Virus record (IMG/VR): IMGVR_UViG_3300044695_000792
Location: 1-32,468 of that record
Reading direction: 5' to 3' (one strand)
Length of the DNA stretch: 32,468 bases
From: a virus
Shown here in pieces: positions 1 through 32,468 of the stretch. Numbering within the stretch: the stretch's first letter is position 1; the number at the start of each line of letters is the position of its first letter. Both the position numbers and the translations under genes were made by a program. The notes beneath the pieces were generated by a model. That model was given only the letters and a program-made list of their open reading frames with translations, made no database searches and was not told the DNA's origin.

Positions 1-263
1 TTATTCTCTCAATAGCTAATCAAGTCACTCAAGACTTTAAGACATATATTCAGAATAATGTATCTAATACTGGAGCACTAGCTCAGTCAGTAGTTTACTT
101 TCCTACTGGAGCTATGAGCTTTGAGATCCAGGCAGATGATTACTATAAGTTTCAAGATGAGGGAGTGAGCTCTATAGATGGAGCTAAGTTCAATACTCCT
201 TATTCATTCAGACTTCCATATGTAACTAAGAGTCATGCTATAGCTTTGCAGAAGTGGAAAGGA
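1..263. repeat. Imperfect terminal redundancy, left copy
   Basis: Bases 1-263 match 32206-32468 at 254 of 263 positions without gaps. Mismatches are at 32, 50, 61, 83, 149, 152, 155, 161 and 260. Eight are synonymous third-position changes and one (61) changes Ala to Val. The two copies lie in the same frame of one gene, so this reads as contig ends that overlap on a circle but come from two variants, not as a fixed exact terminal repeat. Confidence 0.85.
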
Positions 264-449
264 TATGATCTCTCTCATGCTTATGCTTCAGCATATGTGA
301 CTAAGCATAAATATGGTATCAAGCCTAAGAACATCACAGCAAATGTCATGACTGATCAAGTGCTAGAGAGAATAGCATCAGATCTGGCAGAGGTCACTGG
401 TTTGATGTTTGAAGTTAAATTCAATAAGAATACAGAAAAATGGCAGTAA
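1..449 (+). CDS. HK97 gp10-like neck/tail-completion protein, 3' part
   Basis: This is the downstream part of a gene whose start lies at 32127 at the other end of the window; codons here begin at base 3. Joined across the ends it makes about 175 residues. The pattern of an N-terminal helix, a central 'GALAQSV' stretch and an aromatic strand (DDYYKFQDEGV) followed by a Gly/Ser/Pro-rich loop resembles HK97 gp10-type proteins, which sit at the head-tail joint and help complete the tail. The ATG at 114 is internal and is not the natural start. The stop overlaps the next start by 10 bases. Family assignment is by motif style only. Confidence 0.6.
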   Translation, partial: ILSIANQVTQDFKTYIQNNVSNTGALAQSVVYFPTGAMSFEIQADDYYKFQDEGVSSIDGAKFNTPYSFRLPYVTKSHAIALQKWKGYDLSHAYASAYVTKHKYGIKPKNITANVMTDQVLERIASDLAEVTGLMFEVKFNKNTEKWQ

Positions 450-1627
450 CTATAAACACTCAGCCTCAGTTAATATCTCCAGCTGGCAACTATTTGACAT
501 TCACCTTTGATAGTGATCAGACAGGACAGCCTAACTTCAGCTTCTATGTAGAGGTATATATTAACAGCTCCTTTCATTCAGCACATACTATCTTTCCTGA
601 GAGTGGGGATAATGGTAGGATAGATGTATCTGGAATACTTAAGACTTATGTTAATTCTCTTATTGTTTCAAGTTCAATAGAACAAGATTACACTAATGCT
701 ATCACAGAATATGCTATAGTAGTCTATGAAAAATATGGCACTCCTCCTATCAATCAAGCGAGTGATACCAGTACTACACTGAAGTTATTCAATGGATCAT
801 TGAGATATCCTAATTTTATTAACTGGGACTATACAATATATGATCCTTCAATAACTCAAGGCAGCTTATTTCTGACTAACTTTCCTAGAAGTGAGAAGCA
901 GTATGTGAGATATGATGAGAATCTATATTTAGGATCATTCATAAGCACTCCAGTACCAGCTGGAACTTATTCTCTAGTCATTGAGTTACTTGATATATCT
1001 GGGAATAGTATAGCCACAGATACTTTCTTTCCTACATTTAGTACTGATTTTATATTGATTAACATAGCTCCTCAGATAATAGTGGCTAATACTATAATTA
1101 CTCAGAATGATTTTGATCAGTGCTATAATTACTACGTTTATATAGATTATGCTGGAGCTTCTAATACTGAGATATACTGGCTATATATGGATCATGACTG
1201 CACTAGATATGATCCTGTGAGATTAACATGGTTAAATAAGTTCGGAGTATGGGATAGCTATACATTTAAGCTCTTATCTCAAGATAGCACAGATGTAACT
1301 TCCTCCAGATATGAAGGAGAGCCTGGAGAATGGGATGGAATAGGTTATAAATATAATCTATCAAAAGGAATGACTAGGACTTATCATAAGAGATCTGTGG
1401 ATAAATTACTGCTTAACTCTGACTGGATGAAGGAAAGAGTGCAGAACTGGTTAGTAAGAGAGCTCTATGAATCTCCTCAAGTTTATATCCAGCAGTCAGA
1501 TGCTACTCTAGAACTTGTTAATGTGACTAATGCTAATTATTTACTGAAGCAAAGGAAGAAAGATGGCTTAATACAGGAAGCTGTATTGATAGAAAAAACG
1601 TATATTAGTAATAGTCAATTACTCTGA
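440..1627 (+). CDS. Tail-tip/baseplate-like structural protein (395 aa)
   Basis: I cannot assign a named family. The protein is long, beta-rich, full of aromatic and Ser/Thr/Asn residues, lacks a signal peptide and lies between the neck gene and other tail genes, so a virion role is likely. A more conserved-looking core is near residues 250-285 (HDCTRYDPVR, WLNKFGVWDSYTF). The C-terminus becomes charged and helical (LLKQRKKDGLIQEAVLIEK). The start overlaps the previous stop by 10 bases, and its own stop overlaps the next start as TGATG, pointing to coupled translation. A baseplate or distal-tail role is inference from position. Confidence 0.6.
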   Translation: MAVTINTQPQLISPAGNYLTFTFDSDQTGQPNFSFYVEVYINSSFHSAHTIFPESGDNGRIDVSGILKTYVNSLIVSSSIEQDYTNAITEYAIVVYEKYGTPPINQASDTSTTLKLFNGSLRYPNFINWDYTIYDPSITQGSLFLTNFPRSEKQYVRYDENLYLGSFISTPVPAGTYSLVIELLDISGNSIATDTFFPTFSTDFILINIAPQIIVANTIITQNDFDQCYNYYVYIDYAGASNTEIYWLYMDHDCTRYDPVRLTWLNKFGVWDSYTFKLLSQDSTDVTSSRYEGEPGEWDGIGYKYNLSKGMTRTYHKRSVDKLLLNSDWMKERVQNWLVRELYESPQVYIQQSDATLELVNVTNANYLLKQRKKDGLIQEAVLIEKTYISNSQLL

Positions 1628-3993
1628 TGGAGCTATATATCAATAATATTCTAGTAGACTTAGATCAAAGGATTCCTTTCCCTCTGACTTATAATATCTC
1701 AGATATTAAGGATCTCAGCTCTAGGAAAGGGAATAACTCTAAGACTATCAGTCTTCCAGGCACTAAGACTAACTATCAGCTGATGCTGAGTGTGTTCAGT
1801 ACTTCTATATCAGATACTTCTGATGTGAGTAGCTCTCAGTTTATTAACTATGATCCTTCAGTCAAAGCTGAGGCCAGATACTATGATGAAGGTATACTTC
1901 AGTTTCAAGGAGTGTGCCAGCTTCAGGAGTGTGTACTTCTGAATGGTACATGGAGCTTTAATATCATTCTGATATCTGAGAGCATAGACTATATATCAAG
2001 GCTAGCAAAGATCAAGGTTAATGAGCTAGGCTGGACTGAGTATGATCATGCATTCACTAGACAGTCTCAGATAGATAGCTGGGATGGAATAGTACAGTAC
2101 AATGGATCTCCTGTTAGTGTATATACATCTCCAGATTGGGATGGCACTGGATACTACTATGGACTTATAGACTATGGATATTCTAGGACTGCTCCAGATT
2201 ACTTTGATGTAGATCAGATCCTTCCTCAAGTTCACTGCTATGAGGTACTAAAGAAAGCTTTTGAATATGCAGAGATATCATGGAGCAGCAACTTTCTAGA
2301 ATCTCAGAGATTTAAAAGGATGCTTCTAGCATGGGGAGGAGGAGATCTTCCTACCATTGATAGTGCTCAAAGCTTGAATGATAGTGCATATACAGCTGAG
2401 CAAAATAATACAAATGGATTTATAATAAGTACTCTTGTTAGTGCCATTGGGAATGCTATAGCATATCTTCCAGATACTAGTGTACAAGATAATTTAGATG
2501 TAACTATAGTACAGGATAATTTAAACCAGGTAGATCTGTTAACTCCGATGAGATTCACAGCAGCATCTGAGGGACTTTTCAATATTAACTACTATGGAGA
2601 TCATGATGTAAATTTCACATTTACAGCTCCCAATGCTATCAGCTATCTAGTATATGGAGACTGGAATGTCAAGCTTCTAGTGTATAAGAATAATATTCTC
2701 ATTTCTGATGATATAGTATACTTTGATTCATTCAATGGAGCTTCAGCTAATATAGCTACTACTATAAGCTTCAACTACAATAGAAATATTAATCTACTTA
2801 TCAATGATACACTAACATTCAAGGTAGTTTATACTCAAATATCTTCACAGATATTAGGGAATGGGTTGAATGGTTTATCTAGTATAGATACTACAATAGA
2901 GGCTTTGACTTCTCAGCTTGATATAGTTAAGACAGTACAGGAGTTTACTCCAGGGGGCACAATATCTCTGACTCCTTTCCTTCCAGATATGGACTGTGCT
3001 ACATTCTTCAAGGGAATAATCACAGCTTTCAATTTATACGTTAAGCCATCAGTGGATGATCCTCAGATCATGGAGATAGAGCCTCTGAATGATTTCTATG
3101 ATGATTCAAGCCAGGCCTTAGTATGGACTGAGATAGTAGATAGATCTAAAGAAATAACAGTGACTCCTACTATAAACTATGCTAGTAAAAATTATGTGTT
3201 TCAATTTGAGAGTGATGATGATTACTTCAATGGAGAATATCTCAATGATGTGGATAAGCAGTATGGAAGTTTTCTGATCCAGTCTCAGAATCAGTTTGCT
3301 ACAGGAGATACTACATTCAAGCTACCATTTGCACAGAAGCTCCTTGTTAAGATTCCATTTAATGAAACGACATACACAGATCTCATAGTACCTAGAACTT
3401 TTCAAGTGAAATTCAATGAGGATGGAAGCAGTGAAGTAGTGTATAAGAAAGGAAAGCCTTTCCTGGTACAGCTAGGACCAATGACTACAGGAGACTGGTA
3501 TCATGTGGATGAGCTAGGGACTGCATATCTTAATACTACATATCCATATGTAGGACATCTAGACTCACTCACAGCTCCGACATTTGATTTCAACTGGGGA
3601 GCTCCATACTTTGTATACTGGCAGACAGCAAGCTATACTACCAATAACTTATACAACTATCATGAGAAATTCCTTAAGGAGATCATCTCTCCATTTGGAA
3701 AGAAAGTAGATCTATCAGTGAAGCTAGATGCTGCTTTGATTAATGTGCTTGATTTTAAGAAACTTATTAACATTGATGGAGTAGTATACAGGCTTCAGAA
3801 AGTATCTGACTATGACAGCACTAAATTAGATACTACAAAAATAGAACTGATTCGCATATTAGAAGGAGATAGTATAGGAACGAATACTCCAGCTATTCCT
3901 TTTAATCCATTTGAAAGACTAGATATAAGACGTACAGAGGATGGAATAGATAGAGAGACTGAGGATGGAATAGATAAAAGAAGGACAGAATAA
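1627..3993 (+). CDS. Large tail-tip/baseplate protein (788 aa)
   Basis: A long structural protein of the tail region. Residues about 33-50 carry a Lys/Gly-rich motif (RKGNNSKTISLPGTKTN) of the kind I associate with large tail-tip or tail-spike hub proteins of Bacteroidota phages. The rest is mostly beta-rich, with a region around residues 430-520 (TPGGTISLTPFLPDMDCATFFKG) that may be the hub core. The C-terminus ends in a charged 8-residue repeat (TEDGIDRE, TEDGIDKR). It overlaps both neighbours by a single base (TGATG, TAATG). It could be a tail-associated lysin or receptor-binding hub; I see no clear catalytic motif. Confidence 0.6.
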   Translation: MELYINNILVDLDQRIPFPLTYNISDIKDLSSRKGNNSKTISLPGTKTNYQLMLSVFSTSISDTSDVSSSQFINYDPSVKAEARYYDEGILQFQGVCQLQECVLLNGTWSFNIILISESIDYISRLAKIKVNELGWTEYDHAFTRQSQIDSWDGIVQYNGSPVSVYTSPDWDGTGYYYGLIDYGYSRTAPDYFDVDQILPQVHCYEVLKKAFEYAEISWSSNFLESQRFKRMLLAWGGGDLPTIDSAQSLNDSAYTAEQNNTNGFIISTLVSAIGNAIAYLPDTSVQDNLDVTIVQDNLNQVDLLTPMRFTAASEGLFNINYYGDHDVNFTFTAPNAISYLVYGDWNVKLLVYKNNILISDDIVYFDSFNGASANIATTISFNYNRNINLLINDTLTFKVVYTQISSQILGNGLNGLSSIDTTIEALTSQLDIVKTVQEFTPGGTISLTPFLPDMDCATFFKGIITAFNLYVKPSVDDPQIMEIEPLNDFYDDSSQALVWTEIVDRSKEITVTPTINYASKNYVFQFESDDDYFNGEYLNDVDKQYGSFLIQSQNQFATGDTTFKLPFAQKLLVKIPFNETTYTDLIVPRTFQVKFNEDGSSEVVYKKGKPFLVQLGPMTTGDWYHVDELGTAYLNTTYPYVGHLDSLTAPTFDFNWGAPYFVYWQTASYTTNNLYNYHEKFLKEIISPFGKKVDLSVKLDAALINVLDFKKLINIDGVVYRLQKVSDYDSTKLDTTKIELIRILEGDSIGTNTPAIPFNPFERLDIRRTEDGIDRETEDGIDKRRTE
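3937..3976 (+). repeat. 24-bp tandem repeat at the 3' end of the 788-aa gene
   Basis: The 16-mer gaggatggaatagata occurs at 3937-3952 and again at 3961-3976, a 24-base period that encodes two copies of TEDGID plus two charged residues. It is in frame, so copy number could change without breaking the gene. Confidence 0.8.
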
Positions 3994-4604
3994 TGGCAAA
4001 GAAAATATCACAGCTAACTTTAGCGACAACTATGCAGAATGGGGATCTATTAGAGATCTCTAGAGATAATGGAGTAGGAGGATATGACTCCAGGAGAATT
4101 CCTTTTTCAAATTTTAAGGCTGCAATACCTAGTAATCCTAGGACTATAGATATGGTTACTGGATCTAATGTCACAGGCACTTTGACTAAGACTATCTCTG
4201 CTAGCATATTGATTCCAGCTAATACTTTGACAGCTACAACTGTAATAGAAATAACATGGAGAGCTATTAGAGTTAGTGGTACAGCTGGAGGTATTACTCC
4301 AGATGTTTATGTCAATACTAGTAATTCACTAAGTGGAGCTACTTTATTAGCTACTATTCCTACTTTAACTGTTAGTAATTATATCTCTCAAGGTATTAGA
4401 AGTATCTTCTGTAATACTTCATCTAATCAGTGGACAGTAATGAACTCAGGAGCTGTAGTAGGAACTGACTATGTCAATACTGGAGCTAATAGTGTACTGA
4501 CAGTGAATGAAGCTTCAGATAATTATTTAATATTTGCACTCCAGCTAGGTAATACAGGAGATACTAGTGTAGTACAATTTGCTCATGCGACTATATATGA
4601 ATAA
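3993..4604 (+). CDS. Tail fibre / receptor-binding-like protein (203 aa)
   Basis: The N-terminal 45 residues (KISQLT, DLLEISRDNG, SRRIPFSNFK) look like the virion-anchoring segment found on many phage fibre proteins. The remaining 155 residues are rich in Thr, Ser, Asn and Gly and alternate hydrophobic residues in the manner of a beta-sandwich tip domain. Its C-terminal half resembles in style the protein at 15627-16304 (ILIPANT..., Thr-rich strands), so the phage may carry two binding heads. The start overlaps the previous stop (TAATG). The exact receptor and fold are not visible. Confidence 0.55.
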   Translation: MAKKISQLTLATTMQNGDLLEISRDNGVGGYDSRRIPFSNFKAAIPSNPRTIDMVTGSNVTGTLTKTISASILIPANTLTATTVIEITWRAIRVSGTAGGITPDVYVNTSNSLSGATLLATIPTLTVSNYISQGIRSIFCNTSSNQWTVMNSGAVVGTDYVNTGANSVLTVNEASDNYLIFALQLGNTGDTSVVQFAHATIYE

Positions 4605-4833
4605 TTTAATTAAGATAAATAATGGCTTTGTTATGAATAACAAGAGCTATATATTTGAGCAGTTCGATAGTATTCACACTGAGGAGCCAGATCTAGTATC
4701 TTATCAGATAGTTAGCTCTTCTCAGGTATTTGTAGGAACTGATGGAGGTATCATTCTCCTGGATCTAAGCTTCACCATAGATGGAGTAGCTTATAATGAT
4801 ATATATGATTTTATAACTCAATTATTTAACTAA
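4597..4833 (+). CDS. Small hypothetical tail-region protein (78 aa)
   Basis: I do not recognise this protein. I chose the ATG at 4597, inside the previous gene's last codons (ATGAATAA), over the earlier ATG at 4579 because the same ATGAATAA arrangement starts the portal gene at 12531. The product is short, mixed alpha/beta and acidic (EQFDSIHTEEPDL, GTDGGIILLDL). Its place among tail genes suggests a minor virion or tail-assembly role, without direct evidence. Confidence 0.55.
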   Translation: MNNLIKINNGFVMNNKSYIFEQFDSIHTEEPDLVSYQIVSSSQVFVGTDGGIILLDLSFTIDGVAYNDIYDFITQLFN

Positions 4834-4834
4834 G

Positions 4835-5086
4835 ATGGATTACAAAAAAGGATCATTTTTGCAAGTGGGAGCTGGTACTTTTACTGGCAGATTTCAAGCG
4901 TTTAAATTGATAACTGATGCAACTATCACAGGAATCACAGATAGTGTAACTAGAGAAAGTGCTGTATCTAAGTATATTAGTGATGCTAGATCAGCTATCA
5001 AGGCTGGAGCTACAATAGCTGCAAGGGATGGAGCATTCATGAAATCAGTAACTATATCTGGAGGGACTATAGAAATAATATTCTAA
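4835..5086 (+). CDS. Small hypothetical protein upstream of the tape measure (83 aa)
   Basis: Not recognised. It starts one base after the previous stop and ends one base before the tape-measure ATG. The sequence has a Gly-rich beta-like start (SFLQVGAGTFTGRFQAF), a central helix (ESAVSKYISDARSAIKAGA) and a beta-like end (SVTISGGTIEIIF). The position directly before the tape measure would suit a small tail protein or assembly factor; this is inference. Confidence 0.5.
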   Translation: MDYKKGSFLQVGAGTFTGRFQAFKLITDATITGITDSVTRESAVSKYISDARSAIKAGATIAARDGAFMKSVTISGGTIEIIF

Positions 5087-5087
5087 G

Positions 5088-7757
5088 ATGGCAAATAAGG
5101 AAGCAGTATTCACGCTAAGAGTTAACACTGGTAATAGTGTTAAGGATGTGCAGAGCTTTGATGCTGCTGTGCAGAACTTGAATAAAGACATTCAAGAGGT
5201 GCAGCAAACTGCTTCCAGTGGCACTGGGATAGATTCCTTTGATGCTAGACTTCAAGAGCTTAATGCTAGAGTAGAGGCTGGAGGTCTGACTATGAGACAA
5301 ATGACTCAAGTCATGAAGGAATATCAGAACATAGCAGCTCAGGCTGGAATGGAATCTCCTATAGGCCAGCAAGCTATACAGAGTGCATCTCAATTAAAGG
5401 ATACAATAGGAGATCTCAAGGCAGCAACTACAGCTCTATCTTCTGACTTTGTAGGACTTGATACAGCACTAGCTGGAGTAGAAACAGGAGCAGCAGTATT
5501 CCAGGGATTTGAGAGTGCAGTGGCTTTGACTGGAGTAGAGAGTGAGGCACTCATGCAGACTATGGTCAAGCTACAAGCTGTACAGGGATTAGTTAATGCA
5601 GCTACTACAGTAGCAAATAAACTCAATACTGACTCAGTACTAGGAATAAAACTAAGATCCTTCTATGAGAAAGCATATTCTGTAGTAGTAGGAGAAAGTA
5701 CTGGAGCACTTAAAGGATTGAGAGTAGCTATGGCAGCTACAGGAATAGGAGCTCTAATCATTGGTATAGTGGCCTTGATAAGTAACTTCCAGAGCTTAAC
5801 TGATGCAATAGGACTGACAAGTGAATCTCAGAGAGCACTAGATGCCAGCATGGATGCATACGCTAAAGGAGCAGAGGAAGCTACTCAGAAAACTTCTGAG
5901 ATGGAAGCACAGTTCGCACTGGCTGAGAAAGGAGTGATTTCTAAGGAGGAAGCACTACAATTCTATAATGATACTCTAGGAGATTCATTAGGAGCTGCTA
6001 CATCTTTGAATGAAGCTGAGCAGATATATCTAGATAAGAAAGATGCATTCATAAAGTCTACAGCTGAGAGAGCTCAAGCTCAGGAATTATTCTCTTTAGC
6101 TGCTAAGGAAAGTGCAGAGGCCTTTAAGCAGAAGCTACAAGTAGAACAAGATGCTGGATTAGATTATTTTTCTAAACTAGTAGGTACAGCAGCAGATGTA
6201 GCTGAGTATGTGGCTACTGGGGATGAGGAATTCAATAGATCTGCTAAGGTAAGAAAAGCAGTGAATGAAGAGCTCACAGCAAACATAGAGGAAGGATCTA
6301 ATAAAAGAATAGCTGCATACCAGAAAGAGGGGCAGAGATTACTAGAATCAGCAACAAATAGAGAGAAAGATGCTGGAATAGCATCCCAATCTGAGACAGC
6401 TAAGAACATGGCAGCTGAAGCAGCGGAGAAAGCAGAGAAAGCTAGAGAGGAAGCAAGGAAAAAAAGAGAGAAAGCAGCTGAGGAACGTAGGAGAAAAGCA
6501 GAGAAAGCAGCAGAAGAGGCTAAAAGAGCAGCTGAAGAGGCAGCAAAAATAGAAAGAGACAGGCTTGCTAACTTATTAAAGCTTCAACAAGAGTATTTAT
6601 TACAGATACAGCAAACAGAAAGTGAGTATCAAGATAGTTTATTGAGTGCTCAAGAGCAAGAGACTAATGCAGTTCTAGATAAATATTTTGTATTGATACA
6701 AAGAGCTAAGGAATATGGACAGGATACTAAGATCCTGGAGCAAGCAAGGACAGCAGCACTCTTAGAAATCACTAAGAAATATAATGAGGAAGCTATAGCA
6801 GCACAAAAAGAAACAGATCAGACTAAAAAAGATCTACTTCAAGCTTATCAAGACATAGTCTCTGATGATCTAGATCAGCAAGTTCTAGACTTAGAGAGAT
6901 CTCAAGAGGATCAAGCTAAGGCACTAGCTGAAGGACTAGCAGCTGGAGTGATTACTCAAGAGCAGTACATGAATGCTCAGCTAGTATTAGAGAATGAATA
7001 CAATGCTAAGCTTCAGGAAGTAGTAGATGCTAGAAAAAAAATAGAAGAGGATGCAGATAAAGCTTTATTTGAGAGCAAAGTAGCTAGGGCAGAGAAAGCA
7101 ATAGAGATAACACAGGGAGCTCTTGATAGTTTATCAGCTATCAATGCAGCTATTAATCAAGCTCAAGAGAATCAGATAGCAGAAGCACAAGCTCAAGCAG
7201 AGGAGCAGAAGTCTATCTATGATAAACAGCAAGCAGAGGAGCTGGCCAATACTGCACTAACTGAGGAGCAGAGAAAAGCTATAGATGAGAAGTATAATAA
7301 GCTAAGATATCAAGCTGATCTCAAAGCATTCCAGGAAGAGGATAAGCTAAAGAAACAACAATTCGAGAGAGATAAGGCATTCAAGATAGCACAGATAGCT
7401 ATTGATACAGCCAGTGCTATAGTTAAATCAGTAGCTGCATCTCCTACTACATTCGGACTTCCTTTCTCAGCATTTGCACTAGCTACAGGAGTAGCACAAG
7501 CAGCAGCAGTAGCATCTACTCAGTATAAGAGTGCAGCTCCTCCTTCAATGGCTGGAGGAAGTGCTGGATCAATGACTGGAGCTGGAGCAAGTACATTCAC
7601 AGCAGCTAATACTAATACTCAGCAAACTAATCTAAGTGATGTGCTAGGACAGGGAGGAACTGGTCAGCCTGTAATGAATAAAGTATATGTATTAGAAAGT
7701 GATATCACTACTACTCAGAATAAGGTATCTGTCCAGGAGCAGCTGTCAACTTATTAA
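5088..7757 (+). CDS. Tail tape measure protein (889 aa)
   Basis: The protein sets tail length and is threaded inside the tail tube. Evidence is its size, an N-terminal coiled-coil region, a hydrophobic segment near residues 210-235 (AATGIGALIIGIVALISNF), a very long charged Ala/Glu/Lys coiled coil around 430-520, further Gln/Glu-rich helices to about 760, and a hydrophobic Gly/Ala-rich segment near 770-810. With about 0.15 nm per residue, 889 residues would fit a tail of roughly 130 nm. The C-terminal 47 bases overlap the end of the minus-strand gene. The call is secure in kind; cleavage products cannot be told. Confidence 0.88.
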   Translation: MANKEAVFTLRVNTGNSVKDVQSFDAAVQNLNKDIQEVQQTASSGTGIDSFDARLQELNARVEAGGLTMRQMTQVMKEYQNIAAQAGMESPIGQQAIQSASQLKDTIGDLKAATTALSSDFVGLDTALAGVETGAAVFQGFESAVALTGVESEALMQTMVKLQAVQGLVNAATTVANKLNTDSVLGIKLRSFYEKAYSVVVGESTGALKGLRVAMAATGIGALIIGIVALISNFQSLTDAIGLTSESQRALDASMDAYAKGAEEATQKTSEMEAQFALAEKGVISKEEALQFYNDTLGDSLGAATSLNEAEQIYLDKKDAFIKSTAERAQAQELFSLAAKESAEAFKQKLQVEQDAGLDYFSKLVGTAADVAEYVATGDEEFNRSAKVRKAVNEELTANIEEGSNKRIAAYQKEGQRLLESATNREKDAGIASQSETAKNMAAEAAEKAEKAREEARKKREKAAEERRRKAEKAAEEAKRAAEEAAKIERDRLANLLKLQQEYLLQIQQTESEYQDSLLSAQEQETNAVLDKYFVLIQRAKEYGQDTKILEQARTAALLEITKKYNEEAIAAQKETDQTKKDLLQAYQDIVSDDLDQQVLDLERSQEDQAKALAEGLAAGVITQEQYMNAQLVLENEYNAKLQEVVDARKKIEEDADKALFESKVARAEKAIEITQGALDSLSAINAAINQAQENQIAEAQAQAEEQKSIYDKQQAEELANTALTEEQRKAIDEKYNKLRYQADLKAFQEEDKLKKQQFERDKAFKIAQIAIDTASAIVKSVAASPTTFGLPFSAFALATGVAQAAAVASTQYKSAAPPSMAGGSAGSMTGAGASTFTAANTNTQQTNLSDVLGQGGTGQPVMNKVYVLESDITTTQNKVSVQEQLSTY

Positions 7758-8385
7758 GGAAGTTCATTCCAGTTTTAAGCTTGAATCCATCTCCTATAGA
7801 GAAGCAGCCGAAATCATTAAGGAATCTCTCTGCCATGTTTATCTTAGGATCATTCAGTTTTAAGTTAGTCCCTGGAATAGATGGAAGAGCATATACATTC
7901 CAGTATAGAGACTTTATAAAATGGTTATGATCTTTCCAGTCAATGCTATTGAATAACTCTATTAACATCTTAGAATTAAACATCATAGGCTGATGACATT
8001 CATAGTTATTAATAGGGAATTCATTGAATTGGAGAAAGCCTAGAGTATTCTGTGCAGCTTGCTGATAATGTGGAGCATGAGTGCTATTGACTTCAAGCTG
8101 TCCATTGAATATAGATCTTCCAGGATTAAAGTTTTGATTAATGAAAAAATCATCATTCATATAGATGAAATCTCCTCCGATCTCCTTAGCAAAGAGTAAG
8201 ATCTTATCTGTCACATCACAGCCTCTATGAGCTAATGACTTTTTATGCTTGATGCAATCAGCTTCAGTCACTCTATCTCCTATAGTAAAGATCTGAGCTT
8301 TAGGATCTGCTAGAAGCACTGACTTAATAGAGAGCTTGATATCCAGATCATGATTAGCTCTAATGTATGGATAGACATAAACCAT
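7711..8385 (-). CDS. Stealth-like sugar-phosphate transferase / glycosyltransferase (224 aa)
   Basis: This is the only minus-strand gene. The start (8385) is chosen because a promoter box lies just before it and the N-terminus then reads MVYVYPYIR, a typical first strand of a nucleotide-sugar enzyme, followed by LKLSIKS-like helix and AQIFTIGD. Residues 73-82 read FIYMNDDFFI, close to the YLNDDFFF core of Stealth CR2 proteins, which transfer sugar phosphates to capsule or surface glycans. CHQPM at 130-134 resembles the later Stealth CR3 His-Pro motif. It is shorter than bacterial Stealth enzymes (about 300 or more). It converges on the tape measure with 47 bp overlap and diverges from the protease. 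Glycan conversion of the host surface or of virions is inference. Confidence 0.65.
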   Translation of the reverse strand: MVYVYPYIRANHDLDIKLSIKSVLLADPKAQIFTIGDRVTEADCIKHKKSLAHRGCDVTDKILLFAKEIGGDFIYMNDDFFINQNFNPGRSIFNGQLEVNSTHAPHYQQAAQNTLGFLQFNEFPINNYECHQPMMFNSKMLIELFNSIDWKDHNHFIKSLYWNVYALPSIPGTNLKLNDPKINMAERFLNDFGCFSIGDGFKLKTGMNFLNKLTAAPGQIPYSE

Positions 8386-8389
8386 AGAA

Positions 8390-8397
8390 CAAATATA
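8390..8397 (-). promoter_or_regulatory. Bacteroidota-type -7 box for the minus-strand gene
   Basis: Read on the minus strand, this is TATATTTG, an exact TAnnTTTG match, ending five bases before the A of the ATG at 8385. Such boxes normally lie about 4-7 bases before the transcript start, so the mRNA may have almost no leader. I see no clear -33 TTG partner in the divergent protease start. Confidence 0.6.
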
Positions 8398-8410
8398 CAT
8401 AATATAACGT

Positions 8411-9634
8411 ATGATTAAGAATCTTCCTATATATGAGATTTCTATAGATCTCAATAATCCAGAGACTACTGTCTCTATGAATTCCATGGTATTAGATCCA
8501 GCTCATGAGCTAAGCTTCCAGCTGTTTAATAATCAGAAGAGATTTCACTTTAATAAAGTGGAGAATGTAATCACTGGAGTAGCAATATCAGCAGATACTC
8601 CTATCTATAGATATGATGATAGAAGCAGAGAGGAATACTATGTAGTATTCACTAAGCAAGCTATAAAGGATATCATATTTGACTATGCCAGGAGAGGCAA
8701 CTTCAATAATATGAATTTAGATCATTCATCTAAGAAAATACTGGATGATGCCTACATGATCCACAGCTATCAGATAGATGAGGAGAAAGGATTCACAGCT
8801 CCAGAGAGATTTAAGGATGCAAATGATGGAAGCTGGATAGTAAGCTACAAAGTTAGTGATGAGATCTTTGCTAAGGCTGAGGCTGGAGAGTGGACAGGCT
8901 TCTCAGTGGAAGGAGTATTCCAGCTAGAGGAAACAGATATGAGCATAGAGGATAAGATGTGGAGTGCTATATCTTTAGAGCTTAAGAAAGTACAGGACAG
9001 CCTTAAATTCTATAATGATTATCCAGATGCTGTTAGCAATAATGCTAAGAGAGGCATAGAATTAAATGAGAATAACGGGAATAAGTGTGCTACTCAGGTA
9101 GGCAAAGTAAGAGCTCAGCAGTTAGCACAGAAAGAGAATGTATCTCTAGAGACTATTAAAAGAATGTACAGCTATCTTTCAAGAGCTGAGGAGTACTATG
9201 ATGAGAATAATACTACAGCCTGTGGGACTATCTCCTATCTTCTGTGGGGAGGCCTTGCTGGTAAGAGATGGGCAGAGAGTAAACTCAAAGAGCTAGGAGA
9301 ATTAGAGGCTTCCAGTGATAAATTTGCTAAGGTCAGAGTAAGCTTTGACTATGATGATACACTAACTACTCCTAAAGGCCAGCAGATGGCTTCTAGATAC
9401 ATAGCAGCTGGAGATAATGTCTTCATAATTACAGCTAGACAGCAAACAAATGGAGCTCCAGTCTATGAGATGGCTAAGAGATTAGGTATTCCTAGAGAGA
9501 ATGTATACTTCACTGGAGGTAGAGACAAGTGGCAAACAGTAAAACGTCTCAGAATAGATAAGCATATAGACAATAATGCAGAGCAGATAGAGCTTATTAA
9601 AGAGAATACAGAAGCAGAGGCTATAAAATTTTAG
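8411..9634 (+). CDS. Prohead protease fused to a helical domain and a HAD phosphatase (407 aa)
   Basis: Three parts are visible. Residues about 55-170 resemble the XkdF/S78_2 prohead serine protease: a His in NLDHSS (H105), KGFTAPERF, and Ser in the core GFSVEG (S165). Residues about 200-295 (NNGNKCATQVGKVRAQQLA, ETIKRMYSYLSRAEEYY, CGTISYLLWGG) are a helical domain often attached to phage proteases or portals. Residues 308-407 are a HAD hydrolase: motif I D313-Y-D315-D-T317, T341 (IITAR), K373 and D387 (HIDNN), all catalytic positions filled. The protease would mature the capsid and scaffold encoded next. The HAD substrate is unknown. The gene starts 26 bp from the divergent minus-strand gene. 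Confidence 0.8.
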   Translation: MIKNLPIYEISIDLNNPETTVSMNSMVLDPAHELSFQLFNNQKRFHFNKVENVITGVAISADTPIYRYDDRSREEYYVVFTKQAIKDIIFDYARRGNFNNMNLDHSSKKILDDAYMIHSYQIDEEKGFTAPERFKDANDGSWIVSYKVSDEIFAKAEAGEWTGFSVEGVFQLEETDMSIEDKMWSAISLELKKVQDSLKFYNDYPDAVSNNAKRGIELNENNGNKCATQVGKVRAQQLAQKENVSLETIKRMYSYLSRAEEYYDENNTTACGTISYLLWGGLAGKRWAESKLKELGELEASSDKFAKVRVSFDYDDTLTTPKGQQMASRYIAAGDNVFIITARQQTNGAPVYEMAKRLGIPRENVYFTGGRDKWQTVKRLRIDKHIDNNAEQIELIKENTEAEAIKF

Positions 9635-9667
9635 AACAAACAAACATAATAATTAAAATCAAAACAA

Positions 9668-10381
9668 ATGACTGAAAAATTTAATGAAGTACTTAAGCAA
9701 ATAGCTTCCATTAAGGATCTATTCTCTGCTAAGGCTGAAGCATTTGGAGAGGCAGTGCTTAAAGATGGCACTGTAGTAGCTTATGATGGTGATCTTGCTG
9801 TAGGATCTAAGCTGTATGTGGTACAAGATGGAGAGCAGATTCAAGCTCCAGAGGGTACTCATGCACTAGGAGGAGACATGGAAGGCGTATCTGTAGTAGT
9901 AGATGCTGATGGCTTCATAGTAGAACTAATAGATGAGAGAGAAGGAGGTGATGTAGTACAGACTGACTCTGATTTTGAAGCAGTGAGCTCTGAAGAGCTT
10001 CCAGCAGTACTAGAGGCAGTAACTGAAATCATAGCTTCTGAGCTAGGTCTAGACATGGATAAGGCTTATGATGTAGCTAGTGCTGTAGTTACTAAGATTA
10101 ATGAAACAACTTCAGCTGAAGAGATGGAAGATTCTAAAGATGATTCTGAACTTTTTGCTAAGCTTGATGCACTATCTGAGGTGATCGGAAACTTTGGAGA
10201 GATGTTCACAGCTATAGCTAAAGACAATGAGTCTATGAAGAATGAGATATCTGCTTTAAGAGGTGAATTCGATACTTTCAAAGCAGCTCCATCTAATGAT
10301 GTTAAGGAAGCTGAGAAGTTTGCAAGGGTTACTGGATCCCTGACATCCAGACAAATATTTTTAAAAAATCAAATGAAATAA
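9668..10381 (+). CDS. Capsid scaffolding protein (237 aa)
   Basis: A strongly acidic protein lying between protease and major capsid genes, the usual place for a scaffold that shapes the prohead and is then removed. Residues 30-95 form a Gly/Val/Asp-rich beta domain (LKDGTVVAYDGDLAVGSKLYV..., PEGTHALGGDMEGVSVVVDADG), common in scaffolds of Bacteroidota phages. Residues 110-215 are acidic helices with a coiled-coil stretch (ALSEVIGNFGEMFTAIAKDNESMKNEISALRGEF). The C-terminus is basic (SRQIFLKNQMK), suitable for contact with the capsid protein. The start follows an A-rich leader without Shine-Dalgarno. Confidence 0.75.
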   Translation: MTEKFNEVLKQIASIKDLFSAKAEAFGEAVLKDGTVVAYDGDLAVGSKLYVVQDGEQIQAPEGTHALGGDMEGVSVVVDADGFIVELIDEREGGDVVQTDSDFEAVSSEELPAVLEAVTEIIASELGLDMDKAYDVASAVVTKINETTSAEEMEDSKDDSELFAKLDALSEVIGNFGEMFTAIAKDNESMKNEISALRGEFDTFKAAPSNDVKEAEKFARVTGSLTSRQIFLKNQMK

Positions 10382-10382
10382 A

Positions 10383-11354
10383 ATGAGCTTAAAGAAATTT
10401 ATCTCCCAAAAATTTGACTATGATGTATCTGGATTAGGTGCATATGTAGATGAGCAAAGAGAAGACTTGATCGTAAGATCAGTTACTGAGGCTAAGACCT
10501 TAGGATATATTACAATTCAAGAAGGGATCAAAGGATCTGAGGAATTAAAGCTAATGGATGATTCTATCGTCTATCAAGCTGGTGACTGTGAGATGACTCC
10601 AGAAGGAGATACAGTATTCACTGATAGAGCTATAGCTGTTGAGACTTTAGGATACATGAAGAGATTCTGTCAAAAGGATCTAGCTGGATTCTGGACTCAG
10701 TTAGCTTTACGTCCTGGAGCTATGGCAGAAGATCAGTCTCTTCCATTTGAAGCACAGATCACTGACTACTTATTGAAACTTCATGCTATTGAATTAGACA
10801 AATTGATCTGGCAAGGTAACAAAGCTACAGGTACTGGTAACTTGCAGTGGATGAATGGATATCGTCAATTCTTAACTGTAGCTAATGGATGTGTAGACTT
10901 GAATACTTCATCTACTGCTTCTATCAATGCTGGTAATGCTTTTGATGTATTCTATGAGTGCTTTATCAATACTCCAGCTAACATAGCTGAACAAGGAGAT
11001 TTCATCTGCTTCACAGGCCGTGAGAACTTCAACTATTTATTGAAGGATCTAGTAGATCAAAATTTCTATCACTATTCTCCTGAGACTATTGCTAACATGG
11101 ATGAGTGCTTAGTACCAGGTACTAACATGAGAGTGGTAAAAGTACCAGGATTGAATGGTCTAGATAACATCTATACAGGAAGAGCTTCACACTTCTACTT
11201 TGGTACTGACTTATCTTCTGATTTTGAAAACTATGAATTGTGGTATTCTCAAGATGATGATGTGATCTATATCAGATCTAAGTTTAGAGCTGGGGTACAA
11301 GTACCTTTCCTAGATCAGATCGGAGTATGGAATGGAACTGGATCTCCTAACTAA
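10383..11354 (+). CDS. Major capsid protein, HK97-fold type (323 aa)
   Basis: Directly follows the scaffold, one base after its stop, and is followed by a strong terminator. The length of 323 residues suits an HK97-fold subunit. Visible features are an N-terminal arm (KKFISQKFDYDVSGLGAYVDEQ), a hydrophilic E-loop-like region (MTPEGDTVFTDRAIAVETLGYMKRF), a helix-rich P-domain (FEAQITDYLLKLHAIELDKLIWQGN) and an Asp-rich strand near the end (SQDDDVIYIRSKFRAGVQVPFLDQIGVW). Unlike neighbours it uses several CGT arginine codons, which fits high expression. No sequence family name can be confirmed by eye, but context is strong. Confidence 0.85.
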   Translation: MSLKKFISQKFDYDVSGLGAYVDEQREDLIVRSVTEAKTLGYITIQEGIKGSEELKLMDDSIVYQAGDCEMTPEGDTVFTDRAIAVETLGYMKRFCQKDLAGFWTQLALRPGAMAEDQSLPFEAQITDYLLKLHAIELDKLIWQGNKATGTGNLQWMNGYRQFLTVANGCVDLNTSSTASINAGNAFDVFYECFINTPANIAEQGDFICFTGRENFNYLLKDLVDQNFYHYSPETIANMDECLVPGTNMRVVKVPGLNGLDNIYTGRASHFYFGTDLSSDFENYELWYSQDDDVIYIRSKFRAGVQVPFLDQIGVWNGTGSPN

Positions 11355-11364
11355 GATAACCAAT

Positions 11365-11395
11365 GGGGGGGGAGTAATCTCTCTCCCCTATTTTT
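11365..11395 (+). terminator. Intrinsic terminator after the major capsid gene
   Basis: A run of eight G followed by AG forms a stem ggggag (11369-11374) with ctcccc (11383-11388), loop of eight bases, then TATTTTT. It lies 11 bases after the capsid stop. Readthrough past it would feed the next gene, as I see no promoter box in the 25 bases that follow. Confidence 0.8.
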
Positions 11396-11419
11396 ATAAC
11401 ATTTTAAATAGAATAGAAG

Positions 11420-11950
11420 ATGAGCTGTAATATGACCAGCGGATATAATGACAGAACTTGTACCAACGGCAAAGGGGGTATCAAATCTGTTCTATTATTT
11501 CCTTTAGGGAATGCTTCTGGAGTGACTATCTCTAATAATGAGATAACTGCTATCACTGTAAGTGGAGAAGTATTCTACTATAAATTAAAATCAAATCTAT
11601 CAAGCTATACTGCTCCAGTTCAAGTTAACAAGGACAACGGAACTTTGTGGTATAATCACAGCTTGAGCATGATCTTAGCTTCTGATACAAAAGAATTAAG
11701 ATCAGAAATCCATCTGCTAGCACAGAATGAAGTTATTTGTTTTGTAGAGAAAGCAAATGGTACATGGGTAGCTTTAGGACTTGAGGAAGGTCTACAAGTT
11801 GCTGATGCTAATGAGTACACTTCAGGAGTGCTTAAGTCTGATCGTCAAGGTCATGTCATAGTATTGAATGGAATGGAAAATAATGAGGTGCCAGATGTAG
11901 CTGATGGAATCATCACTACGCTATTGACACAGCAATCTCCAGCAGTTTAA
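11420..11950 (+). CDS. Probable major tail (tube) protein (176 aa)
   Basis: A compact beta-rich protein with a Cys-containing start (MSCNMTSGYNDRTCTNGKGGIKSVLLFPLG) and mixed strands through to DRQGHVIVLNGM and a C-terminal helix (ADGIITTLLTQQ). It sits alone between two strong terminators directly after the major capsid gene, and like that gene it uses CGT and other less common codons, both signs of a high-copy virion protein. The most abundant protein besides capsid in a siphovirus is the tail tube subunit, hence the call. A decoration or head-associated protein is the main alternative. Confidence 0.55.
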   Translation: MSCNMTSGYNDRTCTNGKGGIKSVLLFPLGNASGVTISNNEITAITVSGEVFYYKLKSNLSSYTAPVQVNKDNGTLWYNHSLSMILASDTKELRSEIHLLAQNEVICFVEKANGTWVALGLEEGLQVADANEYTSGVLKSDRQGHVIVLNGMENNEVPDVADGIITTLLTQQSPAV

Positions 11951-11970
11951 TTCTGCCTTGTCATAAATAG

Positions 11971-12005
11971 AAAGGGGAGGGAAGTATATCCCTTCCTTTT
12001 TTTTT
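11971..12005 (+). terminator. Intrinsic terminator after the tail-tube candidate
   Basis: Left arm 11971-11982 (aaaggggaggga) pairs over 12 positions, including two G-U pairs, with 11989-12000; the loop is agtata and the T tract runs on to 12005. It is 20 bases after the stop codon. The next ATG (12019) follows within 14 bases, so downstream genes again depend on readthrough. Confidence 0.85.
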
Positions 12006-12018
12006 GTAAATTAGAGCC

Positions 12019-12246
12019 ATGAAAATAAAGAAAGAATTAATAGGATCTAAAGTCAAAGGAGGAATTCTCAGTAAGTGGTACACTATTGAGGAGGGAAGAG
12101 AGGAAGAATATCTCTCAGCTGGCCTTTACAATATATTTGAAATAGATAAACCAGTATTAATAAAAGCAGATGCTAAGGATAGAAAGAAATCAAGCAAGCA
12201 CATTGATAGTGACAGTGTCGGAACTGACTACAATAGCATCTCCTAA
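12019..12246 (+). CDS. Small hypothetical head-region protein (75 aa)
   Basis: Residues 5-45 (KELIGSKVKGGILSKWYTIEEGREEEYLSAGLYNIFE) look like a small compact beta-type domain seen before the portal in Bacteroidota phages. The C-terminal 25 residues are charged and low in complexity. The last 77 bases overlap the next gene in another frame, an unusually long overlap here. A virion or head-assembly role is only inferred from position. Confidence 0.55.
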   Translation: MKIKKELIGSKVKGGILSKWYTIEEGREEEYLSAGLYNIFEIDKPVLIKADAKDRKKSSKHIDSDSVGTDYNSIS

Positions 12247-12538
12247 CTATCTCTTTCAGTTTATTGAGGAGCAGAGTGGGGATGAAGTATTCTGTATACT
12301 GCCTAACATCAGCACTGGGATACCTAGATATGATGAATTCATCATCACTGATGGAGTAGATGTGACCTTTCCTTATAATGGTTTCTATACTTATAAGATC
12401 TATCAGCAAACTTCCAGCGTGAATCTAGATCCAGATTTATCTCAGGGACTTGTAGAGGAAGGAAGAGCTCATGTATATGAGTCAGATTCTCCTTCAAATG
12501 AATATACAATACTACCAACATCTTATATATATGAATAA
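12170..12538 (+). CDS. Hypothetical beta-sandwich-like head-region protein (122 aa)
   Basis: The product begins LRIERNQASTLIVTVSELTTIASPNYLFQF, continues with FTPY-like strands (VDVTFPYNGFYTYKIYQQ) and ends before the portal. The pattern suggests a small beta-sandwich domain of a virion protein. I keep the ATG at 12170 despite the 77-base overlap because the first strand starts there. The last bases overlap the portal start as ATGAATAA. Function unknown. Confidence 0.6.
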   Translation: MLRIERNQASTLIVTVSELTTIASPNYLFQFIEEQSGDEVFCILPNISTGIPRYDEFIITDGVDVTFPYNGFYTYKIYQQTSSVNLDPDLSQGLVEEGRAHVYESDSPSNEYTILPTSYIYE

Positions 12539-14474
12539 GAAAATGATCTCAGTGTCCATGTCAAAGCAATATGTTAAGCCTATTGAACAAAAGGATAAGC
12601 AGAGAGGCTTTATGAAGTGGGGAGTTAAGAATGATTATCCTTTCTTTCTTATAGAGCTCCTTCATGGCAGTGCATGGCACCAGGGAATACTAAAAAATAA
12701 AACATTCTATATCTCTGGAGGAGGTCTAGAAGTTGTATCTGGAGATGCTACTAAGTTTCTAGCTAATAGCTTCAGTGATTTTGACATGAATGAGATAGTA
12801 CAAAGGTTAACTTTTGACTTCGAGCTCTTTGGTGGAATGTGTGTCAAAGGTACATGGAATAGAGAAGGATCTGCTGTGGCTAAATGGGAGTACATTCCTG
12901 TAGATATGGGCAGACTTTCTGAGGATGAGAGAACACTATTCTTATCTGATGACTGGAGTGCTATGAGACAGACTCCAGAAGATACTAACTATAGAGCTCT
13001 TCCAGCATTAAATGAGGGCAATAGAGATGGATCATTCTTCATCTATTACAAAGAGCCAGCTAAACAGGCTAAAGATGAGAAGGGAATCTATCCTAAGCCT
13101 CCATATGTGGGAGGAATCACAGCTATTCAGACAGATGTAGACATATCTAAATTCCATATGTATGAGATACAGAATGGATTCAAGGCTGGCACATTGATAA
13201 ACTTAGCATCTGGAGAGCCAGAAACAGCTGAGGAGGAGAGAAGAATCAAGGAGCAGATTAAAGGAAGGACTCAGTCAGTAGAGGATGCTGGAGAGATAAT
13301 CATCACTTTCTCCAATGGCACTCAAGATGCTCCTACAGTTTTAAGCTTAACTGGGAATGATCTTGATGAGAGATATGCTATGACTGAGAAATCAGTTCAG
13401 CAAAATATACTAGTAGCACATTCAGTAGTAGCTCCATCACTCTTTGGAATAGCTCCTACAGGAAGCTTCAATGCAGCAGAGACAGCTGATCTCTTTGAAA
13501 TCTATAAGATGACTTATGTAAACTCTAGACAGAAGCAGATTGAATGGATGATTAATTACATGGCTAAGCTCTCAGGCACTATAGCACAGCTTAAGCTGGT
13601 AGATGTATCTCCTATCAAGGGTACTGAAGCTCCAGCTGTGGAAAGTACTCCAGTACAAGCTAGTGATGATACTATCAAGATGGAAGCTTCTCATATATCA
13701 TCACTTGTAAGTATAGCAAGCAAAATAAAAGAAGGCTTAATTAGTCAAGATAGTGCTCTCCAGATAATTATGGCCTCATTCCCTACAATAGATGAAGCAC
13801 AGGCTAGAAAGATAGTAGGACTTCCTTCACAGATGCTCTCAGCTTGCAGCAAGGATCATTCATTCAGCGTAGATGAGCTTCAAATCTTTGCTGAGTATGG
13901 ATCTGATGCTAGTGAGTACAGAATAATCAAGAGCACTCCTATCGAATGGGATACTCCTTCAGCTGATGTATTCTCTAATGAGAGCATGATCTTTGCAACT
14001 GTAGGAGAGCTAGTAGTACAGCTAGGAGATCTAGATAAAAATATCTTAGCTTTGCTCAAGGATGGACAGGATGGTCCAGCTATAGCAGAGGCTACTGGTA
14101 AAACTATAGGAGAGGTAGCTCAAGTGATAGACAAGCTTGTCACTTTAGATATCTATAAGACTGGAGAGCTAACATCACTAGGAGAGAATGTCCTGGAGAA
14201 TATAGAAGCTCCTATCTCTCAGTATGAAGTGAGATATTCTTATCTGACTAGAACAGATGTGCCTCCAGTGAAAACTACTTCAAGGCCTTTCTGTGAGAGG
14301 TTAATGGATCTCAATAGGCTGTATTCTAGACAAGAGATAGAAGCAATTAGCTTGAGAGTAGATAGAGATGTATGGAGATATAGAGGAGGATGGTATACTA
14401 ATCCAGAGACTGGAGTATCTACTCCATATTGTAGACATATATGGAATCAGCAACTAGTAATTAAGAGATCATGA
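12531..14474 (+). CDS. Portal protein with C-terminal minor-head-like domain (647 aa)
   Basis: The portal forms the ring through which DNA enters the head. Start 12531 lies on the previous stop (ATGAATAA). Features are an N-terminal basic start, a beta region with GGMCVKGTWN, a long clip/stem region (HMYEIQNGFKAGTLINL, EDAGEIIITFSNG) and SVVAPSLFGIAPTGSFNAAETADLFEIYKMTYVNSRQKQIE, a stem helix typical of portals. After about residue 440 there is extra sequence: a winged-helix-like stretch (ILALLKDGQDGPAIAEATGKTIGEVAQVIDKLV) and a terminal part with RPFCERL (about 584) and CRHIW (about 634), as in minor head proteins of the Mu F/SPP1 gp7 type. So two head roles seem fused. Confidence 0.82.
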   Translation: MNKKMISVSMSKQYVKPIEQKDKQRGFMKWGVKNDYPFFLIELLHGSAWHQGILKNKTFYISGGGLEVVSGDATKFLANSFSDFDMNEIVQRLTFDFELFGGMCVKGTWNREGSAVAKWEYIPVDMGRLSEDERTLFLSDDWSAMRQTPEDTNYRALPALNEGNRDGSFFIYYKEPAKQAKDEKGIYPKPPYVGGITAIQTDVDISKFHMYEIQNGFKAGTLINLASGEPETAEEERRIKEQIKGRTQSVEDAGEIIITFSNGTQDAPTVLSLTGNDLDERYAMTEKSVQQNILVAHSVVAPSLFGIAPTGSFNAAETADLFEIYKMTYVNSRQKQIEWMINYMAKLSGTIAQLKLVDVSPIKGTEAPAVESTPVQASDDTIKMEASHISSLVSIASKIKEGLISQDSALQIIMASFPTIDEAQARKIVGLPSQMLSACSKDHSFSVDELQIFAEYGSDASEYRIIKSTPIEWDTPSADVFSNESMIFATVGELVVQLGDLDKNILALLKDGQDGPAIAEATGKTIGEVAQVIDKLVTLDIYKTGELTSLGENVLENIEAPISQYEVRYSYLTRTDVPPVKTTSRPFCERLMDLNRLYSRQEIEAISLRVDRDVWRYRGGWYTNPETGVSTPYCRHIWNQQLVIKRS

Positions 14475-14986
14475 ATTATCTAATATCAGTAGAAAACTTA
14501 AAAAAATTAGGATTAATACATCCTAATACAGATACTAAGATCCTGGCAGTGGCTATCAAGAGAACTCAGGATATGAGTATACAGCCAGCTACAGGAACTC
14601 CTTTGTACAAAGCTCTCTTATTAAGGGTGCAGAATAACGACTGGACAGATCCTAACTATGTCACTCTAATGAATGACTATGTACTACCTTGCTTAGTGGC
14701 CTATGTAGACTACAGATGTGCTGTGCTACTCAATGAGAAGCTAACTAATAAAGCAGTAGGAAGAGGACAGGATGAATATCTCACAGCTAATACTGATGAG
14801 AATACCAATGTACTCAGAGATCATCTCAGAAAGGATGCACAATTCTACAAACAGAGGCTGATAGGATATCTTAAAGATGATAATGGCCAGATGTTCCCGG
14901 AATACATTGATACAAACAGCACTAGCTGTAATGAGAATATGACTAAAGATAGAACAGGATATACTCCTACAGGATGGATAGTATGA
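14471..14986 (+). CDS. Head-tail connector, DUF6712-like (171 aa)
   Basis: A mainly helical protein directly after the portal and joined to it by an ATGA overlap. The pattern ISVENLKKLGLIHPNTDTKILAVAIKRTQD, then TPLYKALLLR, a helix ending in AYVDYRCAVLLNEKL, and a C-terminal helix with HLRKDAQFYKQRLIGYL is that of gp6-like or DUF6712 connectors that extend the portal ring and receive the tail. The Cys-containing C-terminal tail (NSTSCNENMTKDRTGY) is of unknown use. Confidence 0.7.
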   Translation: MNYLISVENLKKLGLIHPNTDTKILAVAIKRTQDMSIQPATGTPLYKALLLRVQNNDWTDPNYVTLMNDYVLPCLVAYVDYRCAVLLNEKLTNKAVGRGQDEYLTANTDENTNVLRDHLRKDAQFYKQRLIGYLKDDNGQMFPEYIDTNSTSCNENMTKDRTGYTPTGWIV

Positions 14987-15111
14987 AGTTTAAGGTATCA
15001 CAGAAACAACTTGATAAACTAAAGAAATATTTAGAGAATGGAAAGAACTCTAAACCAGCTCATGAGGGAGCTAGAAGAGATAGCAGTACAGCACAGGCAA
15101 TTAAACGGTAG
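14983..15111 (+). CDS. Possible small basic protein between connectors (42 aa)
   Basis: An open frame starts as ATGA on the stop of the connector gene and encodes a Lys/Gln-rich helical peptide (KFKVSQKQLDKLKKYLENG) followed by a polar tail. It overlaps the next gene's start by 74 bases, so only its entry side fits the coupling pattern of this genome. It could be a real small protein or a leader that couples translation to the downstream gene. Confidence 0.3.
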   Translation: MKFKVSQKQLDKLKKYLENGKNSKPAHEGARRDSSTAQAIKR

Positions 15112-15625
15112 TTTCTTCCAGGGAGATTTCTATGATGCGATCTCCAGAGATGCTGTGCAGTATCCTTTAATGGTCGTTACTCTTCAGCCTGGAAGCATAA
15201 ATGAGAGCAGTGTCACTGTGAATGCTGTAGTGACTATCTGTGATAAGTACAATAAACAAGAGTACAGGCAAATCAATGAAGTGCATTCAGACTGCTTATC
15301 TATTCTCAATGATATAAATGTCACAATGAGACAGTATAGATTCACTGAGTTTATGGATCTAGCTACTTCACTGAGTACAGATCCCTTTATAGAGCAAGGT
15401 CATGATGTAGTGGCTGGATGGACTATGGCCTTAAGCTGTGATATCTTTAATGAATCAGACTGGTGTGATATTCCATATGATAACTATGACTTTGAGAATG
15501 GCTTTCCTTCCTCTTCTGGATGTGGAGATCCATACACTAACTATGATCTATATGTTAATGGAGTGCTAGTGGACAGCTTCTCTCAGCCTACAGATACAAA
15601 TAATACAATAAATATAAACTTATAA
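15038..15625 (+). CDS. Tail terminator/connector-like protein (195 aa)
   Basis: Starts with a helix (TLNQLMRELEEIAVQH), then GSFFQGDFYDAI, a strand PLMVVTLQPG, SVTVNAVVTICDKYN and later TDPFIEQGHDVVAGWTMALSCDIF, DWCDIP. This layout resembles head-tail joining or tail terminator proteins placed after the DUF6712 connector. The last 45 residues (YTNYDLYVNGVLVDSFSQPTD) look like an added small beta module. An alternative start is the ATG at 15062. No family named with certainty. Confidence 0.55.
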   Translation: MERTLNQLMRELEEIAVQHRQLNGSFFQGDFYDAISRDAVQYPLMVVTLQPGSINESSVTVNAVVTICDKYNKQEYRQINEVHSDCLSILNDINVTMRQYRFTEFMDLATSLSTDPFIEQGHDVVAGWTMALSCDIFNESDWCDIPYDNYDFENGFPSSSGCGDPYTNYDLYVNGVLVDSFSQPTDTNNTININL

Positions 15626-15626
15626 G

Positions 15627-16304
15627 ATGGCAGTAACTACTATAAATGTGACAAATCAGTCATATACTACAGTAAAAGAAGAGAATACAGCTCTCACTCA
15701 GAGGAATGTACTTAAGTTCACAGGAACTGGAGTAACAGCAGCAGATACTGGAGGAGAGACAGTAGTCACTATTCCAGGAGCAGCAGCTACTACAAATATA
15801 GGACTCTTTGCTCAGACTGCTAATAGCACAGCTATCACTGGGACTAATGTAGAAACTACCTTAATAAATGGAGGAGTAGGATCTCTTTCAGTGCCAGCTA
15901 ATGGATTCAGTGTAGGAGATAGCTTCAGAGCTGTAATAGCTGGAGTATTAACTGCTGCAAATAATCAGACTATAAGAATAAGAGTGAAAACAGGATCAGT
16001 TATTCTACTAGACAGCGGAGCTCAACCTATCACTAACATCACAAATGATGTATTCTCCTTAAATATAGATTTCACTATAAGAGCTCTAGGAGCTGCTGGA
16101 GTAGGTTCTATAGTCTCATTAGGTACTTTTCACTATATAAAGACTTCTAATGCAGCTACACAAGGCTTTGCTTTCAACTCAGTGAATAGTACTACATTTG
16201 ATACTACTATCTCAAATACATTAAATATCACTGTGCAGTGGGGAAGTAATAATGCTGGGAATAGTATATTTTCAGATATCTTCATATTGAATAAAACATA
16301 TTAG
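15627..16304 (+). CDS. Receptor-binding/fibre-like beta protein (225 aa)
   Basis: The N-terminal part (TALTQRNVLKFTGTGVTAADTGGETVVTIPG) is of the type that anchors phage fibre domains. Residues about 60-225 are a strand-rich domain (FSVGDSFRAVIAGVL, NQTIRIRVKTGSVILLDSG, FSLNIDFTIRALG, TFHYIK, LNITVQWGS, SIFSDIFILNK) like a jelly-roll binding head. It starts one base after the previous stop and precedes the lysis genes. Together with 3993-4604 it gives the phage two candidate host-binding proteins. Specific receptor unknown. Confidence 0.55.
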   Translation: MAVTTINVTNQSYTTVKEENTALTQRNVLKFTGTGVTAADTGGETVVTIPGAAATTNIGLFAQTANSTAITGTNVETTLINGGVGSLSVPANGFSVGDSFRAVIAGVLTAANNQTIRIRVKTGSVILLDSGAQPITNITNDVFSLNIDFTIRALGAAGVGSIVSLGTFHYIKTSNAATQGFAFNSVNSTTFDTTISNTLNITVQWGSNNAGNSIFSDIFILNKTY

Positions 16305-16319
16305 AACAAGTTTGCATAT

Positions 16320-16335
16320 TAAGTAGAAATACTTA
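16320..16335 (+). promoter_or_regulatory. GAAA-tetraloop hairpin before the lysis genes
   Basis: TAAGTA (16320-16325), loop GAAA, TACTTA (16330-16335) make a six-base-pair hairpin capped by a GNRA tetraloop that ends two bases before the ATG at 16338. No T tract follows, so it is not a terminator. It could limit ribosome access to the first lysis gene. Confidence 0.45.
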
Positions 16336-16337
16336 GT

Positions 16338-16586
16338 ATGTCACAAGAGCCTATATTTAAGCTAAACTATAAGACCTTTCTGAGATCTCCTTTCAGCTAT
16401 ATATTCTTTATAGCTATCACTGCTATCATCTACTTAGGAAGAGTAATAATCTCCAATAAAGAGGCTGAGATAGAGATCCAGCAAAAGAGAATAGATGATT
16501 GTGATGAGGAAAGGAGAGCAGATAAGAAACTGCTTCAGGATATTGTATTCCAGAAAGAAATCAAAGATAAGATAGATGGAGAATAA
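16338..16586 (+). CDS. Single-TM coiled-coil protein, holin or spanin candidate (82 aa)
   Basis: One hydrophobic segment at residues about 19-37 (FSYIFFIAITAIIYLGRVI) is followed by a charged helix with coiled-coil character (KEAEIEIQQKRIDDCDEERRADKKLL). With a basic N-terminus and the lysin gene close behind, it fits a lysis protein: either a one-TM holin or the inner-membrane half of a spanin. It contains one Cys. The stop lies within the next gene's start by 11 bases. The role is inferred from topology and context. Confidence 0.55.
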   Translation: MSQEPIFKLNYKTFLRSPFSYIFFIAITAIIYLGRVIISNKEAEIEIQQKRIDDCDEERRADKKLLQDIVFQKEIKDKIDGE

Positions 16587-16800
16587 AGTATATTTGATCA
16601 CTAGTTTAGTGGCTGCTGTGGCCATCATGTTTACTCCAGTTAAGAAAGCTGAGTATGTCAAGCCTAAAAAGGATGCTGTGCATATAAAAGCAGAGCAGTA
16701 TCTGGAGGATCTAAAGCATGATAATGAGATAGCTCTAGAGAAGATGAAGCATGATGTTGACTCATTAAAGAAAAAGTCTTATATTCGTAAGAAAAAATGA
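16576..16800 (+). CDS. Small membrane-anchored basic protein, lysis region (74 aa)
   Basis: The N-terminal segment (VYLITSLVAAVAIMF) could be a membrane anchor or uncleaved signal, followed by a Lys-rich stretch and a helical region (KAEQYLEDLKHDNEIALEKMKHDVDSLKKK) ending in a basic tail. The pair with the previous gene resembles two-component spanin or holin sets, but no lipobox is seen. The stop is joined to the lysin start as ATGA. Function is unproven. Confidence 0.5.
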   Translation: MENKVYLITSLVAAVAIMFTPVKKAEYVKPKKDAVHIKAEQYLEDLKHDNEIALEKMKHDVDSLKKKSYIRKKK

Positions 16801-17243
16801 ATCTATCTCCTCATGTAACTCTGGCAGAATTTGAGAATTCTCCTACAGCTGTTAAACATGGCATCTCTAATAAGATGAATGCAGAGCAAATAGAAAGAGC
16901 TAAGCTAGTTTGTGTTAATTGTTTTGAGCCTATTAGAGCCTATTTAAAGAAACCTATTAGAGTGAATAGTGGATTTCGCTCACTGCTCTTGAATAAGAAG
17001 ATAGGAGGCAGTAAAACATCACAACACTGCAAAGGTGAAGCACTGGATCTAGATCTACATGATAGAAAGCTATTTAACTGGATCATTGATAATGTTCAAT
17101 TTGATCAGCTCATATATGAATTCGGCACTGATACAGCAGCTGATTGGTTCCATATCTCATACTCTCCAGTAAAGAATAGAAAGCAAGTTCTCAGAGCTGT
17201 GAAGCGAGCTGGGAAAACAGTATACATTCCATATATTAAGTGA
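16797..17243 (+). CDS. Peptidase M15 endolysin (148 aa)
   Basis: A peptidoglycan-cutting zinc peptidase of the M15A type that would release progeny by opening the cell wall. Residues 58-62 (SGFRS), 65-80 (LNKKIGG, TSQHCKG) and 117-122 (DWFHIS) carry the expected zinc ligands H77, D84 and H119, with E108 in IYEFG as catalytic base. Length is typical for the single-domain form. No signal peptide, so it needs help from a holin, matching the two membrane proteins before it. Start overlaps the prior stop as ATGA. Confidence 0.88.
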   Translation: MNLSPHVTLAEFENSPTAVKHGISNKMNAEQIERAKLVCVNCFEPIRAYLKKPIRVNSGFRSLLLNKKIGGSKTSQHCKGEALDLDLHDRKLFNWIIDNVQFDQLIYEFGTDTAADWFHISYSPVKNRKQVLRAVKRAGKTVYIPYIK

Positions 17244-17515
17244 TGCCTAGAAAGAAAAAAGATCTCAATGTAAACATTGATACTAAGAAAGTAGATGTTA
17301 AAATCTCCAGAAAGGATGGAAAGACTTCTGTTAATGTAGACTCTGATAAGGTAGATATTAACTATGAGAAGCATAATGATGAAGCTATCTTCACAGTAGA
17401 CTCTGATAAGGTAGATGTTAATGTAAAAAAAGATAATCAAGGTACTACAATAGAAGTGACTGATCAAAAAGGTATCATTTCTAAGGTAGTTAACTTTATA
17501 AAGAAGCTTCTTTAA
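17243..17515 (+). CDS. Repeat protein with amphipathic C-terminal helix (90 aa)
   Basis: The ATG at 17243 overlaps the lysin stop (TGATG); a GTG one codon earlier is less likely. After a basic start (PRKKKD) come three beta-like repeats of about 20 residues built on V-D-V/I-N (NIDTKKVDVKI, NVDSDKVDIN, TVDSDKVDVNV). A 21-base identical DNA repeat underlies the last two (17336-17356, 17396-17416). The protein ends in GIISKVVNFIKKLL, a cationic amphipathic helix like membrane-active peptides. As the last gene of the late operon, next to lysin, it may act on membranes or cell envelope; that is inference. Confidence 0.6.
   Translation: MPRKKKDLNVNIDTKKVDVKISRKDGKTSVNVDSDKVDINYEKHNDEAIFTVDSDKVDVNVKKDNQGTTIEVTDQKGIISKVVNFIKKLL
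17336..17416 (+). repeat. 60-bp-period direct repeat inside the repeat-protein gene
   Basis: The 21-mer at 17336-17356 (gtagactctgataaggtaga + t) is repeated exactly at 17396-17416. It encodes the VDSDKVD unit and has a period of 60 bases, i.e. 20 residues. Confidence 0.8.
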
Positions 17516-17541
17516 GCACTTTTTCTGATTTAAGTGGTAAG

Positions 17542-17569
17542 CCTGTCATTAATTTGACAGGTTTTTTTT
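17542..17569 (+). terminator. Strong intrinsic terminator ending the late operon
   Basis: Left arm cctgtca (17542-17548), loop ttaatt, right arm tgacagg (17555-17561) and eight T (17562-17569). It is the cleanest terminator in the window and separates late genes from early genes. Confidence 0.92.
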
Positions 17570-17698
17570 GCCTATAAACACTGGTATTTTGTTAAAAAGT
17601 TGAATAAATAATTAAAAATTTGTTTAAAAAGTTTTGCAGTTATGAAATAAATAGTAATTTAGCAGAGTCAATAAGGCACAAAACTAAAAAAAAGAGGT
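17570..17698 (+). promoter_or_regulatory. Probable early promoter region
   Basis: This A/T-rich gap after the late terminator must hold the start of early transcription. I see near-matches to the Bacteroidota -7 box, such as tattttg at 17585 and aaaatttg ending near 17612, with TTG triplets 15-20 bases upstream, but no exact TAnnTTTG. An open frame runs through from 17620, but its first 49 residues are low in quality; I treat them as non-coding. Confidence 0.4.
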
Positions 17699-17770
17699 AT
17701 GAAATTTTTAAAATTCGCTTTAGCAGTTTATCTATTAGGTTTAATCATTGGGATAATAGAATCAATATGA
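17699..17770 (+). CDS. Micro membrane peptide (23 aa)
   Basis: ATG at 17699 after aaagaggt encodes a 23-residue peptide: a short basic start (MKFLKF) and one hydrophobic helix (ALAVYLLGLIIGII) then ESI. Its stop TGA overlaps the next gene's ATG at 17767 (ATGA), the coupling pattern used across this genome, which argues that it is real. It would be the first gene of the early operon and would insert in the cytoplasmic membrane. A role in superinfection exclusion or host takeover is possible but unsupported. Confidence 0.5.
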   Translation: MKFLKFALAVYLLGLIIGIIESI

Positions 17771-18063
17771 GAGATATTAAACAAATAAACAGCTTTAAGG
17801 CAGCAGCAGATGATCTCTGGGATAGAATCATAGACTGCCAGTATGAACTTGAATCTATTGATAGGAGAAAGCAGATGTGGCTATCTGAGTCAAGCATGAA
17901 TCACTATGCACAGGATGCTATCCAGAGATTGATTCATGAAGAGTTTGAGATGGAAGATAAGCAATCAGCTCTCATGCACAGCTATAGAATAATAATGGAT
18001 AAATTAATGAGCATATGGAAAGAGAGTGCAGCAACTGCTACGGAGAAGGATATGAGGAAGTAG
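17767..18063 (+). CDS. Hypothetical helical early protein (98 aa)
   Basis: Start 17767 is chosen because it overlaps the micro-peptide stop as ATGA and because the product becomes protein-like only from there (MRDIKQINSFKAAADDLWDRIIDCQYELESIDRRKQMW). It is mainly helical, with many charged residues and no known motif. Its 3' end overlaps the Cys-rich mini-gene by 49 bases in another frame. Early-operon function unknown. Confidence 0.5.
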   Translation: MRDIKQINSFKAAADDLWDRIIDCQYELESIDRRKQMWLSESSMNHYAQDAIQRLIHEEFEMEDKQSALMHSYRIIMDKLMSIWKESAATATEKDMRK

Positions 18064-18182
18064 TAGAATGTGATCTGCCAGCTTCAATGTGCTGCGGTGG
18101 ATGTGTAAAAGAATATATGTGTGAACAATGTAATGGTACAGGCTATGAAGAATATGAAGATGAAGAAACAGAAGGAGAATGA
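18015..18182 (+). CDS. DnaJ-type CxxCxGxG mini zinc protein (55 aa)
   Basis: The frame starts at ATG 18015, just after an in-frame stop at 18000-18002. It contains two copies of the DnaJ zinc-finger repeat CxxCxGxG: CSNCYGEGYEE (residues 5-15) and CEQCNGTGYEE (36-46), with further Cys at 19, 26, 27 and 30 (CCGGC). The tail is acidic (EYEDEETEGE). It likely binds one or two zinc ions and may bind protein or nucleic acid. It overlaps both neighbours in other frames. The motif spacing is so regular that I regard it as real. Confidence 0.65.
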   Translation: MERECSNCYGEGYEEVVECDLPASMCCGGCVKEYMCEQCNGTGYEEYEDEETEGE

Positions 18183-18315
18183 ATTCACTCAGTTAAATTA
18201 TCCTCTAGTCAGAAGGATGCACTGGTGGAGAATGAAATCATTCAATGAAGATAAAGGAGGGAGCTTTGATGTACAGCTCTATCTCAGATACTGTGATGCT
18301 AAATTTAGGTTATGA
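18160..18315 (+). CDS. Small hypothetical early protein (51 aa)
   Basis: The start is uncertain: ATGs at 18145, 18154 and 18160 are in frame within the end of the Cys-rich gene; I chose 18160 as it shortens the overlap to 23 bases. The product is basic then aromatic (YPLVRRMHWWRMKSF) and ends DVQLYLRYCDAKFRL. The stop overlaps the HNH gene start as ATGA. Not recognised. Confidence 0.5.
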   Translation: MKKQKENEFTQLNYPLVRRMHWWRMKSFNEDKGGSFDVQLYLRYCDAKFRL

Positions 18316-18932
18316 ATATACTAGAAGAGATAAGGAAGAGATATCCTCATGAGCCTACTAAGAAAATAGCTGAGGATCTAGGACTCACATTAAGTCAAGT
18401 CTATAATAGAGCTCATGATATGGGACTTAAGAAATCAGATGAGTATAATAATACTACAGATTCTGGTAGATTCCCTAAAGGAATCAGAAGATCTCCAGGT
18501 ACTGAGTTTAAAAAAGGAATGATCCCTCATAATAAAGGAAAGAAAATGCCTTCTGATGTTTATCAAAAAGTATCTACTACATTCTTTAAGAAAGGGAATA
18601 AGCCTCACAATACTAAACAGGATTTAGATATCAGCATCAGAAGAGATAAGAGTGGAGCAGAATACAAATATATTAAGCTAGCAGATTCTCAATGGGAACT
18701 CTATCATAGATATCTCTGGAAGCTTCATCATGGATCTATTCCAAAAGGACATATAATAGTTTTCAAGGATAAAAATTCAATGAATTGTACCATAGAGAAT
18801 CTGGAGATAATAACCTATAATGAGAATATGGACAGGAATACTATTCAAAGATATCCAGCTCCATTAAGACAAGTAATGAAATTAACTAACAAACTAATAA
18901 GAAAGATAAATGGCAAGGAACAAAATAAGTGA
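18312..18932 (+). CDS. HNH endonuclease with N-terminal HTH (206 aa)
   Basis: Residues 1-40 form a helix-turn-helix (TKKIAEDLGLTLSQVYNRAHDMGL) and about 127-168 an HNH_3-type nuclease core (ELYHRYLWKLHHGSIPKGH, FKDKNSMNCTIENLEIIT) with the expected His, Asp/Asn and NLE motif. Between them are basic Gly-rich repeats (GMIPHNKGKK, FKKGNKPHN). Such proteins are homing or packaging-associated nucleases. It is coupled to genes on both sides and sits far from terminase, so a homing-type origin is plausible. It overlaps the next gene by 23 bases. Confidence 0.8.
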   Translation: MNILEEIRKRYPHEPTKKIAEDLGLTLSQVYNRAHDMGLKKSDEYNNTTDSGRFPKGIRRSPGTEFKKGMIPHNKGKKMPSDVYQKVSTTFFKKGNKPHNTKQDLDISIRRDKSGAEYKYIKLADSQWELYHRYLWKLHHGSIPKGHIIVFKDKNSMNCTIENLEIITYNENMDRNTIQRYPAPLRQVMKLTNKLIRKINGKEQNK

Positions 18933-19155
18933 TCTAAGAGATCATCTATTCGCAGCACTGGAGAGAATTGATAATGATGATCTGACAGCAGATCAAATTC
19001 AACAGGAAGTCAACAAAGCTAAGGCTATAGCTTCAATAGGTAGCGTATTAATAAACTCAGCTAAGGTAGAGATGGAATATATCAAAGCTACTGGAAAGCT
19101 AGATACAGCTTCTGAATTATTTAAGAGTATTAATGATCCAAAACAGCTCCAATGA
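18910..19155 (+). CDS. Hypothetical helical early protein (81 aa)
   Basis: An all-helical protein (ISDLRDHLFAALERI, DQIQQEVNKAKAIASIGSVLINSAKVEMEYIKATG) of a kind common in early regions of Bacteroidota phages and prophages. No enzyme motif. Its stop overlaps the next small gene (ATGA at 19152). Function unknown. Confidence 0.6.
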   Translation: MARNKISDLRDHLFAALERIDNDDLTADQIQQEVNKAKAIASIGSVLINSAKVEMEYIKATGKLDTASELFKSINDPKQLQ

Positions 19156-19298
19156 AGTACTATAAAATCACATACAGATTCAATGATGGATATAAGTGGA
19201 GAATAGGATATAGAACTCTCCAGGCGAATTCACCAGAGGATGCAATAAAGAGAGCTGATATGTGGCCTCAGTTAATTAAAAAAGTAGAATTGATATGA
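19152..19298 (+). CDS. Small hypothetical protein (48 aa)
   Basis: Encodes a basic, aromatic peptide (YYKITYRFNDGYKWRIGYRTLQA) with a short helix (PEDAIKRADMW). Both ends fit the genome's coupling rule: its ATG overlaps the previous stop (ATGA at 19152) and its stop overlaps the next ATG (ATGA at 19295), so it fills an otherwise empty gap exactly. Function unknown. Confidence 0.65.
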   Translation: MKYYKITYRFNDGYKWRIGYRTLQANSPEDAIKRADMWPQLIKKVELI

Positions 19299-19633
19299 AA
19301 AAAGCCACAAAGAGAATACCAGTATTAATGCAGATTGAACATCCCATAACTGGAAATATTCATACTAGAGAAATTTTAACAAAAAACATAGATGAATATT
19401 TAAAAAAATATAATGGTCCTAATATATATGGAACTAAATGGACTATGATACCATTTAATAAATATAGAGTATGGCTAGAGGATAGCGTAGAGCCAGAAGG
19501 AGGCTATTGGTGGTATTGTTTTGAAGATGCTAGAGGTTATTTAAGACAAGAGGAATTTGTTTATAAAAATACAGATGAGCTAGATACGCTGCAGCAGTAT
19601 ATTGAATGGGGATATAAAATAGAGAAATTATGA
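19295..19633 (+). CDS. Hypothetical protein rich in aromatics (112 aa)
   Basis: Not recognised. It has a mixed alpha/beta pattern and a Trp/Tyr-rich centre (GGYWWYCFEDARGYLRQ) and is coupled by ATGA to both neighbours. More A/T-rich than the replication genes after it. Confidence 0.55.
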   Translation: MKKATKRIPVLMQIEHPITGNIHTREILTKNIDEYLKKYNGPNIYGTKWTMIPFNKYRVWLEDSVEPEGGYWWYCFEDARGYLRQEEFVYKNTDELDTLQQYIEWGYKIEKL

Positions 19634-19812
19634 AAGGATATATTAAGATTAAAAAGATGAACATAGAGCCTGATAAATTTGGTCAACATATAAAAGTTAC
19701 TATGATAGGTTTATATGATGAAGATGATAAATGGATTAAATGGATACCATTGAATGAAGCACTGATAGAATTATTAAAGGATACAAAGATAGAGGTAAAT
19801 TATGAAAAATAA
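19630..19812 (+). CDS. Small hypothetical protein (60 aa)
   Basis: Not recognised. Beta-like start (YIKIKKMNIEPDKFGQHIKVTMIGLYD) then a short helix (LNEALIELL). ATGA overlap with the previous gene and 11-base overlap with the DnaA-like gene. Confidence 0.55.
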   Translation: MKGYIKIKKMNIEPDKFGQHIKVTMIGLYDEDDKWIKWIPLNEALIELLKDTKIEVNYEK

Positions 19813-20269
19813 GGAGAAAACAAAACAGGAGATCGCTAGAATTAGAATAGCAAAGCACTTAATAAAACAATATGGACTAGATCTGGACAGCAGATCTCAG
19901 ACTTTAGTTTATCAAAGATTCTATTTGTACTTTGAGCTTAGAAAAAACTGCACTCTTCAGGAGATAGGCCATATGTTTAGAAAGGATCATGCTAGTGTAT
20001 TGCATGGAATCAAGATGCATGAAGCATGGACTCTAGTCAATGACAAGCAATATCTAAACACAATTAAACCAATAAAGGAGGATTTTGAGACTCAGATGCT
20101 GGAAGGATTCTCTAAAGGAGATGAGTTAAGGATCTATCTGGAGGATATCTTCCAGGATGTAGCTACATTAAATATAAAAATGAGAGTTAATAAGGACTTT
20201 CTAGATAAGCTAGGAGATATTAAAACATTCCAGGATTTACATGATGTCTATCTGGAGCATATTGAGTAG
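19802..20269 (+). CDS. DnaA domain IV-like DNA-binding protein (155 aa)
   Basis: Residues about 35-80 resemble the DNA-binding domain of the initiator DnaA: a helix (YQRFYLYFELRKNCT), then LQEIGHMFRKDHASVLHGIKMH with DHASV (62-66) in place of the DnaA signature DHTTV. The AAA+ part of DnaA is absent; the rest is a helical C-terminus. The gene ends at the edge of the repeat-bearing non-coding region and precedes the primase-helicase, so it may bind those repeats as an origin or operator protein. Binding site and role are inference; the HTH similarity is fairly clear. Confidence 0.65.
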   Translation: MKNKEKTKQEIARIRIAKHLIKQYGLDLDSRSQTLVYQRFYLYFELRKNCTLQEIGHMFRKDHASVLHGIKMHEAWTLVNDKQYLNTIKPIKEDFETQMLEGFSKGDELRIYLEDIFQDVATLNIKMRVNKDFLDKLGDIKTFQDLHDVYLEHIE

Positions 20270-20468
20270 GTACTTTAGTACACTTTAAGGCTTCCCTATA
20301 TATATATATATTATTATTTTTTACCTATTTTCGCTGTTTTTGAAAACTTGAGGGGTGAAAAGGGTAAAATAATGCGTCAATGTGTACCAGAGGAAGCTAA
20401 CTAGTTGATTATCAAGTGCAATTATAGGTACACATTATAGGTACTAATTAAAATTTTTTTAAAATTCA
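20270..20468. other. Putative replication origin / control region
   Basis: The longest non-coding stretch in the window. It holds: attataggtac twice (20421-20431 and 20434-20444, 13-base period); an inverted copy of ggtacaca as tgtgtacc at 20381-20388; gtacac again at 20278-20283; an A/T-rich tract (20298-20322); and a palindrome gttttTGaaaac at 20336-20347. Repeats beside an A/T-rich melting region, between a DnaA-like gene and the helicase gene, are what an origin looks like. The same repeats could instead be operators for the helicase operon. A T run lies at 20454-20460. Confidence 0.5.
20421..20444 (+). repeat. Iteron-like 11-bp direct repeats
   Basis: Two exact copies of attataggtac, 13 bases apart start to start, with an inverted partial copy (tgtgtacc, 20381-20388) about 40 bases upstream. 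Confidence 0.75.
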
Positions 20469-22841
20469 ATGTATTACAAAGTAAGTTTATTCAAAACTGT
20501 GAAGGATGTCTCTAATCCTTTTCACATGGATCTCTCATACTGCCTGGACAGGATAAGGAATGGGAATAGCAGAGAGCTAGTAGAAAAAATAAGAGCAGCA
20601 ACTAAGGAAGAGCAGAGAGTGCTTAAGACTAATCTTCCAGGAGTTTGTTTCAATGGCACATTCAAGCACAGATCAGTAGCTGGAATAGATCAAAGATCTG
20701 GATTAATTATCCTGGATTTTGATGATATGGATAATGCTGAGCAGTATAAAAAAGAGCTGATAAAGGATAAACATATATTTGCAGCCTGGATCTCTCCATC
20801 TGGAAGAGGAGTGAAAGTATTAATCAAGATCAGCACTTCTGAGAATCACAAAGGGTATTTTGATGCCTTAAAACATCACTTTAATTCTCCATACTGGGAT
20901 GATTCTGGATCTAATCTAGATAGATTCTGTTTTGAGAGCTATGATCCTGAGATCTATATCAATCAGAAAGCTGAGATCTGGACTAAATTTGAAGCTCCAG
21001 AGATGGATGAGATAGGATATGAGACTGTGCTCCTTCCAGTGAAGTCAGATAATAGAATCATAGAGAATCTTCTAATATGGTGGGATAAGAAATATGGAAT
21101 GATTCCAGGACAGAAGAATAATAATCTCTTTAAGCTGGCCAGAGCTTTGAATTCATTTGGAATCCATAAGCATGAAGCTCAGAATGTACTGCTTAAATTT
21201 GATGAGGGAGGAAAGGATAAGGAGATTCTGAAGCTTCTAGATAGTGCTTATAAGAATACTGCTGATTTTGGATCTAGATTCTTTGAAGATACTCAGACAA
21301 GAGAGAGAATAGAGAAGCATATCAGATCTGGGAAGTCAGTGAAGGATATAGTCAATAACTTTCCAGAGTATTCCAGTGATGAGATAGAGAAGTCAGTGGA
21401 AGGAATAAAAGAAACTATCTCTATAGATGAATTCTGGAAGTATGATAAGAATGGAAGGATATCTCTAGTAGTGCATAAGTTTAAATTCTGGCTACAGCAG
21501 AACAACTTTTATAAGTACTTTCCATCTAATAGCACTACCTACAGCTTTATTAAGAAAGATCAGAACTTGATAGAAGAAACTAATAAGGATAGAATCAAGG
21601 ATTTTGTACTGAGCAAGCTTATGGAGAGAGAGGATCATGGTTTCATGGCCTATGATATGATGGCAGCCAGTACTAAGTACTTTGAGAGCAACTTCCTCTC
21701 CATGCTAGATAGTGCTGAGATAGAGATGATAGAAGATACTGCTACTGAGTGCTATCTCTATTATCGTAATTGTGCTGTGAGAATCACTAAGGATGGCATA
21801 GAACAGCTTGATTATATTGATATGCCAGGCTATATCTGGAAGAAACAGATAATTGACAGAGACTATATTCCTTCTGATCATCATGATAGTGAATTCAGAA
21901 CATTTATCTGGCTAATAGCTGGGAAGAATCCTTCAAAGTATGAGAGCTTTAAGTCAGTGATAGGCTATCTTATGCATTCCTATAAGACATCAGCTAACAA
22001 TAGAGCTATTATCTTCAATGATGAGACTATATCTGAGAATCCCAATGGAGGATCTGGAAAGGGACTTTTCTGGAATGCACTCAGTAAACTTAAGAATGTG
22101 AGCTCCATAGATGGAAAGACCTTTGAATTTACAAGATCATTCCCCTATCAGACAGTTAGCACTGATACTCAGCTCCTGGTATTTGATGATGTTAAAAAGA
22201 ACTTTGGCTTTGAGAGTCTCTTCTCAGTAGTGACTGAAGGAATTACTCTGGAATACAAAGGACAGCCAGCTGTAAAGCTTCCAGTGCAGAAATCTCCTAA
22301 GATTATAATCACTACTAACTACACTATAGGAGGGGTAGGAGGAAGTTTTGAACGTAGAAAATTTGAAGTAGAGATGTCTGATTATTTCTCTCATATGCAC
22401 TCTCCAGTAGATGAGTTCGGACATATGCTCTTTGAGGACTGGAATGATGAGGAATGGAAGAGATTTGATTCCTATATGATCTCATGCTGCCAGTTCTATC
22501 TACAGCATGGACTTATAAAGCATGACTTCAATAATCTGGAAGTGAGGAAGTATATCAAAGAGACTTCATATGAGTTCTATGAATGGAGTGAGGATGATAA
22601 TATACCAGTGAACACTAGACTCTACAAAGATGAGCTGTATACTAAGCTAGTGGAGGAGTATTCTGATCTGGCTAAGTGGCTAACAAAAAAGAAATTTACT
22701 TCCTGGCTTAAGTCTTATGGAATGTATAAAGAGTACAGAATAATAGAAGGTAAAACAAATAACCTTCGCTGGATAGAATTCGAGGATCTGGATCAAGAGC
22801 CTACAGATGAATTCACTCCAGGATCAGATGCACCATTTTAA
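20469..22841 (+). CDS. VirE_N (BT4734-like) primase / SF3-type helicase (790 aa)
   Basis: The main replication enzyme. Residues about 30-150 match the VirE N-terminal/BT4734 domain (AGIDQRSGLIILDFDDMDN, FAAWISPSGRGVKVLIKI), which is related to archaeo-eukaryotic primases and has the acidic LDFDD motif. A middle helical region follows. Residues about 500-640 are a superfamily 3 or DUF5906-type helicase: Walker A GGSGKG (about 526-531), Walker B LLVFDDV (about 567-573), sensor IITTNYT (about 612) and FERRKFE. It starts after an A/T-rich leader without Shine-Dalgarno. The first 1.3 kb has not one CpG. It probably makes primers and unwinds the phage DNA; polymerase must come from the host. Confidence 0.88.
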   Translation: MYYKVSLFKTVKDVSNPFHMDLSYCLDRIRNGNSRELVEKIRAATKEEQRVLKTNLPGVCFNGTFKHRSVAGIDQRSGLIILDFDDMDNAEQYKKELIKDKHIFAAWISPSGRGVKVLIKISTSENHKGYFDALKHHFNSPYWDDSGSNLDRFCFESYDPEIYINQKAEIWTKFEAPEMDEIGYETVLLPVKSDNRIIENLLIWWDKKYGMIPGQKNNNLFKLARALNSFGIHKHEAQNVLLKFDEGGKDKEILKLLDSAYKNTADFGSRFFEDTQTRERIEKHIRSGKSVKDIVNNFPEYSSDEIEKSVEGIKETISIDEFWKYDKNGRISLVVHKFKFWLQQNNFYKYFPSNSTTYSFIKKDQNLIEETNKDRIKDFVLSKLMEREDHGFMAYDMMAASTKYFESNFLSMLDSAEIEMIEDTATECYLYYRNCAVRITKDGIEQLDYIDMPGYIWKKQIIDRDYIPSDHHDSEFRTFIWLIAGKNPSKYESFKSVIGYLMHSYKTSANNRAIIFNDETISENPNGGSGKGLFWNALSKLKNVSSIDGKTFEFTRSFPYQTVSTDTQLLVFDDVKKNFGFESLFSVVTEGITLEYKGQPAVKLPVQKSPKIIITTNYTIGGVGGSFERRKFEVEMSDYFSHMHSPVDEFGHMLFEDWNDEEWKRFDSYMISCCQFYLQHGLIKHDFNNLEVRKYIKETSYEFYEWSEDDNIPVNTRLYKDELYTKLVEEYSDLAKWLTKKKFTSWLKSYGMYKEYRIIEGKTNNLRWIEFEDLDQEPTDEFTPGSDAPF

Positions 22842-22852
22842 ATAAATATACA

Positions 22853-23098
22853 ATGAAAACAACAGAAGAGATCTTAGATCAGATGCTGGAAACATTCCAG
22901 GAAACAAAAATGAAGGATACAGATCCTAAAAAACTATGCTTTGTAATGAGCTCAGACTTATATCACAGGCTACATGATAAGAAATCCTATAAGAGATTTA
23001 AGATCTATCACTCAGATCTCCTTAAAATGGATACAGCTTTCATTCTGAGCAGAAGAGATAAGGATAGATACATTAAATATTTAAACGCATTGACATGA
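22853..23098 (+). CDS. Small hypothetical protein (81 aa)
   Basis: Not recognised. Helical start (EEILDQMLETFQETKM) and a basic second half (LYHRLHDKKSYKRFKIYH, SRRDKDRYIKYLNAL). Starts 11 bases after the helicase gene and is coupled by ATGA to the nuclease gene, so a replication or repair accessory role is possible. Confidence 0.55.
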   Translation: MKTTEEILDQMLETFQETKMKDTDPKKLCFVMSSDLYHRLHDKKSYKRFKIYHSDLLKMDTAFILSRRDKDRYIKYLNALT

Positions 23099-23574
23099 AT
23101 AAAGAAAACAAAGCCAGATTAAAGGTCCTAGAGACAGCATATCTCACTAAGAAATATCCCTCAGTGCCTCTTTATGCTCTGGCATATACAGCATTCAAAG
23201 ATAATTCAGCTAATGAGCTCACAAAATCTATAGTAAAGTTTCTAATAATGTCAGGCTGGCAGGCTGAGAGGATAAATACGATGGGAGTATATAGGGAAGC
23301 TAAGAAAGTCAAAGATATGGATGGGATCACTAGAGTAGTAGGTAAAGGAAAGTATACTCCTTCTGGAAGTACTAAAGGATCTGCAGATATCTCAGCTACC
23401 ATTTATGGAAGATCAGTGAAAGTAGAGGTAAAATATGGCAGAGATGTGCAGTCTGAAGCTCAGAAGAAATATCAGGAAGCTATAGAATCTGCTGGAGGAA
23501 TCTATATAATCGCTAGAGAATTTGATACTTTTATTGAATGGTATGATAAATTCCTATCAGAATTGAAAAAATAA
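23095..23574 (+). CDS. VRR-NUC type nuclease (159 aa)
   Basis: A PD-(D/E)XK nuclease. Residues 90-135 carry SGSTKGSADISATIYGR, VEVKYGRD and QKKYQEAIESAGGIYII: D98, E111-x-K113 and Q123 are the expected catalytic positions, and GSADI/AGG are typical of VRR-NUC enzymes that cut branched DNA. The first 80 residues are a helical, basic extension. In phages this type resolves recombination intermediates before packaging. Coupled to the gene before; a promoter follows its stop. Confidence 0.78.
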   Translation: MNKENKARLKVLETAYLTKKYPSVPLYALAYTAFKDNSANELTKSIVKFLIMSGWQAERINTMGVYREAKKVKDMDGITRVVGKGKYTPSGSTKGSADISATIYGRSVKVEVKYGRDVQSEAQKKYQEAIESAGGIYIIAREFDTFIEWYDKFLSELKK

Positions 23575-23577
23575 CCT

Positions 23578-23585
23578 TATATTTG
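23578..23585 (+). promoter_or_regulatory. Bacteroidota-type -7 box before the recombination genes
   Basis: TATATTTG, exact TAnnTTTG match, lies just after the nuclease stop and 21 bases before the ERF ATG at 23607, giving a short A-rich leader. A TTG at 23563-23565 is too close (12 bases) to be an ideal -33 element, so strength is uncertain. Confidence 0.6.
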
Positions 23586-23606
23586 TAAAACCTTAAATAA
23601 ATAAAT

Positions 23607-24152
23607 ATGAAAAAAGAGAGCACTGGCAATGTCAGTATTTACATGAAAATATGGAAGGCTAAGCAATCCATAGGAAAGATTCATAAGAGCAAAACAGCCA
23701 AAGGAGAGAAATTCTCCTATAAGTATGCTGATCTAAATTCTGTACTGGAGATAATAGATCCTATTTTATATGAGAATGGCTTAGTATGTTTGCAGCCTAT
23801 TGAAGATAATAAAGTCTATACATTCATAGTAGACATTGATTCTGGAGAGCATATAAGCAGCTTCATGACTCTTCCAGCTTTAAATGATCCCCAGAAGCTG
23901 GGATCTGCCATTTCTTACTACAGGAGGTATACTTTGACTAGTTGTTTATCGATTAGTACGACTGATGATGATGATGGGAACTCAGTAGCTCAGGCAGTGA
24001 ATACTAAGCAGCCTACAGTATCAGATGAGATGTTGAATAAATATCTAGAAAGCGTGAAAGCTGGGACTAACAAGTGGCCAGTGCAGAAGTTCATGGATAC
24101 ATATGATCTCACTACAGCACAGAAAGATATCTTAATACTGCATCAGCTATGA
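23607..24152 (+). CDS. erf: ERF-family single-strand annealing protein (181 aa)
   Basis: Anneals complementary single strands in recombination. Residues about 5-130 match the ERF family: IYMKIWKAKQSIGKIHKSKTAKGEKFSYKYADLNSVLEIIDPIL, then ENGLVCLQP and KLGSAISYYRRYTL, the typical Gly-x-x-x-Tyr-x-Arg-Arg-Tyr motif. The C-terminal part is a polar linker and a helix that may bind partner proteins. It is first in the transcript from the promoter at 23578 and is joined by ATGA to an exonuclease gene, a lambda Red-like pair. Confidence 0.85.
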   Translation: MKKESTGNVSIYMKIWKAKQSIGKIHKSKTAKGEKFSYKYADLNSVLEIIDPILYENGLVCLQPIEDNKVYTFIVDIDSGEHISSFMTLPALNDPQKLGSAISYYRRYTLTSCLSISTTDDDDGNSVAQAVNTKQPTVSDEMLNKYLESVKAGTNKWPVQKFMDTYDLTTAQKDILILHQL

Positions 24153-24790
24153 AGTTTAGAGCATCACAAATAGGAAAGCTTATGACTGCCAGTAGGAGCA
24201 AGTCTGAGCCTCTATCAGAAGGAGCTAGAACTGAGATAATGCTACTAGCTAAAAAGCACTACTACGGCTACAGCTCAGAGCTTAATGATAGGAAAGTTAA
24301 GAAAGGAATAGTACAGGAACAGGACAGCATAGATCTGCTTAATATGGTAAGATTAGAGACTTATCAGAAGAATGATCTAAGAATAGAGAATGAATTCTTA
24401 ACTGGAGAATGTGATATCATCTCTGATGGAATCATAGATATTAAAACTTCCTGGGATCTGGATAGCTTTCCAGCTACAGTACTAGAAGCTGAGAAGAAAA
24501 CTAATGCTAAACTCTATGAATGGCAGCTCACTGCTTATATGTGTCTTTATGATAAGCCTTATGCAGAGCTTATTTATTGCATGGTAGATACAGATCCTCT
24601 TGATATATTTGGACTTCTCAATGACTGGGATGATCTATCACTGCATAGAGTATCTCATATAGCTCCTTCAAAGAGAATCACTGTGCTCAGATATGAGAGA
24701 GATCTAGAGAAGGAGTGGAAAATGATGGAGCACTTGAAGCTCTGCAGTGAATTCTATGATATTTGTTATAACGAATTAGAGAAAAAATGA
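24149..24790 (+). CDS. Lambda-exo/YqaJ-like exonuclease (213 aa)
   Basis: A PD-(D/E)XK enzyme. Motifs are RASQIGKLMTASR at the start, KKGIVQEQDSI (E57), GECDI (D89), IIDIKTSW (D97-x-K99) and YEWQLTAYM, the standard YqaJ/lambda exonuclease layout. It would resect double-stranded ends to supply single strands to the ERF protein encoded directly before it (ATGA overlap). Length is normal for the family. Function is well supported by motif and neighbour. Confidence 0.8.
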   Translation: MKFRASQIGKLMTASRSKSEPLSEGARTEIMLLAKKHYYGYSSELNDRKVKKGIVQEQDSIDLLNMVRLETYQKNDLRIENEFLTGECDIISDGIIDIKTSWDLDSFPATVLEAEKKTNAKLYEWQLTAYMCLYDKPYAELIYCMVDTDPLDIFGLLNDWDDLSLHRVSHIAPSKRITVLRYERDLEKEWKMMEHLKLCSEFYDICYNELEKK

Positions 24791-25023
24791 ATGATACTAT
24801 AATAGACTGGATAGAAGATCATGTATTTTTTGATCCAGATAAGAAAGATTATAATGATTATATGATAAAAATAGCTAGAACTTTGTATAAGCATGATGTT
24901 AATAAACAAGTAGCGATCCTCCAGGAAGTACTCACTGAGCTAATTACTGGCTTTGAATCTCCAGAGGAAAGGATGGATTTCATCCTGGATATAGTTAATG
25001 GATATAAAAAGAGGATAATATGA
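24787..25023 (+). CDS. Small acidic helical protein (78 aa)
   Basis: Not recognised. Helical, acidic (IIDWIEDHVFFDPDKKDYNDY, LQEVLTELITGFESPEERMDFILDIV). Coupled by ATGA to both neighbours. Might modulate the exonuclease, but no motif supports this. Confidence 0.55.
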   Translation: MNDTIIDWIEDHVFFDPDKKDYNDYMIKIARTLYKHDVNKQVAILQEVLTELITGFESPEERMDFILDIVNGYKKRII

Positions 25024-25226
25024 AAAAAACAGCAGTAGACTTTTTAAAAGAAAAATTGACATATGTATTTGTTAATGATAAATCATTCAATGAGTTATTT
25101 GAACAAGCAAAAGCAATGGAGAAGGATCAGATGATAGATTTTTACAATGAAGGATGGAATAATGCTGATTTGTATGAGTTTTATCCAGCTGAAAGATACT
25201 ACAATGAAACCTTTAAATCAGAATAA
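25020..25226 (+). CDS. Small conserved phage protein (68 aa)
   Basis: The pattern KTAVDFLKEKL, then EQAKAMEKDQMIDFYNEGW and a final AERYYNETF is a small protein widespread in Bacteroidota phages and prophages; no function is established that I know of. Helical and acidic. Joined by ATGA to the gene before. Confidence 0.65.
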   Translation: MKKTAVDFLKEKLTYVFVNDKSFNELFEQAKAMEKDQMIDFYNEGWNNADLYEFYPAERYYNETFKSE

Positions 25227-25227
25227 A

Positions 25228-25398
25228 ATGAATAAACAACAGGCAGCACTAGACATCTTATGTGCATTGATAGCACATAACAAAGGCACAGCTACTAATC
25301 ACTTAATAGTGAAAGCTGTAGAATTAGCAAATCAGCTACAGGAGGAGCTTGATAAGCAATTAATTGGTAACTATTTTAATACAGATAACAATGACTAA
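25228..25398 (+). CDS. Small helical protein (56 aa)
   Basis: Start 25228 follows the previous stop by one base; the earlier in-frame ATG at 25147 would overlap that gene by 80 bases. The product is a helical peptide (QAALDILCALIAHNKG, VKAVELANQLQEELDKQL). Unknown role. The stop overlaps the next start by eight bases. Confidence 0.55.
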   Translation: MNKQQAALDILCALIAHNKGTATNHLIVKAVELANQLQEELDKQLIGNYFNTDNND

Positions 25399-25603
25399 CA
25401 AAGAGAACACAGGAGCTATCTTCAAGAATGAGAATAGCACAGGCAATCAGCCTCAATGGAAAGGAAAGATAGATATAAACGGCAAAGAGATGCAGATAGC
25501 ACTCTGGCAGAGAACTTCTGAGAAGGGAGTAAACTACTTCAGTGCCAAAATATCAGAGCCATATAACAAAGAACAGAATGGAAGTTCAGATCTTAACTGG
25601 TGA
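25391..25603 (+). CDS. DUF736-like small protein (70 aa)
   Basis: Residues 5-60 follow the DUF736 pattern: TGAIFKNEN, QWKGKIDINGKEMQIALWQRTSEKGVNYFSAKISEP, i.e. a short beta-barrel-like domain. These proteins occur in phages and mobile elements; some are proposed to bind single-stranded DNA but this is unproven. Start 25391 is chosen by fit to the family and overlap with the previous stop. Overlaps the HTH gene by 26 bases. Confidence 0.6.
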   Translation: MTNKENTGAIFKNENSTGNQPQWKGKIDINGKEMQIALWQRTSEKGVNYFSAKISEPYNKEQNGSSDLNW

Positions 25604-25775
25604 GTTTACTGACTGGATCAGAGAGCAGATTAAGGCCAGAGTCACAAAGAGATATAAGCTCTCTTTCATAGCTGATGATATGAATGTGACATATATGCAG
25701 CTGTGGAGATTCATGAAAGGTGAGAAAGTTAATCAAGACTTTATTAACAAAGCTATGAGATTCTTATTATCTTAG
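25578..25775 (+). CDS. Small HTH DNA-binding protein (65 aa)
   Basis: Residues 15-55 contain a helix-turn-helix (LSFIADDMNVTYMQLWRFMKGEKVNQDFINKAMRFL) of the XRE-like kind. Start at 25578 avoids a longer overlap. Probably a transcription regulator encoded within the middle-gene transcript, next to a sigma-like gene. It is too short for a full repressor with an oligomer domain. Confidence 0.6.
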   Translation: MEVQILTGEFTDWIREQIKARVTKRYKLSFIADDMNVTYMQLWRFMKGEKVNQDFINKAMRFLLS

Positions 25776-25781
25776 CGATAG

Positions 25782-26294
25782 ATGTCATTCTGGAATAAAC
25801 AAGCATATGAGATAGCACTAAAGATCAGTGGAGGTCATGAGCTTCATGCTGATCTAGTGTCTCATGTGTACATTCTCCTACAGAAGTATGATCTAACTGA
25901 GGAAGAGCTTCCTAGAACATTCGCAAAATTTGCCTACAATCAATGGAACTGGAGAGAAAGTGACTTCAATAGGACTTTTAAATCTCCTCAGAATGTAGAG
26001 ATCACAGAATACATTCCAGCAAAGGAGGAAGAGGAATCTCCTTCAGAAGCTCAGAAGATATTCAGAGGATACTTAGATCAATCTCCTACAGATGACAATG
26101 AGCTATTTTGTAAAGAGATAGCTAAGATGTATATTTGTGGAATGACTTATAGAGAGATCAGATCAGAGACTGGTATCTCACTGGATACAATTAACAAAGC
26201 ACTAAAGAAATTTAAGCATGATGTACTACTTAATTCCCCTAATAGCTATAGGATTCTCGAGAGCACTGATGACTCTTCCCCTTGCAGATATTAA
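25782..26294 (+). CDS. Sigma-70-like transcription factor (170 aa)
   Basis: The protein has the layout of a small sigma factor: an N-terminal helical domain (HADLVSHVYILLQKYDLTEEELPRTFAKFAYNQWNW), an acidic linker and a C-terminal region 4-like HTH (CGMTYREIRSETGISLDTINKALKKFKHDVL). Such factors or sigma-like regulators in phages often switch on late genes. Placed after replication genes and before the terminase module, it is a good candidate for the late-gene activator. Its last 77 bases overlap a membrane protein gene. Confidence 0.62.
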   Translation: MSFWNKQAYEIALKISGGHELHADLVSHVYILLQKYDLTEEELPRTFAKFAYNQWNWRESDFNRTFKSPQNVEITEYIPAKEEEESPSEAQKIFRGYLDQSPTDDNELFCKEIAKMYICGMTYREIRSETGISLDTINKALKKFKHDVLLNSPNSYRILESTDDSSPCRY

Positions 26295-26433
26295 GCCTCT
26301 GAACTGTCAGAGCTGCCTATCATTCTGGAGCTGTTTAATTATCTGCCTAATAGTAGACTGGCAGCTATTCCCATTGGGATTCCTAGCATATTTAATCTCA
26401 GACTTAATACTAATTTATGAATATAAGCGATAA
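26218..26433 (+). CDS. Small membrane protein with Cys motif (71 aa)
   Basis: Two hydrophobic segments (YYLIPLIAIGFSRALMTL and FWSCLIICLIVDWQLFPLGFLAYLISDLILI) flank a polar turn with KPLNCQSCLSFWSC. The CxxC plus SFW motif is familiar from small DUF1360-like membrane proteins of phages. It overlaps the sigma-like gene by 77 bases. A second ATG lies one codon downstream. Function unknown; may act on the host envelope. Confidence 0.55.
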   Translation: MMYYLIPLIAIGFSRALMTLPLADIKPLNCQSCLSFWSCLIICLIVDWQLFPLGFLAYLISDLILIYEYKR

Positions 26434-26770
26434 TTTAAGAGCTCAGGCAGAGAGATTCCATAGAACTCAGAGCTTTAATCTATCTAATCAAGAGAAGCAA
26501 GATCTGGCTACCTGGTACAGAAGCAAGTTTAATAAATCACTCAATATCAAATGTGGTACTTGCATAAGGAATGGAATGAGAGATCTGGTAGCAGAGCTCA
26601 ATACTTCAGAGCCAGCTATCAAGATTAAGCCTAATATCACATTCATAGGAGTGAAGCAGAAAACTCTGGAAGAGATGTCTTATAGAGAGCTCAAAGATAT
26701 GGCCAAAGCTCAGGGAATCATAGGCAACCTAAAGAGAGAGAAACTAATAGAAGAGCTCACTAATGGATAA
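26417..26770 (+). CDS. Hypothetical protein with SAP-like C-terminus (117 aa)
   Basis: Two parts are visible. Residues 20-60 (LSNQEKQDLATWYRSKFNKSLNIKCGTCIRNGMRDLVAEL) contain a CxxC pair. Residues 80-115 (LEEMSYRELKDMAKAQGIIGNLKREKLIEEL) look like a SAP or Rho-N motif that binds nucleic acid. This kind of fusion is common in Bacteroidota phages. Overlaps its neighbours by 17 and 8 bases. Confidence 0.6.
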   Translation: MNISDNLRAQAERFHRTQSFNLSNQEKQDLATWYRSKFNKSLNIKCGTCIRNGMRDLVAELNTSEPAIKIKPNITFIGVKQKTLEEMSYRELKDMAKAQGIIGNLKREKLIEELTNG

Positions 26771-26909
26771 TACTCAAGTACTAGCATCTAAGGATGGCAT
26801 CATGTATGAGCAAGTGAGACTCTTATTCTATGATGAGCATAATGATATCTTTGTATGCATGAGAGCTGATGGACTAGTGATATGTTATAACTACATAAAA
26901 GATCTATGA
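26763..26909 (+). CDS. Small hypothetical protein (48 aa)
   Basis: ATG 26763 overlaps the previous gene by eight bases and the stop overlaps the next ATG at 26906 (ATGA). The peptide (GIMYEQVRLLFYDEHNDIFVCMRADGLVICYNYIKDL) has strand-like alternation and could be a tiny beta domain. It fills the gap exactly, which supports it. Function unknown. Confidence 0.6.
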   Translation: MDNTQVLASKDGIMYEQVRLLFYDEHNDIFVCMRADGLVICYNYIKDL

Positions 26910-27103
26910 CAAGGATAAACCTAGGGAATTATATGATTAAAGAGGATAAAGACCTGGGAGTATACTATATCTATAAAATTAAATATGTAAGAAAACCGAT
27001 ATGGAAGATATGGAAGAGAAAGAGGAAGATATACTACTTAGCCACCTCAAAAGGCTTCAGGAATCTAGCTCAGGCGATCTACTTCGTAAAGAACGAAATA
27101 TGA
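26906..27103 (+). CDS. Small basic hypothetical protein (65 aa)
   Basis: A very basic protein (KIKYVRKPIWKIWKRKRKIYYLATSKGFRNLAQAIYFV) without a known motif; it might bind nucleic acid. ATGA overlap with the gene before and the micro-peptide after. Confidence 0.5.
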   Translation: MTRINLGNYMIKEDKDLGVYYIYKIKYVRKPIWKIWKRKRKIYYLATSKGFRNLAQAIYFVKNEI

Positions 27104-27177
27104 TGATCTGGATCTGGGCAGCTATTCTAGTGATTAATGTCATATTCTGGATAGGAATGATTAAAATATTCTCATGA
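27100..27177 (+). CDS. Micro membrane peptide (25 aa)
   Basis: ATG 27100 overlaps the previous stop (ATGA) and its own stop overlaps the glycosyltransferase ATG at 27174 (ATGA). The peptide is almost one single hydrophobic helix (MIWIWAAILVINVIFWIGMIKIF). The same frame is open back to an ATG at 27001, giving a 58-residue protein with an acidic N-terminal helix, but that needs a 103-base overlap. It may anchor or accompany the sugar enzymes that follow at the membrane; that is inference. Confidence 0.5.
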   Translation: MMIWIWAAILVINVIFWIGMIKIFS

Positions 27178-27890
27178 AGATAATAGCTCCAATACCAGTT
27201 TTTGGAAGACATGAGCTAGTAAAGCTAACAGCTTCCAGGCTACAGCTTCAAGGGATAACTCCTGTGCTTATAGGCCATGAGCCAGAGACTAAAGAGATAG
27301 CTAAGGACTTGAATATAGAATTCTGCTTAGCATCTAATAATCCTCTAGGTCATAAGTGGAATGTAGGATTCCAGGCTGCTAAGTTCTATGATCCAGATGC
27401 AGTGATCTTTATGGGATCTTCTGACTGGTGCTCACAGGAGTATATTGATATAGTCAAGCAGAATCTAAACTTTTCAATGATAGGAATGCTAGGATGTCAC
27501 TTTGTAGATGTAGCTGATCAGATCAGACTAGTACACTGGGATGGATACAAGGATAAGCTCAGAATGAATGAGCCTATAGGAATAGGAAGAGTACTATCAA
27601 GAGAGCTCATTAAAAAAATGAACTGGACTCCTTTTGAGAATGTACTTAACTCTGGACTGGACTGGTCTATGTATCAGAAGGTGCTGAGACTAAGAGAGAA
27701 GATAGCTGTCATTCCTAATGATCCTATGAATGTGAGGCTGATGAGTATCAGTACTAACAAGTGGATAAACAAACATAAGTTCCTGGATCACTGGAGTGGA
27801 TCTCTAAAGAGCCAGAAGATAGAAGATCTCTCAATACTTAATACTCACTTCTCAGATATACATATACTCCATGAAACGCTTAACAAATAA
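27174..27890 (+). CDS. Glycosyltransferase, GT-A/GT2-like (238 aa)
   Basis: The start reads KIIAPIPVFGRHELVKLTASRLQLQGITPVLIG, the usual first strand and helix of a GT-A fold. Residues 70-90 have PDAVIFMGSSDWCS, where SSDW likely takes the place of the DxD metal motif, and NPLGHKWNVGFQAAK before it is like the nucleotide-sugar pocket of family 2 enzymes. It probably moves a sugar from an NDP-sugar onto a glycan or protein. It is first of three linked sugar/small-molecule genes. Acceptor unknown: host surface polymer, virion protein or DNA are all possible. Confidence 0.7.
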   Translation: MKIIAPIPVFGRHELVKLTASRLQLQGITPVLIGHEPETKEIAKDLNIEFCLASNNPLGHKWNVGFQAAKFYDPDAVIFMGSSDWCSQEYIDIVKQNLNFSMIGMLGCHFVDVADQIRLVHWDGYKDKLRMNEPIGIGRVLSRELIKKMNWTPFENVLNSGLDWSMYQKVLRLREKIAVIPNDPMNVRLMSISTNKWINKHKFLDHWSGSLKSQKIEDLSILNTHFSDIHILHETLNK

Positions 27891-28413
27891 ACCTAATACA
27901 AATACAGCTACATTCTGGAATGACTACTATGCTTCAATAGATAGAGAAGAGGATAGACTTATCATTTATGAGCAACTGGAAGAGATACTCCAGAATATAC
28001 AATTCAAGACAGTACTAGAGATCGGATGTGGGACTGGAATAGGAGCTCAGTATCTGAAGGAATGCTTTCCAGAGATCATATACACTGGATCAGACTTCTC
28101 ACTAATGGCACTAGACAAAGCTGCAAACTATGTAGATCATGTGAAGCTCCTGGATATAAGATATGAAGATCCTTCAGATTATTATGATGTAATTATCATA
28201 GCTGAAACCTTAGAACATCTGGAGAATCCATATGAGATCATAGATAGATGTTTATACTACTGTAATTATCTAGTGATATCACTTCCATTAGATGAGCCTG
28301 AGGAATGTGATCCAGAGCATATCTGGTGCAATATCACTCCAGAGGATTTCACTCAATATGATGTAATATACACTAAGCTTAATACAAGCTATTTTCAAAT
28401 TATACTAAAATGA
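27871..28413 (+). CDS. SAM-dependent methyltransferase, class I (180 aa)
   Basis: Motif I is VLEIGCGTGIGAQYL (residues 48-62), followed by YTGSDFS (acid residue for ribose binding) and DVIIIAETLEHLENP (motif III-like, 106-120), all standard for small class I methyltransferases of the Methyltransf_11/23 type. DNA methylase motifs (NPPY, DPPY) are absent, so the target is more likely a sugar or other small group. It overlaps the glycosyltransferase by 20 bases and the amidotransferase by ATGA, indicating one functional unit. Confidence 0.78.
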   Translation: MKRLTNKPNTNTATFWNDYYASIDREEDRLIIYEQLEEILQNIQFKTVLEIGCGTGIGAQYLKECFPEIIYTGSDFSLMALDKAANYVDHVKLLDIRYEDPSDYYDVIIIAETLEHLENPYEIIDRCLYYCNYLVISLPLDEPEECDPEHIWCNITPEDFTQYDVIYTKLNTSYFQIILK

Positions 28414-29477
28414 ATGAATGTAATAGATGCCTATTCACTAGCGAGATAGCTAAGATAGGAGATACTCAATGTGAATACTGTGATCTGCATGATGAGCTGG
28501 AGAGACAGTCTAATCCACAGGATCTAAACAAAGTACTAAACAAGATCAGAAAAGCTGGAGCTAAACAGAAGTATGACTGCATAATGGGGATATCTGGAGG
28601 AATAGACTCCAGCACGCTTCTCTATGCAGCTGTCACTAAGTGGAATCTAAGGCCTTTAGTGATTCACTTTGATAATAACTGGAATGCTCCAGAAGCTCTG
28701 AGTAACATGACAAACCTAGTGACTAGATTAGGAGTAGACTGTATTGTATACATGGTTAATAAGACAGAATATGATCTGCTTAATGATTCATTCCTGGCAG
28801 CTGGCATTCCAGATGCTGATATCCCTAATGATATAGCCATGACTAAGCTCATGTATGATACAGCTCATAAGTATGGAATCAAATACATTCTGAATGGTCA
28901 TGACTTTAGGACTGAAGGATCTACTCCAAAAGGATGGACCTACATGGATGCTAAATATATCCAGTCAGTATACAAAGCTCACTCTGGCTTAAGACTTAAG
29001 AATTATCCTCTATTCACTTTTAAAGATCAGCTATTCTATGCCTGGAAAGGTATTAAGAATGTCAGACCTTTTCACTATGGACTTAATAGAGAAGTACTGG
29101 ATCAAGAGATGAAGTCATTCATAAACTGGAAAGATTATGGAGGTAAGCACTGTGAGAATGTTTACACTGAATTCGTAGGAAGCTATCTGCTGCCTCAGAA
29201 GTTCAAGATAGATAAGAGAATAGTATACTTATCAGCTCAAGTGAGATCTGGCAAGCTATCAAAACAGGAAGCTAGAGATATATTCAGTATTCCTTCCACA
29301 TTCGATACTGAGAAACTAGGAACAGATAAACATAGAATATTAAAGCTTATAGATTCCAGGATACAGTCTAGAGATAACTTTGAGAAGTACAACTTTAAAA
29401 AGTACAGGATGCTGATCTGGATACTAGCTAAGCTCAAAGTAGTGCCTTATACATTCTATATTAAATACTGTAAGTGA
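28410..29477 (+). CDS. N-acetyl sugar amidotransferase-like PP-loop enzyme (355 aa)
   Basis: Resembles the WbpG/PseA family, which convert a sugar acetamido group to an acetamidino group with ATP and ammonia. A zinc site is built by C4, C7, C21 and C24; the PP-loop is SGGIDSS (62-68). Further motifs: PLVIHFDNNWN, GIKYILNGHD and KDYGGKHCENVYTEFV. Length fits the family (about 340-390). Bacterial versions work with HisH/HisF-like ammonia suppliers, none of which is here, so ammonia must come from the host or free pool. With the GT and methyltransferase it points to synthesis of an unusual decorated sugar. Confidence 0.78.
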   Translation: MNECNRCLFTSEIAKIGDTQCEYCDLHDELERQSNPQDLNKVLNKIRKAGAKQKYDCIMGISGGIDSSTLLYAAVTKWNLRPLVIHFDNNWNAPEALSNMTNLVTRLGVDCIVYMVNKTEYDLLNDSFLAAGIPDADIPNDIAMTKLMYDTAHKYGIKYILNGHDFRTEGSTPKGWTYMDAKYIQSVYKAHSGLRLKNYPLFTFKDQLFYAWKGIKNVRPFHYGLNREVLDQEMKSFINWKDYGGKHCENVYTEFVGSYLLPQKFKIDKRIVYLSAQVRSGKLSKQEARDIFSIPSTFDTEKLGTDKHRILKLIDSRIQSRDNFEKYNFKKYRMLIWILAKLKVVPYTFYIKYCK

Positions 29478-29656
29478 TGCCAATACCTAAGCCAACAGCA
29501 CAAGAGACAGAATCAGAATTCATTCAGAGATGTATGAGTGATGAGAAGATGAAACAAGAGTATGAGATACCACAGCAGAGATATGCTGTATGTGCTTCTT
29601 CTTATACTATTAATAATCAGAACTCTAAGGATTCCAGAACAAAAAAACATAAGTAA
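29477..29656 (+). CDS. Small FxxRCM...RxAVC phage protein (59 aa)
   Basis: Pattern SEFIQRCMSDEKMKQEYEIPQQRYAVCASSY is a short conserved phage module often found near terminase or protease genes; function not established. I chose ATG 29477, which overlaps the prior stop as TGATG; a GTG one codon before is possible. The tail is basic. It lies 10 bases before the small terminase gene. Confidence 0.65.
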   Translation: MPIPKPTAQETESEFIQRCMSDEKMKQEYEIPQQRYAVCASSYTINNQNSKDSRTKKHK

Positions 29657-29666
29657 TAGTATAGCT

Positions 29667-30065
29667 ATGTCATATTCACAGGAAATAGTAGATAAGCTAG
29701 AAGATCTAGCATGGGAATATATACAGGAATGCCTTTGTCATACTAAGGAAGTAGTATCTAATAAAGGGCAGATTGTTTATGTTCAAGATAGGATGATTCC
29801 TACTATTGACTATTTTCTGTCTATATGGATTCCTTTAAAGCATGACATGAAACTTTTAGAGAGAAGAACATGGTATAGATGGCTGAGAGAGGAAGGAGAC
29901 AAAAGTCACACTATAAAAAACATAGATAGTGAATTTATAGGCCTAGGAAAGAACATAGTAGCTAATGAAGGCAAAGGAATCTTCTATGCAAAGAATAAGT
30001 TTGGAATGCATGATAGACAGCATATTGAAACAAAACAAGTAGAGAAATTTGACTTTGATGTATAA
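29667..30065 (+). CDS. Terminase small subunit candidate (132 aa)
   Basis: Lies directly upstream of the large terminase. Start 29667 is chosen since the frame before it is low-quality sequence overlapping the previous gene. The product is helical (QEIVDKLEDLAWEYIQECL, MIPTIDYFLSIWIPLKHDMKLLERRTWYRWL), with HTH-like potential, and ends in GIFYAKNKFGMHDRQHIETKQVEKFDF, typical of small subunits that bind the packaging site and bridge to the large subunit. Sequence identity cannot be tested, but size and place agree. Confidence 0.7.
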   Translation: MSYSQEIVDKLEDLAWEYIQECLCHTKEVVSNKGQIVYVQDRMIPTIDYFLSIWIPLKHDMKLLERRTWYRWLREEGDKSHTIKNIDSEFIGLGKNIVANEGKGIFYAKNKFGMHDRQHIETKQVEKFDFDV

Positions 30066-30071
30066 AGTCTC

Positions 30072-30079
30072 TATATTTG
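30072..30079 (+). promoter_or_regulatory. Late promoter candidate before the large terminase
   Basis: TATATTTG, an exact TAnnTTTG box, with TTTG (30048-30051) 20 bases upstream as a -33 element, so both parts have the expected spacing. It is directed to the large terminase and the whole late operon and gives a leader of about 70 bases that contains a terminator-like hairpin. Confidence 0.7.
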
Positions 30080-30126
30080 TATACTCTTTTTTTTATAAGT
30101 TTAATGGTTAGTTAGGTCAACAGAAT

Positions 30127-30154
30127 AGAGGAGATCTACAGCTCCTCTTTTTTT
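30127..30154 (+). terminator. Terminator/attenuator hairpin just before the large terminase
   Basis: agaggag (30127-30133), eight-base loop, ctcctct (30142-30148), then a run of T to 30154; the terminase ATG begins at 30155. It may stop transcripts from the small terminase gene or act as an attenuator for the promoter at 30072. Confidence 0.75.
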
Positions 30155-31357
30155 ATGAGTACTATAAAAGGATATAAGCCACATGATAATCAGAGATTAA
30201 TCCATGATTCAATTAATCATGGAGAATATAAGTACTATGCTCTCAATATTGGTAGGCAGTTCGGCAAAACTATGCTAGGCATTAATCAGATGCTGTACTG
30301 GGCAATCAATGATAAAGGATGTAATATAGCCTGGATCACTCCAGTATACAAGCAGAGTAAAAAAGTCTTTGATGAGATGGAGAAAGTCACTAGAGGAAGT
30401 GGCCTATTTGAATTCCATAAGTCAGATCTCTGGATCAAGGGCTTTGGATCTACTATCACATTCTTCTCTGGAGAGAAGCCAGATAATATCAGAGGGAATA
30501 CATTTGACTATCTCATAGTGGATGAGATGGCCTTCACCAGATCAGAGCTCTGGGATGAGGTTCTATCTGCTACAGTATTAGTCAAAGGAAAGAAAGTGAT
30601 CTTCATATCTACTCCTAAAGGAAGGAATCACTTCCACAGAATCTGTATGCAGCATAACTATGACAAGAGATATAAGTACTTTCACTTCACCAGCTTTGAG
30701 AATCCTCTGATAGATCATCAAGATCTAGAGGAGAGAAAGAGATCCCTTCCAGATCATATCTTCAGACAGGAGTATCTAGCTGAGTTTATTGATAATGCAT
30801 CTGGCATCTTTAGGAACGTGAGAGACTGCATAGGCAAAGGAGAGAAAACTGCTAAGATGTATGGAGGTCTAGATATAGGTAGAGCTGATGATTACACTGT
30901 GCTCACTATCTTGAATGACAAAGGAGAGCAAGTTGCTGTCAATAGATGGAGACATGAGGAATGGTCCAGGATCATTGATAAGGTAGCTGATGAGATAAGG
31001 AAGTGGAATGCTCTCACATTGGTAGAGGTGAATAATCAAGGAGATGTATTCTATGAGATGCTCCAGCATAAGTGCAGAAATCTAGTAGAGCCATTTGTCA
31101 CCAGCTCCAGTAGTAAGCCTGTGCTGATAGAAGATCTAGCTGTGAGCTTTGAACAGAAGGAGATCAAGGTACTGGATGAGACCTGGCTACTTGATGAGCT
31201 CGAAGCTTTTACTTATATTTATAACGTCAATACTAGATCAGTGAAGTACTCTGCTCCAGATGGGATGCATGATGATGGAGTGATCAGCACAGCTCTAGCA
31301 TGGCACTGTAGGAAGCACTATAGCAGAAGAGGTCAATATAAAATACTAAGAGCATAA
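30155..31357 (+). CDS. terL: Terminase large subunit (400 aa)
   Basis: The packaging motor and nuclease. ATPase: Walker A variant GRQFGKT (33-39), Walker B YLIVDEMAF (about 118-126) and FISTPKGR coupling motif. Nuclease: GLDIGRADDYTVL (about 237), EVNNQGDVFYEML and C-terminal HDDGVISTALAWH (about 372-384), the RNase H-like acidic triad. Length is a little short compared with many (420-600), as is usual for Bacteroidota phages. ATG comes immediately after the T tract of a hairpin, with no Shine-Dalgarno. Confidence 0.93.
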   Translation: MSTIKGYKPHDNQRLIHDSINHGEYKYYALNIGRQFGKTMLGINQMLYWAINDKGCNIAWITPVYKQSKKVFDEMEKVTRGSGLFEFHKSDLWIKGFGSTITFFSGEKPDNIRGNTFDYLIVDEMAFTRSELWDEVLSATVLVKGKKVIFISTPKGRNHFHRICMQHNYDKRYKYFHFTSFENPLIDHQDLEERKRSLPDHIFRQEYLAEFIDNASGIFRNVRDCIGKGEKTAKMYGGLDIGRADDYTVLTILNDKGEQVAVNRWRHEEWSRIIDKVADEIRKWNALTLVEVNNQGDVFYEMLQHKCRNLVEPFVTSSSSKPVLIEDLAVSFEQKEIKVLDETWLLDELEAFTYIYNVNTRSVKYSAPDGMHDDGVISTALAWHCRKHYSRRGQYKILRA

Positions 31358-31358
31358 G

Positions 31359-32048
31359 ATGAATATATCAGTACCTAGAACAATAAAGGAATGTAGGCCA
31401 GATCAGCTTGTCAAGTGGCTACATATAGCTCCATTTATACAGGAGAGAAAAGATGATCTTAATAATCTGCTGGACTTCCAGGTGCAGCTTATCAGCATCT
31501 TCAGTGATCTACCAATGAATAAAGTAAGGAAAGGTCATATAGATGATGTTCTCAAGATCTCAGCTCACTTGATTACTATGCTCAGTGAATTCAGATCAGC
31601 AGAGCCTACAGGAAGGATAGAAATAGATGGGAAGGTATATGTATTTCAGAAGGACTTCGCACTGATCAGCACAGGCCAGATAGTAGATCTCAAGCTCATT
31701 GAGAATGTACATGAATCTCCACATGAAGCACTGGCTATCCTGTACATAGAGGAAGGTATGGAATACTGCCAGGAGGATGATAGAGGAAGAGTGCTTAATC
31801 CCAATGCTAAGAGAGCTGAGCTATTTAAGAGCTCCTTTCCTGGGGATGAGTTTCTGAATGTGTTCGGTTTTTTTTTGCACAGCTCAAGACAGCGGAAGCT
31901 CGCTATGTTAGGAATACAGATGATGAGGATGGAGATACAGAAGAGGAAAATAGAGAAGAGTCTATCTCAGACAGTGAGTGGTTCAGCTGGACAAAGATCA
32001 TCATCAACCTGGCTAAAGAACTTAATAAGCAAGTGGAAGATATCTTAA
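31359..32048 (+). CDS. Chaperone-like protein, zero-frame product (229 aa)
   Basis: The first 172 residues are a well-formed protein (IKECRPDQLVKWLHIAPF, DDVLKISAHLITMLSEF, IEIDGKVYVFQKDF, ALAILYIEEGMEYCQEDDRGRVLNPNAKR, PGDEFLNVFGFF). At codon 172 the gene meets nine T. Beyond it the zero frame gives a Met/Lys/Ser-rich, poorly ordered 57-residue end, whereas the -1 frame gives a better protein without its own start. This looks like a frameshifted tail-assembly chaperone pair (as lambda G/GT), although it lies after terminase and about 5 kb before the tape measure. Family identity is not certain. Confidence 0.6.
   Translation: MNISVPRTIKECRPDQLVKWLHIAPFIQERKDDLNNLLDFQVQLISIFSDLPMNKVRKGHIDDVLKISAHLITMLSEFRSAEPTGRIEIDGKVYVFQKDFALISTGQIVDLKLIENVHESPHEALAILYIEEGMEYCQEDDRGRVLNPNAKRAELFKSSFPGDEFLNVFGFFLHSSRQRKLAMLGIQMMRMEIQKRKIEKSLSQTVSGSAGQRSSSTWLKNLISKWKIS
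31868..31877 (+). promoter_or_regulatory. Candidate -1 ribosomal slippery site
   Basis: Nine T (31868-31876) then G, read in zero frame as GGT TTT TTT TTG. It offers T-TTT-TTT and T-TTT-TTG heptamers for a -1 slip. A weak hairpin agcg/cgct (31891-31904) lies 13 bases downstream. An indel in the homopolymer is the main alternative. Confidence 0.6.
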
Positions 32049-32134
32049 AGCAGCCTTATGTTAAGACTATGTGGTGGATGAATTTCTTTAAGCTAAGAAC
32101 AGAACAGGAATACATAAATAGAAAGCATGGCTGA
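31877..32134 (+). CDS. -1 frame extension of the chaperone-like gene (85 codons)
   Basis: The -1 frame is open from 31850 to its stop at 32132-32134 and has no ATG until near its end, so it must be reached by a frameshift. It encodes AQLKTAEARYVRN, a very acidic linker (TDDEDGDTEEENREESISDSE) and a helical Trp-rich domain (FSWTKIIINLAKELNKQVEDILK, MWWMNFFKLRTEQEYINRK). The fused product would have about 258 residues. Its stop overlaps the next gene's start (32127) by eight bases, the tight junction usual here, while the zero-frame stop would leave a gap of 78 bases. Confidence 0.65.
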   Translation, partial: AQLKTAEARYVRNTDDEDGDTEEENREESISDSEWFSWTKIIINLAKELNKQVEDILKQPYVKTMWWMNFFKLRTEQEYINRKHG

Positions 32135-32468
32135 TCTTGATTTTTTAGATACATTGGGCTTCAGTGAATCTGAGCTGCAACAGCCAGAGAGTGCTTATGA
32201 GAAGCTTATTCTCTCAATAGCTAATCAAGTCACTCAGGACTTTAAGACATATATCCAGAATAATGCATCTAATACTGGAGCACTAGCACAGTCAGTAGTT
32301 TACTTTCCTACTGGAGCTATGAGCTTTGAGATCCAGGCAGATGATTACTATAAATTCCAGGATGAAGGAGTGAGCTCTATAGATGGAGCTAAGTTCAATA
32401 CTCCTTATTCATTCAGACTTCCATATGTAACTAAGAGTCATGCTATAGCTTTGCAGAAGTGGAAGGGA
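32127..32468 (+). CDS. HK97 gp10-like neck/tail-completion protein, 5' part
   Basis: Start of the gene continued at 1-449. The N-terminus reads ADLDFLDTLGFSESELQQPESAYEKLILSIANQV, then the part shared with the left end. It runs off the window after 114 codons. The ATG is overlapped by the end of the -1 frame product. In this copy residue 47 is Ala, Val in the left copy. Confidence 0.65.
   Translation, partial: MADLDFLDTLGFSESELQQPESAYEKLILSIANQVTQDFKTYIQNNASNTGALAQSVVYFPTGAMSFEIQADDYYKFQDEGVSSIDGAKFNTPYSFRLPYVTKSHAIALQKWKG
32206..32468. repeat. Imperfect terminal redundancy, right copy
   Basis: Partner of bases 1-263 (254 of 263 identical, no gaps). Position 32205+n corresponds to position n. 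Implies a unit length of about 32,205 bp. Confidence 0.85.

Follow-up and report, generated by a model that had tools for sequence, protein, structure and literature searches.

The segment from position 27174 to 29477 of the IMG/VR virus record IMGVR_UViG_3300044695_000792, whose full 32,468 bases are referred to here as the window, encodes a GT-A glycosyltransferase, a class I methyltransferase, and a WbuX/WbpG-type N-acetyl-sugar amidotransferase. We propose that these genes form a glycan-decorating cassette and that, in this phage lineage, several such cassettes interchange in a fixed slot between a frame of small genes and the terminase genes. We give this reading, which covers the cassette and sugar decoration and excludes the acceptor, a probability of about 0.7. 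The enzyme classes and the decorated sugar named in the initial annotation are supported by the GT-A fold of the first protein, the Methyltransf_23 match of the second, the position of the third in the WbuX family tree, and the presence of other glycosyltransferases at the same place in relatives.

All of the features described between 26107 and 31357 lie on the + strand. To the left of the cassette are two constant genes, one of 117 amino acids (aa) with a weak Rho_N-like C terminus (26417 to 26770; Pfam E 0.026) that is syntenic in relatives and one of 65 aa (26906 to 27103) that is coupled by an ATGA overlap to a hydrophobic, one-helix micropeptide of 25 aa (27100 to 27177; MMIWIWAAILVINVIFWIGMIKIFS). 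Homologs of the micropeptide are found in L002, L003, L074, and L332. We set its start at 27100, although the open reading frame (ORF) list opens the same frame at 27001, because of the ATGA overlap with the upstream gene. The overlaps reported earlier for the genes that follow were all found: ATGA between the micropeptide and the glycosyltransferase (238 aa, 27174 to 27890), 20 bases between the glycosyltransferase and the methyltransferase (180 aa, 27871 to 28413), and ATGA between the methyltransferase and the amidotransferase (355 aa, 28410 to 29477). To the right, a constant gene of 60 aa (29474 to 29656) shares a GTGA overlap with the amidotransferase stop and is followed by a putative small terminase subunit, assigned by position only and with no family match (29667 to 30065), and by the large terminase subunit (30155 to 31357; phrog_2, E 7.5e-45; PF03237), the anchor for our comparisons. 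In rough NG86 estimates against the two nearest relatives, L002 and L003, dN/dS was 0.05 to 0.07 for the glycosyltransferase, 0.15 to 0.16 for the methyltransferase, 0.09 to 0.11 for the amidotransferase, and, more roughly still over 25 codons, 0.28 to 0.36 for the micropeptide. These low values indicate that all four are real genes and that the enzyme genes and, on the rougher estimate, the micropeptide are under constraint.

Comparison with relatives revealed replacement of the cassette between conserved flanks. In L332, whose terminase is 97% identical to that of the window, the whole cassette is replaced by three other proteins, namely a protein of 299 aa that matches nothing in Pfam, a methyltransferase-like protein, and a Glycos_transf_2 protein; the two sequences agree at 87% on the left, as far as base 27177, and at 89% on the right, beginning at base 29476. 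Among relatives with terminases of about 81% identity, some (for example, L340, L343, L345, and L406) encode a protein of 300 to 306 aa together with a Glycos_transf_2-type and a methyltransferase-like protein, the last two in either order, and others (L344 and L401) encode a single slot enzyme with 34 to 35% identity to the window glycosyltransferase. The slot between the frame and the terminase genes is empty in L351 and L352. An independent sample anchored on the terminase comprised 79 loci, 17 of which show both slot edges: 4 are of the window type, 9 are of the second kind (Glycos_transf_2-type plus methyltransferase-like), 2 have a single enzyme, and 2 are empty. The remaining 62 loci (truncated, out of synteny, or only distantly related) did not enter this count. 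The homology break at 27177/29476 and the alternative sets indicate that the cassette is the unit of exchange, that its edges are gene edges, and that the micropeptide lies outside it. On the same joint estimate as above, which takes in sugar decoration and excludes the acceptor, the site is probably a cargo slot for interchangeable glycan-decorating enzyme sets. The natural swap between the window and L332 within constant flanks, together with the empty sites, provides a ready-made comparison for determining the purpose of the cassette.

The gene set was also sought in other phages. The glycosyltransferase and amidotransferase recur as a pair, lying within 1.5 kb of each other at 73 of 73 loci with enough upstream DNA (of 98 loci, 25 were too short), and a terminase lies within 1.2 kb of the amidotransferase at 74 of 76 loci with enough downstream DNA; some contigs are counted twice in both figures. 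The methyltransferase is the middle gene in 4 of 70 distinct cassettes.

The micropeptide had been regarded as a member of the cassette. Its single helix and its coupling ahead of the enzyme genes were found as described, but membership did not hold, because it is retained in L332, where the cassette has been swapped out and where homology ends precisely at its last base, 27177. By this comparison the micropeptide belongs to the constant frame and would be coupled to whichever gene comes next. On the opposite flank, the 60-aa gene carries a PKP...RCM...QRxAVC motif. This small motif recurs, as it also opens a 145-aa ORF in L107. Some relatives have in its place a gene that matches part of the XkdF-like protease protein of the window (8411 to 9634), and the homolog of the 60-aa gene in L401 (6330 to 6515) contains a long run of asparagine codons.

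A divergent phage contig, L107, likely contains a deleted cassette: between positions 2945 and 3944, residues 1 to 39 of the glycosyltransferase and approximately the last 60 of the amidotransferase are retained on either side of an unrelated 134-aa ORF. Two other glycosyltransferase-like ORFs follow. An 81-aa ORF corresponding to the amidotransferase tail in this contig prompted us to consider the tail as a portable module. A scan of complete ORFs, with those cut by a contig end left out, ruled this out, since a complete tail ORF outside the enzyme occurs only in L107 among the matches listed. Because L107 retains the edges of both cassette enzymes, the 81-aa ORF looks like a remnant of the deletion.

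We also considered whether the cassette shares late expression from Bacteroidota-type promoters. The motif TTTG..TAnnTTTG, a consensus of Bacteroidota-type promoters, has 4 matches in the window versus 0.45 expected by chance. One (26107 to 26137) lies upstream of the small-gene frame and cassette and is found at the same place in L002, L003, and L074; a second (30048 to 30079) precedes the large terminase gene, where it is followed by a weak terminator-like hairpin (30127 to 30148). Such hairpins number 3 in the window versus 5.8 expected by chance. Across 54 distinct loci, promoter-like sites were present upstream in 4 and in the terminase gap in 11. The idea of shared late expression was dropped, as the sites around the cassette hold in close relatives only. 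The promoter-like site and hairpin at 30048 to 30148 are possibly an attenuator.

The glycosyltransferase assignment held up in structure prediction. An AlphaFold2 model (alignment of 26 sequences) had a pLDDT of 93.9 and a pTM of 0.90, and Foldseek matched it to the glycosyltransferases 6p61 and 9jma in the PDB (E 8e-9). Structural comparison gave Z scores of 18.6 with the fucosyltransferase WrtF (184 aligned residues, 2.7 Å), 17.2 with 6p61, and about 15.8 with TarP. We therefore confidently predict a GT-A fold for this 238-aa protein. The model has no signal or membrane span. Its invariant motifs in the alignment are GSSDW (residues 81 to 85) and GLDWSM (residues 161 to 166). Most GT-A enzymes carry a DxD-like motif, at the place of which this protein has SSD; the distant slot enzyme in L344 and L401 reads GSDDW where the window enzyme reads GSSDW. 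Its relatives were found in 37 viral contig stretches. In profile searches the window protein had no convincing family match and no Pfam match, including Glycos_transf_2, to which the relative in L014 scored 18.0 bits, under the cut-off. A sequence search of solved structures gave one chance-level match, and a search of 296 Bacteroidota genomes, run with no positive control, found no cellular relatives. Named phages contained no match to either the glycosyltransferase or the amidotransferase.

The gene between these two enzymes is variable. The window methyltransferase matches Methyltransf_23 in Pfam (E 1.7e-13; 51 bits versus a cut-off of 27); its best NCBIfam matches are generic (UbiG and BioC), and it has a weak likeness to TIGR03587 (E 2.3e-4). 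A methyltransferase occupies this position only in the window, L002, L003, L034, L035, and copies of these. From 107 loci we obtained 70 distinct regions running from the glycosyltransferase to the amidotransferase; loci with no near-complete glycosyltransferase or no amidotransferase were dropped. The middle gene encodes a GT-B protein in 54, a methyltransferase in 4, one of which is the window, and glycosyltransferase-like proteins of 303 or 315 aa in 2, and it is missing in 10. The GT-B protein, encoded by middle slots of 519 to 902 bases, is about 246 aa long. Its model is of moderate confidence (pLDDT 73.9) and resembles a GT-B-type glucosyltransferase (Foldseek E 5.5e-5) and a GT4 enzyme (Z 14.1), so that the GT-B fold is predicted less surely than the GT-A fold. 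The 54 include at least one distant variant (L036, 25% identity).

The third enzyme had been annotated as a WbpG/PseA-type amidotransferase. Residues 1 to 313 match the WbuX profile TIGR03573 (E 2e-47), and the protein is nested in the family tree, though its score of 162.3 bits does not reach the cut-off of 203.2; we therefore place it in a divergent clade of the family and do not treat it as a certified member. The 12 phage amidotransferases in a tree of 54 rows form one clade (support 100/100) with a long stem branch of 1.27. This clade is nested among 23 Bacteroidota sequences, most of them HisH/HisF linked, in a larger clade of 35 rows (100/99), and its exact sister is weakly supported (93/64). 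The phage enzymes and the 23 cellular sequences have 34 near-invariant residues in common, including the ATP-binding PP-loop GISGGIDSS (28587 to 28613), on which the weak QueC matches in the window also fall. The C-terminal tail (residues 314 to 355; 29349 to 29474) is conserved in the phage clade and unlike that of cellular relatives. Thus, by phylogeny, the amidotransferase descends from within the N-acetyl-sugar amidotransferase WbuX family. Relatives were found in 167 viral contig stretches, the best 80 of which were kept, and a sequence search of solved structures gave no match.

The reported lack of an ammonia partner was borne out. HisH (PF00117) and HisF (PF00977) were each absent from all 13 virus records searched (the window and 12 relatives, which may be incomplete), while 14 of 14 control genomes were positive. 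Of 198 Bacteroidota genomes searched, 32 had a TIGR03573 match over the cut-off, and we read one such locus per genome with its flanks. Both HisH and HisF were nearby in 28 of these 32 loci; L328 had HisF only, and L302, L312, and L330 had neither. Neither gene was present at the six cellular loci under the cut-off. In L108 the amidotransferase sits among Wzy-, Wzx-, and glycosyltransferase-like genes, as named by eye from translations. The Bacteroidota proteins encoded in L294, L295, and L296 are about 675 aa long, carry a divergent WbuX-like domain in their second half, and have neither HisH nor HisF nearby. An amidotransferase with no glutaminase partner is the most unusual part of the cassette and raises the question of how amidino sugars can be made with no dedicated ammonia source.

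The hosts of this uncultured phage group are probably Bacteroidota. The closest match of the primase-like protein is an uncultured record (43.8%), followed by Flavobacterium phages, and distant matches to the portal protein occur in Nonlabens and Pasteurella phages. The window carries BT4734-like and DUF6712 domains, which are typical of Bacteroidota and their phages. A search of 395 Bacteroidota genomes turned up no near prophage, the terminase matches in them reaching at most 33% identity.

From the enzyme families we infer the following chemistry. The amidotransferase would take a host-supplied amino sugar and, with ATP, activate the amide oxygen of its N-acetyl group; nitrogen from ammonia would then replace this oxygen, giving an acetamidino sugar. 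The ammonia would probably be host derived, either from HisH/HisF-type glutaminases of the host or as free ammonia. The GT-A enzyme would move a sugar onto an acceptor in the host cytoplasm, and the methyltransferase would cap a sugar by O-methylation; in most relatives the GT-B enzyme, at the methyltransferase's place, would instead add another sugar. Because the amidotransferase scores under the NCBIfam cut-off and lacks HisH/HisF, another donor or substrate could apply. Decorations of this kind occur within Bacteroidota: the protein O-glycans of Tannerella forsythia bear methyl groups and an acetamidino pseudaminic acid, and a cluster of glycosyltransferase and methyltransferase genes serves to make them (PMC6120980).

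The likeliest acceptor, at slightly under even odds, would be a host surface polysaccharide precursor; we prefer it because near-identical phages swap sets and because the descent of the amidotransferase is of a host type. No flippase or polyprenyl-sugar enzyme was seen in the window, so a surface-glycan role would need host supply. Nearly as good is an acceptor in the virion, which we consider possible though doubtful. The cassette would then act in the cytoplasm as particles assemble, decorating a capsid or tail protein, and its methyl and amidino groups would serve to tune charge or to protect the particle. Cytosolic enzymes, judged from the GT-A model, and the coupling of the cassette to genes adjoining the terminase are consistent with this, as are the glycosylated capsids reported for mycobacteriophages that have glycosyltransferases of their own (PMC11256854). 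However, close relatives with 97% identical terminases exchange the whole enzyme set, an observation more easily reconciled with a host target that varies than with a virion acceptor that stays constant. Another metabolite is an unlikely acceptor. As a more speculative extension of the host surface reading, the slot might be a general glycan-warfare locus whose enzyme set is matched to the host surface polysaccharide, the window phage retyping its host with amidino and methyl sugars through a phage-adapted WbuX that is freed from a dedicated glutaminase and uses host ammonia or host HisH/HisF.

The long stem branch, the phage-specific tail, the subthreshold score, and the missing glutaminase would also suit a PP-loop enzyme repurposed for a tRNA, nucleotide, or peptide substrate, with neighbors that merely share the slot. 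We find this improbable, as the enzyme is nested in the sugar-amidotransferase clade with its motifs kept and was paired with the GT-A enzyme at every one of the 73 loci. Hypermodification of DNA, in which the glycosyltransferase would glycosylate a modified phage base that the remaining enzymes then decorate as a defense from restriction, is the least likely reading and a very improbable one: phage glycosyltransferases that act on DNA exist and the structural matches include AvpGT, whose structure was solved with Ara-A, but the best such match transfers fucose to an oligosaccharide, and the scans of window proteins (40 by Pfam, 30 by PHROGs) showed no gene of the hydroxymethylpyrimidine, deazaguanine, or Mom type.

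Glycan modification encoded by phages is already known as a kind, and the sugar-decorating cassette described here is a variant of it; a literature search with a limited set of wordings found no description of a widespread uncultured phage group in which a sugar amidotransferase is a fixed gene of single origin. With WbpG/WbuX and HisH2/HisF2 of bacterial O-antigen loci (TIGR03573), the phage enzyme shares descent, the PP-loop, near-full-length alignment, and the company of sugar genes; it differs in its long-branched clade, its own C-terminal tail, the lack of a HisH/HisF gene, and a score under the NCBIfam cut-off. PseA/LegA-type amidotransferases of nonulosonic acid pathways use the same PP-loop amidotransferase chemistry, but no other gene of these pathways was seen in the window. 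As in mycobacteriophage virion glycosylation (PMC11256854), the glycosyltransferases are phage encoded. The window cassette, for which a virion acceptor is one of several possibilities, differs in adding an amidotransferase and a methyltransferase. The gtr cassettes of phage serotype conversion are small, exchangeable, and glycosyltransferase bearing, as is the window set. GtrA flippase and GtrB polyprenyl glucosyltransferase were absent from the 40 window proteins scanned with Pfam. Unlike gtr cassettes, the window slot adjoins the terminase and not an integrase, and it encodes soluble enzymes that include a methyltransferase and an amidotransferase.

Follow-up and report, generated by a model that had tools for sequence, protein, structure and literature searches.

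Two-form tail chaperones produced by ribosomal -1 frameshifting are a textbook case of recoding. The lambda-type chaperone binds the tape measure protein and the tail-tube protein and is absent from the virion. Its gene normally lies between those of the major tail protein and the tape measure, directly before the latter. A stimulatory RNA structure downstream of the shift site is common, but not universal, in ribosomal -1 frameshifting. A run of nine As or Ts has the length of efficient transcriptional slippage, and in many bacteria such runs are selected against, being avoided in coding sequence (PMC1088944; PMC5009743). In the open papers searched, accounts of transcriptional slippage concerned dnaX, type III secretion genes, IS elements and RNA viruses, and none linked it to a phage tail chaperone.

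The locus compared here with these systems lies in a window of 32,468 nucleotides, which is the whole of IMG/VR virus record IMGVR_UViG_3300044695_000792. The gene directly after its terminase carries a run of nine Ts (T9). We regard it as nearly certain that this run serves a programmed shift into the -1 frame, whichever the mechanism.

Gene layout in the window

The features of the locus were as follows.

30155-31357, + strand: terminase large subunit (TerL; phrog_2, 7.5e-45; Terminase_6N)
31359-32134, + strand: T9-containing gene, with one base between it and the terminase upstream
31359-32048, + strand: zero-frame ORF of 229 aa, with an N-domain (aa 1-172) and a basic helical extension past the run; predicted short, G-like product (from homologues, protein alignment and AlphaFold model)
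31854-31945, + strand: raised synonymous-site conservation, with dual coding clearest at 31901-31928
31868-31876, + strand: T9, the predicted slip site (GGT TTT TTT TTG, then the -1 frame; from the window sequence and homologues)
31874-32134, + strand: -1 frame part, F plus 85 aa plus TGA; expected fusion product of ~258 aa (from alignment and remote homology to -1 ORFs of the P12024S clade)
31916-31972, + strand: acidic linker of the -1 part, read from the translation; variable in the -1-part alignment
31973-32131, + strand: Trp-rich helical C-domain in the -1 frame (SEWFSWT...QPYVKTMWWMN...), conserved in the -1-part alignment
32127-32468, + strand: next gene, overlapped by the -1 stop; runs on at 3-449 across the terminal repeat
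5088-7757, + strand: tape measure protein, the expected client (phrog_3336, 3.3e-8)

The first-pass annotation had described a T9-G run and, after it, a -1 frame of 85 codons that has no usable start and ends eight bases into the next gene. This was borne out, with the run at 31868-31876, as were the 78-base gap that the layout would otherwise leave and the place after the terminase. The TGA of the -1 frame (32132-32134) overlaps the ATG of the next gene (32127) by 8 bases. Between the upstream stop of the -1 frame, 27 nt before the run end, and 60 nt after the run, no ATG, GTG or TTG was present in that frame in 196 of the 197 loci collected below. The zero frame had been followed as good protein to codon 172; it was missed that the frame stays open for 57 codons beyond the run, to 32048 in the window ORF translation, and that this part is constrained. 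The continuation past the run is 57-73 codons long.

The tape measure had been placed about 5 kb beyond the gene. The distance does exceed 5 kb, with several genes between, and the tape measure comes downstream of the gene only when the two contig ends are joined. These ends (1-263 and 32206-32468) repeat each other directly over 263 bp, with 9 mismatches. The contig is either circular or terminally redundant, and its ends reflect strain variation. The order terL, T9 gene, next gene, 395-aa gene and 788-aa gene was seen on single contigs of relatives.

Three further observations were made in the window. The only other T9 (11997-12005) is the T tract of a hairpin resembling an intrinsic terminator (GGGAAGTATATCCCTTCC, then T9), after the ORF at 11420-11950. 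A minus-strand ORF of 258 aa (7711-8487), without a Pfam match, lies between the tape measure and a protease-like gene in a genome that is otherwise one-directional. Upstream of the terminase, 27174-29477 holds three genes, namely one without a Pfam match, a methyltransferase and one with a weak NAD-synthase-like match, which may be a sugar or surface-modification set.

Conservation of the run in two clades

The upstream domain had 250-300 relatives in IMG/VR, and a search of the annotated phage collection found none at an E threshold of 0.01. The scans gave 197 loci, including some contigs fetched more than once, which corresponded to 70 distinct upstream proteins. Thirty-eight representatives were defined as fused proteins below 95% identity to each other. 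The alignment of homologues that the first-pass annotation had proposed as a check gave a uniform result: exactly T9 and the -1 ORF were present in every window-clade relative that reached the site (38 non-redundant, down to ~52% identity). An automatic T6 call in locus L176 was rejected, as it marked an earlier run and the true site is T9; locus L163 stops short of the site.

The synonymous third-position Ts of both TTT codons and of the preceding codon, which is GGT, GCT or AGT, were invariant. Elsewhere in these genes, TTT accounts for 40% of Phe codons, and GGT, GCT and AGT for 19-29% of theirs. The 38 representative loci (230 kb) contained 40 runs of at least nine Ts, 38 of which were the slip site, and no run of at least nine As. 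Thus, the recurrence of T9 at this site is far beyond chance.

A remote clade was reached through structure. Separate models were made of the zero-frame product and the -1 domain, and the AlphaFold model of the former matched a protein of Nonlabens (Persicivirga) phage P12024S among viral proteins (E 9.5e-7, TM 0.67 on the target). In P12024S, gene 38 lies directly after TerL and carries T9 at 23578-23586, and its -1 frame stays open for 80 codons, ending where annotated gene 39 ends. Gene 39 (L199, 23663-23830) has an annotation of its own but corresponds to the C-terminal portion of the gene 38 -1 ORF. The two genes correspond to phrog_32199 and phrog_38404, which are separate PHROGs families of 'unknown function'.

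Scanning with the P12024S terminase returned 80 loci. Those long enough to judge, 75 when P12024S is counted, all had T9 (69) or T10 (6) in a gene after the terminase, and the -1 ORF spanned 79-89 codons where its end was on the contig. In the six loci without the site, the contigs end too early. Four apparent exceptions (L242, L251, L271 and L282) were rejected, since the gene sits further downstream there, with T9 or T10. By hhalign, the N-domains of the window and P12024S clades aligned with Prob 98.2 (E 3.5e-14, 156 columns) and the C-domains with Prob 75 (E 2.6e-5, 55 columns), with the Trp motif aligned; the W..W motif of the C-domain was common to both clades in the profile comparison. 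Pfam, PHROGs, NCBIfam and PDB-sequence searches with the remote clade gave strong scores for phrog_32199 and phrog_38404 only. By parsimony, no substitution was placed in the nine run positions on either clade tree (38 window-clade and 58 P12024S-clade representatives).

Flavobacterium phage 6H (L200 10048-10927, minus strand) was a weak fold relative. No T run was present at the comparable place, where an unannotated possible -1 ORF lacks a clear slip site. This locus may represent a different type of recoding, or the gene may be unrelated.

Homopolymers are hypermutable when long, and they are also error-prone. A sequencing or assembly error, or a decayed gene, would fit the second property. 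However, the same T9 recurs across independent metagenomes and in P12024S and P12024L, which were sequenced from isolates, and both frames are under selection; so this explanation is refuted by the homologues and its chance is negligible. A contingency locus would fit the first property as well as the length of T9: slipped-strand replication would turn T9 into T8 or T10 and switch the fusion on and off by phase variation. Against it, no fused on-state variant was found, all complete window-clade loci have T9, and in the six T10 loci of the P12024S clade the second ORF still lies in the -1 frame. Such phase variation is highly improbable.

Constraint on both frames after the run

Synonymous-site conservation, the second check that had been proposed, was raised at 31854-31945: it climbed from ~0.46 to 0.75-0.88 at the run and ~25 codons beyond. 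The frames were separated by their silent changes. Counted from the first T, offsets 33-57 had 47.5 changes silent in frame 0 only, compared to 11 in the -1 frame only, at near-equal opportunity (P about 6e-6). One zero-frame Arg was retained through CGG or AGG codons, with Ala, Glu, Gln or Ser as the overlapping -1 residue, and zero-frame L173, R179, A182 and Q187 were invariant in the window-clade alignment. The zero-frame motif at 31901-31928 reads L..S..R..AILGIQ..R. The P12024S clade exhibited the same excess in one bin (offsets 24-39, rate 8.3 vs 3.7), and it was absent from the other bins.

Openness of the zero frame alone was weak evidence, with a mean P of 0.09 per sequence under synonymous shuffling. 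The real evidence for dual selection is the frame-specific substitution pattern, not the open length. In the AlphaFold model of the zero-frame product (pLDDT 79), a helix at 162-206 crosses the slip site. The silent-change excess, the invariant residues and this single helix together suggest that the tail of the short product is probably genuine, with ~15-18 of its codons constrained in both frames. Beyond these codons, the zero-frame tail is open and displayed no clear selection. The conserved run, the -1 ORF without a start and the dual coding after the run are supported at the level of sequence.

Mechanism and role of the two products

The run was compared between the clades by codon phase. 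Both share two Phe codons (T6), lengthened by different flanking Ts in each lineage, always to 9-10. Written as Ts before, within and after the Phe pair, the run is 1+6+2 in the window clade and 2+6+1 in most of the P12024S clade. The form 3+6+0 was found in L244/L256/L263 and, apart from them, in L271, and the T10 groups (L248/L249/L278, L262 and L242/L251) are 2+6+2. In the P12024S clade, the codon after the Phe pair encodes W, Y, C, S, L or F, with only the first T in common, and Val (GTN) after the pair goes with TTT before it. Thus, a run length of 9-10 was kept over three codon phases while the phase and the amino acids changed, although the flanking Ts may partly be kept for the encoded amino acids.

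A classical ribosomal -1 frameshift, as in lambda G/GT, would occur on T_TTT_TTT (or T_TTT_TTG) within T9 and give the same two products. Tail chaperones are, as a rule, made by such shifting (PMC5009743), and the T_TTT_TTT heptamer was present in every phase in both clades. However, this heptamer requires only T7, and the two surplus Ts, which differ by phase, persist in each of the three phases, supplied by different codons. Nor was a stimulatory nested RNA structure found downstream in either clade (mean z -0.5 to 0.2; alifold 0.0), and within 20 nt upstream of the window run there was no purine-rich stretch resembling a Shine-Dalgarno sequence. A GCG/CGC hairpin noticed by eye after the window run was rejected because it is broken in several relatives.

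Since the length was kept and the phase was not, and no RNA structure was found, slippage by RNA polymerase is favoured over a codon-phased ribosomal heptamer. We hold polymerase slippage to be fairly likely from these sequence patterns, and a ribosomal shift to be rather unlikely. The programmed -1 shift of the first-pass annotation is thus strongly supported by conservation, and it is probably not of the classical ribosomal kind, as the phase is not kept and RNA structure was not found.

In the preferred explanation, one start would give two proteins. Most mRNA would be copied faithfully and yield the 229-aa form, composed of the N-domain and the basic helical tail. At T9, RNA polymerase would slip while making some of the transcripts, so that one U is gained or two are lost. 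Ordinary translation of the slipped mRNA would enter the -1 frame and produce the ~258-aa form, with the same N-domain, the acidic linker and the Trp-rich helical domain. The N-domain would bind the tape-measure protein, and the Trp-rich domain of the minor form would recruit tail-tube subunits. We infer the transcriptional slip, the product ratio and the chaperone role as parts of the best explanation.

The chaperone reading follows from the two-form organisation known from lambda and HK97, the tape measure in the genome, and the finding of no second frameshift gene adjoining the tape measure in the window genome. On this organisation, a tail-assembly chaperone role like that of lambda G/GT is probable. 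The gene shares with the lambda type a conserved shift site into a start-less -1 ORF, and it does not have that type's position between the major tail protein and the tape measure, directly before the latter.

The fusion had been called chaperone-like at first reading. Its layout makes this plausible, while hhalign detected no homology to lambda G/T or HK97 gp13. The proposed profile searches did not identify the domains either: neither of the two from the window had a significant hit in Pfam or PHROGs. Compared with PDB folds, neither part was matched convincingly. The C-domain in the -1 frame, whose model was weak (pLDDT 66; helices 35-49 and 61-85), also matched no viral fold. A structural match to the HK97 chaperone 2ob9 by VIA-align was weak and within noise (Z 2.5, 66 residues, rmsd 3.9), and the 'tail protein' family phrog_166 was matched weakly (E 3e-4).

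The place beside the terminase also suggests a protein made in two forms by slippage that acts as another assembly factor, for example in packaging or head-tail joining. The gene follows TerL in both clades, the tape measure is more than 5 kb away, and the hhalign comparison detected no known chaperone. On the other side stand the weak matches to the HK97 chaperone structure and phrog_166; moreover, to our knowledge no terminase-associated protein has a G/GT-like layout. Another assembly factor of this kind is unlikely.

For a tail-assembly chaperone formed by polymerase slippage, with both parts taken together, our confidence is evenly balanced. More tentatively, a large clade of aquatic phages, nearly all uncultured and probably infecting Bacteroidota, would use RNA-polymerase slippage at the conserved T9, not ribosomal frameshifting, to set the ratio of its two chaperone forms, each form with a selected C-terminus and 15-18 post-run codons dual-coded. 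If true, a clade that reaches the two-form design via the polymerase would show that selection keeps the product ratio and not the route, and phrog_32199 and phrog_38404 would be explained as halves of one recoded gene. A T9/T10 run in the gene after the terminase would serve as a simple annotation rule for many environmental phage genomes. The isolates P12024S and P12024L make the recoding hypothesis testable.

Among the closest known systems are genes 38 and 39 of P12024S, which are homologous to this gene and share its position, T9 and the -1 ORF. They differ in that they are annotated as two hypothetical genes, T9 is in another codon phase, and the zero-frame tail is 24 codons. Lambda gpG/gpGT and HK97 gp13/13-14 are alike in making a short and a longer -1 product from a common start, with a start-less second ORF and a tape measure protein in the genome. 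Unlike in those phages, the run here is T9/T10 in any codon phase instead of a phased heptamer, no sequence homology is detectable, the zero frame runs on for 57-73 codons with dual coding, and the gene comes after TerL, not directly before the tape measure. Transcriptional slippage at A9/T9 in Thermus dnaX, Shigella mxiE/spa13 and IS elements resembles the present case in the run of nine with preserved length, in needing no RNA structure, and in giving at least two products per gene. In contrast to those systems, the run described here belongs to a conserved phage gene, probably for tail assembly.
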